Source of the DNA: Natronorubrum halalkaliphilum
Lineage (GTDB): Archaea > Halobacteriota > Halobacteria > Halobacteriales > Natrialbaceae
Direction of reading: 5' to 3'
Length of the DNA: 64,000 nt
Assembly: GCF_009834785.1 (NCBI RefSeq)
Contig: NZ_WUYX01000038.1
Coordinates: forward strand, 64,947-128,946
This document shows, one piece after another, positions 1 through 64,000 of this stretch; positions within the stretch are counted from its first letter, which is position 1, and each line of letters opens with the position of its first letter. The notes beneath the pieces were generated by a model that saw only the letters and a list, made by a program, of their open reading frames with translations, made no database searches and was not told the origin of the DNA. The position numbers and the translations under genes were made by a program.

Positions 1-623
1 GGACCACGCTCTCCGAACGGGAGGTCCGGGATCAACTGATTACGTTCCTGTTCGCCGGCCACGAGACGACCGCGCTGGCGCTCACCTACGCGCTCCACGC
101 GCTCGGCCGGAACCCGGAGACGCGTCGCCGGCTCCGTGAGGAGGGTCACACCGTGACCGGGGGTGAGCGCCCGACGCTCGCGGCGCTGCCGGAGTTGAGC
201 TACACCGATCAGGTCGTCTCGGAGACGCTCCGACTCTACCCGCCGGCGTACACGCTCTTCCGCGAGGCGACCGCGGACCTCGAGATCGGCGGCTATCGCG
301 TGCCCGAAGGGACGAAGATCACGATTCCGCAGATCCGCGTCCACCGCGACGGGCGCTTCTACGACGATCCCGAGCGCTTCCGGCCGGCACGCTGGACCGA
401 CGAGTTCGAGGAGCACCTCCCCGAGTACGCCTACTTCCCCTTCGGTGGCGGGCCGCGCCACTGCATCGGGATGCGGTTCGCTCGGCTGGAACTCAAGCTC
501 GTCCTGTCGACGACCGTCGCGGCCGCCGACGTCAATCCGATCGATCGCTCGGAGCCGACGTTCGCACCGAGCGTCACGCTCCAGCCGGCCGATCCGATCG
601 AGGCCGTCGTCCGGAAGCGATAG
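1..623 (+). CDS. Cytochrome P450, 3' part (5' end outside window)
   Basis: The open frame enters from the left edge (first full codon at position 3) and codes for the last 206 residues of a P450. The I-helix oxygen-activation motif AGHETT lies near residue 19 of the fragment. The haem-binding loop FGGGPRHCIGMRFA, with its Cys thiolate ligand, lies about 50 residues before the C terminus. K-helix-type ETLRLYPP and the PERFRPARW meander are also present. The protein would be a haem monooxygenase needing an electron donor. The substrate cannot be read from this fragment. Family identity is firm; the start and N-terminal half are outside the window. Confidence 0.95.
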   Translation, partial: TTLSEREVRDQLITFLFAGHETTALALTYALHALGRNPETRRRLREEGHTVTGGERPTLAALPELSYTDQVVSETLRLYPPAYTLFREATADLEIGGYRVPEGTKITIPQIRVHRDGRFYDDPERFRPARWTDEFEEHLPEYAYFPFGGGPRHCIGMRFARLELKLVLSTTVAAADVNPIDRSEPTFAPSVTLQPADPIEAVVRKR

Positions 624-898
624 CGTGCGGGCGGCGACCGGACGCCCGGGCCGAATCGGAGACCGATAGCTGGCGGTGCGAGAAGAGAACGGCGCGAAGA
701 ACATCCCGAATCGCTGGCCGTCCGAGACGGACGACCTCCCGTCATAGCTCTATCTTGTGACCAGAAGCACTTAAAGAACGACGCGTGGGCGAACGCCGAC
801 TCGGACCGTCCGAGGAACACGCCAATCCGCGCAGCCGGCCCTCGCAGGAAGCGATACTGACGCCAACCCTTTTCGGTCCGGTCGGTCTGGCGACGGAT

Positions 899-1342
899 AT
901 GGACGATCACCAGCGACTGACCGAACTGGACGAGGCCGAGACGGCCACACTCGCAAGCGAGGCACGACAGTCGGAGTACTACGACCGACTCGAGTCCTAT
1001 CTCGCCGACGAGTACGACGAGACGGTTCCGTCGGAGAACTCGCGGGCGTTCGAGCGGGGCGACGGCGCGCGAGCCGTCTCGTTCGAGTCGACCGCCGGTG
1101 CCGGTGCCAGACCGGCTGTCGCGGTCACGTTCCACTTCGAGGGCGACTCGAACGCGGTCGCACAGGCGACTGCCGAACGTCACGGGGCCGACGTCGACGG
1201 CGACGTCGAACTGCTCTTCCCGACCGAGATCGCGCCGAAACCCGAGGTTGCGGTACGGGACATCCTCCGCCCCGAGGTCGAGGAAGCCGAGGTCACCGTC
1301 GACGAGTCCGGAGAGATCACGAGTTACACGGTCGAGACGTGA
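899..1342 (+). CDS. Hypothetical acidic protein, 147 aa
   Basis: I do not recognise a family. The chosen start MDDHQRLTEL fits the onset of haloarchaeal acidic codon usage; the same frame is open upstream to 785, but that part is Arg/Pro-rich and does not look coding. The protein has no signal peptide or membrane segment and is probably cytoplasmic. Its centre has a predicted alternating beta pattern (RPAVAVTFHFEG). It is convergent with the F420-type beta subunit gene to its right. No function is proposed. Confidence 0.7.
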   Translation: MDDHQRLTELDEAETATLASEARQSEYYDRLESYLADEYDETVPSENSRAFERGDGARAVSFESTAGAGARPAVAVTFHFEGDSNAVAQATAERHGADVDGDVELLFPTEIAPKPEVAVRDILRPEVEEAEVTVDESGEITSYTVET

Positions 1343-1411
1343 GGGAACGGCTCACCGCTCGAGGTGACCGAAATCGGAATCGAGAAGAAAAGCCGGGTAC
1401 TCCGAATCCGT

Positions 1412-3145
1412 TCAGTGCCCCTGATCGTGGGGGTTCAGCGCCGTGCCGTAGTTCTCGGCGTGATCCGTGTAGTCGATAAAGCGGGGCGCGTCGGGGTCGA
1501 ACGGCCGCTCTAAGCTCTCGAAGGCCTTCTTCTTGTCCCAGCCCTGGAGCTTACCGACCGCCGACTTGTCCTCTAAGTCGTGGTAGTCGAGTTTCGGCTC
1601 GGTGAGATCCCACGCCTTCATCCCCTGTTCGGTCCGGATGATGACGCTCGAGTACTCGTCGGAAGAGCCGACGGAGCCGACGGTGATGTCCGAACAGAAG
1701 CCGGTGAAGTCCGCACACTCGTCACAGCCCTTGAGCGCGGCGTCGTGGAAGTTCTCGACGTCTTCCTCGACGATCATCTCGCCGTCGTGGTCGTAGACCA
1801 TCATCTTGCCGTTGAGGACGTCCATCTTGCCGATCCCCTCGGGCGAGATGTCCCGCTTTTCCTCCAACTGCTCGCCCATGAGGCTGTAGTAGTTGAAGTT
1901 CTTCGTACACATCAGCGAGACGGTGTAGTCCACTGCGCGAATGCCCTCGTTCTGAGCCTGATAGTCCCAGTCGAAGTCCTGCAGCGCGCGGATACCCTCG
2001 ATTTCGCAGGGCGTTCCCACGAGTGCGAGCGAGAGGTCGTCCCAGTCCTTGTCGGGAAGTTTGTGCTCCCACTGTTTCAGGTCGAGGTTACCCAGCGCGA
2101 GCGTCTGGTTGTACACCGTCCCTGCGTTTGCGATGAGTTCTTCTTCCGTCGTGGCGAGGAAGCTCTCCGCCTTCCAGGCCTCCTCCTCGCTCTCGCTCGC
2201 GATGAGCGCGCCGTCGATCTCGCCTTCCTCGAGCAGCGTCGCGAGGACGCCGGTGACGACGCCGCCGTCCTGTGCGCCGTCGGTCCAGTCGTCCTCGACC
2301 TTCGCGGAGAACTCCGTAATCGGATCGCCGGCGCCCTTGACGTTGTCGTCGCCGCCGGTGATCTTCCACTGGCGCTCGTAGCGCATCCCGCCGCGGGGAC
2401 AGAAGTCCCAGCAGAGCGAACAGCCGGTGCACATCTTGACCAGTTTCGGCAGGTCGTCCTCGCCGACGCCGATCGAGTCGGACGGACAGGCCGCGACGCA
2501 GGTCCCACACTGGATACAGCGACCCTCGTCGATGACGGCCTCGTCCAGTTCCATGAACCAGGTCTTCTCGTCCGGCGTCTCGATATCGTTCATCTGCGAG
2601 CGAATCGAGTACTCCGGCGTGTCGAGGTCCGCACCCTCCGGAACGCCGACGCGAACGTCCGGCGCGCCGTTGTCCACGTCCTGACTGACGCCTTCGGCGG
2701 GTTCGGTGAACTCGAGGTCGCCGAGTTCGCCCATCTCGTCGACGTTAGCCGCTCCGGCTCCGTCCGTGGCGACGCGCTTGTCCTGAGCCTGCGCTTCCGG
2801 CGACGCGTCCGCAGTCTTCTCGCCGCAGGAGCAGGTGTTCGGCGAGCAACTGTCGCCGTCGGAGCTTCCCCCATCCGTCTGCATCGCGCCCTCTCGAGCG
2901 TGATCCGTTCCTTCGCGGGATCGCGGCGCAGCGTTGCCAGTTTCGGGGAACATGACAGCCTCGTCGTCGTCCGTCTGAGATTCGGGAACACCGGGGAATG
3001 TCCGTCCGCCCTCGCGGCTCGCGTGTCGCTCCTCGCTCGCGGTTTCACCGCTCGCATCATCGGGGCCCTCGCTCCGCTCGGTCCCCGCAGCTCCCGCTCG
3101 CTTCTTCGAGGACTCACTACGTTCGTCCTCGCCGTTAGTCCCCAT
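1412..3145 (-). CDS. Coenzyme F420 hydrogenase/dehydrogenase beta-subunit family protein with 2x[4Fe-4S] domain
   Basis: Residue numbers count from the ATG at 3163; starts at 3163 and 3145 are both in frame, and 3145 (MGTNGEDERS) is used here. After an acidic, low-complexity N-terminal region of about 190 residues come two ferredoxin motifs (C216-x2-C-x2-C-x3-CP and C245-x2-C-x2-C-x3-CP). Then follow FrhB-type blocks: GTPCEIEGIRAL, CTKNFNYYSLMG and the C-terminal KGCDECADFTGFC. FrhB-like proteins bind FAD and exchange electrons between F420H2 and Fe-S clusters. The gene overlaps the end of the upstream siroheme reductase gene by 11 nt (29 nt with the longer start), so the two are probably translationally coupled. 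It likely feeds electrons to that reductase; this is inference. The N-terminal tail also holds an unusual CSPNTCSCG cluster. Confidence 0.85.
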   Translation of the reverse strand: MGTNGEDERSESSKKRAGAAGTERSEGPDDASGETASEERHASREGGRTFPGVPESQTDDDEAVMFPETGNAAPRSREGTDHAREGAMQTDGGSSDGDSCSPNTCSCGEKTADASPEAQAQDKRVATDGAGAANVDEMGELGDLEFTEPAEGVSQDVDNGAPDVRVGVPEGADLDTPEYSIRSQMNDIETPDEKTWFMELDEAVIDEGRCIQCGTCVAACPSDSIGVGEDDLPKLVKMCTGCSLCWDFCPRGGMRYERQWKITGGDDNVKGAGDPITEFSAKVEDDWTDGAQDGGVVTGVLATLLEEGEIDGALIASESEEEAWKAESFLATTEEELIANAGTVYNQTLALGNLDLKQWEHKLPDKDWDDLSLALVGTPCEIEGIRALQDFDWDYQAQNEGIRAVDYTVSLMCTKNFNYYSLMGEQLEEKRDISPEGIGKMDVLNGKMMVYDHDGEMIVEEDVENFHDAALKGCDECADFTGFCSDITVGSVGSSDEYSSVIIRTEQGMKAWDLTEPKLDYHDLEDKSAVGKLQGWDKKKAFESLERPFDPDAPRFIDYTDHAENYGTALNPHDQGH

Positions 3146-4862
3146 GGGCGACACCTCCGGCAACCGGGGCCTCGGCCCCTTGCATGATCGTCCGAAGCTC
3201 TCCGTTGTCGACGCGGCGACACCACTCGTAGAACTGCTCGCCGTCGTGGCGGTCGTCGTTGTAGGCGTCGAACAATTGCTCTAAGGCCGGAATCACCGAA
3301 TCGGCGGGCACGGCGTTCTCGATCCAGTCTAAGAACTCGTTGTCGGCGCCGAGCGAGCCGCCGAGCCCGAAGTCCATCCCCTCGACGATGTCGGACTCGC
3401 CGTCCTCATCGATCTTGACGGTCTCCCCGCGGAAGCCGATGTCCGCGATCTGGGGCTGGGCGCACGACGCGGAACAGCCGGACATGTGCATCCGAATCGC
3501 TTCGATGTCGTCGGGGACATCGATTCGCTCGTCGAGTTCGCGGGCCCAGCGTTTGGTCCGCTTTTTGGTCTCGATGATCGCGTAGTTACAGAACTCGCTG
3601 CCGGTACAGCCGACGGCGCCGCGGGAGAACGCGCCGGGGTCGGGCTGGTAGTCCGCGGCGAACGGCTCCGCGAGGAGGTCGTCGACGTTCTCCTCAGGGA
3701 TGTGCGTGATGAGGAAGTTCTGGTCGGTCGCGAGGCGCACGGAGGCGTCCTCGGTGCCGTACTTCTCAGCTGCGCGAGCGGCCTCGGCGAACTCGTCGCC
3801 ACCCATGCGGCCGGCGACGACGTTGAAGCCGACGTACTGCAGGCCGTCCTGTTTCTGGTCGTGGACGCCGACGTGGTCGCCCTGATAGCCGACGGTCAGG
3901 TTCTGGCCGGCCCGTGGAAGGTCGACGGTACAGCGGTCGCGGATGGCCTCCTCGAATTTCTCGGGGCCCAGTTGCTCGACGAGATAGCGCATGCGGCAGA
4001 CGCCGCGGTTGTTGCGGTCGCCGATCTCCTTGAACGTCTGGGCGACGGCGCGGCAGAACTCCACGGCGTCCTCCGGCGGGACGAAGACGTCCAGTTCCGA
4101 GCCCATTCGCGGGCCGTCGGAGAGGCCGCCGCCGACGCGGGCGTGGAAGCCGTAAAGGTACTCGCCAACGTCGGACGAGTCCGACGAGCCTCCGACTTCG
4201 CCGGAGACGTCGATCTCCTTCTTCGCGGGAACCAGCCCGATATCGTTGATCTGGGACTGCGCGCAGTCGTGGGCACAGCCCGTGATGGTCATCTTGAACT
4301 TCCGCGGGAGGTTGGCGTACTCGCGGTTGTTCGTAAAGAAGTCGGAGACGGCCTCGATAACCGGTTGGGCGTTGAAACACTCGTGGTCGTCGAGTCCGGC
4401 GGCCGGGCAGCCCAGCACGTTCCGGGCCGAGTCGCCACAGCCCTGGACCGTCGTCAAGCCGACCTCGTCGTAGCGATCCCACATCTCCGGGACGTCCTCG
4501 ACGCGAATCCAGTGTTTCTGGATATCCTGCCGGGTCGTGATGTCGAGGTAGGCGTCGCCCCAGAGTTCGTTCTGCTCCTCGCCGCCGTATTCCTCGGGTG
4601 CGACGGCGAGGTCGTCGGTCACTTCGCCGATGACCTCGGCCTGCTCGGGGGTGAGCTTCCCGCCGGGGACCTTCGTCCGGATCATGAAGTAGCCCTCCTG
4701 CTTCTGGGCGTACATCCCGGCCCACTTCAGGCGCTCCCACTCGCCGTCGCCTGCGCGCTCTTCGATCTCTTCGAAGGTGAGTTCGTCCGCAGCGTAGTCG
4801 TAGACGTCGTCGATCACGTCGAGCGGATGCTTGTTTTGCTTGTACTGCTCGGTCGTGTTCAT
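3135..4862 (-). CDS. Ferredoxin-type assimilatory nitrite/sulfite reductase (siroheme, [4Fe-4S])
   Basis: The protein has 575 aa from MNTTEQYKQ. The frame is open upstream to 5048, but that part lacks haloarchaeal character. It has the two-repeat plant-type architecture: N-half with TVQGCGDSARNVLGCPAAG and TGCAHDCAQSQINDIG, C-half with the cluster/siroheme ligands C419-x5-C425 (GCTGSEFC) and C463-x3-C467 (SGCSASCAQPQIADIG). The family reduces nitrite to ammonia or sulfite to sulfide with six electrons; sequence alone does not tell which. There is no nitrate reductase gene beside it. The partner gene downstream codes for an F420/ferredoxin-type electron donor. A divergent Lrp regulator lies 613 bp away and may control it. 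Confidence 0.9.
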   Translation of the reverse strand: MNTTEQYKQNKHPLDVIDDVYDYAADELTFEEIEERAGDGEWERLKWAGMYAQKQEGYFMIRTKVPGGKLTPEQAEVIGEVTDDLAVAPEEYGGEEQNELWGDAYLDITTRQDIQKHWIRVEDVPEMWDRYDEVGLTTVQGCGDSARNVLGCPAAGLDDHECFNAQPVIEAVSDFFTNNREYANLPRKFKMTITGCAHDCAQSQINDIGLVPAKKEIDVSGEVGGSSDSSDVGEYLYGFHARVGGGLSDGPRMGSELDVFVPPEDAVEFCRAVAQTFKEIGDRNNRGVCRMRYLVEQLGPEKFEEAIRDRCTVDLPRAGQNLTVGYQGDHVGVHDQKQDGLQYVGFNVVAGRMGGDEFAEAARAAEKYGTEDASVRLATDQNFLITHIPEENVDDLLAEPFAADYQPDPGAFSRGAVGCTGSEFCNYAIIETKKRTKRWARELDERIDVPDDIEAIRMHMSGCSASCAQPQIADIGFRGETVKIDEDGESDIVEGMDFGLGGSLGADNEFLDWIENAVPADSVIPALEQLFDAYNDDRHDGEQFYEWCRRVDNGELRTIMQGAEAPVAGGVAHGD

Positions 4863-5365
4863 ACGACCCACCCCGCAGGTCGCCCGGCAGTCAGCAGACC
4901 GGTCATCAGATCTTGAAGAACCATTGTTTGGCAGGTAATACGACCCCGTCCGTATACTCCTCCGTAAATAGGCGAACCATGACGGGGCTAGCATACGCCG
5001 GCAACCGTTGCCAGCACCGGACCAAACCGGCCGGGAGAAATCCGCCACAGCAAAGCAAACGGCCGCTCCTTGAGACGCGCCCGACGGTGTTCCAAGCCAG
5101 TGCCGGTAAGTATCTCCGCCACAGCAGACGCCGCGTTCGACGGACGTGCTGCTCGAGAATCACGACCGGGTGAGGGAGCGACGCGACGTCTCGAGCGATC
5201 GATGCGAGACAGAGCGTAGTGCTCGGAAACGGCATCGCCACCGTCAGCGTCACACCGCGATCCGTCGCCGAAAATCGACGGCGAACCCACGTGCTGACCG
5301 AAGTCGGGACTCAGCCCTCGAAGTAGCGGCAGTGCTGAACGTGATTGAGAGCAGTGACGACGCGG

Positions 5366-5386
5366 TCGCGAGAATAAATCTCGCGA
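5366..5386. promoter_or_regulatory. Perfect inverted repeat, possible regulator operator
   Basis: TCGCGAGA, a 5-nt ATAAA spacer and TCTCGCGA form a perfect 8-bp inverted repeat. It lies in the 613-bp divergent gap between the siroheme reductase and the Lrp gene, about 90 bp before the Lrp start codon and about 40 bp before its TATA-like box. Lrp-family proteins bind such dyads, often in their own promoters. Operator function is inferred. Confidence 0.45.
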
Positions 5387-5423
5387 GATCCGACGCATCC
5401 GTTCGACTGCCCGCGGCGAACAG

Positions 5424-5433
5424 CATTATTTAG
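5424..5433 (+). promoter_or_regulatory. Putative TATA box of the Lrp gene
   Basis: The AT-rich CATTATTTAG stands alone in GC-rich DNA, about 45-50 nt before the Lrp ATG. This would give a leader of roughly 20 nt. The rest of the 4863-5475 gap holds no convincing gene. On the reverse strand a CTATTTAC box near 4963-4971 could serve the reductase gene with a leader of about 75 nt. Confidence 0.4.
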
Positions 5434-5475
5434 GGCGTTCGACAACACTGCACCAATCAACGACCACCGATCACC

Positions 5476-5973
5476 ATGGCCGAAATCACACTCGACGAGA
5501 CCGACTTCCGACTGTTGCGGGAGCTAGACGAGAACGGAGATATCGACGCCGACGAGATCGCCGAGGAACTCGACGTGAGCCAGTCGACGGTCTACTATCG
5601 CCTCGAGAAATACCGAGACCAGGGCATTCTGACCGGCACCGTCGCTCACCTCGACCGGCACGAACTCGGGCTCAGCATGACGGCCATCTCGGAGATCAAG
5701 ACCGTCTACGGGCCCGAAGCGAAGGAGGTTGGCGAACGCCTCGCTCAGCTGTCGGGCGTCCAGCGCGTGTACTCGATGATCGGCGAGATGTCCTTCTACG
5801 TCATCTCTCACGTCCGCGATCACGACCACCTCCAGTCGCTGATCGAGGAGATCATCGAAACCGACGGCGTCGAGAACTCCGCGACGCACATCGTCCTCCG
5901 GACGTTCAAGGAGGAGCCGCGGCTGCTGGTCAACTACGACGACGAGGACCTCGAGCAGCTGTTCAACGACTGA
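5476..5973 (+). CDS. Lrp/AsnC family transcriptional regulator
   Basis: The 165-aa protein has an N-terminal winged helix-turn-helix (DETDFRLLRELDENGDI through the recognition helix QSTVYYRLEKYRDQGI, residues about 5-55), followed by an AsnC/RAM-type ligand-sensing domain to the C terminus. Archaeal Lrp proteins act as dimers or octamers and often respond to amino acids or nitrogen/redox metabolites. It is transcribed divergently from the siroheme reductase operon, which suggests local control of nitrite/sulfite reduction. A perfect dyad at 5366-5386 is a candidate binding site. Family is clear; ligand and targets are unknown. Confidence 0.92.
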   Translation: MAEITLDETDFRLLRELDENGDIDADEIAEELDVSQSTVYYRLEKYRDQGILTGTVAHLDRHELGLSMTAISEIKTVYGPEAKEVGERLAQLSGVQRVYSMIGEMSFYVISHVRDHDHLQSLIEEIIETDGVENSATHIVLRTFKEEPRLLVNYDDEDLEQLFND

Positions 5974-6008
5974 ACGTCGTTTTACAGGTGGGGAAACGAT
6001 CTACTCGC

Positions 6009-6638
6009 TCACTCGAAGCAGGCGACGGGGTCGCCGGCGGTTCGCGGATCCGGATCGAACGACGGCTCGTCCGCGAGTCCGTGGTACCGCGCTCGGAGCA
6101 CGACGGTCTCGTCGAGATAGTAGGTCACGCGAGTGTCTCGCTCGGTCGATTTCGGGAGCTGTTGGGTCTCGGTCGTCAGATCGTACAACATCGAGACCAG
6201 CACGGCGTTTGCCTCGGATTCGGAGTCCCGTGTTGATTCTTCCTCCGCCTCCGAGTCGGCTGCCGACAACTCCGACTCGACCACATCGATCCGACTCGCC
6301 TCGAGTTGGAAATCGAACGCTCGCGTTTCCGAACCGTACCGCTCGAGCAACGCGTTTTGCCGATAGGCTCGTTCGAACTCGAGGGCGTACTCGTCGCCCG
6401 TTTCGACGACTGCGTCCGGCCGGTCGGGGTACGATGCCCGCTCGAGGCCGCGGTCGCGGGTCGGCATATCGGGCTCAGGACGGTCGACATCATCGCAGTC
6501 GTAGTGCTCTCCGGAGACCGCGTTCGGTTCCGAGGGGGTGTCTGCGCCCGTGAACTGAGCGTCGAAACAGCCCGAAATCGCCATCGTAAACGGCAGCGCT
6601 GCGGTGAGGAGGGTGCGGCGGGAACGGGGGTTGGACAT
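6009..6638 (-). CDS. Tat-exported lipoprotein, 209 aa, function unknown
   Basis: The N terminus SNPRSRRTLLTAALPFTMAISGC combines a twin-arginine motif with a lipobox ending in Cys, so the protein is probably exported folded and lipid-anchored outside the membrane. The mature part is acidic, with a Ser/Glu-rich stretch (residues about 125-145) and three further Cys. No enzymatic motif is seen. It is convergent with the Lrp gene (35-bp gap). In many haloarchaea the position after ftsY is occupied by srp54 (from memory); here it is this gene. No function is proposed. Confidence 0.75.
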   Translation of the reverse strand: MSNPRSRRTLLTAALPFTMAISGCFDAQFTGADTPSEPNAVSGEHYDCDDVDRPEPDMPTRDRGLERASYPDRPDAVVETGDEYALEFERAYRQNALLERYGSETRAFDFQLEASRIDVVESELSAADSEAEEESTRDSESEANAVLVSMLYDLTTETQQLPKSTERDTRVTYYLDETVVLRARYHGLADEPSFDPDPRTAGDPVACFE

Positions 6639-6780
6639 ACGTAGGTGTCAATTAGTTATTGTAAATGTGTTACGCATCTCTCGGCACCGGAACAAATCCC
6701 GATCGCAGACTCCGGGACGGATGCGCAGACGGCACTCGAGAATCGGAACAAGGGCCCTCGAAACGGCAAGACTCGGAGCG

Positions 6781-8157
6781 CTACGATTCGTCTTCGAGCA
6801 ACCGATCGACCATCTCCTCGGGGTCGAACGGCTCGAGGTCGTCGTAGCCCTGACCGACGCCGAGGAACAGAATCGGCTTACCGGTGACGTGGGCGACCGA
6901 AATCGCCGCGCCTCCGTTTGAGTCCGCGTCGGCTTTCGTCAGGATCGCCCCGTCGATTTCGGCGGCCTCGTTGAACTCGCGGCCGCGGTTGACCGCGTCC
7001 TGACCCGCCACCGCTTCGTCGACGAACAGCGTCATATCGGGACCGACGACCCGATCGATCTTCTCGAGTTGGTCCATCAGTCCCTCGTCGGTGTGAAGCC
7101 GACCCGCGGTGTCGCCGAGCACGATATCGACGTCGTTGGCCTCAGCGTACTCGACGGCGTCGTACAGTACCGCGGCGGGATCGCCGCCTTGCTGGTGGGT
7201 GATGAGTTTCGTATCCAGTGCGTCCGCGTGCTCCTGGATCTGCTCGTTGGCTCCGGCACGGTAGGTGTCGCCGTTGGCCATGACCGTCGAGTACCCTCGT
7301 TCCTCGAAGTAGCGGCTCAGTTTGGCGATCGAGGTCGTCTTCCCAACGCCGTTGACGCCGGTGAAAACGATCGTCAGCGGCTTGTCCTCGACGGCGATAC
7401 GCTCGTCGAAGTCGAACTGACCGACGCTGATTACGTCGTAGATCGCATCGCGAAGCGCCTCCTCGACGACCTCGCCCGTCGACGTCGTAAACGTCCGCGT
7501 CTCGCCGATCAGGTCGTCGCGAATGTTGTCGAGAATCTCCTCGGCGACGCCCATCTCCACGTCGCTCGAGAGCAACGCCATCTCGAGTTCGTGGAGCGGG
7601 CCCTCGAGGTCCTCCTCCTCGATGACGAACTTCCCCTTGACGAGCGAGCGAGCCTTGGCACCGAAGCCGGTGGAGCCGCCGTTGTCGGCATCGTCGCTGT
7701 CGTCTTCGTCGTCTTCGAGAGCCTCATCGGGTTCGGCTTCGGCCTCGAGGTCGGCCGCATCCCCGACCTCAGACGCTGCAGTTTCGGATGCCGACGGCGA
7801 CTCGGCCGTCGCTGGGCCGTCGGGCGCTGTCGACGCCTCTTCAGCATCCGTCTCGTCGACGGGCGAAACCGCCTTCGATCCGGCGCTTGCATCCGCCGTC
7901 TCCGCGGGCGGTGCAGCCTCGGCCTCGAGTTCGCTCTCGGATTCGGCCACGTCGTCGCTGTCAGCCGTTTTACCGGTGGTATCCGGGGCTTCCGATGCAG
8001 CGTCTTCGGCGTCGGTTTCGGGGCGGTCGTCCTCGAGGGGTTCCTCCTCGGCATCGAGTTCGAGTTCGTCTTCGTCAACCTCCTCGACGTTCTCTTCGGC
8101 GGCTTCTTCGGCGTCTTCGCGGAAGCTCCCGAGTTTCTTCTTCAGGTTATCAAACAT
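6781..8157 (-). CDS. ftsY: Signal recognition particle receptor FtsY
   Basis: The protein has 458 aa. Residues 1 to about 165 are a highly acidic Ala/Glu/Asp/Ser-rich extension typical of haloarchaeal FtsY. The NG GTPase domain follows: P-loop GVNGVGKTTS at residue 267, GDTYRAGANEQ, switch DTAGRLHTDEGLMDQL and guanine-specificity TKADADS. FtsY docks SRP-ribosome complexes at the membrane through a GTPase heterodimer with SRP54. It is the last gene of rpl18a-pfdA-ftsY, starting 21 bp after pfdA ends. Confidence 0.97.
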   Translation of the reverse strand: MFDNLKKKLGSFREDAEEAAEENVEEVDEDELELDAEEEPLEDDRPETDAEDAASEAPDTTGKTADSDDVAESESELEAEAAPPAETADASAGSKAVSPVDETDAEEASTAPDGPATAESPSASETAASEVGDAADLEAEAEPDEALEDDEDDSDDADNGGSTGFGAKARSLVKGKFVIEEEDLEGPLHELEMALLSSDVEMGVAEEILDNIRDDLIGETRTFTTSTGEVVEEALRDAIYDVISVGQFDFDERIAVEDKPLTIVFTGVNGVGKTTSIAKLSRYFEERGYSTVMANGDTYRAGANEQIQEHADALDTKLITHQQGGDPAAVLYDAVEYAEANDVDIVLGDTAGRLHTDEGLMDQLEKIDRVVGPDMTLFVDEAVAGQDAVNRGREFNEAAEIDGAILTKADADSNGGAAISVAHVTGKPILFLGVGQGYDDLEPFDPEEMVDRLLEDES

Positions 8158-8178
8158 AGTACGGATGGTGTCCCGACG

Positions 8179-8634
8179 TTACTGGTCGGGGCCCTGACCT
8201 TCGCCCTGGCCCATCTGTTGCATCTGCTGTTGCATCGCCTGCTGCTGGAGTTGCTGAGCCTGCTGTTCGAGTTCCGCGCTCTCGGACTCGAGTTCGGCGA
8301 TCTCGCTGTTGACCTCGTCGATACGGTCGTCGAGGTTCTCCTGTTTGTTCTCGAGTGCCTCGACGGCACCGTCCTGTTCGAACTCCGCGGCGTAGTCGGC
8401 ACCGAGCTCGACGATCACTTCGTCGATGTCCTCGACGGTTGCACGAAGGTACGCGCCGCCGCCGACGGGGACCTGCACGGTCGAGTCGGTATCGAGGGTC
8501 TGGAGCGCCTCGATGGCCTCGTCGGTCTCGGTCTTTTGCTGCTGGATGGCCTCGACGTTCTCTTCGAGGGCCTCGATCTGTTCTTCGATCTCCTGAAGCT
8601 CCTGGGAAAGCTGCTGCAGTTGTTGCTGACTCAT
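8179..8634 (-). CDS. pfdA: Prefoldin subunit alpha
   Basis: This 151-aa protein has the prefoldin-alpha plan: an N-terminal coiled-coil helix (residues 1-45, Gln/Glu-rich), a central beta-hairpin region (DSTVQVPVGGGAYLRATV) and a C-terminal coiled coil ending in a Gln/Met-rich tail. Prefoldin is a hexameric jellyfish-shaped holdase that passes unfolded proteins to the thermosome. The start overlaps the end of rpl18a by 4 nt (ATGA type), showing tight operon coupling. Confidence 0.95.
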   Translation of the reverse strand: MSQQQLQQLSQELQEIEEQIEALEENVEAIQQQKTETDEAIEALQTLDTDSTVQVPVGGGAYLRATVEDIDEVIVELGADYAAEFEQDGAVEALENKQENLDDRIDEVNSEIAELESESAELEQQAQQLQQQAMQQQMQQMGQGEGQGPDQ

Positions 8635-8807
8635 TGTTCGCTAACCTCCTCGAGGTCGATCTGCGTTCGTTTCAGTCCGTGCTGGCTCCCGAGCTGGGAG
8701 AGGACGTGTTCACGGGCGACGTTTTCGTTCTCCGCATCGATCGTTGTTTCGAACGGCGCGTAGCCGTCTCGTTTCTGGAACTGACCAGTGATCGTAAATT
8801 GACTCAT
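8631..8807 (-). CDS. rpl18a: 50S ribosomal protein L18a/LX (L20a family)
   Basis: The start MSQFTITGQFQKRDG gives 58 aa, the usual length; an ATG three codons upstream is in frame but the family begins with this Met. The protein matches archaeal LX/L18Ae: short, with a beta-sheet start and a C-terminal helix (ENVAREHVLSQLGSQHGLKR). It sits in the 50S subunit. It is the first gene of the rpl18a-pfdA-ftsY cluster. In haloarchaea this cluster commonly continues directly from eif6; here two other genes lie between. Confidence 0.92.
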   Translation of the reverse strand: MSQFTITGQFQKRDGYAPFETTIDAENENVAREHVLSQLGSQHGLKRTQIDLEEVSEQ

Positions 8808-8923
8808 GGCTATCACTCCGGCAGGCAGTCGGAAGAATCTTCCCTTCCGTCGGAGTCAACTGCCAGCCGGCAGACGAGAGGAAACGGCGGCGAAACCATC
8901 GACGGATCCGCAGACGACACGCA

Positions 8924-9877
8924 CTATATCTGTCCGGGCTGTCGTCCCGACGGGCCGCCCGACAGCGAACTCGAGCCGCGTTTGGGCCTGACGATCGCGT
9001 CGGGGTCGATCCCCTCGAACTCGGGCGGCAACTCGCCGTCGGTCGCGTACTGGTACAGCGCGGTCTTCGCGACCGCCGTCGCGGCGATGTGGACGACGGC
9101 GATCGCACCGAGGAGCAACACGGTCGGGCCGGCCGTGTAGACGAGCACCGAACCCGGGTTCTCGACTAGCACCAGCGGTGCGCCGATTCCGGCAGCGGCG
9201 ACGAGCGCGCCCAGCAAGACAGTCACCAGTCCGACCCCGAGACTGACGCCGCCGGCCTCGCCCCAGGTATCGCGAAACAGGGAGACGCTCTCCCGCAGCG
9301 ACTCCCGAACGCCGCCATCCCGGAAGACGATGACGGGAACGATGAAGAACGTCATCATGAACCAGGCGGCACCGGCGATCGCTCGGACGAGTTGGGCACC
9401 CCAGCCGTCCTGGCTCTCGAGCGCCTGAAAGATCAGGCCGACGACCGCCCCGACGACGCCCCAGGCGAGGATCGTTCGCCGGGACTCCCATGCGCCGTCG
9501 AGACCGGCGCGGATGCTCGTCGGTTTCCCCTGAAACAGGTTCCCGACCGAGTGGACGAGTGCGGCACTAAAGAAGGTCGCAATCGACGTCGCCGCGAACA
9601 TGACGAGAAAGGAGACGACGACGCCGAGTATCGTCATCGCGGTCTCGCCCGTCCCCTCGGAGACCGACGCGACCTGCTCGAAGAGGGCTAACCCGTAGGT
9701 CGCACCGAACAGCGCTGCAACGAGGCCGGCGACGAGCACGACGAGTCCGGTAACCCAGACGAGACCGTACAGCAGCGGGAAAACGATCAACCACTTTTCG
9801 CGCCGAAGGACGCCGAACGACGCCTTCGCGATCGCGAATCCGGTTCGAAACCGGGCGAAAATCGATTGGAGGGACAT
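8924..9877 (-). CDS. DUF6159-type multi-pass membrane protein, 317 aa
   Basis: The protein has about six hydrophobic segments (around residues 30-65, 85-115, 138-160, 168-190, 215-245 and 255-275) and an N-terminal amphipathic helix (SIFARFRTGFAIAKASFGVL). This matches the haloarchaeal/bacterial DUF6159 membrane family of unknown function. The C-terminal tail is hydrophilic and Ser/Gly-rich. A TATA-like box at 9899-9907 places transcription start at or next to the ATG. The gene separates two blocks of translation genes that are usually contiguous. Confidence 0.8.
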   Translation of the reverse strand: MSLQSIFARFRTGFAIAKASFGVLRREKWLIVFPLLYGLVWVTGLVVLVAGLVAALFGATYGLALFEQVASVSEGTGETAMTILGVVVSFLVMFAATSIATFFSAALVHSVGNLFQGKPTSIRAGLDGAWESRRTILAWGVVGAVVGLIFQALESQDGWGAQLVRAIAGAAWFMMTFFIVPVIVFRDGGVRESLRESVSLFRDTWGEAGGVSLGVGLVTVLLGALVAAAGIGAPLVLVENPGSVLVYTAGPTVLLLGAIAVVHIAATAVAKTALYQYATDGELPPEFEGIDPDAIVRPKRGSSSLSGGPSGRQPGQI

Positions 9878-9897
9878 GATCGATTCATGTTCATAAG

Positions 9898-9907
9898 GTA
9901 ATATAAA
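9898..9907 (-). promoter_or_regulatory. TATA box of the DUF6159 gene
   Basis: On the minus strand TTTATATTAC is centred about 26 nt upstream of the ATG at 9877, the spacing expected for a leaderless haloarchaeal mRNA. Confidence 0.55.
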
Positions 9908-10004
9908 CCTTGAGAATACGTTCGTTCGATGACAGCCCGGCGGGCCGAGTTCCCCGCCGAATCAGGTGCCAACCGATTTGACCCGGGCCCACGTACGATT
10001 ACCC

Positions 10005-10322
10005 ATGAGCGAACTCGACCCCGCAGACCTGTTGCCCAACGACCGAATGCAAACCCAGGCACTCGAAGCCGAGGTGACCCAGATTCACCGCGGCCATCAG
10101 TACGCAGACGAGGGCGATACCTTCATGATCGAGGATACGACGTTCGAGGTGACCGGCGTGACCGAACGCACCCTCGGCGATCTCACCGACGAGGATGCCC
10201 GGGCCGAAGGGATGGACGACCTCGAGGGGTATCGAAACCTGCTCGAGCGCGCCCACGACAACTTCGAATGGGACGACGACAGCGAAGTCGTGCGTCACCG
10301 GTTCGAGCCGCAGTCGCAGTAA
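10005..10322 (+). CDS. ASCH domain-containing protein
   Basis: The start MSELDPADLLPNDRM gives 105 aa; the frame is open upstream but non-coding in character. The sequence fits the small ASCH (ASC-1 homology, PUA-like beta barrel) proteins of haloarchaea: a conserved start of the barrel (HRGHQYADEGDTFMIEDTTF), a TERTLGDLTDEDA turn and a final FEWDDDSEVVRHRFE strand. ASCH domains are thought to bind RNA or nucleotides, and some are nucleases or amidohydrolases. The gene is divergent from the DUF6159 gene and lies among translation genes, consistent with an RNA role. Confidence 0.8.
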   Translation: MSELDPADLLPNDRMQTQALEAEVTQIHRGHQYADEGDTFMIEDTTFEVTGVTERTLGDLTDEDARAEGMDDLEGYRNLLERAHDNFEWDDDSEVVRHRFEPQSQ

Positions 10323-10490
10323 ATCGGCGATAGGCGTCGCTCGAGCGGGCGGTTAGATTCTCGAGCGCGTCAATGAACACGTCGGAAAACGGTCTATTCG
10401 AAGTCGATTTCGAGAACGGGAGAGAGCTCGGAGAGCAGGAACCGACCTGCGAACCAGTACAGAGGTGTGCAGTAGGACGTTTCGTCGCGG

Positions 10491-11156
10491 CTAGTCCAGA
10501 TACCCCAGCGCGTCTTCGATCCGGCCCAGTTCCGGGCCGGTCGTGTCCGTTCCGATGACGTAGCCGGCCTCGTTCGCGATCAGTCCGGAGCCGACAAGCG
10601 GTGCACCGTAGTTGACGGTACCGACGTCGGCTCGGACGTCGAGAACGTCCTCGAGCACGTCCAGTTCGTCGTCGGTCGCTTTGGGGTGACAGAGCACGCC
10701 CGAGTTCGTCGCGACCGCGGCGGTGCCGACGGTTCGGACGCCGGCGAGATCGCCGCGCTGGACAGGGACGTCGAGGGTGTCCTTGATGATCTGAATCGTC
10801 TCACGGGGGAGATCCGGGTGAACGTACGCGCCGTAGTCGTTCGCCAGCACGACGTTTCCGGCGGCGTTGATGTTCCCCGGCAGTTCTGCGATAGGGAGGT
10901 CGACCTCGTCTTCGAGGCGCCCGCGCTCGTACTCGAGGACGCGAGCGCTGACGAGTAGCCCGTTCTCGTTACCCGTTGCTAACGCACCGACCGTCGACGA
11001 ACCACCGACGGTCGTCTGAACTGCCGGCACCTCGAGTTCGTCGGTCAGGTCGGCGATGACGTCGTCGTCGACGTCCGGGCGAACGAGCACGCACGAGTCG
11101 GTCGCACGGGCGAAGACGCCGACGTAGGCCGACCCGGCGAAGGCGAGACGTTGCAA
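10491..11156 (-). CDS. eif6: Translation initiation factor aIF6
   Basis: The 221-aa protein follows the five-fold pseudo-symmetric pentein plan of eIF6: repeated blocks such as [34 protein letters not shown] and [21 protein letters not shown]. aIF6 binds the 50S subunit and blocks subunit joining. The start is TTG at 11156, two nt after the rpl31e stop; no ATG fits the family N terminus, so a non-ATG start in a coupled operon is likely. Transcribed with rpl39e and rpl31e. Confidence 0.95.
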
Positions 11157-11158
11157 AT

Positions 11159-11437
11159 TTACTCGGCGACCTCGGCCTCGACGACGGCCTCACCCTCTTC
11201 CTCGAAGCGAGCCGCGCGGACGCGGATCTTTCGTGGCGGGTTGGCTCGGCCCTGCGACCAGATCTCCTCGTTGATCGAGGGATCCAGTCGGATGGCGTCT
11301 TCGTCGACCGCGAAGTGTTTCGCGAGGTGTTCGCGGACGATTCGCATCGCGTAGTCTGCGGCCTCGTGGTTCGGCCCCTTCTTTACGTCGCGCAGCGGAA
11401 CGGTGACGACACGTTCCTCGAAATCACTTGCACTCAT
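11159..11437 (-). CDS. rpl31e: 50S ribosomal protein L31e
   Basis: This 92-aa protein has the L31e signatures [20 protein letters not shown] and [19 protein letters not shown]. The family binds near the peptide exit tunnel of the 50S subunit. It begins 2 bp after rpl39e ends and ends 2 bp before eif6, forming the compact rpl39e-rpl31e-eif6 operon typical of archaea. Confidence 0.97.
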
Positions 11438-11439
11438 CG

Positions 11440-11592
11440 TTACTCGTCAGTGTCGTTGCGCCGCCAGTTGCGTCGCTTCGGGTTTCGCTGCACTTCCATG
11501 TCGGTCTTCATCATGACCCAGGCCGGAACGCGACTGTTCTGGTTCTCGAGTTTGGCAAGACGCTTTTTCTTGCCCTTCGTTTTCTTACCCAT
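11440..11592 (-). CDS. rpl39e: 50S ribosomal protein L39e
   Basis: The start [19 protein letters not shown] gives the usual 50-aa, very basic L39e, ending [13 protein letters not shown]. It lines the peptide exit tunnel. The frame extends upstream, but only this Met gives the family N terminus. A TATA-like TTTTAAG at about 11618-11624 lies about 28 nt upstream, so the operon mRNA is probably leaderless. Confidence 0.96.
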
Positions 11593-11615
11593 AGTAGCCG
11601 GACGTAGCCCGCGGT

Positions 11616-11626
11616 GGCTTAAAATC
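11616..11626 (-). promoter_or_regulatory. TATA box of the rpl39e-rpl31e-eif6 operon
   Basis: Minus-strand ATTTTAAGCC is centred about 28 nt before the rpl39e ATG, the spacing for a leaderless transcript. The rest of the 11593-11912 gap holds GC-rich sequence and a family A palindromic repeat. Confidence 0.55.
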
Positions 11627-11834
11627 TTGTCCATCTTGAAGACGCGGCCGCGACGGACGCTACCTATGTGTTGGCGCGACCGCGGCGTCGCGTCCGAGGC
11701 AAACATTCGGCGGCGGGCCATCGGCGGATTTCATCCGCCTTATCGGCGGTACCCTCCGCCGACGCCGATTACAGACGAACGCGAAGAGCGAGCGGGGAGC
11801 CGCTCTCGACCTCGCTTTCGCCTCGATCCGTTTC

Positions 11835-11913
11835 ATACGGTCTGCTGTACGTCAGTACCGGCCCAACCGCAGCCTTCGACACCGGGACCGAAAACTCCGA
11901 CAGCAGTTCGCGT
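11835..11913. repeat. Family A palindromic repeat, degenerate copy (A-II)
   Basis: The left arm ATACGGTCTGCTGTACGTCA is followed by ACCGGCCCAACCGC. The right arm (GACAGCAGTTCGCGT) is eroded relative to other copies and runs to the 3' end of the metalloprotease gene. Like all clear copies in this window it sits directly at a gene's stop. Confidence 0.6.
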
Positions 11914-12890
11914 CAGCCCCCCTCTCGAGAGCCGGCTTCCCGTTCGAAATAACGCGTCACGGCCTCGAGCGTCGCGTCGCTGAGTTCGGTGGTGTAGGTC
12001 CACTCCTCGACGCCCTCGTAGCCGTCGTGGCGGTGAAACCGATCGTGGTCGGCGCAGCCGCGGCCGTGCCAGCGAGTGCCGCCGCCGATTTCGTCCGGGC
12101 CGGCGTAGGCGGTCGCCATTGGGGAGACCGCCATCGTCTCGTCGTCGACACGGATCGCCGTACCGAGGTCGTGGTCGCAGGTGGAGCCGCCAACCGCCTC
12201 GACGATGTCCGGTGAGAGGAAGGTGTGTACCGCCTCGTGGATCGCCATGTTCCGGCTCACCGCTCGCGAGTCCCAGACCTCGGTCGCGCCGAGGTTTGCG
12301 ACCGTCTGTGCGTCGCCGGTGCTCCCGTCCGTTTCGTCGCCGACCTGCGCGTTCGGGGGGAGCGTCCCGCCGTATCCGACCCGATAATTAAACGGCGACC
12401 AGCACAGCAGCAGGTTACAGGTCCGGCCGGTGAGGGCGTTCCGTTCCCGGAGTCGATCGCCGAAGACCTCGAGGACCGTCTCGAGTTCCGGAACGACCGC
12501 TTCGGACGACAGCGGTGCCGCCGAAAGCGGGAAGCGAACTGGCTCGCCGCGTTCGACGCGCACCTCGACGGACTCGAGTCTCGAGCGCTCGCGGGCGTAG
12601 GCGAGCACCTGTTCCAGCGCACCCTCCACGGCCGCCAGCCCGTCCCGAAACGGAGGCGGCCAGTCGCGGCGCACGCCGTCGAATCCGTACCTGACCCAGG
12701 CCCGCAACGGAACCGGCCCGGGATAGACGCGGACGGAGAGCGGCGCGTCGGCGACGGCCCGCTCCCGGACGTCGAACCGCGTACTCGAGACGGCGGCGGC
12801 GCCGCCGATCGACGCCAACAGCTCTCGTCGCGAGACGAACTGTCCGCTCGCGGTCGCGGACGACAGCCGGTCGGAGAGCGATGGAGACAC
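11913..12890 (-). CDS. Tat-exported zinc metalloprotease-like protein
   Basis: The 325-aa protein has a Tat signal (SRRELLASIGGAAAV, residues 20-34) without a lipobox Cys, so it is probably secreted. A zincin motif HEAVH (residues 218-222) lies in the helix NMAIHEAVHTFL, with His/Asp-rich sequence downstream (DHDRFHRHDGYEG) that could hold the third ligand. Cys are at about 158, 163, 237 and 281. No named peptidase family is recognised; it resembles uncharacterised haloarchaeal secreted proteins. Peptidase activity is inferred from the motif alone. Confidence 0.75.
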   Translation of the reverse strand: MSPSLSDRLSSATASGQFVSRRELLASIGGAAAVSSTRFDVRERAVADAPLSVRVYPGPVPLRAWVRYGFDGVRRDWPPPFRDGLAAVEGALEQVLAYARERSRLESVEVRVERGEPVRFPLSAAPLSSEAVVPELETVLEVFGDRLRERNALTGRTCNLLLCWSPFNYRVGYGGTLPPNAQVGDETDGSTGDAQTVANLGATEVWDSRAVSRNMAIHEAVHTFLSPDIVEAVGGSTCDHDLGTAIRVDDETMAVSPMATAYAGPDEIGGGTRWHGRGCADHDRFHRHDGYEGVEEWTYTTELSDATLEAVTRYFEREAGSREGG

Positions 12891-13086
12891 GAGTTATCGA
12901 CGGCAGTCGAACGCCATCGTCTCTCCCGCTACACCGATCTTCGGTATCGTTCCTGCCCCTGCATGTTCCGCCCGCGTGCTTCGGGCCCGTGTGCTGGGGC
13001 ATTCGTCTCGAACGGCCGCGTCCGTTCGTCCCCTCGAAACGAATCGAACGGGCGGCGACCCGAACAAAAACGGAGGCCGAAGGCGG

Positions 13087-13644
13087 CTACTCGAGCGAGA
13101 ACGACTCGACCGTCGAGTAGAGCGGCCCCGCATCGGTGCGGACGCTCTCGGTGAGGTGAATCTCCTCGACGGTCATCTCGCCGAGCGTCGGATCGCGCTC
13201 GCGGACGACCTCCTGTACGTGCTCTTTGCCGCCTGCGTGTTCCATTCGGGCGAGCGTGACGTGGGGCGTAAACTCGTGCTCCGCTTCCTCGAATCCCATC
13301 GCCGTCGTTCGCTCCTCGACGGCCTCGTGCAATCGCGTGAGACCGTCGCCGCCCGTTTCGGTTCCGAACCAGATCACGCTGATGTACTCGAGGCTCGGAA
13401 AGACGCCCAGCCCGCCGTAGCGGACGGGAAACGGATCGACGGACGCATCCTCGACGGCGGCAGCGAGTTCGCGCTCGAGGTCGGGGACGCGATCCTCGGG
13501 TACCTCGCCGAGGAACTTCAGCGTGACGTGGGCTTGTCTTGGATCGGTGAAGTTGAGCCCGCCCGCGTCCCTGAACTCGTCTTGGAGGTCGGCGACCGGT
13601 TCCGCGAGGTCGTCGGGCAGATCGACGCTAACGAACAGTCGCAT
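13087..13644 (-). CDS. thpR: RNA 2',3'-cyclic phosphodiesterase (2'-5' RNA ligase family)
   Basis: This 185-aa 2H-phosphoesterase has both catalytic His motifs: HVTLKFLGE (residue about 39) and HVTLARMEH (about 127). The N terminus MRLFVSVDLPDDL is typical of ThpR/LigT. The family hydrolyses 2',3'-cyclic phosphates on RNA ends and can reversibly join 2'-5' ends, acting in RNA or tRNA processing. It stands alone between the metalloprotease gene and a divergent FAD enzyme. Confidence 0.93.
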   Translation of the reverse strand: MRLFVSVDLPDDLAEPVADLQDEFRDAGGLNFTDPRQAHVTLKFLGEVPEDRVPDLERELAAAVEDASVDPFPVRYGGLGVFPSLEYISVIWFGTETGGDGLTRLHEAVEERTTAMGFEEAEHEFTPHVTLARMEHAGGKEHVQEVVRERDPTLGEMTVEEIHLTESVRTDAGPLYSTVESFSLE

Positions 13645-13774
13645 ACTCGAGTTCTCGACGGGGACCTACTCAATAGTGGCGGGAGATCTGCGAGGATCGA
13701 AGCGTCGAACCGAGCGCCGCCCACTCACTCGTTAGGGACGGGGGTTATTTCCGTCGACACCCCAGGGTACAGCG

Positions 13775-15493
13775 ATGACCGACGTTGTCGTACTCGGCGG
13801 TGGAATCGGCGGCCTCACCGCGGCCCACGAACTCGGAGAGCGCGGGGTCGACGTGACCGTCTTCGAGGCCAACGACCGCGTCGGCGGCAAGGCCCGCTCG
13901 ATGCCGATCGCGGACGGACCGACGGCGCTACACGGCGAGCACGGCTTTCGATTCTTCCCGGCGTTCTACCGGCACGTGATCGACACGATGGAACGGATCC
14001 CCGACGGGAGCGGAACCGTCGCGGACAATCTCGTCGAGACCGAAGCGACGCTGATCGCGGGGATCGACGACCCGGACAAGATCGCCTCGACGGAGTCGCC
14101 CGACTCGCTGCGCGACTGGCTCGAGGCACTTCGCCCGGCGTTCGCCGAGGACCTGCCCGCCGCGGACGTCCGATTCCTGCTCGAGCGACTACTGTACCTG
14201 CTGACGGCGTGCGAGGATCGACGCGAGAACGAACTCGACAACGTCTCCTGGTGGGAGTTCATCGACGCCGAGAACCGCTCGCAGGAGTTTCGGGACCGAC
14301 TCGCCTACGCCACGCAGGCGCTGGTCGCGCTTCGTCCGCAGGTCGGGAGCGCCCGGACGATCGGCACCGTCTACCTGCAGTTGTTGTTCGGCCAACTCGA
14401 TCCGACCCGGCCGACCGAGCGCATCCTGAACGCGCCGACGAGCGAGGCCTGGTTCGACCCGTGGGTTCGGTACCTCGAGTCCCTCGGCGTCGACATTCGG
14501 CTGAACACCCCGGTCGAGCGACTCGAGTTCGACGGCCGCTCCGTCGCGGGCGTCGTGCTGGCCGACGGAACGACCGTAACGGCCGACGAGTACGTGTTGG
14601 CCGTTCCGGTGGATATCGCCCCCGAATTCGTCACGAGGGAGATGAGCCGGGCCGCACCGGAGCTGGGTCGAATCGAGCGACTCGACACGGCCTGGATGAA
14701 CGGCATCCAGTTCTACCTGACCGAGGACGTCGATCTGACCCGCGGCCACCAGGTCTACGCCGACGCCCCCTGGGCGCTGACGTCGATCTCCCAGCGGCAG
14801 TTCTGGGCGGATTCGGAGTACGACCTCGGGCGCCGCGGCCCCGACGCGGTCGAAGGCGTCCTCTCGGTGATCGCCTCCGACTGGGACACGCCGGGGATCG
14901 TCTACGACAGGCCCGCCAGAGCGTGTACGCGCGAGGAAATCGCAACCGAGGTCTGGGCGCAGCTGAAAGCGCACCTGAACGGACCGACGACGACGCTGAC
15001 GGACGACATGCTCGTCGACTGGTTCCTCGATCCGGCGATCGTCGAAATCGACGGTAACGGTGCCTCTGAGACGGCCCGAGCAGACGACGATAGCGGGGCG
15101 CGGCGGGGCGCGGTGCGCTCGAGCGAACCGCATCCACAGGTCGTCGAGAACCGATCGCCGCTGTTAATCAACACCGTCGGCTCGCTCCGGAACCGCCCGC
15201 CAGCAGACGTCTCCATTAGCAACCTCACGCTCGCGGGCGACTACGTGCGAACGAACAGCGATCTGGCGTCGATGGAGTCGGCAACCGAGGCCGGCCGTCG
15301 CGCGGCGAACGCGATCCTCGAGCGCCGCGGGATTCGCGGCTCGCGCGTCCCGGTCTGGGAGCTCGAGGAACCGGCTCTGTTCGAGCCGTTCAAACGACAG
15401 GATCGGCTCCGTTACCGGCTCGGACTCCCCCATCCGGCGGAAGCGACGCAGTCGATCCGAACGGTCGCCAGACGCCTCGGCGGGCGGAGCTAA
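13775..15493 (+). CDS. FAD-dependent amine-oxidase/phytoene-desaturase-like oxidoreductase
   Basis: The 572-aa protein starts with a dinucleotide-binding fold (VVVLGGGIGGLTAAHEL, then a Glu and DRVGGKARS) and ends with the second FAD contact (LTLAGDYVRTNSDLASMESA). This is the amino-oxidase/carotenoid desaturase superfamily, in the subgroup annotated as hydroxysqualene dehydroxylase or 15-cis-phytoene desaturase-like. Residues about 430-450 form a low-complexity acidic insertion. No carotenoid or squalene genes lie beside it, so the substrate is not decided; a lipid or isoprenoid is likely. Confidence 0.85.
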   Translation: MTDVVVLGGGIGGLTAAHELGERGVDVTVFEANDRVGGKARSMPIADGPTALHGEHGFRFFPAFYRHVIDTMERIPDGSGTVADNLVETEATLIAGIDDPDKIASTESPDSLRDWLEALRPAFAEDLPAADVRFLLERLLYLLTACEDRRENELDNVSWWEFIDAENRSQEFRDRLAYATQALVALRPQVGSARTIGTVYLQLLFGQLDPTRPTERILNAPTSEAWFDPWVRYLESLGVDIRLNTPVERLEFDGRSVAGVVLADGTTVTADEYVLAVPVDIAPEFVTREMSRAAPELGRIERLDTAWMNGIQFYLTEDVDLTRGHQVYADAPWALTSISQRQFWADSEYDLGRRGPDAVEGVLSVIASDWDTPGIVYDRPARACTREEIATEVWAQLKAHLNGPTTTLTDDMLVDWFLDPAIVEIDGNGASETARADDDSGARRGAVRSSEPHPQVVENRSPLLINTVGSLRNRPPADVSISNLTLAGDYVRTNSDLASMESATEAGRRAANAILERRGIRGSRVPVWELEEPALFEPFKRQDRLRYRLGLPHPAEATQSIRTVARRLGGRS

Positions 15494-15574
15494 GCGCCGC
15501 GTTCGATCGGCGGCTCGAGACCGCAGACAGTCGGGTCGCAGCCCTTAACAGTCGTCGCCGCTACTATTCCACTA

Positions 15575-16474
15575 ATGACTGACCGAGAGGGCGATAGCGA
15601 CCACACCTTCTCCGAAGGCGAGGGCTTCAGCGGCGACTACGACGAGTTCGATCTGGATCCGCCGGAACTGGGCGTCGACCCCTCGAAGGTCGACCCCGTC
15701 GACTCCCGCGTCGTCACCGACACCCTCGACAGGCACAACATCGACAGCGAGGAGGTCGACGCGAACGAACTGCTCGACGTCGGGTTGAACTACATGCAGA
15801 TCAACCGCTACGAGCAGGCCACCGAGGCCTTCGAACGGGCCGCCCAGTTCGCCGAGGACGACCGCATCGAACAGGAGTCGTGGGTGAACAAGGGGGTCGC
15901 CCACGCTGAACTCGAGGAGTACGACGAGGCCATCGGTGCCTACCGCGAGGCGCTCCGAATCGACGACTCGAGCGAGCACGCCGCGACCGCGGAAACGAAC
16001 CTCGCGTACGCGCTCTGGGAGTTCGGCGAAACGTCCGAGGCCTTAGAACACGCCGAGCGCGCCATCGAGATCGACGAGCGCTTCGGCGAGGGCTGGTACA
16101 ATCGCGCCTTCTTCCTCTCGGAGCGCGGGTTAGCCGAGGAGGCGCTTCACTGCATCGACAACGCCATTCGACTGGGTATGCGTAACTCGAGAGTGCTCGA
16201 GGAGAAAGCCGAGATCCTCGAGGAACTGGGCGAGTACGACGAGGCCGAGGAGATCGCCGAAGAGGCAAACGAGATGCGCGAGCGGGCCGAACAGCGAGTG
16301 ATGGAGGAGCGAAAGGAGATGCAAGGCCAAGGCCAAGGGCAGGGACAGGCGGGTCCCGGTGGACAGCCCCAACAACAGGGACGAAGACAGAGACAGGGCC
16401 GACAACAGGGCGGAATCGACGCGATGGACGGCGGCCGTGAACCCGACCGCGACGACGAATGGAAACTCGAGTGA
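15575..16474 (+). CDS. Tetratricopeptide repeat protein
   Basis: The 299-aa protein has an acidic N terminus, then about four to five TPR units (residues about 68-225; e.g. LLDVGLNYMQINRYEQATEA and AIEIDERFGEGWYNRAFFL). The Gln/Gly-rich tail (residues about 245-285) is a low-complexity GQGQGQ/QQQGRRQRQ stretch. TPRs mediate protein-protein contacts; no catalytic domain is present. It lies 18 bp before the DUF424 gene, so the two may be co-transcribed. Confidence 0.9.
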   Translation: MTDREGDSDHTFSEGEGFSGDYDEFDLDPPELGVDPSKVDPVDSRVVTDTLDRHNIDSEEVDANELLDVGLNYMQINRYEQATEAFERAAQFAEDDRIEQESWVNKGVAHAELEEYDEAIGAYREALRIDDSSEHAATAETNLAYALWEFGETSEALEHAERAIEIDERFGEGWYNRAFFLSERGLAEEALHCIDNAIRLGMRNSRVLEEKAEILEELGEYDEAEEIAEEANEMRERAEQRVMEERKEMQGQGQGQGQAGPGGQPQQQGRRQRQGRQQGGIDAMDGGREPDRDDEWKLE

Positions 16475-16491
16475 CCGAGACCGAACACGGA

Positions 16492-16785
16492 ATGATCGTC
16501 AACGAACGAGAAACTCCGGAGGGGCTGTTAGTCGCCGTCTGTGACGAGGACGTCCTCGGCGAGACCTTCGAGAGCGACGACATCTCGCTGACCGTCACCG
16601 AAGACTTCTACGGCGGCGACGAGGCCGACGAGAACGCCGTCATCGAGAGCCTGTCGCGGGCGACCGTCGCCAACCTCGTCGGTCGGCGAGCCGTGGAACT
16701 CGCCGTCGACGAGGGGTTCATCGACGAAGGGAACGTGCTCGAGGTCGGCTCGACGCTGCACGCGCAGTTGTTGCGGATGCAGTAA
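16492..16785 (+). CDS. DUF424 domain protein
   Basis: The start MIVNERETPEGLLVAVCDED gives 97 aa, the family length; an ATG at 16459 is in frame but would overlap the TPR gene and does not match the family. DUF424 is a conserved archaeal family of unknown biochemical function, often found near translation genes. Features here are VAVCDEDVLGETFE, AVIESLSRATVANLVG and EVGSTLHAQLLRM. Confidence 0.88.
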   Translation: MIVNERETPEGLLVAVCDEDVLGETFESDDISLTVTEDFYGGDEADENAVIESLSRATVANLVGRRAVELAVDEGFIDEGNVLEVGSTLHAQLLRMQ

Positions 16786-16896
16786 CGACGGCGTCGATGG
16801 CGTTCAAAGGCGCTAATACGGCGAAGGCGCTGAATCGTCAAAGACCGCTGATACAGCGAAAACGCGAACAGCGTTCTAAACGCAGTCGAGAACCGA

Positions 16897-17772
16897 CTAC
16901 AGGTCCGTTTTTTCGAACCGGTAGTAGCCGATCGCGACGGGGACGACCACCCAGAACAGCAAGACGACGACGCCGAACCAGTCCTGTAAGTAGAACGGCG
17001 CGTCACCCGCGAACCGTTCGGCCGGCGTCATCTGCGACGCTTCGAAGTCCTCGAGACCGTACTGGAACGTAAACGGATAGACGCTGCCCTCGATCGCGTT
17101 GCTCGCGAGCGTCGTGTAGGCGGACATCGGGTTAAGCTGCTCGAGCGCGAGGTACCAGGTCTCGGCTTCGACCGGCGGCCCCTCGTCGTAGAGGAGGTAG
17201 TACGGGCCGGCGGTGACGAGTTCCCAGAGCGCGACGAACAGCATGTAGATGCCGACGACGAGCGCCATCGACTTCCCCCGCGTGGAGACGCCGGCGGAGA
17301 CGCCGACGGCCAGTCCGGCGAAGGCGACGCCGAACAGCAGCGTAATGAGGGCGAACCCGACCCAGTCGACGAAGGGGACCGAGCCGAAGAAGACGGCACC
17401 CAACACGAGCGCGACGAGGAAGGCGAGGCCGACGGCCGTTCCGACGACGGCCATCCGACCGAGCAGTTTCCCGAAGACGACGTCGGTCCGGTTCGGCGGT
17501 AAGCCGAGCAGGAGTTTGATGCTGCCCGACCGCCGCTCGCCGACGACGGCCATGTAGCCAGCGATGAGCGCCGCGATCGGGACGATCGTCTGGAGCGGGA
17601 AGCCGAGAAAGCCGAGCACCTCGGCCGCGCTGGCGTCGCCGTCGACGTACCAGATTGCCGTGTAGCCGACGGCGACGATACCGACGAGCAGCCCGATCAA
17701 CGCCCAGAGCAGTTTCGAACGGCCGGCGTCCTCGAACTCCTTGCGGGCGACGGTGGGGATGTGCGACGTCAT
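16897..17772 (-). CDS. ABC-2 type transporter permease
   Basis: The 291-aa protein has about six membrane helices with the ABC-2/NosY-like arrangement: a cytoplasmic N terminus ARKEFEDAGRSKLLWALIG, then paired helices and a large external loop at residues about 200-265. Its ATG overlaps the stop of the ATPase gene by 4 nt. Such pairs export lipids, drugs or peptides, or mediate copper/nitrous-oxide-related maturation; the substrate is unknown. Confidence 0.92.
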   Translation of the reverse strand: MTSHIPTVARKEFEDAGRSKLLWALIGLLVGIVAVGYTAIWYVDGDASAAEVLGFLGFPLQTIVPIAALIAGYMAVVGERRSGSIKLLLGLPPNRTDVVFGKLLGRMAVVGTAVGLAFLVALVLGAVFFGSVPFVDWVGFALITLLFGVAFAGLAVGVSAGVSTRGKSMALVVGIYMLFVALWELVTAGPYYLLYDEGPPVEAETWYLALEQLNPMSAYTTLASNAIEGSVYPFTFQYGLEDFEASQMTPAERFAGDAPFYLQDWFGVVVLLFWVVVPVAIGYYRFEKTDL

Positions 17773-18755
17773 TCTGCGACCTCCGACTCCATCGCTGACG
17801 CTGTCGCCGTCTCACGGGCCGACCCCGTCTCCGTCTCCGTCTGACCCTCTCCGTTCGTCAGCGTCGTGAACAGCGACTCGAGCGAAACGTCTTCGATCCG
17901 CATATCCCGAATCGTCACGCCCGCGTCGTCGAGCGCGGTCACGACGCCCGCCTTCGCCGCTGGGTCGGTGATCGTACACTCGAGGGTGCGTCCGGACGCG
18001 GTGACGCCGGAGACGCCGGCGATCGAGTCGACGACGTCGGCCCCAGGGTCCGCGGAGTCGGCGAGCGTGAGCTCCATCGTCGCACCGCCACCGATGGACT
18101 CGCGGAGCCCCTCGATGGTGTCGACGGCGACGAGCGCCCCCTCGTTGAGCACGCCGACGCGATCGCAGACGGCCTCGACGTGTTCGAGGATGTGACTCGA
18201 AAAGAAGACGGTCGTCCCGCGTTCGGCTTCCGTTCGGACGAGTTCCTGCATCTCGCGGATGCCGTGGGGGTCGAGTCCGGACGACGGTTCGTCCATGATC
18301 AGGAGGTCGGGGTCGCCGACCAGGGCCATCCCGGTCGCGAGTCGCTGTCGCATCCCCTTGGAGTAGTCGCCGGCCGGGCGAGCGGCGTCTTCGGCCGAGA
18401 GCCCGACGCGGTCGAGAAGCACGGCGGGATCGTCGTCGGCGGCTTTTGTCTCGATCGCGAACTCGATATGTCGGCGTCCGGAGAGACGAGGGTAGATGTC
18501 GAACCCTTCCGGGAGAACGCCGACGCGAGGACTGATCGCGTCGGCCTCGTCCCGAATGTCGTAGCCGAGGACGGTCGCCGAGCCCGCGGTCGGACGGGCG
18601 AAATCGAGGAGCATGTTGATTGTCGTCGACTTTCCGGCTCCGTTCGGACCCAAAAAACCGAAGACCTCCCCTTCCTCGACCGTGAGATCGAGGTCGTCGA
18701 CGGCGGTCAGTTGACCGTACCTTTTCGTCAACCCGGTCGTATCTATCGCGGCCAT
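17769..18755 (-). CDS. ABC transporter ATP-binding protein
   Basis: The start MAAIDTTGLTKRYGQLTAV matches the family; an in-frame ATG ten codons upstream is less likely. The 328-aa protein has Walker A GPNGAGKSTT, signature YSKGMRQR, Walker B LLIMDEPSSG and switch His in FFSSHILEH. The C-terminal part (residues about 215-325) is a regulatory extension ending in a Thr/Glu-rich tail. It energises the permease encoded immediately downstream. Confidence 0.95.
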   Translation of the reverse strand: MAAIDTTGLTKRYGQLTAVDDLDLTVEEGEVFGFLGPNGAGKSTTINMLLDFARPTAGSATVLGYDIRDEADAISPRVGVLPEGFDIYPRLSGRRHIEFAIETKAADDDPAVLLDRVGLSAEDAARPAGDYSKGMRQRLATGMALVGDPDLLIMDEPSSGLDPHGIREMQELVRTEAERGTTVFFSSHILEHVEAVCDRVGVLNEGALVAVDTIEGLRESIGGGATMELTLADSADPGADVVDSIAGVSGVTASGRTLECTITDPAAKAGVVTALDDAGVTIRDMRIEDVSLESLFTTLTNGEGQTETETGSARETATASAMESEVAE

Positions 18756-19192
18756 CGTATCAGAGGCTACACACGAGGGGTACATAATCGGTTGGCCGGA
18801 ATTTCACGTTCAGCAAGGGCTCTCGCCTCGGCGGTAACGGCCGTTGAGACGTCGGGAGCGCGACTGACCGTTCGGATGTCGACGGACGGAGATCCGTCGC
18901 TCGCGGGGACGGTCCGGGCCTCGCGCCGTTGTCCATGTGCGACCGGGACACCACCAACCACCAAACTTGTTTGGGGATATCGATTTGTCGGATGCGCGTA
19001 AAGAGACACATGGCAGGGCGCGACACCGGATCCCGATCCCACCCTGTCGAGGCACCCACCCACCAACCCTTTCCACCGACCGCCGTGCTGCGCGCTCCCG
19101 CAGTTCGGTTTTTCGTACGTAGAAAGTAATTCCACCGTCAGACCGGCATCGGACCGAAGGAGTGTTTTGTTTGGGGACCCTGTGAGTCACCA
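18756..19192. other. 437-bp divergent gap with no gene seen
   Basis: This gap must hold promoters for the ABC operon (leftward) and sufS (rightward). It contains runs of CCAACCACC/CCCACCCACC-type sequence and two copies of TTGTTTGGGGA (near 18967 and 19166), the second about 25 bp before sufS. Short open frames here lack haloarchaeal amino-acid bias. Confidence 0.5.
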
Positions 19193-20437
19193 ATGAGTCA
19201 ACAGAACCTCGAGCCACTCGATATCGGGGCGATCAGGGAGGAGTTCCCCATCCTCGAGCGCGAGTTCGACGGCCAGCAGGTTGTCTACCTCGACAACGCG
19301 GCGACGACCCAGACGCCGGACCCGGTCGTCGACGCGATGAGCGACTACTACCGGCGGTACAACTCGAACGTCCACCGCGGCATCCATCACCTGAGCCAGG
19401 AAGCATCGATCGCCTACGAGGAGGCTCACGACCGCGTCGCCGAGTTCATCGGAGCCGAGGGCCGCGAGGAAGTCATCTTCACCAAGAACACGACCGAAGC
19501 CGAGAATCTGGTCGCCTACTCGTGGGGCCTCGCCGAACTCGAACCCGGCGACAGGGTCGTCCTCACCGAGATGGAACACCACGCCTCGCTGGTGACGTGG
19601 CAACAGATCGCCCACCAGACGGGTGCCGACGTCGAGTACATTCGCGTCGACGAGAGGGGACGTCTCGACATGGACCACGCCCGCGAACTGATCGACGACG
19701 ACGCGGCCGTCGTCTCGGCGGTCCACGTCTCGAACACGCTCGGCACGGTCAACCCCGTCGCGGAACTGACGGCGCTCGCCGACGAACACGACGCGCTCTC
19801 CGTCATCGACGGCGCGCAGGCCGTCCCCAACCGCCCGGTCGACGTCGGCGAGATCGACGCCGACTTTTATGCGTTCTCGGGGCACAAAATGGCCGGCCCC
19901 ACCGGTATCGGCGTCCTTTACGGCAAGCAAGAGCTACTCGAAGAGATGGACCCCTACCTCTACGGCGGCGGCATGATCCGCAAGGTCACCTTCGACGATT
20001 CCACGTGGGGCGAGCTCCCCTGGAAGTTCGAACCCGGCACCCCGCCCATCGCGGAGGCCGTCGGCTTGGCGGCGGCCGTCGACTGGCTCGAGGAGATCGG
20101 AATGGAGCGCATCCAGGCCCACGAGGAAGAACTCGCCCGCTACGCCTACGAGCAACTCGACGCCGAAGGCGACGTGGAGATCTACGGTCCCGAACCGGGT
20201 CCCGACCGCGGCGGACTGGTGAGTTTCAACGTCGAGGGCGTCCACGCCCACGACCTCGCCTCGATCATGAACGACCACACGGTCGCGGTTCGGGCCGGCG
20301 ATCACTGTACCCAGCCGTTACACGACAAACTCGGCGTCCCGGCGTCGACTCGAGCCTCGTTCTACGTCTACAACACGCGCGAGGAGATCGACAAGCTGGT
20401 CGCGGCGCTGGACGACGCGCGGCAGTTGTTCGCCTGA
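19193..20437 (+). CDS. sufS: Cysteine desulfurase SufS
   Basis: This 414-aa class V PLP aminotransferase has the cofactor Lys in FSGHKMAGPTGIGVLYG and the active-site Cys in RAGDHCTQPLHD, the SufS-type short loop. It removes sulfur from cysteine as a persulfide for Fe-S cluster assembly. The likely partner SufU is encoded 2.7 kb downstream on the same strand, with an amidohydrolase and an HD protein between, so they are not in one compact operon. The stop codon is directly followed by a family A palindromic repeat. Confidence 0.96.
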   Translation: MSQQNLEPLDIGAIREEFPILEREFDGQQVVYLDNAATTQTPDPVVDAMSDYYRRYNSNVHRGIHHLSQEASIAYEEAHDRVAEFIGAEGREEVIFTKNTTEAENLVAYSWGLAELEPGDRVVLTEMEHHASLVTWQQIAHQTGADVEYIRVDERGRLDMDHARELIDDDAAVVSAVHVSNTLGTVNPVAELTALADEHDALSVIDGAQAVPNRPVDVGEIDADFYAFSGHKMAGPTGIGVLYGKQELLEEMDPYLYGGGMIRKVTFDDSTWGELPWKFEPGTPPIAEAVGLAAAVDWLEEIGMERIQAHEEELARYAYEQLDAEGDVEIYGPEPGPDRGGLVSFNVEGVHAHDLASIMNDHTVAVRAGDHCTQPLHDKLGVPASTRASFYVYNTREEIDKLVAALDDARQLFA

Positions 20438-20518
20438 GACGGATTGCTGTAACTATTTATCGCCGATCACCGACCCTATCCCTGGTGATCGGCGGTAATT
20501 GACTACAGTAAACCGTAT
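20437..20518. repeat. Family A palindromic repeat (A-I copy)
   Basis: The 82-bp element lies between the convergent sufS and amidohydrolase genes. Left arm AGACGGATTGCTGTAACTAT; inner dyad CGCCGATCACC / GGTGATCGGCGG; right arm TGACTACAGTAAACCGTAT. It begins on the last base of the sufS stop codon. A bidirectional terminator or 3'-end RNA hairpin is plausible. Confidence 0.85.
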
Positions 20519-20593
20519 GAGACGGTCCGCTGGAAGACGATCGTTTTCGTCCGATTTTTCACTCGATACGTCGTTCGATCACGGCGAGAGACG

Positions 20594-21811
20594 TTACGAG
20601 TGGACGAGGTCGCCGTCCCGATAAACCGCTTCGACGTCACGGACCACGCTGATGTCCGCGATCGGGTCGCTCCCGAGCGCGAGCAGATCGCCGCGGGCAC
20701 CCGCCTCGAGAACCCCGATATCGTCTGCGGGGATCGTGCGGGCTGCGAGACGCGTCGCCGACCGGAGCGCGTCGCGTTCGTCCATCCCGATCTCGTCGAC
20801 GAGCAGTTCGAGCTCGAGGGCGTTCTCGCCGTGGGGAACCAACTCGGGGCCGAGGAAGTCCGTCCCCGTCGCGATCGGGATTCCGGCTTCGTACGCGCGT
20901 CGGACGGACTCGAAGTGTGCCTCGCGGGCGTTCCGTGCCTTCTCGAGACCGTAGTCGGGAACGCCGTGCTCGTCACCGTGCTCGACGAGTCGGTGCATGA
21001 TCGACAGCGTCGGGACGAACGTGGCATCCGTCTCGTCGAAGAGATCGAGACACTCCTCGTCGAGGTAGAACCCGTGTTCGATGGTGTCGACGCCGTTTCG
21101 GAGCGCCGTTTTGATGCCGGGTGCACCCTGTGCGTGGGACGCGACCGGAATCCCGACGCGGTGGGCTTCCTCGACTAACGCCTGCACCTCGGCGTCGATG
21201 AACTGGCTCTGATCGGGGGCGTCCTTCTCGCTGAGCACCCCGCCGGTGGTCATAATCTTGAGGACGTCGACGCCGTTCCGGATGTGCTTGCGGGCTTCCT
21301 TTCGACACTCGTCGGCGCCGTCGGCCAGCGTCGACAGCCCGCCGCCGTCCTCGGCGATCCACTCGTACGGGAGGAAGTGTGCGTCTCCGTGGCCGGCGGT
21401 CTGGCTGATGGTGCGCCCGCTGGTGAAGATCCGCGGCCCCGGAATCGTCCCCTCCCGAACCGCTTGCCGAAGGCCCAGACCGGTCGTCGAACCGACGTCT
21501 CGAACCGTCGTGAACCCGGCCTCCAGCAGCGCCCGAAGATCCGCAGTCGCCCGCGCGGTCCCCAGTTCCGAGGACTCCGTGATCCACGTCATCGGGTCCA
21601 TCTCTCGCATCCCCTGGAGGTGTACGTGTGCGTCGATCAGCCCCGGCACGACCGCGGGGTACGACTCGAGGTCGGCATCCGCCGGCGCGTCGATATCCTC
21701 CTGCGTCCCGACGGCGTCGATCGCACCCTCGTCGCCGAGGACGATTCGTCCGTCCTCGATCGATCGTTCGTCCCGGCCAGTAACGAGTCGATCCGCGTCG
21801 ATAACTCGCAT
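20594..21811 (-). CDS. Imidazolonepropionase-like amidohydrolase (prolidase-type)
   Basis: The start MRVIDADRLVTGRDE gives 405 aa. Metal-site motifs of the amidohydrolase superfamily are present: VVPGLIDAHVHLQG (first HxH), DVLKIMTTGG (Lys), PVASHAQGAPG (His), DTIEHGFYLD (His) and PIATGTDFLGPELVPHGEN (Asp). This subgroup includes Xaa-Pro dipeptidases and related cyclic-amide hydrolases. It is convergent with sufS and separated by the palindromic repeat. Substrate unknown. Confidence 0.9.
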   Translation of the reverse strand: MRVIDADRLVTGRDERSIEDGRIVLGDEGAIDAVGTQEDIDAPADADLESYPAVVPGLIDAHVHLQGMREMDPMTWITESSELGTARATADLRALLEAGFTTVRDVGSTTGLGLRQAVREGTIPGPRIFTSGRTISQTAGHGDAHFLPYEWIAEDGGGLSTLADGADECRKEARKHIRNGVDVLKIMTTGGVLSEKDAPDQSQFIDAEVQALVEEAHRVGIPVASHAQGAPGIKTALRNGVDTIEHGFYLDEECLDLFDETDATFVPTLSIMHRLVEHGDEHGVPDYGLEKARNAREAHFESVRRAYEAGIPIATGTDFLGPELVPHGENALELELLVDEIGMDERDALRSATRLAARTIPADDIGVLEAGARGDLLALGSDPIADISVVRDVEAVYRDGDLVHS

Positions 21812-21938
21812 ACGGGCGCTTTTCCGCAGGAAGACCATAGGCGTTCGTGAACCGGAGAGGCGGGTCTCCGCCGGCCGATCGGTCGTCGTACGTCACCGAT
21901 CGAGTCGTTTTTCACCTCGTCTCGAGAACGACGATCCC

Positions 21939-22607
21939 ATGCTCCACGCCGTTCGCCGGCGCGCCCGCCCGTACTTCGAGGACGCCCCACCGGCCCACGA
22001 CTGGCACCACGTCGAGCGCGTCGGGGCGCTCGCGGAAGCGCTGATCGATCGGTGTGCACAGCCACAGTCACAGACGCAGACGCCGTCACAATCGGACGTC
22101 ATCGACCCCCAGATCGTTTATCTCGCCGTTTTTCTCCACGACATCGGCCGGGAGCGGGAAGACCGCGGTGAGATCGACGATCACGCGATCTGGGGGGCGG
22201 GGGAAGCAGCGAGGATCCTCGAGGCCGTCGGCGCAACCGGCGAAACGATCGAGTGCGTACAACACTGTGTTCGCGCCCACCGGTACTCGAACGCCATCGA
22301 ACCCGAAACCCTCGAGGCAAAACTCGTCTCCGACGCGGACAACCTCGACGCGCTGGGTGCGGTCGGAATCGCCCGCGTGTTCGCCCACGGCGGCGCGCTC
22401 GGCCAGCCGATGTTCGATCCCGGCGTGCCAGTAGCCGACGACGAGAGCACGGCCGGACAGACGCAGTACAACCACCTCCACAAGAAGATCCTCGACCTGC
22501 CCGAGCGCATGTACACCGACGTCGGCAGAGAACTCGCGACCGCGCGTGCGCAGTTCGTTCGCGACTACCTCGAGCAGTTCGACGCAGAAGTCGGCGGCGA
22601 CCGGTGA
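21939..22607 (+). CDS. HD-domain metal-dependent phosphohydrolase
   Basis: The start MLHAVRRRARPYFEDAP gives 222 aa; the frame is open far upstream but antisense to the amidohydrolase gene. HD motifs are HDWHHVERV, FLHDIGREREDRG and SDADNLDALG, with a further helix RAHRYS. The family removes phosphates from nucleotides or related compounds. A short PQSQTQTPSQS hexanucleotide-repeat insertion sits between the first two motifs (residues about 47-57). It is divergent from the amidohydrolase (127-bp gap). Confidence 0.88.
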   Translation: MLHAVRRRARPYFEDAPPAHDWHHVERVGALAEALIDRCAQPQSQTQTPSQSDVIDPQIVYLAVFLHDIGREREDRGEIDDHAIWGAGEAARILEAVGATGETIECVQHCVRAHRYSNAIEPETLEAKLVSDADNLDALGAVGIARVFAHGGALGQPMFDPGVPVADDESTAGQTQYNHLHKKILDLPERMYTDVGRELATARAQFVRDYLEQFDAEVGGDR

Positions 22608-22722
22608 CCGAGACGCCGAGAAGCCCAGCGACTCGAGGGGGACGAATCGTATCGATAAACAACAAACCCACACAGGATTTTTCTACCAGTCGAGCGTACT
22701 AGCCGGTGCCGAGGTGAGAACT

Positions 22723-22971
22723 ATGCACGAGAAAACCATCGGCCGTCCCGAACGGGATCCGTTCGAGACCCTGGTCGACGTTCTCGCCGCGGCGAACCGG
22801 TACGACTTCCTGTTGGGGATCGTTCCGGTCGCGTTTGCGGTTGCACTGGTCGCGGCACACGTACTGGGCGTGTCGATGGCCCAGGCGATGCTCGTCGCAG
22901 CGATCATCGGCGTGTTCGTTGTCGTCGATGCCTGCTACAGAAACCCGCCGACCGACCAGGGGTCACGGTAG
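22723..22971 (+). CDS. Small membrane protein, 82 aa
   Basis: The start MHEKTIGRPERDPFETLVDV begins a cytoplasmic segment, followed by two adjacent membrane helices (residues about 29-49 and 52-70) and a short tail YRNPPTDQGSR. The pattern matches small haloarchaeal membrane proteins of unknown function. Upstream sequence is locally AT-rich, consistent with its own promoter. Confidence 0.65.
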   Translation: MHEKTIGRPERDPFETLVDVLAAANRYDFLLGIVPVAFAVALVAAHVLGVSMAQAMLVAAIIGVFVVVDACYRNPPTDQGSR

Positions 22972-23187
22972 CAGTATCGGCCAGCAACCGTTTTCGTACC
23001 ACGGAATACACATCAGATAACCAACCCACCATCTTTGAATCGACAGTAGATGCCGATACTGATTAGCTCACGCTCTCACGTCCGACCCAGTTTGAGAGTA
23101 ACGTTCAGTACGGTAACCAGTCTTCGTTACGGCTCGAGAGCAGCCCCGGAACCCTTTTACAACTCTCTCGACTATTCAGACGTACCA

Positions 23188-23607
23188 ATGGGACTTGGCT
23201 CGGATATGTACAGACAGCAGATCCTCGACCACTACAAGAACCCCCGTAACTACGGGCAACTCGAGGATCCGACGTTCACCCACATCGGCGAGAATCCGAT
23301 GTGTGGGGACGAGATTCGTATGGATGTCGTCCTCGAGGAGGACGAGGAGACGATCGAACGCGTGGCGTTCTCCGGCGACGGCTGTGCGATCAGTCAGGCC
23401 TCCGCGAGCATGCTCTCGACAGAGCTCCAGGGGAAGACGGTCGACGAACTCCTCGAGATGGACCGTGACGACGTAATCGATATGCTCGGCGTCGATATCT
23501 CGCCGATGCGGGTCAAGTGTGCCGTCCTCGCGGAGAAAGTCGCACAGGACGGCGCGGAGATCTATCAGGGCGACCTCGACGTCGAGAAAACGACGACCGA
23601 AGACTGA
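23188..23607 (+). CDS. sufU: Fe-S cluster assembly scaffold SufU (IscU-like)
   Basis: The start MGLGSDMYRQQILDHYKNP gives 139 aa. The three conserved Cys lie in GENPMCGDEIRM, SGDGCAISQASASML and VKCAVLAEKV; Asp before the first region and the spacing fit SufU, which binds zinc and accepts sulfur from SufS. The frame extends upstream without coding character. The TGA stop is the start of a family A repeat. Confidence 0.95.
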   Translation: MGLGSDMYRQQILDHYKNPRNYGQLEDPTFTHIGENPMCGDEIRMDVVLEEDEETIERVAFSGDGCAISQASASMLSTELQGKTVDELLEMDRDDVIDMLGVDISPMRVKCAVLAEKVAQDGAEIYQGDLDVEKTTTED

Positions 23608-23683
23608 TACGGTCTCCCGTCCGTCGGTACCGGCCCAACCACAGCCGCCGCGGTTGCACCGGAACCCCGGTTCAGCAGTCCGG
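23607..23683. repeat. Family A palindromic repeat (A-II copy, partly eroded)
   Basis: Left tip ATACGGTCTCCCGTCCGT overlaps the sufU stop. The body holds ACCGGCCCAACCACAG and GCGGTTGCACCGG as an imperfect dyad. The right arm TTCAGCAGTCCGG has lost its last bases. Located between two genes on the same strand. Confidence 0.65.
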
Positions 23684-23867
23684 CCGGCGGCCGAGCCGTC
23701 CCGACCCGTTTTCCGCGGTGTTTGCGGCCTTTCTCAGTAGCGTCGGCGGAAACGACGACCACCATACCCCGCTCCAGCAGCAGGTCCGGCGAATCGAAAC
23801 CCGACACCGATGGGGCGGGAACCCGTTCGCAGATATGTTTTTGATAGGTGGTCGCATACATCGTTCG

Positions 23868-24134
23868 ATGGTTCTTACCGCCGAACTGGCACAGAACGAC
23901 CCCCGCGAACCGATTACAGAGACGATCATCACCACGATCGCCGACGCGGAAGGCGTCGACGTACTCGAGTTGCCGCCGCTGTGGAACGTCGTCGATCCCG
24001 AAGCGCTCGAGGAGCTGTTCGCGCCGTCGAAACGCGGCCAGCCCAGATGTCAAACCGGCTGCGTTACCGTTCAGTACTACGGGTACGAGATCACGATCGA
24101 GTACGGCGAGCCGGTCACGGTTTCGATCGAGTAA
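23868..24134 (+). CDS. HalOD1 output domain protein
   Basis: The 88-aa protein MVLTAELAQNDPREPITETI is a stand-alone HalOD1 domain, a haloarchaea-specific module often found as the output of two-component systems. Core features are TTIADAEGVDVLELPPLWNVVDPEALEELF and a C-terminal beta pair (VTVQYYGYEITIEYGEPVTV). An in-frame ATG at 23835 exists, but a TTTTTGATA box at about 23837-23845 lies 26 nt before 23868 and supports the shorter, leaderless start. Confidence 0.82.
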   Translation: MVLTAELAQNDPREPITETIITTIADAEGVDVLELPPLWNVVDPEALEELFAPSKRGQPRCQTGCVTVQYYGYEITIEYGEPVTVSIE

Positions 24135-24197
24135 GCGGAAACGGCGGCCGTCTAAAGAAGAAAGGTTCGGAACGCGTTCTCGAGGCCTTCTCGAGCG

Positions 24198-25229
24198 TTA
24201 TTCGGGCTTCAGTCCTTCGTCCTGGACCCGCATAACGGCCTCGCCGTCGGCGAGGTTCGGTGCGTCGACGAGGCGAACGATCCGCTTGTCGCCTTTGGAC
24301 TTGCGGAGGTAGATCCGGAACGTCGACTTGTGGCCGAGGATGTTGCCACCGATCGGCTGGGTCGGATCGCCGAAGAACGAGTCGGGGTTCGAAGCGACCT
24401 GATTCGTGACGATGACGGCCGCGTTGTAGAGGTTCCCAACCTTGTCGATGTCGTGGAGGTGTTTGTTGAGTTTCTGCTGTCGATCCGCGAGCTGGCCACG
24501 ACCGACGTACTCGGCGCGGAAGTGGGCGGTCAGCGAGTCGACTGCTAGCAGGCGAACCGGATACTCCGAGTCTTCGTGTTCGCTGGCCAGTTCCTTGGCC
24601 TTCTCGGCCAGGAGCATCTGGTGGTTGGAGTTGAACGCCTTCGCGACGTGGATCTTGTCGAGGATGTCCTCGATGAGTTCGTCGACGGCAGCCTCGTCGT
24701 CGGCCGAGCCCTCGATCTCGCGGTCCTCGAGCGTCGCATTGATGGCGTCGTCGGGAAGCCCGCGAACCATGTCGTCGATTCGCTCCGGACGGAACGTGTC
24801 CTCGCTGTCGACGAAGATACAGGAGCCGTGGAGGCCGCCGACTTCCTTGGGAAGCTGGACGTTGACGGCCATCTGGTGTGTGACCTGCGATTTACCGGAG
24901 CCGAACTCGCCGTACACTTCGGTGATCGACTGGGTTTCGATACCGCCGCCGAGCAGGTCGTCGACTTCGTCGATGTGCCAGCTCAGCTTGCCGATTTCGT
25001 TCCGTCGCTCGAGCACGGTCGAACCGGTCTCGAAGCCGCCGATATCGGCGGCGTCACGGGCGGCGGTGACGATGTCCGCGGCCGTGGACTCGCCGACGTC
25101 GGCCGTGTTCGAGAGTTCAGACGGGGAAGCGACGGCGAGACTCTGGAAGGAGTCGAAGCCGGCTTCGTGAAGTTTGTCTGCGGTCGCTGGTCCAACACCG
25201 GGGAGGGTCTCGAGGTCTACATCTGCCAT
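24198..25229 (-). CDS. radA: DNA repair and recombination protein RadA
   Basis: The start [20 protein letters not shown] gives 343 aa, the normal RadA length. An N-terminal helix-hairpin-helix domain (residues 1-60) is followed by the RecA core with Walker [14 protein letters not shown], Walker [13 protein letters not shown], and L2-region [17 protein letters not shown]. RadA forms filaments on single-stranded DNA for strand exchange. No intein is present. It is convergent with the HalOD1 gene. Confidence 0.98.
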
Positions 25230-25249
25230 AATCACTCCTTGCGCCGGAC

Positions 25250-25260
25250 CCCCCATAAAC
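25250..25260 (-). promoter_or_regulatory. TATA-like box of radA
   Basis: Minus-strand GGGTTTATGGG is centred about 26 nt before the radA ATG. Upstream of it (25270-25290) is a short hexamer repeat GTGAAAGTGAAAGTGCAAG on the plus strand. No gene is seen in 25230-25484. Confidence 0.45.
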
Positions 25261-25484
25261 CCTCGTTAACAGGAGAGTGAAAGTGAAAGTGCAAGACTGC
25301 ACCGGGGTGTTTGAGATCTTATCAGCAAGTTTATCCCAAAAGGATCGCACGAGAGGGGCTGTCGAGTGCGTCGAGTGACGAAACGACGCGCGAAAATTCT
25401 ACAGCGGTTAGAAATACGTACTCGAGGGACGTGGTCGGCACCGACACCGACACCATCGCCACCATCCGAACCGCGATCGATCTG

Positions 25485-26690
25485 TTACAGCTTCGGCTCG
25501 CCGAGTTCCCACTCGAGACAGGTCAATTGTTCTGCGTCGCTGCCGACGTACAGCTGCTGATCGCCGAGCGCGGGAGTGCCGGTGATCGCGCCCTCAAGGC
25601 CGAAGTGCCAGCGGAGATCACAGTCGTCGGTGACGTCGATACCGTACAGCGAGCCGGTCGAATCACCGACGCAGACGATATCGCCGGCGATGACGGGACT
25701 CGAGCGGACCGGGCCGTCGAGGGCGACACCCTTCTTCGAGAACAGCCAGCCCCGCAGTTTTCGCCGGCCGAAGGTCGTGTCGGTGACGTGGAGGTAGCCG
25801 TCGGACGCACCGACGAACGTCGACCCGATGTCGGGGAGCACCGTCGCGGACGACGTAAACGAGTCCTGGATCTGGTACGTGAACCACGATTGGCCGGAGT
25901 CGGCGTGCAACGCGAGGAGGGTCCCGGTGTCGTCGGCGACGTACACCCGGCCGTCGACGACCGTCGGTCCGTCGACGATCGTTCCGTCGGTGGGTGCATC
26001 CCAGAGTTCCTCGCCGGTTTCGGCCTCGAAGGCGAGTACCGTCTCGTCGTCGGTGCCGACGTAGACGCGGTCCTGATCGTGTGAGCCGTCCTGCTCGTCG
26101 GACATCTGTGCGTCCTCGAGCGAGAGTAGATCGACCGCCTGTTCGTCGTCCCCGTCCCGTCCCTGACCCCACCCCTGGTTCCGACTTCGATCCCGTGCGG
26201 TATCGACCGCCGGCGATCCGACGACCGCCGCCTCAGTCTCGGCGGTCCAGAGGATTTCGCCGGTATCGGGCTCGAGCGCCGAGAGGCCCCCCGTATGGCC
26301 GGCGTAGAGCAGACCCGTCGACAGTGCGAGTGCGGACTCGATCGACCCCGGTAAGTCGGCCGTCCAGCGCTGATCGCCGGTTGCCGGGTCGAGCGCGTGG
26401 ACGGTTCCGTCGCCCGTGGCGAGATAGAGATGATCGTGCGTGACGACCGGGGCCGTATCGGTCGCGGTCATCGTCTCGAACACCCAGCGCCTGCGGCCGG
26501 TATCGCGCTCGTAGGCGTAACAATTCCCGTGGCTCGTCCCGACGAAGACGGTGTCGCGGTCGAGAACTGGCGAGCCGACCGGGCCGGTGAGGTCGGCCGT
26601 CCACGCGGCCGTGACGCGATACGGTCCGTCGAGGTCACGTCGGAGTCCCGAGTGGCGGGGGTCTCCCTTGAACTGGTTCCAGTCAGTCAC
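25485..26690 (-). CDS. PQQ-binding-like beta-propeller repeat protein
   Basis: The 401-aa protein consists of repeated propeller blades of the PQQ/BamB type, e.g. SPVLDRDTVFVGTSHGNCYAY, HLYLATGDGTVHALDPATG and RVYVADDTGTLLALHADSG. There is no signal peptide or lipobox, so it is probably cytoplasmic. Residues about 165-205 are a hydrophilic insertion between blades (GWGQGRDGDDEQ and acidic sequence). Catalytic quinoprotein residues are not evident; a binding or scaffolding role is more likely. Confidence 0.85.
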   Translation of the reverse strand: MTDWNQFKGDPRHSGLRRDLDGPYRVTAAWTADLTGPVGSPVLDRDTVFVGTSHGNCYAYERDTGRRRWVFETMTATDTAPVVTHDHLYLATGDGTVHALDPATGDQRWTADLPGSIESALALSTGLLYAGHTGGLSALEPDTGEILWTAETEAAVVGSPAVDTARDRSRNQGWGQGRDGDDEQAVDLLSLEDAQMSDEQDGSHDQDRVYVGTDDETVLAFEAETGEELWDAPTDGTIVDGPTVVDGRVYVADDTGTLLALHADSGQSWFTYQIQDSFTSSATVLPDIGSTFVGASDGYLHVTDTTFGRRKLRGWLFSKKGVALDGPVRSSPVIAGDIVCVGDSTGSLYGIDVTDDCDLRWHFGLEGAITGTPALGDQQLYVGSDAEQLTCLEWELGEPKL

Positions 26691-26991
26691 TGGCTGTGGA
26701 TAGCGAGCGGACCGGTATAATGGATGCGACAGCGGACTCGAGGAGAGCGGCGGGTTCGACGGGACAACGGAGGCGCTGGCGGTGTGGGAGGCGAGTCAGC
26801 GACTGGGCGATGTGTGAAAGGGGCGGCAGGAAAAGGTGGCAACTGGTGTATGGCGCAGTTGGTGATGATGTGGCGTGGTGGCTTCCTGCCGTGTTTTTGG
26901 CTACGGGTGCACCGATCATAGAAGTACTGCCAACAATGTTTGGTATCGGTCGATCGACGACTCGTTTCGGGCCGCTCGAACGCGCCAACGG
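26691..26991. other. 301-bp gap, no gene seen
   Basis: The gap lies between the propeller gene (start at 26690, leftward) and the end of pspAB. Apart from a possible promoter for the propeller gene I see no RNA gene or convincing short gene; reading frames here are Arg/Gly-rich and non-acidic. Confidence 0.5.
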
Positions 26992-27600
26992 TCACTCCCA
27001 GGGGTGGGTTCCGCGCTTGCTCGGCCACAGCGGATACCAGTACTCCTTCTCGCGTTCGATCTCGAGTTCGCCGTCCAGCGCCGCCTCGAGTTTGAACTCC
27101 GTGCTCGAGTCGCGCTCCCGTCCGGGGAGAGGGGCGAAGGGGTAGAACGCACCGCGGCGGAACGAGTAGATCCAGTACGCAGGATCGCCGCCGCGTCCCT
27201 CGTAGGCGAAGAGCGCTGCCAGCAGCCGCGATCCGTAGCCGTGCTCGATGAAGGTGTCCGCCGCGAAGTGCATGCTCGTGATCAGATCCTCCGGATTGGA
27301 GTCCTCGAGGACGACCCAGTGATAGCCGTGATCGTCGCTGGTGACCGCGAACTCGGTCCCGGTGTCCTCGCGCCCGGCCTCGAGAATCGCCTCGACCTCG
27401 TCGACCGCGTCGCGGAAGCTACTCGAATCCACGCCGGAGAAACAGAGCGCGCCGACGTCGAGCGAATTGTAGCCGAGATCGGCCTCCATCGTGAGATAGG
27501 CGGTGCTCATCCCGAAGAGGTCGTCGGGATCGGCGTCGCGTCTGGCGTCCGTTTCGGCGCGGAGGCCGAGGACAGCGCGGAGTCCGTCGAAGAGTCCCAT
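26992..27600 (-). CDS. pspAB: PspA-associated protein PspAB
   Basis: The start MGLFDGLRAVLGLRAETDAR gives 202 aa; an upstream in-frame ATG is less likely. The sequence matches the haloarchaeal PspAB family: LFGMSTAYLTMEADLGYNS, EFAVTSDDHGYHWVVLED and a closing YPLWPSKRGTHPWE. PspAB is linked to the phage-shock/membrane-stress protein PspA and is commonly encoded with the membrane protease HtpX, as here (with a receiver-like gene between). PspA itself is not in the window. Confidence 0.87.
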   Translation of the reverse strand: MGLFDGLRAVLGLRAETDARRDADPDDLFGMSTAYLTMEADLGYNSLDVGALCFSGVDSSSFRDAVDEVEAILEAGREDTGTEFAVTSDDHGYHWVVLEDSNPEDLITSMHFAADTFIEHGYGSRLLAALFAYEGRGGDPAYWIYSFRRGAFYPFAPLPGRERDSSTEFKLEAALDGELEIEREKEYWYPLWPSKRGTHPWE

Positions 27601-27713
27601 GGGTGGGGACACGACGGCACCCCCCTCAAAACGTTTCATTTTCGACAGCCTCGAGTCGAGGCACGTTGCCGGCTCGAATCGAAGTCTCGGTTGATCGAGT
27701 ACGGCGGTCCGTA

Positions 27714-28124
27714 TCAGGCCGAGGCCTCTCGGTGGGCCGCGATAACGAGTTGGATTCGGTTCGCGAAGACGTCCATCGATCCCGTCGCGTGATTGTCCTT
27801 GCTGACGAACGCGGTGATTCCCGACTCGAGTGCGTCCGCCGCGAGGGACTCGAGCGGGTTGCCGGTAAAGAGGACGAACGGCGTGTCGGCGACGGCCGAA
27901 TCGTCGGACACGGACGCCGCGAGTTCGATACCGGTTCCGTCGGGGAGTTCGTGGCTCGTGACCACGCAGTCGTAGGCCTGCGATCGAAGCATCGATCGGG
28001 CTTTCGTCGCGGTCGAAACGCTCGCGATATCGAACCCGTGTTCGGTCCGTAACGTGTCACCGACGTGTTTAGTGATGAATTCGCTGTCTTCGACGAAAAG
28101 GACGAGCGGTGAAGTCATGGCCAT
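27714..28124 (-). CDS. Stand-alone receiver-like protein lacking the phosphoacceptor Asp
   Basis: The 136-aa protein has the receiver (CheY-like) fold order: LVLFVEDSEFITKHV (first acidic pair), then YDCVVTSHELPDGTG, VLFTGNPLE and AFVSKDNHAT. At the end of beta-3, where Asp is phosphorylated (VVTDxxLP in relatives), there is Ser. The Lys of beta-5 is kept. It may act without phosphorylation, as an adaptor. It lies between pspAB and htpX on the same strand. The stop TGA is followed by TACGGACCGCCGTAC, resembling an eroded family A repeat tip. Confidence 0.85.
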   Translation of the reverse strand: MAMTSPLVLFVEDSEFITKHVGDTLRTEHGFDIASVSTATKARSMLRSQAYDCVVTSHELPDGTGIELAASVSDDSAVADTPFVLFTGNPLESLAADALESGITAFVSKDNHATGSMDVFANRIQLVIAAHREASA

Positions 28125-28290
28125 ACCACTGCACCGAGTTCATATAGGTGCCACGGCAGAATGTTCTGCATACTGTCTCGAGCGGCGAAAATTCACCGCT
28201 CGGGGCAAACGAATGTAGATACTGACGGTATCGAGCACGACCACAGGCACGAGTCCGGCACCGACGGATCGGTTCGGACGAACGGATCTC

Positions 28291-28372
28291 ATACGGTTTA
28301 CTGTACGTTATTTCCGGCGCAATCGCCGCCCGGGTCGCGGTTACGCCGGCAAATCGGTACAGCAATCCGTAT
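28291..28372. repeat. Family A palindromic repeat (A-II copy)
   Basis: 82 bp. Left arm ATACGGTTTACTGTACGTTA; inner dyad CCGGCGCAATCGCC / GGTTACGCCGG; right arm GGTACAGCAATCCGTAT. The right tip overlaps the htpX stop codon (TCA on the plus strand), so the element is at the 3' end of htpX. Confidence 0.82.
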
Positions 28373-29256
28373 CAGAACGCTTCGAGTTCGCGCTCGAGTT
28401 CCCGAAGCTGTTCGACGCGTCGGTCGGTCGGGGGATGCGTACTGAAGAGGCGACCGACGATACCGGACTTGATCGGGATGATGAAGAACGCGTTCATCTC
28501 GGCCTCCTCGCGCAGGTCGTCTTTGGGGACCTTGTCCATCTCGCCGGAGATTTTCAGGAGTGCGGACGCGAGCGCCGACGGGTTGCCGGTGATCGCGGCC
28601 GCGCCGCGGTCGGCGGAGTATTCGCGGTATCGGGAGAGCGCGCGGATGAGCAGGTAGCTGATGATCCAGACGACGAGCGAGACGACGATGGCGACGACGA
28701 TCCCGCCGCCGCCCTTGCCCCCGCGATTTCCGCCGCCGCCGAAGAACGCTCCCCAGCGAACGATCATGAACGCGATCGTCGAGAGGAACGAGGCGATGGT
28801 CATCACCATCATGTCTCGGTTCTTGACGTGGGCGAGTTCGTGTGCAAGGACGCCGTCGAGTTCGTCCTGATCGAGCGTTCGCATGAGCCCCGTCGTCACC
28901 GCGACGGCGGCGTTTTTCTGATTCCGGCCGGTCGCGAAGGCGTTCGGTACGTCCGAGTCGATGACCGCGACCTTCGGTTTCGGGAGGTCCGCCTGCTGGG
29001 AGAGGCGTTCGATCGAGCCGTGCAGTTGTGGGTAGTCGTCCGCCGAAACCGTCTTCGCACCCATGCTCTTGAGCGTGAGCGTGTCGCTGAAGTAGTACTG
29101 CACCAGCGACATTCCGCCGAACATCATCGCGAAGAACACGATGCCGCCACCCATATAGAGCGAGATCGCCCCCGCGAAGACGACGTACAGTACGAGCAAC
29201 AGGAACATCGTCACGAACATCCGAAACCGAAGCCCCCAGTCCGCCTGCCAGTTCAT
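28372..29256 (-). CDS. htpX: HtpX-type membrane-bound zinc metalloprotease
   Basis: The start MNWQADWGLRFRMFVTMFLL gives 294 aa. Two N-terminal membrane helices (residues about 11-50), the zincin motif LAHELAHVKNRD, two further helices and a later Glu ligand (REYSADRGAAAITG) are as in M48B/HtpX. It degrades damaged membrane proteins. The frame continues open far upstream, but that sequence is antisense to nmd3 and not coding. Neighbouring pspAB and the receiver-like gene suggest a membrane-stress cluster. Confidence 0.95.
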   Translation of the reverse strand: MNWQADWGLRFRMFVTMFLLLVLYVVFAGAISLYMGGGIVFFAMMFGGMSLVQYYFSDTLTLKSMGAKTVSADDYPQLHGSIERLSQQADLPKPKVAVIDSDVPNAFATGRNQKNAAVAVTTGLMRTLDQDELDGVLAHELAHVKNRDMMVMTIASFLSTIAFMIVRWGAFFGGGGNRGGKGGGGIVVAIVVSLVVWIISYLLIRALSRYREYSADRGAAAITGNPSALASALLKISGEMDKVPKDDLREEAEMNAFFIIPIKSGIVGRLFSTHPPTDRRVEQLRELERELEAF

Positions 29257-29640
29257 ACCTGGAGTCAGGGGTTCCGGAGGAATAAGTATCACCAAAGCAA
29301 CCGGCCCGTGACAGATAACTACTATTACACGTTTCGGAGCCGCTCGCCGAACCCCTTCGTTTCGCATGGAGACCTCGGGACGCGACCACGTCTGACACGC
29401 GTTCACTGGCCGTTGTATGACGCTCGTCTGACGATTTTTCGAACCCGCGAAATCGGAACTGCCGACTCGAGACGACCGACCCGTCGCGCGGAGACCCCCT
29501 CGCTTCGCGTGGAGAATCCTGAACGTCTCGCGTCGGAGTGAATCACGGCGAAGCGAGTGGGGCGAGTGGCCGACGAAACGTCCGTCCGAAGGCGACCAGA
29601 GCACGTTGTTTAACTCCCTCAACCACCAAGCGGGGACAAT
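29257..29640. other. 384-bp divergent gap with an imperfect direct repeat
   Basis: The gap separates htpX and nmd3. It contains CCCTTCGTTTCGCATGGAGA (29353-29372) and CCCCTCGCTTCGCGTGGAGA (29495-29514), which are 80 percent alike and about 142 bp apart. No protein gene is convincing. A promoter for nmd3 should lie near its right edge. Confidence 0.4.
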
Positions 29641-30783
29641 ATGAGTGAATCGCGTGCGTTCTGTCCTCGCTGCGGGGACCCGGTCCCCGAGCGGTCGGCC
29701 AGCGAGGCCGACGAGTCCGCCCCGGATCCGCTTCGACCCGGAGCCGAGGTCGAACTCTGTGACGCCTGTTATTTCGAGAATTTCGACTTCGTCGACGCGC
29801 CGGATCGGATCGACGTCCGCGTCTGTGCGACCTGCGGCGGCGTCTACCGCGGGAACCGATGGGTCGACGTCGGCGCGGAGGACTACACCGATATCGCCAT
29901 CGAGGAGGTGAGCGAGGCCCTCGCCGTCCACGTCGACGTCGAGGACGTCGCCTGGCAAATCGAACCCGAGCAGGTCGATCCGAACACGATCCGGATGCAC
30001 TGTTACTTCACGGGCGTCGTTCGCGGAACGCCGGTCGAAGAACAGGTAATGGTGCCGGTCAAGATGGCTCGACAGACCTGTACTCGCTGCGGGCGAATCG
30101 CCGGCGACTACTACGCCAGCATCGTCCAGATCCGGGCCGAGGACCGAACCCCGACGACCGAGGAAATCAAGCGAGCGAAAGAGATCGCCAACACGATCGT
30201 CGCCGACATGGAGGCGACGGGCGACCGCAACGCGTTCGTCACGGAAACCACGGAGACCGACGACGGCCTCAACATCAAGGTCTCGACCAACAAGATCGGC
30301 AAGAACATCTCGAACAAGATGGTCGAGGAGTTCGGCGGCACGGTAAACGACGCCGAGACGCTCGTCACCGAAGACTCCGACGGGAACGAGGTCTACCGAG
30401 TGACCTTCGCCGTTCGACTCCCGCCGTACACGTCCGGCGATATCATCGACCTCGCGGACGACGACGATGACGACGGCCCGGTGCTCGTTCGGAGCGCCCG
30501 CGGCAACCTCAAGGGGATCCGCGTGACGACCGGCGAGCGCTACGAGGCGAGCTACGAGGAGGGCAACTCGCCCGACGCGCGCAAACTCGGCGACCGCGAG
30601 GACGCCGTCGAAACGACGGTCGTCACCGTCGAGGACGAGAACGCCGTCCAGGTGCTCGACCCCGAGACCTACCAGGCCAAGACCGTCTCCCGACCGGACT
30701 ACTTCGATCCCGACGCCGAAACGGTCCCCGTCCTGAAGAGTCGCGCCGGCCTGCACATCCTGCCCGATCCCGACGATGAGTGA
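29641..30783 (+). CDS. NMD3 family protein
   Basis: The 380-aa protein has the NMD3 N-terminal zinc-binding Cys pairs (FCPRCGDP, LCDACYF, VCATCGGVYRG, TCTRCGRIAGDYY), followed by the conserved KISTNKIGKNISNK-like region (KVSTNKIGKNISNKM) and an OB/SH3-like C-terminal part. In eukaryotes NMD3 is the 60S export adaptor; archaeal homologues bind the large subunit with roles still unclear. The stop overlaps the next gene by 8 nt. Confidence 0.95.
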   Translation: MSESRAFCPRCGDPVPERSASEADESAPDPLRPGAEVELCDACYFENFDFVDAPDRIDVRVCATCGGVYRGNRWVDVGAEDYTDIAIEEVSEALAVHVDVEDVAWQIEPEQVDPNTIRMHCYFTGVVRGTPVEEQVMVPVKMARQTCTRCGRIAGDYYASIVQIRAEDRTPTTEEIKRAKEIANTIVADMEATGDRNAFVTETTETDDGLNIKVSTNKIGKNISNKMVEEFGGTVNDAETLVTEDSDGNEVYRVTFAVRLPPYTSGDIIDLADDDDDDGPVLVRSARGNLKGIRVTTGERYEASYEEGNSPDARKLGDREDAVETTVVTVEDENAVQVLDPETYQAKTVSRPDYFDPDAETVPVLKSRAGLHILPDPDDE

Positions 30784-32071
30784 AGACGAGAACCCGGCGG
30801 GATCGCCGCTCCCTGACACGCCTGCGGAGGATGTCGACGACGCCCTCGAGCAAGCGGGCGCAGCGCCCGACGCCCCGCTGGCCGCCGTCGTCGAGAAACC
30901 CCGCGCGGAGACGGCCATCGAGTCGCTGCGCGCCGAAGGCGTCTACGACGACTCGAGACGCGTTCGTGAGACGCGAGTGCAAAGCGAGGCGAAACCCTGG
31001 GGCGGTGCGAGCGACTCGAAGACCCGTGAGCAGACGGAGACCGACGCGACCCCTGCGGGCGGCCCCGAACGACTCGCGCTTCCCGTGCTCGAGCCGCCGA
31101 CGGAGACCCGCGTCCTCGAGGTCGTCCGACAGCTCGATCCCGAGCCGCGGAATCCGGATCTCGAGGCGTTGCTCGCCGATCGCGGCTGGAGCGACGAAGC
31201 GCTCGAGTCGGTCCCGGGCTCGTGGGCCGTGGTCGGGTCGGTGATCCTCGTGACGGTCCCGACGGACTGCCCCGACGAGACCGCGCTGGCCGAGGCCTTG
31301 CTCGAGTTACACGGCGAAGCGGACAGCGTGCTGGCCGACGAGGGGATCGCGAACGACGGCGACGCGGGGACCTATCGCGAGCCACGGACTCGCCTGCTGG
31401 CCGGCCAGCGCGACACCGAGACGATCCACACCGAACACGGCACGCAGTACGGACTCGATCCCGCGAGGGTGATGTTCTCGCCGGGCAATCAGGCCGAACG
31501 CGCGCGGATGGGCGAACTCGGCGATTCGGACGAACGGGTCTTCGACATGTTCGCCGGCATCGGCTACTTCACCCTCCCGATGGCGCGGGCCGGCGCGCAA
31601 GTGACGGCGACCGAAATCAACCCGACGGCGTTTCGCTACCTGCTCGAGAACGTCATGCTCAACGACGTCGGCGATCGGGTCGACGCCTACATGACCGACT
31701 GCCGAGAGCTCGCGAGCGAAGTCGACGCCGATCGGGTCGTGATGGGCTACTACGGGAGTGCGGACGAGGCCGACAGCGCAGGTGACGAAGGTGGTCCAGA
31801 GGGAGACGGAAACGGAAACACAAACGAACACGGCACGCGGACCGACGAAGCACACGACTTCCTCGCAGACGCCCTCGAGGCACTCGTTCCCGGCGGGGTC
31901 GTCCACTACCACGAGGCGACGCCCGAACCGCGGCTCTGGGAGCGGCCCCTCGAGCGCCTCGAAGCGGCGGGCGACGCGGCCGACCGCGAACTCGAGGTAC
32001 TCGAAAAACGTCGCGTCAAGAGCCACAGTGCAGGCGTCGAGCACGTCGTCATCGACGCTCGGTTCGAGTGA
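30776..32071 (+). CDS. Class I SAM methyltransferase, Trm5/Taw2 (TYW2) family
   Basis: The 431-aa protein has SPGNQAERARMGELG, the SAM-binding loop VFDMFAGIGYFTLPMA and EINPTAFRYLLENV, as in Trm5/TYW2. At motif IV it reads VVMGYYGSADEA instead of the Trm5-type NLP(P/G), favouring the Taw2 branch (wyosine-type tRNA-Phe modification by aminocarboxypropyl transfer) over m1G37 methylation. A hydrophilic insertion (residues about 332-362, GNGNTNEHGT) interrupts the domain after motif IV. The N-terminal 110 residues are poorly conserved. It overlaps nmd3 and is probably co-transcribed. Confidence 0.85.
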   Translation: MSEDENPAGSPLPDTPAEDVDDALEQAGAAPDAPLAAVVEKPRAETAIESLRAEGVYDDSRRVRETRVQSEAKPWGGASDSKTREQTETDATPAGGPERLALPVLEPPTETRVLEVVRQLDPEPRNPDLEALLADRGWSDEALESVPGSWAVVGSVILVTVPTDCPDETALAEALLELHGEADSVLADEGIANDGDAGTYREPRTRLLAGQRDTETIHTEHGTQYGLDPARVMFSPGNQAERARMGELGDSDERVFDMFAGIGYFTLPMARAGAQVTATEINPTAFRYLLENVMLNDVGDRVDAYMTDCRELASEVDADRVVMGYYGSADEADSAGDEGGPEGDGNGNTNEHGTRTDEAHDFLADALEALVPGGVVHYHEATPEPRLWERPLERLEAAGDAADRELEVLEKRRVKSHSAGVEHVVIDARFE

Positions 32072-32231
32072 TCTCGAGGGCAGGAGTTCGTCGGTCCACA
32101 GATTCGGGAGTTCGCAGGTTCAGGGGTTCGGGAGTTTGCATGATCGCAGGTCAGGAAACTCGGAACCGAGCGCGAGAACGTCACTCCCATCGGTCGTGAG
32201 ATTCATAGTACCGGACCCACAAGCGGTATGT

Positions 32232-32321
32232 ATGAATAAACGGAACAAGTTCATCGCGCTGACGTTTGCCGTGCTCATGGCGACGTCGATGATCGCCATG
32301 CCTGCGATGCATCTCTTCTGA
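32232..32321 (+). CDS. Putative 29-aa hydrophobic micropeptide
   Basis: The frame MNKRNKFIALTFAVLMATS... to HLF codes for a basic N terminus and one hydrophobic segment, like a signal peptide or single membrane anchor without a mature domain. It stands alone between the Trm5-like gene and the convergent helicase gene. Codon use is reasonable, but the short length means the call rests on this pattern only. Confidence 0.4.
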   Translation: MNKRNKFIALTFAVLMATSMIAMPAMHLF

Positions 32322-32374
32322 GCGGCGGGTATCGAGACCGATCGCGGGTCTCGTCTCGACGCGATACGCTTGCC

Positions 32375-34273
32375 TTACCCGTCCGTATCCCAGACGTCGG
32401 CGAGCGGGCTCGAGGAGGAGGACCGAGAGCGTGAGCGCGATCGGTTTTGGTTTCGGTTTCGATTCTGGTTCCGGTTCTGATTTTGCTTTTGCGTTCGTTC
32501 GCTCCGGGACGACGACTCGTTCGTACTCGTGTCCGCGGTCGTGCTCGTAGTCCCGGCGTAGTCGCCCGCCCTCGATCCGTCGGAAAGCGCCGCACGCGGT
32601 TCGAAAGCCGGTAACTCCGGCTGTTCCATCCGGTCGACCTGAACCTCGAACCAGTCGGGCATGTCGGTCCGCGCGCGTTCGAACAGATCTAGCAGGCTCG
32701 AGTCCGCGAGGTACGTCGCGCCGTAGTCGTCGGGCGCGCGGACGACGCGGCCGCAGCCCTGGATGATGGTCCGCAACGCGGTGCGGTAGTACCACGCCCA
32801 CTGGCCCTCCTCGAGCCGGTGGGCGACGCGCGAATCGCCCGTGTTGAGGAACGGAGCCTTACAGAGGACCTGCCAGCGACAGAGGTCGCCCTTGAGGTCC
32901 AGCGCCTCCTCCATCTTCACCGAGAGGAAGACGTCGGGGTCGTCGCTGGCCTTCCATTCCTCGAGGGTGACATCGCGGCCGTCCCGATCGTGCGTGCGGA
33001 TGCGCTCGCCGACGCCGAAGTCGACCAGCAGGTCGGCGAGTCGCTCCTGAATGTCGTAGGAGTGCGCGTGAACCAGCCCCTTCTCGTCGGGGTGGCGCTG
33101 CATGAGCCGGACGATCGTGCGGGCGATCTTCGGCGTCGTCTCGTCGCGCCGTTCGTAGGTCATCTTCCCCTGCGTAACGTCGTACAGCGGACGGTTTTCG
33201 ACGGGGAAGGTGTGTTCGACGTCGACCAGCGCGACGTCCGTCGGATCGAGCCCGACCTGTCGGCAGAAGGCTTCCTTATTGAGAATCGTCGCCGACAGCA
33301 GCGCGAACTTGTTTCCCCGGTCCCAGACGGTGTGCTGGAGGTACTTCTCCGGGTTCATCGGCTTGATCGTCAACGGCCCGCCCGCGGGCTCGTCGTCATC
33401 GTCGCGGCGCTGTGCGCGATCGCTCGAGGGGGCGGACTGGTCGACGAGCCACGTCGTCGGGCTCTGGGGATCGCGGTAGTCCGAGACGAACCAGTCGAGT
33501 TCGCCGATGAGTTCCTGCAGTCGGTCGCGTTCACGGACCTCGCCGGGCGAGAGCGAGTCCTGGGCGAGCAGGTCGTCCTTTCGGCGTTCACAGGTCTGGG
33601 AGACGTTCTCCGCGTACCGGACGGCCCGATCGAGATCGTCGATTTCGGGAACACGAAGGTCGTCCCAGAACGGCACCGTACGGGGGCCCAACTGGATCGT
33701 CGCGTACATTTCGGCCCACTCGGCGAGGCCGTGAGCCTCGTCGACGACGACGACGTCGCGCTTGCGAAACACCTCGCTGCCCGCGGTCTGCATGAAATAG
33801 GCGAGCGTCATCGCCGCGATCGACCGATTCGAGGCGATCGCTCGATCCGAGAAGTACGGACAGCGGTGTTTTACGGAGCAGTCGTAGCCCCGTTCGCGAA
33901 CGCAGGGTGCCTGATTGACCGGCGTGTTGCGCTCGTCGGGGAGAATGCAGCTGTAGTTCGACTTCCCGCGGATGACGTTCAGATCCGCCAACAGATCGTC
34001 GGCCGCGACGTCGTCTAGCTGGGAGACCTGCGGCGTCGTGTAGTACGCGCCGGTCGCGTCGCTGGGATCCGCCTCGTCGATTTCGCGAGCGCAGCCGGCG
34101 ACGGCGCGGGCCAGCAGGGACTTGCCGCTGCCCGTGGGCGCACGCACCAGTACGACGTCGTTGCCGGCCGCGAAGGCGTCGCGAATGTCGCGGAGGGCCT
34201 GCTCCTGGGTCCCGCGGTAGCTCGGCGCGGGAAACTGCTCGAAGATCCGCTCGGGATTCACCGTTCGACTCAC
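32375..34273 (-). CDS. XPD/DinG-like superfamily 2 DNA helicase
   Basis: The 632-aa protein has Walker A RAPTGSGKSLLA (residues 44-55), four Cys for a [4Fe-4S] cluster (C109, C124, C132, C138), the DEAH box VVVDEAH, motif III-like ALLSATIL and motif VI QGCGRVVRAPDD. This is the XPD/DinG family of 5'-3' helicases acting in repair or recombination. The C-terminal 60 residues are a low-complexity tail of Asn/Gln/Arg then Arg-Ser repeats (NQNRNRNQNRSRSRSR) encoded by hexanucleotide repeats. Confidence 0.93.
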   Translation of the reverse strand: MSRTVNPERIFEQFPAPSYRGTQEQALRDIRDAFAAGNDVVLVRAPTGSGKSLLARAVAGCAREIDEADPSDATGAYYTTPQVSQLDDVAADDLLADLNVIRGKSNYSCILPDERNTPVNQAPCVRERGYDCSVKHRCPYFSDRAIASNRSIAAMTLAYFMQTAGSEVFRKRDVVVVDEAHGLAEWAEMYATIQLGPRTVPFWDDLRVPEIDDLDRAVRYAENVSQTCERRKDDLLAQDSLSPGEVRERDRLQELIGELDWFVSDYRDPQSPTTWLVDQSAPSSDRAQRRDDDDEPAGGPLTIKPMNPEKYLQHTVWDRGNKFALLSATILNKEAFCRQVGLDPTDVALVDVEHTFPVENRPLYDVTQGKMTYERRDETTPKIARTIVRLMQRHPDEKGLVHAHSYDIQERLADLLVDFGVGERIRTHDRDGRDVTLEEWKASDDPDVFLSVKMEEALDLKGDLCRWQVLCKAPFLNTGDSRVAHRLEEGQWAWYYRTALRTIIQGCGRVVRAPDDYGATYLADSSLLDLFERARTDMPDWFEVQVDRMEQPELPAFEPRAALSDGSRAGDYAGTTSTTADTSTNESSSRSERTQKQNQNRNQNRNRNQNRSRSRSRSSSSSPLADVWDTDG

Positions 34274-34399
34274 GGGGCGGCCGCGTCCTAAAGGCTACGA
34301 ACCGTTGCTCGAGATGAGAGTTCGAGGCCGGCTCCGGGACGCTGAAACCGTTCTTTGACCTTCCTCAAGGCATATAGGCCGTCTAACCGATGTCCGACC

Positions 34400-35122
34400 G
34401 TGAAGCGACGTACGCTCCTCGCCGCAGTCGGTGCGGGAACGGTCGCAACAGCCGGCTGTCTCGACGACTCGCGCGGCGATTCTGACGGTCAAAACACAAA
34501 CACGAACGTGACCGCGAACGCGGGCGCGACCTGCGACACCGACCGCACCTACGAAACGTGTAGTCGGTTGCTCATCTCGGCCGATTCGTTCCCCGAGCCC
34601 GTACGGTGTGAGATCGACGCGGCGCTCGAGGAGTCGGGCTACACGACCGCTGGCGGGTTCCTGCTCGAGGGCGCGATGGACGTCGAGCACGCCTACGTTC
34701 GCAAGAACGACACCGCGTACGAACCGAAGATCACTGAATCCGCGTCGGCGTCCGACGACGACGATGAGCGGACCCTCACCCTGATCGAACAGGACCGACC
34801 GACTCGACGACGCGTCCACGAGATGCGGATCGAGAACGCGACCGACGACAAGCGGACGGTCGAGCTCGCCGTCGTCCGCGAAGACGACGACGAGACCGCG
34901 GTCGACGAGACGCTCTCGCTCGAGGCCGGCGAGCGCGAGACGGTTCCCGTCTCGGACGTGCTTGGCCGGTACGAGTTCGAGGTGTCGGACGACCGCGGAC
35001 TCGAGGCGACGCTCGAGTCCAGGCTGGGCGAGTACTTCCAGTTCGATGCGCTCGTCGTGGACGACGACGCCAGAGTGCTCGAGTCGACGGCGGACGTGGC
35101 CCCCTGTCCGTGGGAGCGCTAA
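34400..35122 (+). CDS. Tat-exported lipoprotein, function unknown
   Basis: The likely start is GTG at 34400 (VKRRTLLAAVGAGTVATAGC), giving 240 aa with a twin-arginine motif and lipobox. After the anchor is a low-complexity NTNTNVTANAGAT linker. The rest resembles haloarchaeal lipoproteins with a beta-rich domain (RRVHEMRIENATDDKRTVEL and SLEAGERETVPVSDVLGRYEF). Cys at about residue 40, 49, 67 and near the C terminus could form disulfides. Function is unknown. Confidence 0.8.
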   Translation: MKRRTLLAAVGAGTVATAGCLDDSRGDSDGQNTNTNVTANAGATCDTDRTYETCSRLLISADSFPEPVRCEIDAALEESGYTTAGGFLLEGAMDVEHAYVRKNDTAYEPKITESASASDDDDERTLTLIEQDRPTRRRVHEMRIENATDDKRTVELAVVREDDDETAVDETLSLEAGERETVPVSDVLGRYEFEVSDDRGLEATLESRLGEYFQFDALVVDDDARVLESTADVAPCPWER

Positions 35123-35232
35123 CGCGGCCGTAGGCTCCGCGTATCGAGCGATAGCACGCGTTGAAATCCGCGGTTGGCAGTCAGACGCCCGCTGTAAGTG
35201 ATAGGTCGCGATTAGTATCCAGTAGTCAGTCG

Positions 35233-35241
35233 ATTACAAAT
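35233..35241 (+). promoter_or_regulatory. TATA-like box before the tRNA-like gene
   Basis: TTACAAATA lies about 28-36 nt upstream of the first base of the acceptor stem, suitable for archaeal transcription start shortly before the tRNA-like sequence. Confidence 0.4.
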
Positions 35242-35268
35242 ACGAAGATCGCCTTCGAATACGGGTAC

Positions 35269-35356
35269 GGAAGGGTCGCTCAGCGGCAGAGCACCGCGGT
35301 GCCACTTGGCCCGCGGCGGCATTTCGCCTCGTGGCGTTCAAATCCCACCCCTTCCG
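35269..35356 (+). tRNA. tRNA-like gene with abnormal anticodon arm (functional tRNA or pseudogene unresolved)
   Basis: 88 nt. GGAAGGG (35269-35275) pairs with CCCTTCC (35349-35355), followed by G. The D arm GCTCAGCGGCAGAGC is standard. The T arm GTGGcGTTCAAATCCCAC is standard apart from one extra C in the stem. The central arm is not: CCGCGG and CCGCGG enclose an 11-nt loop TGCCACTTGGC, so no 7-nt anticodon loop forms; GCC (Gly) is visible but misplaced. A short GGC-ATTTC-GCC stem sits at the variable loop. No CCA is encoded. It could be an unusual long-variable-arm tRNA, a tRNA with a tiny insertion, a tRNA-like ncRNA or a pseudogene. Confidence 0.5.
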
Positions 35357-35436
35357 CTCGCGGTTGCGGTTGCAGTTGCAGTTACGGTAGCGGTTGCGGG
35401 TATGATCGGTCCGTGATTGCGGTCGCGGTTGGGGTC
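35357..35436. repeat. GCGGTT/GCAGTT hexanucleotide repeat tract
   Basis: Directly after the tRNA-like gene the sequence runs as degenerate hexamers (GCGGTTGCGGTTGCAGTTGC and onward to about 35400, resuming at 35413-35436). Similar hexamer repeats occur inside several genes of this window. Nothing else is evident until the family B repeat at 35524. Confidence 0.6.
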
Positions 35437-35523
35437 GTCTTCGTAGGGTATGCTCGTACTCAGGGCCACTCGAACTTGCGCTCCGACTCGCGGCCGATCC
35501 CGATCACGCCGCCGTCCATTTTT

Positions 35524-35603
35524 ATACCGTCGGTCAGAACTACTGTGAAGATTCGCCGTTTTCGTCCGGCGAACTTTCTTCATCGACTTCTGTCCGACGG
35601 TAT
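35524..35603. repeat. Family B palindromic repeat
   Basis: 80-bp element with terminal inverted repeats ATACCGTCGGTCAG and CTGTCCGACGGTAT (13 of 14 bases complementary). The right end lies 2 bp before the stop codon of the DUF7561 gene (minus strand), so again the element is at a gene's 3' end. The interior also has a short CGCCGttttcgtCCGGCG-like dyad. Confidence 0.75.
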
Positions 35604-35605
35604 TA

Positions 35606-35845
35606 TCACCGAACGCCGAGCTGTGACGTCTCCGAATCGACCTGCTCGAGTCGCTCGACGTCCTCGTCGGTCGGCTCGTCGGGGAGCGCCTCGATACAGG
35701 GGTAACACAGCAGATGTTCCGTTCCGTCCGTGAACTCCAGTGTCATCGCGGTCCCGTCGCTACCGTCGCCGAACGTCCAGAGGTTGGCGATGCCGCCGGT
35801 AACGGTAACCCTTCGGCCGCAGCCGTCACAGGAGTCCTTTGCCAT
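35606..35845 (-). CDS. DUF7561-type small zinc-finger protein
   Basis: The 79-aa protein starts MAKDSCDGCGRRVTVTGG and has a second Cys pair in LLCYPCIEAL, giving a CxxC...CxxC zinc ribbon. The C-terminal tail is acidic. This matches small haloarchaeal zinc-ribbon proteins (DUF7561 type). Function is unknown; such proteins often bind nucleic acids or partner proteins. It is divergent from the YkgJ gene, with an 80-bp gap. Confidence 0.78.
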   Translation of the reverse strand: MAKDSCDGCGRRVTVTGGIANLWTFGDGSDGTAMTLEFTDGTEHLLCYPCIEALPDEPTDEDVERLEQVDSETSQLGVR

Positions 35846-35925
35846 AGCCGCGTATGGGTTCCGAACGCTGAAAGTCGTTCCCCCGCGACCGATCCGTTAT
35901 ACGCTACGCCGTGGTACGGCCCCGC

Positions 35926-36942
35926 ATGGAGGTGCACTGCGAAGGCTGTGCGGGCTGTTGTATGGACTGGCGGTCGTTGCTCGAGACGGAGTCCGACGGG
36001 ACGGCGCACCGACGACGACACACGTCCGTCGACACCGCCGCGGGCACCGCGCGAGCGCCGCTCGACGACGACGCGAATTTCGTCCCGCTGACCCGCGACG
36101 AAGTCCGCGCGTTTCTCGAGTCGGGGATGGCCCCGGCGTTGACCCCGCGATTCTGGCACGCTCGCGACGCGGACGAGGGCGTGGCGGTCGACGGCTACAC
36201 CGTCGCCGCCGTCGCGGGCCGACCGGTTTTCTTCGTGGGCCTCCGGAAACCGCCGAAGCCCGTCGCTCCCTTCGGCCGTGCGGAGCCGACGTGGCTCCCG
36301 ACCTGCGTTTTTCTCGATCCCGCGACGCTGCAGTGTCGCATCCACGGCGACGACCGCTTTCCCGACGAGTGCGGCGTCTATCCGGAACACAATCTCAGAC
36401 TCGAGCAGGAGACCGAGTGCGAGCGCGTCGAATCGGCGTTCGGCGGCGAACGCCTGCTCGAGAGCGGTACCGACGACGATCTCGACGGCCTCCTTCTGGG
36501 CTTGCAGGCTCTCGGCGCGAAGCTCTTCGCCCATCCCCGACCGAAGGCTCTCGAGGGGATCGTCGACCGGGCCGCTTCGGGGAGGCTGACGGCCGAGGAT
36601 CGCGCCGAGTGTCTCGCGGTCGCCGCGGCCTCGAGCCCCGGCACGCTGGCGACCTCCGACCATCACTACGAGCAGGGGAAAGCACGGGCGCTCGAGGCGG
36701 CGGTCGGGGAGTACGAGACGGTCGAGGGGGGAGGTGACGACGGCCGTGGCGGAGACGGCGAACCTGACGACGGCCGTGACGCGGACGACGCCGACAGCGA
36801 AGGGTCGTGGGTCGGGCCGGCGATCCGCGAGTGGTATCGCCGGCGCGATGCAGCCGAAACGGTGCCCCCGACGACCATCGCCAGCAACGTCGAAGCGGAC
36901 CGCGGAGCACCCGAAACGCCGGGCTGGGACGTCCTCGAGTGA
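35926..36942 (+). CDS. YkgJ family cysteine cluster protein
   Basis: The start MEVHCEGCAGCCMDWRSLL gives 338 aa; an in-frame ATG five codons upstream is also possible. The N-terminal CEGCAGCC and later CVFLDPATLQCRIHGDDRFPDECGVYP form the YkgJ/UPF0153 Cys cluster thought to bind Fe-S or zinc. The C-terminal third is acidic and low-complexity (GGGDDGRGGDGEPDDGRDAD). Function of the family is not established. Confidence 0.88.
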   Translation: MEVHCEGCAGCCMDWRSLLETESDGTAHRRRHTSVDTAAGTARAPLDDDANFVPLTRDEVRAFLESGMAPALTPRFWHARDADEGVAVDGYTVAAVAGRPVFFVGLRKPPKPVAPFGRAEPTWLPTCVFLDPATLQCRIHGDDRFPDECGVYPEHNLRLEQETECERVESAFGGERLLESGTDDDLDGLLLGLQALGAKLFAHPRPKALEGIVDRAASGRLTAEDRAECLAVAAASSPGTLATSDHHYEQGKARALEAAVGEYETVEGGGDDGRGGDGEPDDGRDADDADSEGSWVGPAIREWYRRRDAAETVPPTTIASNVEADRGAPETPGWDVLE

Positions 36943-37132
36943 GCGAGTAACGAAAACGGGTTCTGGTCCTCAGGTTCCACCTCGAAAGGGTTCGCCACGA
37001 CGCCCGAGGGTACCGACTGCGAATCGGCAGCGTGGGCCGAACGACGCCCCACCGGTCGCTACTGCGACCCGACGGACTCGAACTCGAGACGGCGTCGACT
37101 CACGGATTCGGAAACAACCGAAATGGAGACCG

Positions 37133-37300
37133 CTAGTTCGACTTGATCTGCTCGAACTGATCTAACAGGTCCTCGGCCGACTCCCCGGAGTCGTACTCGA
37201 CTTCCCCGTGATAGATCGTCCGCTCGTCGTCAAAATCGGCATCGACCCTCGACGCTTGCTGCTCGCGGCGCTCGTGTTCATCTTCGTCATAGGCACCCAT
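37133..37300 (-). CDS. DUF5786 family small acidic protein
   Basis: The start MGAYDEDEHERREQQASRV gives 55 aa; starts two or seven codons upstream are in frame. The protein matches the haloarchaea-specific DUF5786 family: short, acidic, ending DSGESAEDLLDQFEQIK. No function is known. It is divergent from the DUF5784 gene (113-bp gap). Confidence 0.78.
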   Translation of the reverse strand: MGAYDEDEHERREQQASRVDADFDDERTIYHGEVEYDSGESAEDLLDQFEQIKSN

Positions 37301-37413
37301 TGACATGGTAAGTGTACACATGTAGGTGGCTATCGCACATCAATGTAACGGTCAGTGAGATCGTCGGAGTCGGAGTACGTAACACGTATGCACCCTCGCG
37401 CCGTAGCGAGACC

Positions 37414-38421
37414 GTGGCACGGCCGCTTCGCTTTCGGTATTCGCCCTCGTCGTGGAGCGAACAGAAAGTCCGACACGAGATTCTCCAGCCGCTCCGGTCC
37501 AACATCGGCGCTCGAGCGGTGACGCCGCAGTGCGAGATCGGCGCGAACTGGAAGACCCACCGCTTCGAGATGCAAAACGGCGACGTCGCACTCTTTGCAC
37601 GAAACGACGAGGAGGCCTACTGGATGGGCAACACCGAAACGCCCTCGTCGCTCTGGCGAACCGACAAATTCGGCTGGCGCGAGGTCCCCTATCACGTCGC
37701 CCGGTGGGCCCAGCGCGAACTGCTCGCGACCCTCTACGAGGAAGACCCCTGGCTCGCCGACTACCCGCACATTTCGTGGTTCTTCCTGCCGGTTTTCATG
37801 TCCAAAGACGGCCGCGAGTCGACGCGGGCGTTCTTCCGCGAACACGCCAGCGGATTCCCCGACGCCGGACGTCGGGAGACGACCCGCTTTTTCGAGGACT
37901 TCTTCAAAACCGGCGTCCTCGACGAGTACCGACACGTCATGTCCGGCAAACTCGGCACGAGCGACCACGTCGACCGCGTTCGCATGAGCGCCGCGATGGG
38001 TGAGTTCATCGCCGCGAAGATCCTCACCGACGCCGGCTACGACGTGGTCCCCGAAATCGAGGTCACGACCGGGCACTCGCTGGATTTCCGGGCCAAAGAC
38101 GCGCAGACGAACGTGCTCGTCGAGGTCACTCGTCCGCAACCGCCCACAAACCGGGCGGCAGCAGGGCCCGTCGCCGCCGTTCGCGACACTGCCGAGACCA
38201 AGACCAACGGCCAACTCGCCGAACACGGCGGCGGTGCCGTCCTCTTCGTCGACTGCTCGAGTTTCCGCGACGACAACTGGAACGCCGTCCGCGCCGAACA
38301 GCCAGACGTGCGCCACCGGCCCGCCGTCGTCTACCGGGCCCGGCCGAGCGGCCACGTCGAAGGCTACCGGAAGGGGTCGGTGCCCCTCGAGTTAGGCGAC
38401 GCGATCGATCTACTGAACTGA
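37414..38421 (+). CDS. DUF5784 family protein, possible PD-(D/E)XK nuclease fold
   Basis: The family start is MARPLRFRYSP-like, so GTG at 37414 (VARPLRFRYSPSSWSEQKV) is chosen, giving 335 aa. DUF5784 is haloarchaea-specific. In the C-terminal half the sequence GEFIAAKILTDAGYDVVPEI is followed by LDFRAKD and LVEVTRP, placing Asp224, Glu237 and Thr239 in the order D-x12-E-x-T of PD-(D/E)XK nucleases, after a helix with Glu. Nuclease function is inference. The TGA stop is the first part of a family B repeat. Confidence 0.8.
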   Translation: MARPLRFRYSPSSWSEQKVRHEILQPLRSNIGARAVTPQCEIGANWKTHRFEMQNGDVALFARNDEEAYWMGNTETPSSLWRTDKFGWREVPYHVARWAQRELLATLYEEDPWLADYPHISWFFLPVFMSKDGRESTRAFFREHASGFPDAGRRETTRFFEDFFKTGVLDEYRHVMSGKLGTSDHVDRVRMSAAMGEFIAAKILTDAGYDVVPEIEVTTGHSLDFRAKDAQTNVLVEVTRPQPPTNRAAAGPVAAVRDTAETKTNGQLAEHGGGAVLFVDCSSFRDDNWNAVRAEQPDVRHRPAVVYRARPSGHVEGYRKGSVPLELGDAIDLLN

Positions 38422-38530
38422 TACTGCCGGACAGGACTATTCGAAGATCAGTCGCGCTACTGTGACCGTCATCCCCGAGGACGGCCGCGACTTCGCGACC
38501 GACTCCGCAGTGACTGCTGTCTGACAGTAT
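38421..38530. repeat. Family B palindromic repeat
   Basis: 110-bp element with ends ATACTGCCGGACAG and CTGTCTGACAGTAT (12 of 14 complementary). Its first base is the last base of the DUF5784 TGA stop. It lies between two genes on the same strand. Confidence 0.75.
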
Positions 38531-38627
38531 AACCGCGGTCGATCCCGTCGCTTTCCGGCGCCGTATGTTGCCTCCAACGAACCCGTTCTCGAGCGCGATT
38601 ACTCAGTTTCTGTGAACGTAGAGACAC

Positions 38628-38636
38628 GTATATGAT
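38628..38636 (+). promoter_or_regulatory. TATA box of the alcohol dehydrogenase gene
   Basis: CGTATATGA is centred about 27 nt before the chosen ATG at 38659, consistent with a leaderless mRNA and supporting that start over the ATG at 38632. Confidence 0.5.
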
Positions 38637-38658
38637 GCATGATAGCATCGAACAAGTT

Positions 38659-39720
38659 ATGCGAGCAGCAGTCCTCGAAGACCACGGCGAACCGCTCTCG
38701 ATTGAAGACGTCGACGCGCCGGACCCGGACCCCGCCGGCGCGGTGGTCGACGTCGAAGCCTGCGGCGTCTGCCGGAGCGACTGGCACGGCTGGCAGGGCG
38801 ACTGGGGATGGCTCGGCCTCGAGACCCAGCCGGGACAGATCCTCGGCCACGAGCCCGCAGGAACGGTCGTCGCCGTCGGTGACGACGTCGAGAACGTCTC
38901 CGAGGGCGACCACGTCGCCGTGCCGTTCAACCTGGGCGACGGGACCTGCCACGAGTGTCGTCGCGGGCACTCCAACACCTGCGAGAACGTGATGCCCCTC
39001 GGCTTTATCGAGCCCGTTCAGGGGGCGTTCGCCGAACAGCTACACGTTCCCGCCGCCGACCACAACCTCGTCGAGCTCCCCGACGGCGTCTCGTCGGTCG
39101 ACATGGCCGGACTGGGCTGTCGGTTCATGACGTCGTTCCACGCGCTGGCCCACCGGGCCGACGTGAGCGCGGGCGACTGGGTGTCGGTCCACGGCGTCGG
39201 CGGCGTCGGTCTCTCGGCGGTCCATATCGCCGACGCACTGGGCGCAAACGTGATCGCCGTCGACCTCACGGACGAGAAACTCGAGAAGGCGCGGGAACTG
39301 GGTGCCGTCGAAACGGTCAACGCCGACGACGTCGATAACGTCGCCGCCGAAGTCAAGGCGATCGCCGACGGTGGTGCCAACGTCTCGATGGACGCCCTCG
39401 GGATCGAGACGACCTCCCAGAACTCCGTACAGAGCCTCGGGAACCGCGGCCAGCACCTTCAGATCGGCCTCACTACGCAGGACGAACAGGGGATGATCAC
39501 GGTCCCCTCCGACGCGATGGTAATGCAGGAGATCGAGTTCATCGGCTCGCTCGGCATGCCACCAACGCGATACGACGAAATCTTCCGGATGGTCGCGACC
39601 GGCAAGCTCCGACCCGCGGACGTCGTCTCCGAAACCATCGATCTCGAGGACGTCAACGACAAACTCGAGGCGATGACCGACTACGAGACGGAGGGAATTC
39701 CGGTCATCGACACGTTCTAG
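38659..39720 (+). CDS. Zinc-dependent alcohol dehydrogenase (MDR family)
   Basis: The start MRAAVLEDHGEPLSIEDVDA gives 353 aa. Catalytic zinc ligands appear as ACGVCRSDWHGW and GHEPAG; the structural-zinc-like region is CHECRRGHSNTCENV (three Cys with a substitution pattern typical of some archaeal ADHs). The Rossmann motif is VHGVGGVGLSAVHIADALG, with an acidic residue (VIAVDLTDEK) favouring NAD. It oxidises alcohols or related substrates; which is unknown. Confidence 0.93.
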   Translation: MRAAVLEDHGEPLSIEDVDAPDPDPAGAVVDVEACGVCRSDWHGWQGDWGWLGLETQPGQILGHEPAGTVVAVGDDVENVSEGDHVAVPFNLGDGTCHECRRGHSNTCENVMPLGFIEPVQGAFAEQLHVPAADHNLVELPDGVSSVDMAGLGCRFMTSFHALAHRADVSAGDWVSVHGVGGVGLSAVHIADALGANVIAVDLTDEKLEKARELGAVETVNADDVDNVAAEVKAIADGGANVSMDALGIETTSQNSVQSLGNRGQHLQIGLTTQDEQGMITVPSDAMVMQEIEFIGSLGMPPTRYDEIFRMVATGKLRPADVVSETIDLEDVNDKLEAMTDYETEGIPVIDTF

Positions 39721-39881
39721 CGGCCGGAATTCGGCTGCAGTCGGGCGGGCGACGCGACAACCGACATTGTTCCGCCGCCGGTTTTGCGCTGTTAGACGTT
39801 ATTACGGACAGTCGGTAAGCTGGACAGTCATAGTATCGGGTATGGAACAGTTATCTCGGTAGCCGTGGGAGGAACTGCCTC

Positions 39882-40793
39882 ATGTCGGATACCAACGACC
39901 CGACTGACGGCGATTCAGCACAGATTCCGAGCGTACTCGATCGACGACGACTGATGCAAGCCCTCGGCGCGGGCGCAGCCGTAACGGCACTGGGAGCGAA
40001 CGCGGTCGCTGCCGGTGGCACATCGGCCCAGGACGATCTCCCCGCCGATCGCTCGAGCGAGGAAATACACCCCGCATTCGGGTTCGCAGCGCTGTCGATG
40101 GACGTCGAGCCGCCGGTTGAGCCGGATCACGTCGTCGAAGCCGAGACCCGACCCCGAGAGGATCGCGAGATTCCGGAGTTCTTCTTCGAACCGACGGGGC
40201 TGTACATCGAGCCGGGCGATACCGTCCAGTTCAGTCTCGTTTCGCCACATCACTCAGTAACGGCGTATCACCCCGCACAGGGGATTCAGCAACGCGTGCC
40301 CGACGACGTGCCGCCGTTTTCGTCGCCGGTGCTTCCCGTGAACGCCTACTGGCTCTACACGTTCGACCGGCCGGGCGTGTACGACCTTCACTGTGGCCCA
40401 CACGAAATCTTCGGGCACGTGATCCGGATCGTCGCGGGCGAGGCTACAGGGCCGGGTGCGGAGCCGGTTCCGGAACCCGAACCGATGGCCGAGCCCGAGA
40501 CCGATTCGGACCCCGAAGAAATGCCGGACGAGGGGACCGAACAGCCAGAACACGAGAACGGGCCGAACGGGAACGGAGACGAAAACGGAACCGGAGAGTA
40601 CGACGATCCGGACGAAACCGACCCGGACCCCGAAGACGAAGCGCCACCGGAGGAGGGACCCGAACCCCGACCACCAGTCGGCGCCGCACTGACCGTCTTC
40701 GGCGATCCCGCGCTCGAGCCCGAACGGATCGTCGAACGGGAACGGGTATCGTGGGAAGAGATCGACGACGCGAACAAGCAGATCATGCTCTGA
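39882..40793 (+). CDS. Tat-exported cupredoxin-like copper protein with His at the axial-ligand position
   Basis: The 303-aa protein has a Tat signal (DRRRLMQALGAGAAVTALGA, residues 20-39). The cupredoxin domain covers about 100-185, with ligands H123/H124 (SPHHSV), C171 and H174 in DLHCGPHEIFGHVIRI. The residue eight after Cys, normally Met in plastocyanin/halocyanin, is His179. A Pro/Glu-rich linker (residues 190-265, with NGPNGNGDENGTGE) leads to a short C-terminal segment without a membrane anchor. It is probably secreted, possibly an electron carrier or copper-binding protein. The TGA stop is part of a family A repeat. Confidence 0.85.
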   Translation: MSDTNDPTDGDSAQIPSVLDRRRLMQALGAGAAVTALGANAVAAGGTSAQDDLPADRSSEEIHPAFGFAALSMDVEPPVEPDHVVEAETRPREDREIPEFFFEPTGLYIEPGDTVQFSLVSPHHSVTAYHPAQGIQQRVPDDVPPFSSPVLPVNAYWLYTFDRPGVYDLHCGPHEIFGHVIRIVAGEATGPGAEPVPEPEPMAEPETDSDPEEMPDEGTEQPEHENGPNGNGDENGTGEYDDPDETDPDPEDEAPPEEGPEPRPPVGAALTVFGDPALEPERIVERERVSWEEIDDANKQIML

Positions 40794-40874
40794 TACGGTC
40801 TACTGTAACCGTCTACCGGCGCGATCGTGAGCGGTCTTGCGGTCGCGCCGGTACTGGCGTACAGTAGACCGCAT
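40793..40874. repeat. Family A palindromic repeat (A-II copy)
   Basis: 82 bp between convergent genes. Left arm ATACGGTCTACTGTAACCGT; inner dyad ACCGGCGCGATCG / GGTCGCGCCGGT; right arm GCGTACAGTAGACCGCAT. The left tip overlaps the cupredoxin stop codon. Confidence 0.85.
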
Positions 40875-40973
40875 GAGAAGCCATGAGAAGCGGAGCCGGC
40901 CGAGGTACCGCTCACGGAGCAAACGGTTTCGCCGAGCGCAAGCGTAACGAGGATTCGAGCGAAAAAGTTCGAT

Positions 40974-41261
40974 TTAGAAGGAAACCGCGTCTGGCGCGTA
41001 CGGGCTTCCGAGCGGTGCCGGGTCGCGGTCGCTGTAGCCGATGCGACCGATGGCCTTGTCGCTGACACCACAGGAGAGCGCGAGCCGGACGTCGTCCGCC
41101 GTCTCGAACGTCTCGGACTCGAGGCGGGCGAGTACGTCGCCGACGGTTTCGGTCCCGTTCGGGAGCTCGATGGTCTGGTCACCGTACTCCGAGATCAGTT
41201 CCTCGGTCGTCGCGGGGTAGTCGTGGTCGGCAGCGAATTCGCCGGTGCGATTAGGCAGCAT
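40974..41261 (-). CDS. DUF5789 family protein
   Basis: The start MLPNRTGEFAADHDYPATTE gives 95 aa; in-frame upstream Met codons would include the AT-rich promoter. It matches haloarchaeal DUF5789: ATTEELISEYGDQTIELPNG, ETFETADDVRLALSCGVSDKAIGRIGYSDRD. Function unknown. A second DUF5789 gene lies at 57873. A TTTATAAT box at 41284-41292 is placed for leaderless transcription, with a nested hairpin just upstream of it. Confidence 0.8.
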   Translation of the reverse strand: MLPNRTGEFAADHDYPATTEELISEYGDQTIELPNGTETVGDVLARLESETFETADDVRLALSCGVSDKAIGRIGYSDRDPAPLGSPYAPDAVSF

Positions 41262-41283
41262 TACACCCGATCTTCCGTGATCG

Positions 41284-41292
41284 ATAATTATA
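41284..41292 (-). promoter_or_regulatory. TATA box of the DUF5789 gene
   Basis: Minus-strand TTTATAATT is centred about 27 nt before the ATG at 41261. Confidence 0.55.
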
Positions 41293-41312
41293 AACATTAT
41301 CCATATACGTTC

Positions 41313-41355
41313 TCTAGGGGTCGTGTACACCTAGTACTCCTAGGTCGTCCCTAGA
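41313..41355. promoter_or_regulatory. Nested CTAG-rich inverted repeats, possible operator
   Basis: An outer dyad TCTAGGG (41313-41319) / CCCTAGA (41349-41355) encloses an inner dyad ACCTAG / CTAGGT (41329-41345) with a 5-nt spacer. Four CTAG tetramers fall in 43 bp, whereas CTAG is rare in haloarchaeal DNA. It sits 20-60 bp upstream of the DUF5789 TATA box and just before the PHP gene on the other side. Confidence 0.5.
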
Positions 41356-41422
41356 GATTCCGGAAACCCGAAGACGACGTGGAGAAACGTCTTTACGAGC
41401 GGCAGCCCTCGCCTCGAGTACC

Positions 41423-42211
41423 ATGCCATACGCCGACCTGCACGTCCACACCACGCGTTCGGACGGGAGTCTCGACCTCGAGATGGTCCCCGACGCTGCT
41501 CGCCGCGCCGGCGTGGAGGTTGTCGCCGTGACGGATCACGACCGGGCGCAGCCGTTCGACGCGCCGGTGGTCGAGCAGGACGGCGTAACGATCGTCAGCG
41601 GCATCGAACTCCGCGTCGAAACCCCGGGCGGTGAACGCGTCGATCTGTTGGGGTACGGGGTCGATCCAACCCCAGACCTCGAGGGCGTCCTCGAGTACAT
41701 TCAGACCGATCGTATCGAACGCGGGCAGGCGATCGTCGACTGCGTCGAGGCGCGTCTCGACGTCGACCTGGGCGTAACCGTCACCGACGGGTTCGGTCGA
41801 CCACACGTCGCCCGCGCGATCGACGCCCATCCGGACCTCGAGTACGATTACGAGGACGCGTTCGACCGGTTAATCGGCTCCGGAGATCCCTGTTTCGTGG
41901 CGCGGGACGTCCCGTCGTTCGAGCGGGGGCTGGCGGCGCTCACCGCCTCCTGTCGCCTCGTTTCGCTGGCCCATCCCCTGCGCTACCGCGACCCGGAGCA
42001 GGCGCTCGCACTGACCGCCGAACCGACCCTCGAGGGCGTCGAGTTACAGTACCCCTACAATCGAAACGACGACCTCGACCGGAGTGTCGTCGAACGGGCG
42101 ATCGAGGAACACAATCTGGTAGCGACCGGCGGGAGCGACGCCCACGGCGAGGAACTCGGTGGTGCCGGACTGTCCCGGCGCGAGTACGAACAGTTAGCGC
42201 TGACGACATAA
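41423..42211 (+). CDS. PHP domain metal-dependent phosphoesterase
   Basis: The 262-aa protein has PHP motifs ADLHVHTTRSDGSLD, AVTDHDRAQPF, VSGIELRVE, LVSLAHPLRYRD and TGGSDAHGEELG, which supply the His/Asp/Glu for a two- or three-metal centre. Relatives hydrolyse 3',5'-bisphosphates, oligoribonucleotides or amino-acid-type phosphates. It is followed 67 bp later by a small zinc-finger gene on the same strand. Confidence 0.92.
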   Translation: MPYADLHVHTTRSDGSLDLEMVPDAARRAGVEVVAVTDHDRAQPFDAPVVEQDGVTIVSGIELRVETPGGERVDLLGYGVDPTPDLEGVLEYIQTDRIERGQAIVDCVEARLDVDLGVTVTDGFGRPHVARAIDAHPDLEYDYEDAFDRLIGSGDPCFVARDVPSFERGLAALTASCRLVSLAHPLRYRDPEQALALTAEPTLEGVELQYPYNRNDDLDRSVVERAIEEHNLVATGGSDAHGEELGGAGLSRREYEQLALTT

Positions 42212-42278
42212 CGGAAATCGTTCATACATCTTGGCCGATAGCGGAGGGTTCAATGCACCGTGGTCCCAATGTGGCCCT

Positions 42279-42443
42279 ATGAACTGTCACTACTGTGACC
42301 GCGAGGCCGCCTTCGCCGCCGAATCGGAGGGCCTCAAAGTCGGTCTCTGTGAGGAACACTTCCGCGAGCGCTTGCAGGAACTCGCCGAAGCTGACGGTCT
42401 CGAGACGTTAAAGGAGAAAGTCGACGTCGATCGAGCCGAGTAA
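42279..42443 (+). CDS. DUF6757-type small zinc-finger protein
   Basis: The start MNCHYCDREAAFAAESEGLK gives 54 aa. The CHYC pair and LCEEHFRERL (Cys, His) form a short zinc knuckle typical of the haloarchaeal DUF6757 family. It lies just after the PHP gene and convergent with the ferredoxin gene. Function unknown. Confidence 0.8.
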   Translation: MNCHYCDREAAFAAESEGLKVGLCEEHFRERLQELAEADGLETLKEKVDVDRAE

Positions 42444-42507
42444 GGAGTCGCCTTTTCACCTCGCCGGCTGTTTCGAACCGCTCTCTGTCCGCTGGAGAAC
42501 GGGTGGT

Positions 42508-43154
<647 letters not shown>

Positions 43155-43976
43155 TCATAAATGGAACTCTGTGAAATCCGACCCGAGTTCGTAGCCGTCC
43201 CGTTCGGCCGCGCGTCGTAACTCGTCGGTCGTCATTCGCTGGAGGTGTTCGCTCAGGTTAACGAGAATCGTCCGTTCGGCAGCAGCATCCGCGAGTGCTG
43301 CGCGGAGATCCGCTTCGTCCCCGTGTCCAAACGCCCGAAAGAGCGCGGCTCCCTCGACGAACAGTAGATCGGCGTTCTCGTACTCCGTATCGTCCATGAA
43401 ATCCCACATGTCGGGTGCGTATACAGCCTTGACCCCATCATGGTACACGGCGAATCCGAGCGTATCAAAGGGCGGCCGTGCATGCTGCACTGGAAACGGC
43501 ACGATGCGGAGATCCCCGATTTCGATCGGTTCACCGTGTTCCATCGTTCGCAATGTGAGCGCGTCCATGAGATGCGCGAACGAGTCTTCAAAAAAGTCCA
43601 AACCAGTCTCCGTAAAGTAGACCGTGAAGTCGGGATCGTTCGGCTTCTCCGACTCGGCAAACGTCTCTGGATCGAGGTATCCGCCCTCAATACCGACGTG
43701 TTCGTCGAACCCCATCGCTGCGTGGTGGAGTTCGTTCATGCCACCCATATGGTCATAGTGGTGATGGGTAATGAAGAAGGCGTCCACGTCAGTCGTATCA
43801 GTGGCAGAGAGCTGTTCGTTGATATCCGGTGAGACATCTAAGACGACTGTTGCGTGTTCGGTTTCGATCAGCAGTCCGGGCCGCCGTCGTTTAGTACTCT
43901 CCTCGCAGTATCGACAACCACACAGTGGGGCGGGAACACCAACCGCTTCACCGGTTCCAAGCAGTGTAATGTCCAT
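43155..43976 (-). CDS. PhnP-like MBL-fold metal-dependent hydrolase
   Basis: The 273-aa protein begins MDITLLGTGEAVGVPAPLCG with a Cys group C19, C21, C24 as in PhnP (5-phosphoribosyl 1,2-cyclic phosphate diesterase and related enzymes), where Cys bind a structural zinc. The metallo-beta-lactamase motif is ITHHHYDHMGG, with later His in VPFPVQHARPP and NLSEHLQ. No phosphonate genes are nearby, so the substrate is open. Codon use is a little less GC-rich than its neighbours. Confidence 0.88.
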   Translation of the reverse strand: MDITLLGTGEAVGVPAPLCGCRYCEESTKRRRPGLLIETEHATVVLDVSPDINEQLSATDTTDVDAFFITHHHYDHMGGMNELHHAAMGFDEHVGIEGGYLDPETFAESEKPNDPDFTVYFTETGLDFFEDSFAHLMDALTLRTMEHGEPIEIGDLRIVPFPVQHARPPFDTLGFAVYHDGVKAVYAPDMWDFMDDTEYENADLLFVEGAALFRAFGHGDEADLRAALADAAAERTILVNLSEHLQRMTTDELRRAAERDGYELGSDFTEFHL

Positions 43977-44140
43977 AACGGTGAATCAGACGCAGTAGTA
44001 ATCATTGTATTGACGACAGAGGATCGGTAAGTGCATTCTCTCCCTCCGAGATCGCCGCCGTGTATCTCGCACAACTTTTCAGACAGCTACTCGAGAGTAC
44101 GGAATCAAATCTATGACTGGCGTCGCGAATCCCTCTCGGA

Positions 44141-44195
44141 CCGGCACAATCATAGCTCAGTGGTGACACCGGTAACTCGGTACAGCAGTCCGTAT
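44141..44195. repeat. Family A palindromic repeat, right part only (A-II)
   Basis: CCGGCACAATCATAG is followed by CACCGGTAACTCGG and the right arm TACAGCAGTCCGTAT, which overlaps the TrmB-family stop codon. The expected left arm before 44141 is not recognisable. Confidence 0.6.
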
Positions 44196-44995
44196 CACTC
44201 CTCGAGAGATCGGTCGTCGTCGCGTCTTTCGAGTCGATTGTCGAGTAGTTCCCGCATCCAGACGGCGAAGCCGTGGTCGCGACCGTAGGTCCAGACGGCC
44301 ATCTCGTTTATCACGTCGGGGAGGTCGCTCTCCTTGAGGCCGCTGGCGACGACCGCCTGTTGATCGCTCATGAGGAGCTGTCCGGGCCACTCGGAGTAGA
44401 CCTCGCTGGTCGTCGCGATGTCCGACGAAACGACGACGTTCGCACCCGAAACCGCTTCGGTAAACTCGTCCTGATCGTCTTCGGTCGGAACCTCGATATA
44501 GACGGCGACGCCGCGATCGACGGCCGATTGCAATCCGTCGAAGATCCGTTGGTCGACCACTTCTGTCGCCGGAACGAGATAATGAATCGCTTCCTCGGCA
44601 TCGTCGAGAAAGGTTGACACTCGCTGACTGACGTGTTCTTTCTGAGATATCGCCCACATCCCCTCGTCGTCCTGCGTATCGGGCTCCTCGAGTTGGCCGA
44701 GCGCGTTCTCGGCGGCGTTGATCCGGGAGTCGTAGTCCTCCCGGATTCGCCGACACGCCGTCTCGACTGACACGGCCTTGTACTCACGAGGGTCAGTTTG
44801 CTGCACGTGGACCAACCCCTTTCGCTCGAGACGTTCGATCGTGTCGTACACTCGCGAGCGAGGAATATCCGCAACTTGACTTATCTCCTTGGCGGTCCCC
44901 CTCGAAATGCGGGTGAGGGCGACGAAACAGCGGGCCTCGTACTCCGTCAGCCCGAGTTTGTCGAGAGATTTGACTGCTTCCTCAGCATCGGACAC
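44195..44995 (-). CDS. TrmB family transcriptional regulator
   Basis: The likely start is GTG at 44995 (VSDAEEAVKSLDKLGLTEYE), giving 266 aa, the family length; the open frame upstream is non-coding in character. An N-terminal winged helix (LTEYEARCFVALTRISRGTA, DIPRSRVYDTIERLERKGLV) is followed by the TrmB sugar-binding-type domain with a PLD-like segment (FLDDAEEAIHYLVPATEVVD). TrmB proteins regulate sugar uptake and central carbon metabolism. It is transcribed in the same direction as, and downstream of, an MFS transporter it may control. Confidence 0.88.
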   Translation of the reverse strand: MSDAEEAVKSLDKLGLTEYEARCFVALTRISRGTAKEISQVADIPRSRVYDTIERLERKGLVHVQQTDPREYKAVSVETACRRIREDYDSRINAAENALGQLEEPDTQDDEGMWAISQKEHVSQRVSTFLDDAEEAIHYLVPATEVVDQRIFDGLQSAVDRGVAVYIEVPTEDDQDEFTEAVSGANVVVSSDIATTSEVYSEWPGQLLMSDQQAVVASGLKESDLPDVINEMAVWTYGRDHGFAVWMRELLDNRLERRDDDRSLEE

Positions 44996-45315
44996 GGTAG
45001 AGACACGAGGAGACGTAACGAAAAAGCGCGGCTTTCTGTCGCCATGTCGTTTTACTCGAACACGCGAAACGACGTATTCCCACACGGACAGCCGTCGGTG
45101 CTCCCGATCGGTCGAACCGTTTCCGACCCGACCCAGACCGCTAACGACCTCCCGCAGTCCGTACACCGTGCCGCCCCCTTCCGTCGTGATTGTGCTGCCA
45201 TTGAGCGAGGTACGCCGCCGGATCATATAAGCCAGTTGTGAGTTCGCGAAGAGTGGTCCGCCGTGTGTTGCAGCCGTAACAACAGCCGCTCCGTCCTCGA
45301 GAACTCGAACGCGTC
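44996..45315. other. 320-bp gap before the MFS 3' repeat, no gene seen
   Basis: This stretch carries the TrmB promoter region. A minus-strand CTTTTTCGTTACG near 45017-45029 is a weak TATA candidate. Reading frames here are basic and unlike haloarchaeal proteins. Confidence 0.4.
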
Positions 45316-45398
45316 ATACGGATTGCTGTAACTATGTACCGCCGATCACCAGGGGGCGTGGTCGGTGATCGGCGGTCATTGACTATAGAAAACCGTAT
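45316..45398. repeat. Family A palindromic repeat (A-I copy)
   Basis: 83 bp. Left arm ATACGGATTGCTGTAACTAT; inner dyad ACCGCCGATCACC / GGTGATCGGCGGT; right arm TGACTATAGAAAACCGTAT. Its last base is part of the stop codon (TCA, plus strand) of the MFS gene. Confidence 0.85.
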
Positions 45399-46573
45399 CA
45401 GTAGCCGAGCGAGAGCGCCCAGTTGACGACGAGTGCCGCGAACACCAGCACGAGCAACGCGGTGAGGACGGCAAACGAAACCCCCCATCCGAAGAGGTCC
45501 GCGAGGAGTCCGGTCATCACGGAGCCGAGCGCGCCGATAAAGCCGTAGACACTCCGGACGAGGCCGAACCCGGCGCCGCGTTCGGCCTCGGAAAGGGCGT
45601 CCATGAATCGCGGCAACAGCGCCGCACCCCAGCCGAGACCGGTTCCGACCAGCACGACGGCCGCCGCGAGAGCGAAGGTGCCGGGGACGGCGATCAAGAG
45701 CCCGAAGCCGATCGCCGCGAGGACCATACAGCCGGCCGTCGCGAAATCGCGTCCGTACCGGTCGGAGACCGCGCCGACGCCGACCTGGGTGATCGCCTGA
45801 ACGACGAAATAGCCCGCGAAGACCGTTCCGGCGAGCTCCGTCGACTGGTCGCGATGCTCGATGAGGAAGGTCGGCAAGAAGGAAGCGGTCGCCTGCCAGA
45901 CGAACGCTCCCGCGATCGCGAGACAGATCGGGAACGCGATCTGCGGCCGAACGAGGAGTTCGAGAAGCGGCCCGAGTTCGAACCGTTCGGTCATCGGTTG
46001 CTCGGGGCGGCGCGGTTCCGTCGGCCGGATCCGCCAAGCGAAGAGGACGAAAACGGGAATCGCCATCGCCGTCCCGATGGCGACGGCGGGCCGCCACCCG
46101 TACTGAACGCCGATCCAGGCCGCGATCGGCGGCGCGATCAGCCCGGCGGCGGGGCCGCCGCTGTTGTGGACGCCGATTGCCGCGCCGATTTCGTCGTACG
46201 TTCGCGTCAACAGCGTCGTCGCGACGCTGTAGTGGAGCCCGGCTACGCCGCCGAGCACGATGGTCCCGATGACGAAGAGCGCGAACAGCGGTGCCAGCGC
46301 GAGGAACGCACTCGAGATAGCGGTGCCACCGACGGCGATGAGGATGATCGGCCGTTCGCCGAATCGGTCGGCGAGAACCCCGCTCGGGAACTGGGAGGCG
46401 AAGTAGGCCATCCACATGCCCGTCAGTCCGATGCCGATCACCGAATTCGAGACGCCGAACTCGTCGGTGATCAGCGGGACGACGGGACTGATCGCCAGTC
46501 GCCCGACCATCGTCGCGAAGAACGCGAGCGTACACAACGTCAGGACGGTCTCGCTGTATCGCCACCGCCTCAT
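45398..46573 (-). CDS. Major facilitator superfamily transporter
   Basis: The 391-aa protein shows 12 predicted membrane segments. The MFS loop 2-3 motif appears as FPSGVLADRFGERPIILIAV and its second-half copy as VGAVSDRYGRDFATAGCMVL. The substrate cannot be deduced. A TrmB-type regulator follows on the same strand. Confidence 0.92.
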   Translation of the reverse strand: MRRWRYSETVLTLCTLAFFATMVGRLAISPVVPLITDEFGVSNSVIGIGLTGMWMAYFASQFPSGVLADRFGERPIILIAVGGTAISSAFLALAPLFALFVIGTIVLGGVAGLHYSVATTLLTRTYDEIGAAIGVHNSGGPAAGLIAPPIAAWIGVQYGWRPAVAIGTAMAIPVFVLFAWRIRPTEPRRPEQPMTERFELGPLLELLVRPQIAFPICLAIAGAFVWQATASFLPTFLIEHRDQSTELAGTVFAGYFVVQAITQVGVGAVSDRYGRDFATAGCMVLAAIGFGLLIAVPGTFALAAAVVLVGTGLGWGAALLPRFMDALSEAERGAGFGLVRSVYGFIGALGSVMTGLLADLFGWGVSFAVLTALLVLVFAALVVNWALSLGY

Positions 46574-46732
46574 TCGTGCTCGAGTGTCATCGGCCCGTCG
46601 TCACCTGCCAGTCGATTCGTTGCATCGGTTCGTTCATCACTCGCGGCGGCCAATGAGAGCATTGATTCGAACGTCCCCACAGCGCGTCGCTCGACCGGAC
46701 AGCACTTCACACACCGCGTTCACGATCACCGT

Positions 46733-47791
46733 ATGCAACACGTCCGAATCGTCAGCACCGGCGGAACGATCGCGAGCACCTCGAACGAGGGCGACAGTGG
46801 CGGAACTGGTGACCCGGACGGTGAGACCGGTGACGCCGCCGGAAAGACGCCCTCGGTGACTGGCGATGATCTCGTCGACGCCGTTCCGGGACTCGCCGAC
46901 GAGGCGTCGATCGACGTCGACGACGTCTGTCAGGTATCCGGGTTTCAGGTGACCTTCGAACACGCCGCGCGGATCGTGAACGCGGTCGAACGCGCCGCGG
47001 CCGAAGGGGCCGCCGGCGTCGTCGTCACGCACGGGACCGACACCATGGCGGAATCGGCCTACTACGCCGACCTCGTCGTCGACGCCGAGATTCCGGTCGT
47101 CTTTACGGGGGCACAGCGACCGTTCGACCAGTTGGGAACCGACGGCCCGACGAACCTCCTCACGGCCGTTCGGGCCGCGGCTCACGAGCGGTTCCGAGCG
47201 GCCGGCGGAAGCTATCTGGCGTTCAACGATCGCGTACACGCCGCACGCTGGGTCGTCAAAGGCCACACGAGCAAACTCGAGACCTTCACCTCCCCGACCG
47301 CGGGACCGATCGCGGAACGCACGCCGGACGGGTTCAGGTTCCTGCGCGAGCCGGGCCGGTATTCGAACGCCGTTCCGGGTGCGCGCATCGATCCCGACGT
47401 CCGCGTCGAACTCGTTATGAACGCGATGGGCGTCGACGGACGACAGGTCAAACGGGCGCTCGAGGACGCCGACGCCGACGCCATCGTCGTCGCGGGAACC
47501 GGCCTCGGGAACACGACCGGCGAACTCGGCGCGGCGCTCGAGGATGCCATCGAACGGGGCGTGCCCGTCGTGCTCGCCTCGCGCTGTCATGCCGGGACGA
47601 CGGCGGGGCTGTACGGCGGCCCTGGCGGCGGGAAGACGCTGCGCTCGGCGGGCGCGATTTCGGGCGGCGACCTCCCGGCGTGGAAGGCTCGCATCAGGAC
47701 CGCGCTCGCGGTGTCCGCAGCCGACGACGCACCAGCGGACGTCACCGATCGGGTGCGGGCGGCGTTCGCGGACGTCGAATCGATCGCGTAA
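46733..47791 (+). CDS. L-asparaginase
   Basis: The start MQHVRIVSTGGTIASTSNEG gives 352 aa. Both catalytic Thr motifs are present: STGGTIAST at the N terminus and VVVTHGTDTMAESAYYADL. NDRVHAARWVVKGHTS is also typical. A Gly/Asp/Thr-rich insertion (residues about 18-38) follows the first motif. There is no signal peptide, so it is probably the cytoplasmic enzyme that hydrolyses asparagine to aspartate and ammonia. The frame extends upstream antisense to the MFS gene without coding character. Confidence 0.94.
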   Translation: MQHVRIVSTGGTIASTSNEGDSGGTGDPDGETGDAAGKTPSVTGDDLVDAVPGLADEASIDVDDVCQVSGFQVTFEHAARIVNAVERAAAEGAAGVVVTHGTDTMAESAYYADLVVDAEIPVVFTGAQRPFDQLGTDGPTNLLTAVRAAAHERFRAAGGSYLAFNDRVHAARWVVKGHTSKLETFTSPTAGPIAERTPDGFRFLREPGRYSNAVPGARIDPDVRVELVMNAMGVDGRQVKRALEDADADAIVVAGTGLGNTTGELGAALEDAIERGVPVVLASRCHAGTTAGLYGGPGGGKTLRSAGAISGGDLPAWKARIRTALAVSAADDAPADVTDRVRAAFADVESIA

Positions 47792-47909
47792 CCGGAACCG
47801 ATTCGGGGACGAGGTCGGGATCGAAAACGGAATCAAAATCGGCGCTCGCGGGGCTTCTCTCCGTGAGCCAAAGAGGTATCGGCCCGCGTGCCCTCGTGTG
47901 TGGTATCGA

Positions 47910-49553
47910 ATGGCAATCGAAACGGATTCGCGATCGGATAGTTTCGCCGGAACGGCCCTTTCGTCGGAGCGGCTCTCGGCGTTAGCAGCACGGGTCGGTG
48001 CTGACGGTACCGATATCGACACCGACACAGACGCAGATACCGACGCGGACACCATCGCCGTCCGTGCGCCCGCGACGGACACCGTAATCGGATCGATTCC
48101 CGCCTGCACCGTCGCCGACGTCGACGGGGCCGTCGATCGCGCCCGCGACGCCCAGTCCTCGTGGGCCGATAGGTCGGTCGAAGAACGCGGCGAGATTCTC
48201 GAGCGATTCGGCGACCTCGTCCTCGAGCACCGCGCGGAACTGCTCGATCTCCTGCAACTCGAGACGGGCAAGTCCCGCCGTCACGCCCTCGAAGAGGTCC
48301 TCGACGTTCCGCTGACCTGTTCGTACTACGCCGACAGCGGACCGGCAGCGCTGGCCGACCGAAAGCGACGCGGCGCGTTTCCACCGGCGACAACCGCTCG
48401 CGTAACCGCCGAGCCGGTCGGCGTCGTCGGTGTCATCTCGCCGTGGAACTACCCCCTGACGCTCTCGGTGACCGACGTGATCCCCGCGCTGATCGCCGGC
48501 AACGCGGTCGTACTCAAGCCCGACGAAAAGACGCCGTTTACCGCCCTCGCGCTCGCCGAACTGCTCGAGCGGGCCGGACTCCCCGACGACGTCTTCGGAA
48601 TCGTCACCGGGGACGGCCCCACCGTCGGGCCGGCGCTGATCGACCGCGTCGACTACCTGTCCTTTACCGGGAGTACCGAGACCGGCCGGGTCGTCGCCGA
48701 GCGAGCCGGTCGAAACCTGATCGATTGCTCCCTCGAACTCGGCGGCAAGAACCCGCTGGTGGTCCTCGAAGACGCCGATATCGACGAGGCCGCCCGCGGC
48801 GCGGTTCAGGCCTGTTTTACGAACGCCGGCCAACTCTGTCTCTCGGCCGAACGGCTCTTCGTCCACGAGTCGGTCTTCGACGAGTTCCTCGACGCCTTCG
48901 TCGGCGAAACGCGGCGACTCGCGCTCGGCACCGACTTCGACTTCGCGGCCGACGTCGGCTCGTTGATCGACGGCGACCAGCTCGAGCGCGTCGAACGCCA
49001 CGTCGAGGAGGCGCTCGAGACGGGTGCGTCCGTGCTTACGGGCGGTCGTCACCGACCTGACGTGGGGCCGTTCTGTTACGAGCCGACGATCCTGACCGAC
49101 GTCGATCCCGACGCAACGGTCGCCCGCGAGGAGACGTTCGGACCCGTCGTCTCCGTCCGGCCGGTTTCCAGCACGGAGGCGGCGATTCGGGCGGCTAACG
49201 ACACCGAGTACGGACTGAACGCGAGCGTCTGGGCCGGGGACCGCGACCGCGGCGTCGCCGTCGCCCGCGAGATCGACTGCGGCACCGTCTGCGTCAACGA
49301 CGCCTACGTGTCCGGCTGGGCGGCCGTCGACGCGCCGATGGGTGGCTTCGGGGACTCCGGACTCGGTCGCCGCCACGGCCGCGAAGGAATCGAACGCTAT
49401 CTCGAGTCCCGAACGATCGCCACCTCCCGAATCGGGCCGCTAGACGCACCGCCGGGCATCCCGACTTCGTGGTACGCACGTGGGATGATGGGGTTGACGC
49501 GGCTACAGCGCCGCTTGCCGACCGTCTCGAGCGTCAGGCGGTGGTTCCGATGA
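47910..49553 (+). CDS. Aldehyde dehydrogenase (succinate-semialdehyde dehydrogenase type)
   Basis: The start MAIETDSRSDSFAGTALSSE gives 547 aa. NAD(P)-binding and catalytic motifs include SPWNYPLTLSVTDVIPALIAG, SFTGSTETGR, LELGGKNPLVV and the catalytic Cys in CFTNAGQLCLSAERL. An N-terminal DTDTDADTDADT stretch is a hexanucleotide-repeat insertion. A C-terminal extension of about 45 residues (WYARGMMGLTRLQRRLPTVS) goes beyond the usual end. The stop overlaps the start of the next gene (ATGA), so the two are coupled. Confidence 0.93.
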   Translation: MAIETDSRSDSFAGTALSSERLSALAARVGADGTDIDTDTDADTDADTIAVRAPATDTVIGSIPACTVADVDGAVDRARDAQSSWADRSVEERGEILERFGDLVLEHRAELLDLLQLETGKSRRHALEEVLDVPLTCSYYADSGPAALADRKRRGAFPPATTARVTAEPVGVVGVISPWNYPLTLSVTDVIPALIAGNAVVLKPDEKTPFTALALAELLERAGLPDDVFGIVTGDGPTVGPALIDRVDYLSFTGSTETGRVVAERAGRNLIDCSLELGGKNPLVVLEDADIDEAARGAVQACFTNAGQLCLSAERLFVHESVFDEFLDAFVGETRRLALGTDFDFAADVGSLIDGDQLERVERHVEEALETGASVLTGGRHRPDVGPFCYEPTILTDVDPDATVAREETFGPVVSVRPVSSTEAAIRAANDTEYGLNASVWAGDRDRGVAVAREIDCGTVCVNDAYVSGWAAVDAPMGGFGDSGLGRRHGREGIERYLESRTIATSRIGPLDAPPGIPTSWYARGMMGLTRLQRRLPTVSSVRRWFR

Positions 49554-50662
49554 GCGAAGCCGACGGAACCGACGGCGACAGGAGCCAAGAGCCGCCGACC
49601 ATACTGCTCACCGGTTTCCCGGGGTTTCTGGGCTCGGCGCTCATCGAACGACTGCTCGATCGCGGCGACGGTCCGATCGCCTGTCTGATCCAGCCGAAAT
49701 ACCGCGCCCTCGCGGAGCGGCGCGCGGCGTCGCTCGCCGGCTCCGGCAGCGACCGAATCCAACTCTTCGAGGGCGACATCACTCGGCCCGGACTCGGTCT
49801 CGACGACGGTCTGTCGGCCCTCGAGTCCGTCACGGAGCTGTACCACCTCGCGGCGATATACGATCTCGCGGTCGACCTCGAGCCCGCCGAGGCGGTGAAC
49901 GTCCGCGGAACCGAACACGTTCTCGACGCGGCCGACGACCTCGACATCGATCGGTTCCAGTACGTCAGCACGTGTTACGTCAGCGGCCGCTACGACGGCG
50001 TCTTCACCGAGGACCACCTGCGTGAAGGACAGACGTTCAACAACCACTACGAGGAGACGAAGTACCGGGCGGAGGTCGCCGTCCAGGAGCGGATGGCCGA
50101 TGGCCTCCCGGCGACGATTTACCGGCCCGCGATCGTCGTCGGCGACAGCGAGACCGGCGAGACGGGCAAGTACGACGGCCCGTACTACCTGATCCGGAAC
50201 ATCCTGTCGCAGTCGTCGGCCTGCTCGATCACGACCGGCCTACCGGGCGGAGCCGACAGCGAGCTCAACGTCGTTCCGCGAGATTTCGTCGTCGACGCCA
50301 TCGCTCATCTCAGCGCCCGCGAGGACGCCGTCGGCGAAGTCTATCAGCTGTGCGATCCGGCACCGCTTTCGATCCCCGATTTCGTCGACGCGATCGGCGA
50401 AGCGACCGGCCATCGCGTCGTCTCACTCCCGAGTACGAAACCCATCGCGAAACGGCTGATGGGGGCTCTCGCAGCGCGCGGCGACCCCGCCGAACCCGCG
50501 ACGCTCGACTATCTCGATCATCCGACGCGGTACGCCTGTCCGAACGCCCGACGAGCGCTCGCCGGGACGGGAATCGAGTGTCCGCCGTTCGAATCCTACG
50601 TCGACGAACTCGTCGCGTTCGTTCGCGAACATCCGGACATCGGCGACGAGGCGATGACGTAG
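49550..50662 (+). CDS. Extended SDR / thioester-reductase-like NAD(P)-dependent oxidoreductase
   Basis: The start MSEADGTDGDRSQEPPTILL overlaps the ALDH stop and gives 370 aa. The Rossmann motif is LLTGFPGFLGSALIERLL and the SDR catalytic Tyr/Lys pair lies in NHYEETKYRAEV, with STCYVSG as the Ser strand. The sequence resembles the reductase domains that convert acyl thioesters to aldehydes (FAR/thioester reductase). Coupled to an aldehyde dehydrogenase, it may act in aldehyde or lipid metabolism; this is inference. Confidence 0.88.
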   Translation: MSEADGTDGDRSQEPPTILLTGFPGFLGSALIERLLDRGDGPIACLIQPKYRALAERRAASLAGSGSDRIQLFEGDITRPGLGLDDGLSALESVTELYHLAAIYDLAVDLEPAEAVNVRGTEHVLDAADDLDIDRFQYVSTCYVSGRYDGVFTEDHLREGQTFNNHYEETKYRAEVAVQERMADGLPATIYRPAIVVGDSETGETGKYDGPYYLIRNILSQSSACSITTGLPGGADSELNVVPRDFVVDAIAHLSAREDAVGEVYQLCDPAPLSIPDFVDAIGEATGHRVVSLPSTKPIAKRLMGALAARGDPAEPATLDYLDHPTRYACPNARRALAGTGIECPPFESYVDELVAFVREHPDIGDEAMT

Positions 50663-50917
50663 CGCGGTTCAGTCGCCGTTCGATCGGTCACGGCGGAGTC
50701 GCTGATCCGTGCGGTCCTCCTCGAGTTTGGTACTGATTCCACCGGGGCGCGACCCCGAGGGACACGAGTATCGCTCATCACGGCCGTCCGAGCCGACTCG
50801 TTGTAGAGCGCGAGTCGTGGTCCGCGGCCGGGCGGCCCGTCGCCCGCGATGGGTGAGACAGCTACGGCCCCGGCGTTCGAACGGACGGTTTTTGGCCGTT
50901 CCATTTGTACCTCCTGT

Positions 50918-51952
50918 ATGGATCTCACACACCGTCCCCGGCGGCTTCGACAGGATCGGGTTCGCGGGCTCGTCAGCGAGACGAGCCTCGAGCCCAGCGA
51001 TCTCATCGCACCGGTCTTCGTCGATGCGACGACCGACGAACGCGTGCCGATCGAGTCGATGCCCGGCCACGAGCGCGTGCCGATCGACGAGAGCGTCGCC
51101 CGCGTCGAGGAAGTTCTCGAGACGGGGGTCGAAGCCGTCATGCTCTTTGGCATCCCGGAATCGAAGGATCCCGAGGGGACCCGCGCCTGGGCCGAGGACG
51201 GCGTCGTTCAGGAAGCGACCCGACGGATCGCCGCGGAAACCGATGCGTACGTCATCACGGACGTCTGTCTCTGTGAGTACACCGACCACGGCCACTGCGG
51301 GCCGCTCGAGGAGGAACTTCGGAGCGAAGACGGCGAGGTTGGGGTCGACGACGGCGGCCCGGCGTGCGACCCGACCACGACCGTCGACAACGACGCGACC
51401 CTCGAGGCCCTCGATCGGATCGCGGTCTCCCACGCTGCGGCGGGGGCGGACATGATCGCCCCCAGCGGAATGATGGACGGGATGGTCGCCGCCATCCGCG
51501 AGGGGTTAGACCGCGAGGGGTACGAGCACGTCCCGATCATGAGCTACGCCGCGAAGTACGAGAGCGCCTTCTACGGGCCGTTCCGGGACGCCGCCGACGG
51601 CGCACCCGCCTTCGGAAACCGACGACACTACCAGATGGATCCCGCGAACGCGCGCGAGGCGATGCGCGAAGTTCGACTCGACGCCGAGCAGGGCGCGGAC
51701 GTACTGATGGTCAAACCCGCGCTCCCGTACCTCGATATCGTCTCGGAGATCCGGCGGGAGTTCGACCACCCCGTCGCCGCCTACAACGTCTCCGGCGAGT
51801 ACGCCATGCTCCACGCCGCCGCCGAAAAGGGCTGGCTCGATCTCGAGGCCGTGGCGCTCGAGTCGCTGCTCTCGATCAAACGTGCGGGAGCGGATCTGAT
51901 TCTGACGTACTTCGCGGAAGACGTCGCCGAGGAACTGTCGGCGAGCCGGTAG
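50918..51952 (+). CDS. hemB: Delta-aminolevulinic acid dehydratase (porphobilinogen synthase)
   Basis: The start [19 protein letters not shown] gives 344 aa. The zinc-binding Cys region is [15 protein letters not shown]; the two active-site Lys lie in [20 protein letters not shown] and [12 protein letters not shown]. An acidic insertion (residues about 138-148) follows the metal loop. HemB condenses two 5-aminolevulinate molecules to porphobilinogen. hemL, which makes its substrate, is 2.4 kb downstream, with the Amt-PII gene between. Confidence 0.97.
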
Positions 51953-52414
51953 CGACGGTCGGGTGAAACGGGCGTAATCGAGCGCGGGACGCGCGTCTTC
52001 GAAGCTCTCTCGAAGTTCTAACGGCGGTCCGGTCGAAAATTAGAGCCGCCGTTGGTCGACTGTGGCTGTGATCACGGCTGGTATCGCCCGGCATTCTGAC
52101 GAACGTCCAACCCGTCGTTAATCGGCCCGTCGCGTGGCAACATCTGCCGCGCGCGAGCCGTATTCCCCCCGCGGAGAGCCGTACCGGGCCGGCGTCGACG
52201 GACCGGCGGCTCTTCCGGGTTTTTCACGGTTTACAAAGATCGAATATATAACCGCGGCTCGAACAAGCCGCCAAATCGTATTGCCTTATACACACTAGAC
52301 TACCTTTAGATTTGCTCGCCTGTCCCTATTACGCACAGATAATTAGACGTTCATCAACGCTAATCCTTATATGTAGCTAGTCCATCCGTATCAGACGTGA
52401 TTCAGAAGACAACC
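51953..52414. other. Long upstream region of the Amt-PII gene
   Basis: No protein gene is seen. The right half (52240-52380) is unusually AT-rich with several TATA-like stretches (ATATATAACC near 52243, CTTATATG at 52366-52373). This suggests a regulated promoter region for the ammonium transporter. The TATA-like box at 52366 would start an mRNA near 52395, just ahead of a short upstream ORF. Confidence 0.5.
52366..52373 (+). promoter_or_regulatory. Putative TATA box for the uORF-amt transcript
   Basis: CTTATATG about 126 nt before the amt start and about 49 nt before the upstream ORF start. Transcription from here would give a leader of about 95 nt containing the upstream ORF. Confidence 0.45.
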
Positions 52415-52495
52415 ATGAACCTGAACAGCAGACGCGTGGACATACGTCTACAAAGAATCGGTAGTAAGGTGGGATCGATGGGGGTGCAGTCATGA
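52415..52495 (+). CDS. Upstream ORF (26 aa) overlapping the amt start
   Basis: ATG at 52415 opens a 26-codon frame ([20 protein letters not shown]...) whose TGA stop overlaps the amt ATG as ATGA. The basic composition is unlike bulk haloarchaeal proteins, suggesting a leader peptide or translation-coupling ORF rather than a free protein. Function is inferred from position only. Confidence 0.4.
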
Positions 52496-54222
52496 TCGAG
52501 GCGGTACCGCTCCAGGAGACGGCCGACCTCGAGTCGCTCGCGACGGGGATGAACCTGATGTGGGCGCTGACGGTCACGTTCCTGATCTTCTTCATGCACG
52601 CGGGCTTTGCGATGCTCGAGGCGGGCCAGGTCCGCTCGAAGAACGTCGCGAACCAGTTAACGAAGAACATGCTGACCTGGGCGGTCGGGATCTTCGTGTT
52701 CTTCGTCATCGGGATGGGGATCTCGAACAACGTCGGTGCGGCCCTCGGCGGCGGCGACTCGAGTCCGCTGACGATGTTCGGCGAAGGATCGTTCGACTGG
52801 GTGATGTGGCTGTTCAGCGCGGTGTTCGCGATGACCGCGGCGACGATCGTTTCCGGTGCAGTCGCGGGCCGCGCGAAACTCCGCGCGTACGTCACGTACA
52901 CCTTCTTGCTCGCGGCGGTCATCTACCCCGTCGTCGCCGGCATGGTCTGGTACGCCCCCGAGGGCACGCCGATCCTCGCTGACTTCGGCTTTGCAGACTT
53001 CGCGGGCGGGATGGTCGTCCACGGCGTCGGCGGCGTCGCCGGACTGACCGCCGCCTGGATTCTCGGCTCGCGGATGGACAAGTACAACGAGGACGGCAGC
53101 GTCAACATCATCCCCGGCCACTCGATGACCTTCGCCGTGCTGGGGACGCTGATCCTCTGCTTCGGCTGGTTCGGCTTCAACGTCGGCACGGCCGCGACGG
53201 TCATCGACCCCGAGACCTTCGCGCTCGCTGACTTCGACTACGTCGGGAGCATCGCGATGGTCACCGCACTCGGGATGGGACTCGGCGCGCTCGGTGCGTC
53301 CACCGTTTCGCTCGCGATGAACGGGAAGGTCGATACGCTGTACGTCGCAAACGGCATGCTCGCCGGACTCGTCGGCGTCACCGGCCCGACGGACCTCATC
53401 ACCCCGATGGGGGCGATCGCGATCGGATTTTTAGCCGGCGCACAGCTGCCGATCGTCTTCAAGTTCGTCGACGAGAAACTCAAGATCGACGACGTCTGTG
53501 CGGTCTTCCCGGTCCACGGGACCGCGGGGATGCTCGGCCTGATCATCTACCCGCTCTGGTCGCTCGAGGGCTCCGCCATTGGCGGCGGCATCATCGCCGG
53601 CGGCATCCTCTCGATCGAAGCGAGCGCGTTCGTGCCACAGATCGTCGGCGTCGCGGTCATCACCGTCTGGACGGTCGTCGCGACCGCAGCCGTCTGGGGC
53701 GGCTTCAAGGCCATCGGCCAGGCTCGAGTCACGCCCGACCACGAACGCGACGGACTCGATCTCGCCGAGCACGGCGTCGATACGTACCCCGAGTTCGGTG
53801 GCCCCGATGTCGCGACCGACGGTGGCGGATCCCGATCCGCCTCCGAGATTCGCACTGACGGCGGTTACCCGAACGACGGCGAACTCAAGATGGTCACCGC
53901 GGTCGTCCGCCCCGACCGTCTCGGCGACGTCAAGACGGCCCTCGCCGAAGTGGGCGCGCCGTCGCTGACCGTGACGAACGTTTCCGGTCGCGGCTCCCAG
54001 CCCGCGAAGAAGGGCCAGTGGCGCGGCGAGGAGTACACGGTCGATCTCCACCAGAAGGTCAAGATCGAGTGCGTCGTCGCCGACATTCCCGCCGAAGAGG
54101 TCGTCGAGGCCATTGGCGACGCCGCGAGCACCGGCGAACCCGGCGACGGGAAGATCTTCGTGATTCCCGTCGAAGACGCGTACCAGGTCCGGACCGGCAA
54201 CACCGGACAGGACGCCGTCTGA
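52492..54222 (+). CDS. amt: Ammonium transporter fused to a P-II signalling domain (Amt-GlnK)
   Basis: The 576-aa protein has an Amt/MEP/Rh channel with 11 predicted membrane helices (residues about 15-420), with conserved [33 protein letters not shown] and [11 protein letters not shown] pore and gating segments (two pore His). An acidic linker (about 420-462) joins it to a complete P-II domain (464-576: [22 protein letters not shown]-loop [17 protein letters not shown], and [19 protein letters not shown]). P-II proteins normally block Amt as separate trimers in response to ATP/ADP and 2-oxoglutarate; here the regulator is covalently attached. An uORF overlaps its start. Confidence 0.95.
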
Positions 54223-54321
54223 ATCCGAGACCCGCGCGCCGACCGAACCGGTGAGTACGGCTCGAGGCGCGATCGATCGAACCTCGGTACTACTTTCCCC
54301 TCCCGTTTCGAAGCTTCGTCT

Positions 54322-55668
54322 ATGTCCGATGAGAACTCGCGTGCGCTGTACGATCGAGCGCTCTCAGTGATGCCCGGCGGCGTCAACTCCGCAGTTCGGG
54401 CGGCGATCGAGCCCTACCCATTCTTCGTCCAGAAGGGCGACGCCGGCCACGTCATCGACGCGGACGGCACCCGCTACATCGACTGGGTGATGGGACTCGG
54501 ACCGCTCCTGCTGGGCCACGATCTGCCCGAGCCGGTACAGGCGGGCATCCAGCAGAAAGCGAGCGAAGGGCCGATGTACGGAACCCCGACCGAAGTCGAG
54601 GTCGACCTCGCGGAGTTCGTCGTCCGCCACGTCCCCAGCGTCGAGAAGATCCGCTTCGTCAACTCGGGGACCGAGGCGACCACCTCGGCCGTGCGACTCG
54701 CCCGCGGCTACACCGGCCGGAACAAGATCGTCGTCATGCAGGGCGGCTACCACGGCGCCCAGGAGTCGACGCTGGTCGAGGGCGACGCCGAGAACCCGAA
54801 ACCCTCCTCCGCGGGCATTCCACAGTCGTTCGCCGAACACACGCTTCCAGTGCCGTTCAACGACGAGGACGCCGTCCGCGAGGTCTTCGAGGAGCACGGC
54901 GACGACATCGCGGCCGTCCTCACCGAACCCATTCTGGGCAACTACGGCATCGTCCACCCCGAGGAGGGCTACCACGAGTTCCTCCGCGAAATCACGGACG
55001 ACCACGGCTCGCTGCTGATCTTCGACGAAGTCATTACGGGCTTCCGCGTGGGCGGCCTGGGCTGTGCACAGAGCGAGTTCGGTGTCACGCCCGACCTGAC
55101 GACGTTCGGGAAGATCATCGGCGGCGGCTTCCCCGTCGGGGCGATCGGCGGCCGCGCCGAGATCATCGAACAGTTCGCCCCCTCCGGCCCCGTCTTCCAG
55201 GCCGGCACCTTCTCCGGCCATCCCGTCACGATGGCCGCCGGCCTCGAGACGCTGCAGTTCGCCGCCGAAAACGACGTCTACGACCACGTCAACGGACTCG
55301 GCGACCAACTCCGCAGCGGCCTGTCCGATATCCTCGCCGACCAGGCCCCGAACTACACCGTCACCGGCACCGACAGCATGTTCAAGGTGATCTTCACCCG
55401 CGAAGGGCCGGGCCCGGACTCGCTCGAGGAGCAGTGCGAGGCGGGTTGTCGGCAGAATCCGACCTGCCCGCGCTACGATTACTGTCCGAAGAACGCCGCC
55501 GACGTGAAAAACGCCGAAACCGAGCGCTGGCGGCGAATCTTCTGGGGCCAGATGAAAGACGAGGGCGTCTTCCTCTCCCAGAACCAGTTCGAGGGCCAGT
55601 TCGTCAGCTACGGCCACACCGAGGACGACGTCGAGGAGACCCTCGAGGCGTACAAGAAAGCACTGTGA
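54322..55668 (+). CDS. hemL: Glutamate-1-semialdehyde 2,1-aminomutase
   Basis: This 448-aa class III aminotransferase has [13 protein letters not shown] at the N terminus, [14 protein letters not shown] and the PLP Lys in [15 protein letters not shown]. It makes 5-aminolevulinate from glutamate semialdehyde for haem, siroheme and cobamide synthesis. A segment near the C terminus contains four Cys (372, 376, 382, 388; [17 protein letters not shown]) that is not part of the enzyme in plants or bacteria as I know it and could bind zinc or an Fe-S cluster. Confidence 0.95.
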
Positions 55669-55787
55669 TCGGTCGTCAGAGCCAGAGACGGATGCAGATT
55701 GAGCCGACCGCTGCGGCGATCCAGTCCAAAACTGGTATGCGTACCGGTCACTCGACGGAAGCCGGTCAACGGCTCCCGCTGTAGCTG

Positions 55788-56471
55788 ATGGCACACCAGA
55801 TGGCGACACACGTCGACGAAATCGACTGGGCGCGGGTCATCGAGCGACTCCTCTACCTGTTTCCGCCGGTGATCGGCGTCGGGATCGTCGGTATTCTCCG
55901 AGAGGCAGAACCCGGCGTTCCCGGCCTCCAGTTGGGGTTGCTCCTGATCGGTAGCTTCGGGTACACGTTCCTGACGCTGGGGCTCCTCGTCGCGATCTTC
56001 TTCGACGCGCGGCGGATCCGCCGTCGGCCGGGCGTGAGCGGGAACTGGAACCCGAACCCGTGGCTCAACGCCATCGTCACGCTCGTGTCGGCACCGCTCG
56101 CGGGCGTCGTCTACCTCGCACGCCGTCACCGACGGTTCGGAACGCGGCCGGGGTGGTCGGGCTGGTGGCTCGTCGTGGCTATTTCGCTCGCGACGACGCT
56201 GTTCGGGTTCGCCGCCGCCATCGTCGCGATCGTGTTCACGCTCCCGGTACTCCTCAGAGCCGCCGTCGGCCTCGCAGGGGCGATCGCGTTCGGTTCGTTT
56301 CCGATCGCGATCCACCAGGACGCCGCCTACGTCTGTACGAACGGGGACTCGTGGCGACCGAACCCGGGACTCTATCTCGGCATCGCGTTCCTGAGTCTAT
56401 CCATCCCGCCGTTACAGCCGATCGTCGCGGGCTACTATCTCGTTCGACGACGCAGGACGATGGACGACTGA
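55788..56471 (+). CDS. Multi-pass membrane protein, 227 aa, function unknown
   Basis: About five to six hydrophobic segments are seen (around residues 28-50, 55-72, 90-110, 125-150, 155-175 and 195-220). The segment RRIRRRPGVSGNWNPNPW forms a basic cytoplasmic loop. It resembles haloarchaeal membrane proteins with no assigned role. It is convergent with a histidine kinase gene; its stop codon merges with a family A repeat. Confidence 0.75.
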   Translation: MAHQMATHVDEIDWARVIERLLYLFPPVIGVGIVGILREAEPGVPGLQLGLLLIGSFGYTFLTLGLLVAIFFDARRIRRRPGVSGNWNPNPWLNAIVTLVSAPLAGVVYLARRHRRFGTRPGWSGWWLVVAISLATTLFGFAAAIVAIVFTLPVLLRAAVGLAGAIAFGSFPIAIHQDAAYVCTNGDSWRPNPGLYLGIAFLSLSIPPLQPIVAGYYLVRRRRTMDD

Positions 56472-56552
56472 TACGGTTTCCTGTAGTCAATTACCGCCGA
56501 TAACCGACCCCGTCCCTGGTGATCGGCGGTACATAGTTACAGCAATCCGTAT
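56471..56552. repeat. Family A palindromic repeat (A-I copy, inverted orientation)
   Basis: 82 bp between convergent genes. The two distinct tips appear in the opposite order to other A-I copies: ATACGGTTTCCTGTAGTCAA on the left and AGTTACAGCAATCCGTAT on the right; inner dyad TACCGCCGATAACC / GGTGATCGGCGGTA. The left tip overlaps the stop of the membrane protein gene. Confidence 0.85.
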
Positions 56553-56556
56553 GAGC

Positions 56557-57741
56557 TCACTCCATGACGAGCGCCGACCCCGCTGCTGCGTCGTATTTTT
56601 CTCCCTCCTGATCTGCCGAGGTGGCCAGTAGTTCGACCGTGAACACGGTCCCGTCGGGACCCGTCTCGGTCAACTCGATCGCGCCGTCGTACCGGGCCAC
56701 CAGCTGGTCGATCAGGTAGAGGCCCAGCCCGTGTGTACTCCCTCGACGTTTGACTCGCTCGAAAAGGGTGTCGAGTTCCCCGTCGGGGATACCGGGGCCG
56801 TCGTCCGCGATTTCGATCCGGACGGTCTCGGGACCCGGATCGACCGTGACGGCCACCTGCGGCGTCGCCGAATCGTTGTGTTCGACCGCGTTCGAGAGGA
56901 GGTTGCCGAAAACCCGAGCGAGCAGTGCGTCGGCCTGAACGTAGACGTCCGGCGGAATCGACGTCTCCACGTCGACGGGGCCCCACTTGTGGTCTACCTT
57001 TCGAATTTCGTCGTGCAACACGTCAGAGACGTTCGTGGGCTCGAGTCGGTACTCCCCTTCGGTCGTCTCTAACAGCACGCGGACGTCGTCGACGACCGTC
57101 GACATCTCCTCGGACTCCTCGATCACGATCTCCGCCCAGCGGCGGCTCTGGTCGTTCAGCTCCGGGGCCTCGTTGGCGAGCAGTGACGCGTACCCGTTGA
57201 TGATCGTCGCCGTGTTCAACACCTCGTGGCGAAGAATGCTGTTGAGATAATCCAGCGAATCCCGTTGCTCCTCGACGTACTCCGCCTCGATAACGGCGCG
57301 TTCGGCGGTCAACGCGCGCTCGATGGCGCGACCTTCGATGCAGCCGACGAGCAAACCAACACCAACGCCGAGGGCCACTGCCCACCGCGTCCAGAAAAAG
57401 ACGACGGCCCACGAGTCGGTCGGGACGACGACAATCAAAACGAGCGCGATGAGCAATACGTTGCTCGAGATGACGAGACACCACCAGACGATACGCGGAT
57501 ACCGGGCCGGCGAAAGATCGGAGGACCGCAGCCAGATTCCCCCGTAGATAATGCCGGCGAGAAACGGAATTGTCGTGGCCGCCCCGACCAGAAACGTGCC
57601 GTCGGGAACGCGGGTCGGCCCGAACGCGACGAACAGGACGAGTTCCGCGAGCAGAACGACCGTCAGCACCGCTCCGACACCGATAACCGACAGCGGGATC
57701 CCGTCCTTAGAGGCGATACTGCCGCCAACGGGCCAGTGCAT
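56557..57741 (-). CDS. Membrane-bound sensor histidine kinase
   Basis: The 394-aa protein has an N-terminal membrane region of about four to five helices (residues 15-150), an H-box SLDYLNSILRHEVLNTATII with the phosphoacceptor His, and a HATPase domain with N-box NLLSNAVEHND, G1 IADDGPGIPDGEL and G2 STHGLGLYLI. No separate sensory domain is seen; the membrane part may sense. No cognate response regulator lies adjacent. Confidence 0.92.
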   Translation of the reverse strand: MHWPVGGSIASKDGIPLSVIGVGAVLTVVLLAELVLFVAFGPTRVPDGTFLVGAATTIPFLAGIIYGGIWLRSSDLSPARYPRIVWWCLVISSNVLLIALVLIVVVPTDSWAVVFFWTRWAVALGVGVGLLVGCIEGRAIERALTAERAVIEAEYVEEQRDSLDYLNSILRHEVLNTATIINGYASLLANEAPELNDQSRRWAEIVIEESEEMSTVVDDVRVLLETTEGEYRLEPTNVSDVLHDEIRKVDHKWGPVDVETSIPPDVYVQADALLARVFGNLLSNAVEHNDSATPQVAVTVDPGPETVRIEIADDGPGIPDGELDTLFERVKRRGSTHGLGLYLIDQLVARYDGAIELTETGPDGTVFTVELLATSADQEGEKYDAAAGSALVME

Positions 57742-57872
57742 ACGTTGCTAATTACGGTCGGTTTTGTTAGCCGTTCCGGCCGTTCCGGGTTGCCGGATAC
57801 TCGCCCGCGTCCGGTCGACACAGTCATCTGCAGGCTGTAGCTCTTTCCCGTCCATCCGGGTAGGAGTCTCCG

Positions 57873-58202
57873 ATGAGCCGCATTGACGACACCACCGACG
57901 AGGTCAGATCGCTCGAGGTCGGGGCAGTCAGCCAACTGTTCGAAGAGACGACGTTCCCGATGACGACCGAGGAAATCCTGGCGGAGTTCGCCGATGTTGA
58001 GATCAGCTATCCCAGCCAATCGGACACGCTGGAAACGATCCTCGAGACCTCCGGCCACGAAACCTACGAAACGCAGGACGAACTCGAGTTGGCGATCCTG
58101 AACGGGGTCAGACGCGACGCCGTCGGACGACCGCGTTACAGCGACCGCGGCGACAGTCCCCACGACACCGACGAACAGATGCGAATGCAACAGTCGTTCT
58201 GA
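57873..58202 (+). CDS. DUF5789 family protein
   Basis: The 109-aa protein MSRIDDTTDEVRSLEVGAVS matches DUF5789, with FPMTTEEILAEFADVEISYP and ETYETQDELELAILNGVRRD followed by PRYSDRGDS. It is a paralogue of the protein at 40974-41261. It starts a run of three small genes with two DUF892 proteins (28-bp gap to the next). Confidence 0.82.
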   Translation: MSRIDDTTDEVRSLEVGAVSQLFEETTFPMTTEEILAEFADVEISYPSQSDTLETILETSGHETYETQDELELAILNGVRRDAVGRPRYSDRGDSPHDTDEQMRMQQSF

Positions 58203-58230
58203 ACCCCCGATTCCCGCGATCCCTTCAGCT

Positions 58231-58833
58231 ATGAGTTCCGCAACGACCACATCGGACGACGCGCTCACGGCCCAGCTAGAACGACTGTACTACATCGAGC
58301 GGACGCTGCAGTCCGAACTCGAAACGCTTGCGACCGACGTCTCCATCGAGACGCTGGACGACCTGCGTGCCATGGAGTGTCGCGAACAGCTCCAGTACGT
58401 GATCGACGAGCACCGCGAGGAGACCGAGACGCACCTCGACCGAATCGAACGCGCCTTCGACGCGCTGGGCGAGGAGCCGGAGGGCCGTCGCGTGCCGGAA
58501 CTCGACGGTCTGTTCGCCGACAAGGAAGCGTTCAACAACGTCATCCTGAACGACAGCCTCCGGCCGCTGTACTACATCCAGACGACGCTGCAACTCGAGG
58601 CGATCGAGTGTTCGGTCTACGAGACGACGATGGCCCTCGCCAGCGCGCTCGAGGACGACGCGGCCGACGAGGTGGTTGACGCGCTCGAACACAACTACGA
58701 CGACGAGCGACGGACCCGGACGGAACTCGAGTCGCTGGCGGACAGCGACGCCGTCGAGACGCTGCTCGAGTCGAACCCGGTCGACGACGCCGCGCGGGAA
58801 TCGCTCGGCCGATCGTGGCGGAAAAAGCCGTGA
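58231..58833 (+). CDS. DUF892 (YciF-type ferritin-like) protein
   Basis: The 200-aa protein is all-helical with the DUF892 pattern: LERLYYIERTLQSELETL, HREETETHLDRIERAFDALG, LRPLYYIQTTLQLEAIECSVYET and HNYDDERRTRTELE. Glu/His positions in these helices suggest a di-metal ferritin-like four-helix bundle. Family members are induced by stress; biochemical function is unclear. A second, diverged copy lies at 59066. Confidence 0.8.
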   Translation: MSSATTTSDDALTAQLERLYYIERTLQSELETLATDVSIETLDDLRAMECREQLQYVIDEHREETETHLDRIERAFDALGEEPEGRRVPELDGLFADKEAFNNVILNDSLRPLYYIQTTLQLEAIECSVYETTMALASALEDDAADEVVDALEHNYDDERRTRTELESLADSDAVETLLESNPVDDAARESLGRSWRKKP

Positions 58834-59065
58834 GAGACCCACTCGACGGGGCGGGTTGTGGCCTGCCTTGCGACGGATTGCAGTCCGCCGTGGCCGCAGT
58901 GGCTGCAAGGCCCGTGCGTGCGAGCGGGATCGCGGCCGCGGACGACCGATCGGTACGTGACCGATGTGTGCCATTGATCACGGTCACGGCTACAGCACTA
59001 ACCGCGACCACGACCGCAACCACCGCCCACAACCGAACCCAGAAACACACACCGGAGACCTACAC
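58834..59065. other. Gap with hairpin after the first DUF892 gene
   Basis: CGGATTGCAGTCCG forms a short hairpin near 58875, nested inside a GCCTTGC / GCAAGGC pair (about 58867-58911). It may be a terminator or an eroded palindromic repeat. Confidence 0.35.
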
Positions 59066-59566
59066 ATGAACGTCGAAACCTTCGAGGATCTGTTCGGATA
59101 CCAGCTCCAGCACGCCTACTACGTCGAACGCACCCACGTCGAACTGCTCAGCGAGATGGCAGCGGACGCCCCGAACGAGGCGCTCGGCGACTGCTTCGAC
59201 GAGCACCGCGAACAGACCGACCGGCAGATCGACCGCCTCGCGAGCGTCTTCGAGGCGCTCGGCCGACAGCCTCGAGCGAGTCGAACGCGAACGATCGACG
59301 GCGTGGTCGAATCGTGGCACCAACACGGCGAGTCCGCGGACGAACCGGCCGTCCCGACCCCCCTCGAGATCGCGCTCATGACGGAGCGCCTCGAGATCAG
59401 AGCCTACGAATCGCTGGTCATGCTCGCCGGTCGCCTCGCCTACGCGGACGACGTCGTCGAACCGCTCGAGTCGAACCTTGCGGAGGAGCGTGAGACCCTG
59501 CAGGCCCTCGAAGAACTCGAGACGGAGCTGTCGGTGCTGGAAACCACGGCAGTCGAAGGGACGTGA
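59066..59566 (+). CDS. DUF892 (YciF-type ferritin-like) protein, second copy
   Basis: The start MNVETFEDLFGYQLQHAYYV gives 166 aa, preceded by a CGGAG ribosome-binding-like sequence about 10 nt upstream. Helices with Glu/His (ERTHVELLSEMAAD, FDEHREQTDRQIDRLASVFEALG, ERLEIRAYESLVMLAG, NLAEERETLQALEEL) follow the same ferritin-like plan as the previous gene, at low identity. Confidence 0.8.
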   Translation: MNVETFEDLFGYQLQHAYYVERTHVELLSEMAADAPNEALGDCFDEHREQTDRQIDRLASVFEALGRQPRASRTRTIDGVVESWHQHGESADEPAVPTPLEIALMTERLEIRAYESLVMLAGRLAYADDVVEPLESNLAEERETLQALEELETELSVLETTAVEGT

Positions 59567-60000
59567 TTGCACTCGTCGAGACGAGCCCAGGGCGAGGAAA
59601 TCGCACTCGATCCCGCTCACGGGTCGTCTCGTTGCGAGTCGGCTTTGCTGACGACATATCGGACGGACACCGTCGGTAGCGACCCCCTCCGAGCGCTCGA
59701 TACCCCTCGAGGTGGGCTGCCCGCGCGGTCCCTCCGAGCGTGCCGGAGCGAGAACGGCACGGACGATCGTTCAGGCACCGCATTCTGTCGGCGGAGCGAG
59801 CGGTGGCAGGCGGCTGCAGGCATCGGCGCTTCAACGAAACGCGTTCAATGGAACATATCGAGCCGCGACGACGATCCACGAACGCTGCCGTGCCGCCTCG
59901 AGGGATACGTCGTCGTCGAACCGCCGCAACGTCGTCACTGTCGATGGCCGGCACCGGAACCACCTCCGAATGTCGACCGCCGCGCCGGATAGCCCCGCCG
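59567..60000. other. 434-bp gap, no convincing gene
   Basis: Reading frames here are Arg/Ser/Pro-rich and not acidic, so I call no gene. Right of it a family A repeat occupies 60001-60079. Confidence 0.45.
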
Positions 60001-60079
60001 ATACGGACTGCTGTACCGAATTCCCGGCGCAGCCACGCCGGCTGTGTGCGGGCCGGTATGACGTTCAGAAGACCGTACG
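60001..60079. repeat. Family A palindromic repeat (A-II copy, partly eroded)
   Basis: Left arm ATACGGACTGCTGTACCGAA; body CCCGGCGCAGCCACGCCGG; right arm ACGTTCAGAAGACCGTACG is diverged. It lies 35 bp before the gamma-glutamylcysteine ligase-like gene and is the only clear copy distant from a stop codon. Confidence 0.65.
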
Positions 60080-60113
60080 ACACCGCGACTGACGAGCAAC
60101 TTCCATCTCGAGT

Positions 60114-61211
60114 ATGAACACGAGCATCGAAGTCGAGTACTGGGTGATCGATACCGACGGCGAGCTCACGTCGCCGGGCGAACTCGCGGAGGTTTCCGAA
60201 CAGACCGAGCGGGAGTTCGTCGAGCCGCTGTTCGAGCTGAAAACGCCGCCGTGCGAGACGATCGGCGAACTCCGAACGACGTTCGTCGAGCAGCTCGACG
60301 GCGTGCTCTCGAAAGCCGCATCGGTAGACAAGCGACTCGTTCCGCTGGGGACGCCGATCAACTCCGAGGAGATCGACCGCCACCCCGGCGAGCGGGGCCG
60401 TATCCAGAAGGAGGTGATCGGCGAGAACTTCGACTACGCGAAGTACTGCGCCGGCACGCACATCCACGTCGAGAAGCGAAACGTCACCGATCAGCTCAAC
60501 GCGCTGATCGCGCTGGACGCAGCGCTCGCGCTGGTCAACTCCTCGCCGTACTACCAGGGTGAACGGCTCGCCAACGGCGCCCGCGCCTACTGCTACCGGA
60601 AGAAGAGCTACGAGGAGTACCCCAAACACGGTCAGCTCTGGCACTACGTCGACAACGTCGGCGAGTGGCACCGCCGGCTTGAGGACCGCTACGAGGAGTT
60701 CAAGCGAGCGGCACTCGAGGAGGGGATCGACGAACGGGCGGTCGAGGAGCACTTCTCGACCGACGACGTGGTCTGGACGCCGATCAGGTTGCGCGACGAG
60801 ATGCCGACCGTCGAGTGGCGCTCGCCGGACGCCGCACTGCCGAGCCAGTTGCTCCGGTTGACCGACGAACTCGAGACGGTGATGGAGCAGCTACACCACA
60901 CGAACGTCGAAATCGAGTCCGACAGCGATCCCAGAAACACTGGCCGCGTCACGGACGACGGCGTCACCCTTCCGGAGTTCGACGTCGCCTGCGACCTCGC
61001 CGAAGGAGCGATCCACGACGGCCTCGAGTCGACCAACGTCTCCCGCTATCTCGATCGGATGGGCTTCTCGGTGGACGACTACCACCCGATCTCGACGCGG
61101 ATCGACGGCCGCCAGTACGTGACGAACAGCGACGCCCGGGACCTGCGTCTGGAGTACGCGAGTCGGCTCGAGGAGGACGTCGAGACGCTGGTACAGTCGA
61201 TGAAAGTGTAA
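60114..61211 (+). CDS. Glutamate-cysteine ligase family protein (GshA-like)
   Basis: The 365-aa protein MNTSIEVEYWVIDTDGELTS has the GCS2 pattern: N-terminal SIEVEYWV with Glu metal ligands, LFELKTPPCETIGEL, CAGTHIHVEKRN (His/Glu) and PTVEWRSPDAALPSQLLRL (Arg). Haloarchaea accumulate gamma-glutamylcysteine instead of glutathione, made by GshA enzymes of this family, so that is the likely product. It sits downstream of two ferritin-like DUF892 genes, fitting an oxidative-stress neighbourhood. Confidence 0.88.
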   Translation: MNTSIEVEYWVIDTDGELTSPGELAEVSEQTEREFVEPLFELKTPPCETIGELRTTFVEQLDGVLSKAASVDKRLVPLGTPINSEEIDRHPGERGRIQKEVIGENFDYAKYCAGTHIHVEKRNVTDQLNALIALDAALALVNSSPYYQGERLANGARAYCYRKKSYEEYPKHGQLWHYVDNVGEWHRRLEDRYEEFKRAALEEGIDERAVEEHFSTDDVVWTPIRLRDEMPTVEWRSPDAALPSQLLRLTDELETVMEQLHHTNVEIESDSDPRNTGRVTDDGVTLPEFDVACDLAEGAIHDGLESTNVSRYLDRMGFSVDDYHPISTRIDGRQYVTNSDARDLRLEYASRLEEDVETLVQSMKV

Positions 61212-61286
61212 GCGTGATTGTGAGTGGAAGTGGAAGTGTGACTGGAGTCTATGGCGGATCCGAAACGGAGCCCGACGATCGGACGG

Positions 61287-62150
61287 TCAGACGATCCCGA
61301 CGATGAACGCCAGCCCCATCCCGACCAACACGACGGCCGTGATCGTCGGCAGATAGGGCGTGTACCGTTCGATTCGTTCGCGGTGGTGCTCGTAACCCGC
61401 GATCAACAGCAGCGTCGGCAGGATGATCGCGACGATTACCGCGAGCGAGTAGACCAGCATCAGTTCGAGACAGAGCTCCGTGCCGGCACCGCTACAGATC
61501 GCCAGGATCTGCACGGGTTCCTCGTGGGCGAATCCGAGCAGTAGCGCCGTCGTTCCGAGGGCCATCAGTCCGCGTTCGGCGTGTTCTTCGGTCAAGTGTT
61601 GGTGACCGCCACCGCCCGGCAGCGCGCCACGAATGCGCGCTAAGAGGCCGCGGTCGTCCCCGTGTTCGTGGGTGTGGCTGTGCCCGTGGCCGTGCTCGTG
61701 CTCGTGGCCATCGGTGTGTTCGTCCTCGTGCTCGTCGTGCTGTCCCTGTACGTGAGGGCCGTCCCTCCCGCCATCCGTGTGGCGGGTGTGCTCGTTGTCT
61801 CCGTGGCCGTGTCCGTCTTCGTGGTCATCCTCGTGGCCGTCGATACCGTGTCCGTGCCCCCCAGTTCGGTACTCGTGGATTCCAAGCAGGATCAACAGCG
61901 TCCCGGCGACGTAGCCGAGCCACGGCCCGTCCGCGAAGTCGGCGAACGTGCTGAACCAGAAGTACGCCAGGACGAGCACGACACTACTGACCAGATGGCC
62001 GACCCCGAGGATCAGCGCCGCGAGGAAGCCGTACAGCCAGCGGCGCTGGCGGTTGAGCGCGTACGTCGCCGCGATCGGCCAACCGTGATCCGGCAGGACC
62101 CCGTGGATGAACCCGATTGCGATGACCGCGAGTACGACGCCGAGTTCCAT
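61287..62150 (-). CDS. Multi-pass membrane protein with His-rich loop (possible metal transporter)
   Basis: The 287-aa protein has about six membrane segments; HGVLPDHGWP in the first and GFAHEEPVQI in a later one are His/Asp/Glu motifs like those of NicO/HoxN-type and related transporters. A cytoplasmic or external loop (residues about 97-168) is extremely His/Asp/Glu-rich (HEHEHGHGHSHTHEHG), suggesting binding of divalent metals. The specific substrate (Ni, Co, Zn or other) cannot be decided. Confidence 0.82.
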   Translation of the reverse strand: MELGVVLAVIAIGFIHGVLPDHGWPIAATYALNRQRRWLYGFLAALILGVGHLVSSVVLVLAYFWFSTFADFADGPWLGYVAGTLLILLGIHEYRTGGHGHGIDGHEDDHEDGHGHGDNEHTRHTDGGRDGPHVQGQHDEHEDEHTDGHEHEHGHGHSHTHEHGDDRGLLARIRGALPGGGGHQHLTEEHAERGLMALGTTALLLGFAHEEPVQILAICSGAGTELCLELMLVYSLAVIVAIILPTLLLIAGYEHHRERIERYTPYLPTITAVVLVGMGLAFIVGIV

Positions 62151-62286
62151 ACCGAAATACCCGCCCTTCGAGGGTTTACAGGTTGTTATGACCTGGTTCG
62201 GCGAGTCGTAATACGTCTACTAAGTATTGCTAAGACGGCGGCTACTGATGCTAACGATAAGCGAGAAAGGAGATTAAATTGTGAAC

Positions 62287-62856
62287 TTAGTTCCCGTCAT
62301 CGTACTCGTACTCCTCCTCCGGATCTTCGACACCCTCAGTCCGGGAACCGACCCACGCACCGAGCGAGAGTCCGTAGACGAGATGACCGGCGTGGAACAG
62401 CGCGAGTTCGTCGGTGTCGAGTTTGATTCCGAGCAGTTCTTTCAGCATGATCTGCGATCCGAACGCCGACAGCGCCATACCGTAGATCGACCCCCAGACG
62501 AGGCCGCGCTGCTCGGGTTCGATCGACCGTTCCGCATCCTGCAGCGCGAACAACGCGCCGAAAATCGCACCCGCCTGAACGCCGTAGGCGAAGTGCAAGA
62601 CGAGTCCGGCGACCGGATGCTCCTCGGGATCGTCGCCGGTAACGTACTGCGACCAGAAGTTCGCCGACGGGGGCAGCGAGCGCAGGATCGGCAGCCGGAA
62701 CGCGGTCATGATGATCGTGGCGACGAACCCCGCCTGGAGTCCACGGATCGCCGCGTACGTCGCGTGTTCGGCACGCGACTGCTCATCCATCGCATCGGGA
62801 CCCTCCCGAGACTCGCTCGTCGCGCGCAACTGTCGTAATCGATCGGAGACGGACAT
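62287..62856 (-). CDS. DUF6789-type membrane protein
   Basis: The 189-aa protein has a hydrophilic N terminus, then four hydrophobic segments (residues about 40-58, 85-104, 120-140 and 153-168) as in the YqhR/DUF6789-type membrane families, and an acidic tail DPEEEYEYDDGN. Function unknown. The upstream gap begins at 62857. Confidence 0.75.
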   Translation of the reverse strand: MSVSDRLRQLRATSESREGPDAMDEQSRAEHATYAAIRGLQAGFVATIIMTAFRLPILRSLPPSANFWSQYVTGDDPEEHPVAGLVLHFAYGVQAGAIFGALFALQDAERSIEPEQRGLVWGSIYGMALSAFGSQIMLKELLGIKLDTDELALFHAGHLVYGLSLGAWVGSRTEGVEDPEEEYEYDDGN

Positions 62857-62889
62857 GATACTCTCGACGATCCTACCACGAACAGTGAC

Positions 62890-63009
62890 TTAACAGCCCG
62901 GCGTGCAGTGGACGGGTCGCTCGCGTTTCAAGCCATCTTGGACGAGGCCGGCGTCGTCGACGTGCGGGACTCGGGCCTGCTCGGCCGGGTCCACGAACAG
63001 GACGTCTGA
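62890..63009 (+). pseudogene. C-terminal remnant of a lost gene, or 33-aa GTG-started peptide
   Basis: From about 62890 to the TGA at 63007 the frame has typical haloarchaeal codon use and composition (VDGSLAFQAILDEAGVVDV, then RDSGLLGRVHEQDV), unlike usual gap sequence. There is no good ATG; GTG at 62908 is possible. The TGA stop merges with a family A repeat as for full genes. I read it as the 3' end of a deleted gene; the original function is not recognised. Confidence 0.35.
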
Positions 63010-63191
63010 TACGGATTGCTGTAACTATAGGGATCAGCAGACTAGTTCATAGTTTCTCTCGTCGTGCGATTTTCCCAGTAGGTTGCTTTTCTCGTGAAGA
63101 CCTCCGAAGATTCACGCTGATCCCTATATGTACCGCCGATCACCGACCACGTCCCTGGTGATCGGCGGTAACTGACTACAGTAAACCGTAT
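63009..63191. repeat. Family A palindromic repeat (A-I copy) split by a nested insertion
   Basis: Left part ATACGGATTGCTGTAACTAT and right part TACCGCCGATCACC...GGTGATCGGCGGTA with ACTGACTACAGTAAACCGTAT match the 82-bp A-I element. The copy is 183 bp because about 100 bp with its own terminal inverted repeats lies after AACTAT. Confidence 0.8.
63029..63125. mobile_element. Nested palindromic (MITE-like) insertion inside the family A repeat
   Basis: The insert is bounded by AGGGATCAGC (63029-63038) and GCTGATCCCT (63116-63125), perfect 10-bp inverted ends. TAT or similar is found on both sides, consistent with a short target duplication. It is too small to code for a transposase. Confidence 0.6.
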
Positions 63192-63241
63192 GAGGGGCCT
63201 ACCGCAGGGAAGCGATAACGATACGATTCACTCGGCAAATA

Positions 63242-63250
63242 GTTATTATA
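63242..63250 (+). promoter_or_regulatory. TATA box of the receiver/PAS gene
   Basis: GTTATTATA is centred about 30 nt before ATG 63276 and supports that start (MAAQIRVLIV) over the in-frame ATG at 63264. Confidence 0.5.
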
Positions 63251-63275
63251 TGGTCGCTTACGTATGGCGAGACGA

Positions 63276-64000
63276 ATGGCAGCCCAGATTCGGGTGCTGA
63301 TCGTCGCCGACGAGTTCGATGCCCTCGACCTGACGGAGTCGATCGGCAGCGACGATCAGTTCGAAGCGTCCACGACGTCCACCGCTCGCGATGCACTCGA
63401 CCGACTGGCTGAGGACCGCATCGACTGTCTCGTTTCGGCGTACCGACTCCCCGAAGGGGACGGCCTCGAGTTACTTTCGACGGTCCGCGAGCAGTATCCC
63501 GACCTCCCGTTCCTGCTCGTTACCGACGACGGCTCGGAGGCCGTCGCGAGCGAAGCGATCTCACTCGGCGTGACGGACTATCTGCGAGCGACCGAGGGGT
63601 CGGCGCTGGCGAGTCGGATAACGGACGCCGTCTCCGAACATCGGGCCCGGGAGCAACGCCGGGACGATAGCAATCTGCTGGACGAACTCTTCGACCAGAT
63701 CCCGATTCACCTGTTCGTCAAAGATACGGCGGGCCGACACGCTCGCGTGAGCACGCATCTTATCGACGAGATCGAACACGACACGAACAGACTCACCGTC
63801 GACGCGTTCACTCGATCGGAGATCATCGGCAACACCGACGTCGATATCGCCGACGGTGTGCACGAGCGAGAGGCCTACGCCGACGATATGCGCGTGATCG
63901 AAACCGGCGAGCCGATCCGCAACAAGGAGGAATACAGCCCCCTGGCCGACGAATGGAACCTGACATCGAAGGTGCCGTGGTACGACGAGGACGGCGACAT
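63276..64000 (+). CDS. Receiver-PAS signalling protein, N-terminal part (runs off window)
   Basis: The visible 241 residues hold a receiver-like domain (1-120: RVLIVADEFDALDLTES, CLVSAYRLPEGDGLELL, FLLVTDDGSEAVASEA, DYLRATEG) and the start of a PAS domain (LLDELFDQIPIHLFVKDTAG). The phosphoacceptor Asp at the end of beta-3 (expected in VSDYxLP) is Ala and the beta-5 Lys is Arg, so phosphorylation is unlikely. In haloarchaea such proteins continue into further PAS/GAF and histidine kinase or HTH output domains, which lie outside the window. Confidence 0.85.
   Translation, partial: MAAQIRVLIVADEFDALDLTESIGSDDQFEASTTSTARDALDRLAEDRIDCLVSAYRLPEGDGLELLSTVREQYPDLPFLLVTDDGSEAVASEAISLGVTDYLRATEGSALASRITDAVSEHRAREQRRDDSNLLDELFDQIPIHLFVKDTAGRHARVSTHLIDEIEHDTNRLTVDAFTRSEIIGNTDVDIADGVHEREAYADDMRVIETGEPIRNKEEYSPLADEWNLTSKVPWYDEDGD

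What the first reader, a model, noticed from the sequence alone, without database searches (positions are those of the whole stretch)
35269..35356. tRNA-like gene whose anticodon arm cannot form a normal loop
Acceptor stem, D arm and T loop are textbook tRNA, and a TATA-like box lies at the right distance. Yet the anticodon arm is a 6-bp CCGCGG/CCGCGG stem with an 11-nt loop, the T stem has an extra C, and the whole is 88 nt. It may be a new tRNA-like RNA, a tRNA with a tiny unspliced insertion, or a decaying gene. A conserved acceptor and D/T elbow with a lost anticodon would suggest a non-decoding role.
Basis: partly seen in the sequence, partly recalled or inferred. Interest (0 to 1): 0.7.

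Follow-up and report, generated by a model that had tools for sequence, protein, structure and literature searches.

The report
Anticodon-less tRNA-like RNA of haloarchaea
This stretch is a working-looking gene for a small RNA that folds like a transfer RNA but has no anticodon; it has been kept almost letter for letter at its acceptor and elbow ends across many families of salt-loving archaea, so it probably uses the tRNA shape for a job other than reading the genetic code.

Summary
Window 35269-35356 encodes an 88-nt cloverleaf with its own TATA-like box, in a Natronorubrum-like genome. It is not detected as a tRNA there (ARAGORN, Rfam).

Homologues occur in 108 of 125 genomes of the family, and roughly 180-190 of 392 sampled genomes of the order Halobacteriales. 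I found none outside that order and none in viruses.

In 148 distinct sequences a 'shell' is nearly fixed: acceptor GGAAGGG/CCCTTCC, D arm, T loop, and a one-nucleotide bulge in the T stem (148 of 148). The anticodon arm is a covarying closed hairpin of any length, with mostly 3-6-nt loops. A canonical anticodon arm is possible in 5 of 148, against 31 of 31 real tRNAs of the same genome. Neighbouring genes differ between families, so the RNA travels as an independent gene.

Pseudogene, intron-containing tRNA and leader explanations are excluded. Best reading: a non-decoding tRNA-like RNA gene, matured by the tRNA machinery and recognised by its acceptor/elbow end, perhaps as an aminoacyl carrier or protein ligand. 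Expression, charging and partner are untested. No description was found in Rfam or in the papers searched.

The parts
35233..35242 (+). TATA-like promoter element ATTACAAATA, -36 to -27 from the RNA 5' end
   Evidence: Upstream consensus CGATTACaAATACGaA in 82 Natrialbaceae-type loci; AT-richest 8-mer starts at -36..-34 in 76 of 82
35269..35356 (+). tRNA-like RNA gene, cloverleaf of 88 nt including the unpaired G73-equivalent; no encoded CCA
35269..35275 (+). acceptor stem 5' strand GGAAGGG, pairs with 35349-35355
   Evidence: invariant in alignments A1 and A3, 100% of cells paired
35278..35292 (+). D arm GCUC-AGCGGCA-GAGC with the A14, G15, G18 G19 pattern
35294..35316 (+). anticodon-arm equivalent: CCGCGG-(U bulge)-GCC-ACUU-GGC-CCGCGG, a closed hairpin without an anticodon loop
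   Evidence: four pairs with changes on both sides in A1, six in A3; loop-size statistics
35317..35330 (+). long variable arm, GGC-AUUUC-GCC and flanks
   Evidence: covarying pairs 53:67 and 57:63 in A1; helix missing in some lineages
35331..35348 (+). T arm GUGG-(C)-G / UUCAAAU / CCCAC with bulged C at 35335
   Evidence: 6-nt against 5-nt strands in 148 of 148 distinct homologues, 0 of 31 genomic tRNAs
35349..35356 (+). acceptor 3' strand CCCUUCC plus discriminator G
   Evidence: discriminator G 125, A 22, C 1 of 148

Best explanation
Window 35269-35356 is a stand-alone gene for a non-decoding, tRNA-shaped RNA found across Halobacteriales. Shown by sequence: a fixed acceptor/D/T shell, a conserved T-stem bulge, a closed hairpin in place of the anticodon arm, its own promoter-like box, and mobility between unrelated loci. 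Inferred: it is transcribed from its own TATA box, trimmed at its ends by RNase P and tRNase Z, and given CCA like a tRNA. The invariant acceptor stem and elbow are then read sequence-specifically by a dedicated protein. The most likely use is as an anticodon-independent aminoacyl acceptor/carrier for a reaction outside the ribosome (about 35%). Next is a structural ligand or decoy that regulates a tRNA-binding protein (about 25%). The T-stem bulge and the missing anticodon would keep it out of EF1A and the ribosome. Confidence in the identity part is about 0.92; the figure given is for identity plus mechanism class.
For: Distribution: present in 10 of 10 genomes of the genus at E<=0.01, one of them only as a decayed copy, and in 108 of 125 of the family. 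With broad model R2, about 180-190 of 392 order genomes lie above the tRNA-Ser background. Named carriers include Natronorubrum, Natrinema, Natronococcus, Natrialba, Halorussus, Haladaptatus, Halobellus, Halogranum, Halegenticoccus, Halorientalis and Halalkalicoccus. Selection: shell columns 96-98% identical, flanks 36-50% outside the promoter region. Structure: in A3, 10 pairs with double changes and 56 double-change cells, against 21.9 +/- 5.2 in shuffles (0 of 500 reach it), collapsing when slid. No decoding: a canonical 5-bp/7-nt U33 arm is possible in 5 of 148 homologues, against 31 of 31 tRNAs of the genome. Bulge: 148 of 148 against 0 of 31. Independence: Rad3-like helicase/DUF7531 context in Natrialbaceae, downstream of sdhA in other families, retained where DUF7531 is lost. 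Own TATA-like element near -36 to -30 in both groups.
Against: No expression, processing, CCA or charging data were available. The acceptor sequence is invariant rather than covarying, so covariation supports only the arm hairpin, variable arm and one T-stem pair. The discriminator varies (G or A) and the variable arm is absent in some lineages, so no single synthetase identity fits all members. The gene is absent from many haloarchaeal genomes and decayed in one genome of the genus, so it is not essential everywhere. One homologue found by the model (G217, L182) has no T-stem bulge.
Confidence: 0.6

Rival explanations
1. A decaying tRNA pseudogene left at an old locus.
For: Anticodon lost; RF00005 does not score it in the window. 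In G007 and G009 a copy at the ancestral locus is truly decayed, with a 5-bp acceptor and lost D arm.
Against: Near-invariant shell over many genera with variable flanks, covarying arm, conserved promoter, hypervariable but always paired arm. The decayed copies show what decay looks like, and they differ.
Confidence: 0.03
2. A genuine decoding tRNA whose anticodon loop carries a small intron spliced at a bulge-helix-bulge.
For: Haloarchaeal tRNAs do carry introns (e.g. the 108-nt tRNA-Met of this genome).
Against: Homologous arms are only 13-14 nt (UUCG or GCU loops; L166, L173), shorter than any 17-nt anticodon arm. There is no conserved anticodon or exon sequence, and median hairpin stems are 9 bp with loops mostly of 3-6 nt.
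Confidence: 0.02
3. A structural decoy or scaffold RNA: it binds or titrates a tRNA-handling or regulatory protein through acceptor and elbow, without being aminoacylated.
For: Conserved acceptor/D/T shell, hypervariable closed distal arm, T-stem bulge, discriminator varying between G and A; works like B. cereus tRNA-Other, proposed as a tRNA-like element in a regulatory RNA (PMC3399842).
Against: A decoy for general tRNA enzymes would let the acceptor pairs covary; they are fixed. A dedicated protein is needed and unknown.
Confidence: 0.25
4. A seryl-accepting tRNA-like RNA: long variable arm and G73 let SerRS charge it without an anticodon.
For: Most members have a long variable arm and G73; the nearest ordinary tRNA in model scores is tRNA-Ser(UGA), at 48-56 bits.
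Against: 22 of 148 have A73, and some lineages (e.g. Halobellus) lack the variable helix. The acceptor differs from tRNA-Ser.
Confidence: 0.15
5. A 5' leader element (riboswitch-like) of the downstream gene.
For: DUF7531 lies downstream on the same strand in most Natrialbaceae.
Against: That gene starts several hundred nucleotides away, is absent in several genomes that keep the RNA (L104, L112, L118, L127), and other families have different neighbours.
Confidence: 0.02

Closest known systems
Bacillus cereus tRNA-Other (pseudo-tRNA, PMC3399842)
   Same: A tRNA-shaped RNA outside translation; may act as a tRNA-like element of a regulatory RNA.
   Different: tRNA-Other has a Trp anticodon and occurs in some Bacilli; this one has no anticodon arm loop, has a T-stem bulge, and is spread across an archaeal order.
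Haloferax t-elements (tRNA-like elements; PMC4326828 and its refs 36-37)
   Same: Haloarchaeal tRNA-like structure, substrate of tRNase Z and RNase P.
   Different: The described t-element lies directly upstream of 5S rRNA as a processing signal; this RNA is a complete four/five-arm cloverleaf with its own promoter, not next to 5S.
tRNA-Ser (UGA) of haloarchaea and methanogens
   Same: Nearest ordinary tRNA in covariance scores; long variable arm, G73.
   Different: Canonical anticodon arm and unbulged T stem; acceptor GGTGGGG/CCCCACC or GCCGGGG/CCCCGGC.
Archaeal tRNA-Sec
   Same: Non-standard tRNA with variable arm, used with special factors.
   Different: 9/4 acceptor/T architecture and 7-bp D stem (PMC7609411); here 7-bp acceptor, 4-bp D stem, no anticodon.
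Bacterial Y RNAs (YrlA) bound by Ro/TROVE proteins (from memory)
   Same: tRNA-like module in a non-decoding RNA.
   Different: TROVE proteins are found in only 12 of 125 family genomes and not in the window's genome.

Membership tests
tRNA (decoding) | 5-bp anticodon stem with 7-nt loop and U33 | tested here: not met
   Window arm is about 9 bp with a tetraloop; 5 of 148 homologues against 31 of 31 tRNAs of the genome
tRNA (decoding) | 7-bp acceptor, D and T loops able to form the elbow (G18 G19, UUCRANU) | tested here: met
tRNA (decoding) | uninterrupted 5-bp T stem | tested here: not met
   one-nucleotide bulge in 148 of 148; 31 of 31 tRNAs of the genome unbulged
tRNA (decoding) | score above the RF00005 gathering cut-off | tested here: not met
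   window: none even at E<=10. Some homologues in other families do pass, at 40-48 bits
tRNA-Sec | 13-bp acceptor domain (9/4) and 7-bp D stem | tested here: not met
   7-bp acceptor, 4-bp D stem
tmRNA | tRNA-like domain interrupted by a reading frame | tested here: not met
   28-56 nt between D and T arms, folded as hairpins; ARAGORN reports no tmRNA
Y RNA / YrlA | co-occurs with a Ro/TROVE protein | tested here: not met
Haloferax t-element | processing signal directly upstream of 5S rRNA | tested here: not met
   neighbours are helicase/DUF7531 or sdhA genes; no rRNA matched in the window by Rfam
pseudo-tRNA / tRNA-like regulatory RNA (tRNA-Other type) | expressed RNA not associated with polysomes | not testable with these tools
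   no expression data
Seryl-accepting tRNA | G73 and long variable arm in all members | tested here: not met
   22 of 148 have A73; helix absent in some lineages

The most novel reading that the evidence does not exclude
Haloarchaea carry a dedicated, order-wide, anticodon-less tRNA that is aminoacylated and used only outside the ribosome (or that forms a new tRNA-shaped RNP), with a T-stem bulge evolved to exclude it from translation.
Probability: 0.35. Interest if true: 0.9.

Novelty: new variant of a known kind. Interest (0 to 1): 0.73.

Why it matters
I found no described free-standing RNA gene family in archaea that keeps the whole tRNA acceptor/elbow shell, sequence and all, while discarding the anticodon. 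If confirmed, it makes a concrete question testable: what reads a tRNA that cannot decode? Candidates are a non-ribosomal aminoacyl transfer reaction, a tRNA-mimic regulator, or a new RNP. It also means genome annotation of many haloarchaea silently misses it or mislabels it as tRNA of undetermined type: ARAGORN calls homologues tRNA-???, Gly, Arg or Val.

Tried and rejected
Pseudogene, intron-containing tRNA, tRNA-Sec, tmRNA, riboswitch/leader and Ro-associated Y RNA were tested and rejected (see rivals and membership table). Matches to model R2 in a methanogen family at 59-67 bits looked like a wider range, but the seven inspected are ordinary tRNA-Ser. Matches at 46-56 bits in haloarchaea without the RNA are tRNA-Ser(UGA), so counts use about 60 bits as cut-off. 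Viral contigs: none with two gap ranges. Plasmids: one hit, Halorientalis plasmid pHOS100, unannotated there. Phages: only short matches to ordinary tRNAs. Papers: nine searches found no description. Shell comparison with the tRNAs of the same genome gave no clear parental isotype.

Full report
What is there. At 35269-35356 (+) the sequence reads GGAAGGG TC GCTC AGCGGCA GAGC A CCGCGG T GCC ACTT GGC CCGCGG C GGC ATTTC GCC TC GTGG C G TTCAAAT CCCAC CCCTTCC G. It folds as a cloverleaf with a variable arm at -45.6 kcal/mol (91-nt stretch), better than all 200 shuffles (z -3.56). ARAGORN finds no tRNA in the window. Rfam finds nothing at gathering thresholds and no tRNA match even at E<=10. A genome-wide RF00005 search lists 42 tRNAs of the genome but not this locus. 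The one change is that the open '11-nt loop' is in fact a further three pairs closed by a tetraloop.

Distribution. The element is single-copy in the window's genome. DNA matches occur in all 10 genomes of the genus (one only a decayed copy) and in 108 of 125 genomes of the family, 27 of 29 genera. A covariance model from the family (R1) and a broader one (R2) extend it across the order. The background for R2 is tRNA-Ser(UGA), at 48-56 bits in haloarchaea; above about 60 bits, roughly 180-190 of 392 sampled genomes carry it. This count is an estimate from the listing, checked on twenty genomes. In the phylum-wide search the only extra-order matches were in a methanogen family and one other; all seven I inspected are ordinary tRNA-Ser. 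A pattern scan of 84,980 species genomes returned 71 contigs. All those named to genus, family or order are haloarchaea; one is titled only 'Euryarchaeota archaeon'. The contig sizes identify the window's genus as Natronorubrum: G002 contig 1 has the length of the N. bangense chromosome. No viral contig carries it.

Conservation and structure. In 148 distinct homologues the acceptor GGAAGGG/CCCTTCC, the D arm and the T loop are nearly fixed; these features are largely required by the search pattern, but the 5' T-strand, the discriminator and the middle were left free. Shell columns are 96-98% identical, while flanks fall to 36-50% outside the promoter region. The interior is free: 28-56 nt between the D and T arms, always with a hairpin of 5-15 bp (median 9) and loops mostly of 3-6 nt. 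In the broad alignment, ten pairs change on both sides. There are 56 double-change cells against 21.9 +/- 5.2 in shuffles (0 of 500 reach it), and the signal collapses when partners are slid. Acceptor pairs do not vary, so they give no covariation evidence; their fixed sequence instead points to sequence-specific recognition. One related sequence (L180) has GGTAGGG/CCCTACC, which keeps the pair.

Two features separate it from tRNA. First, a canonical 5-bp/7-nt anticodon arm with U33 is possible in 5 of 148 homologues but in 31 of 31 ARAGORN tRNAs from the same genome. Some members have arms of only 13-14 nt (CCACC-UUCG-GGUGG type), which excludes an intron. Second, the T stem has six nucleotides opposite five in all 148, written GUGG-C-G/CCCAC in most Natrialbaceae and GCG-U-GG/CCCGC (rarely GUG-U-GG/CCCAC) elsewhere; all 31 tRNAs of the genome have an unbulged stem. 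One model-found homologue, G217, lacks the bulge.

Gene independence. In Natrialbaceae the gene sits between a divergent Rad3-like helicase and DUF7531/DUF5784 genes. In many other families it lies just downstream of sdhA, the succinate dehydrogenase flavoprotein gene, and in others next to unrelated genes. It stays when DUF7531 is lost. A TATA-like element lies at -36 to about -30 in both groups. Some genomes have two or three copies. In G009 an intact copy at a new locus accompanies a decayed one at the old locus, and G007 keeps only the decayed one. This is the history of an independent, dispensable but selected RNA gene.

Mechanism. Shown: the items above. Inferred from established tRNA biology: maturation by RNase P, tRNase Z and the CCA enzyme, because acceptor and elbow are intact; exclusion from EF1A and the ribosome by the T-stem bulge and missing anticodon; recognition of the fixed acceptor by a dedicated protein. 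I put about 35% on an anticodon-independent aminoacyl carrier, about 25% on a structural ligand or decoy, and leave the rest open. A serine identity is attractive (long variable arm, G73) but fails as a family-wide rule: 22 of 148 have A73 and some lineages lack the variable helix. A Ro/Y-RNA relation is not supported: TROVE proteins occur in 12 of 125 family genomes and not in this one.

Comparison with known kinds. It works most like bacterial pseudo-tRNAs such as B. cereus tRNA-Other (PMC3399842) but shares no defining feature beyond the tRNA shape. Haloferax t-elements (PMC4326828) are processing signals upstream of 5S rRNA; this is a complete RNA gene. It is not a member of tRNA, tRNA-Sec, tmRNA or Y RNA by the tests tabulated. 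Rfam 15 has no matching family of its own: some homologues in other families score 40-48 bits as generic tRNA. I found no paper that describes it, in a library that lacks most subscription journals.

Limits. There is no expression data, no biochemical data and no partner gene.

Noticed in passing
L266 2097-2540; L165 3086-3345; L258, L260, L276, L183, L173, L252 and others, downstream of the tRNA-like gene: Tandem units of about 75-150 nt, each containing a long hairpin GGGATTYGA...TTCRAATCCC that ends in a copy of the tRNA-like gene's own 3' end. At least one unit in 20 of 62 non-Natrialbaceae loci, 1 of 80 in Natrialbaceae.
   Followed up: partly
L320, L322-L324, L326-L330, L332-L338: The same hairpin family lies close downstream of ordinary tRNA genes (Leu, Glu, Gly, Arg, Asp, Ala) in 9 of 12 haloarchaeal genomes, with 0 control matches: a tRNA-3'-end-associated hairpin repeat, possibly a small mobile element.
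   Followed up: partly
window 35360-35399: GCGGTT hexamer tandem repeat (6.7 copies) starting 4 nt after the RNA; similar TGCGGT-rich tracts follow the gene in other Natrialbaceae.
   Followed up: no
window 34355-35122 (+): 255-aa ORF between helicase and RNA gene with no Pfam match and no homologue at the same place in any of the relatives compared.
   Followed up: no
L124 3001-3082 and L125 3001-3082 (G007, G009): Decayed copies with a 5-bp acceptor and lost D arm but intact bulged T arm at the ancestral helicase locus.
   Followed up: yes
L123 3001-3171 (G045, incomplete genome): Shell intact but about 80 nt inserted in the variable arm, itself hairpin-flanked.
   Followed up: no
L339 6001-6090 (Halorientalis plasmid pHOS100): Plasmid-borne copy about 600 nt upstream of an orc1/cdc6 replication gene, unannotated in the PLSDB gene table.
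   Followed up: no
L316 3925-4087 (G217): Variant without T-stem bulge (acceptor GAAAGGG/CCCTTTC) directly next to a tRNA-Gly gene.
   Followed up: no
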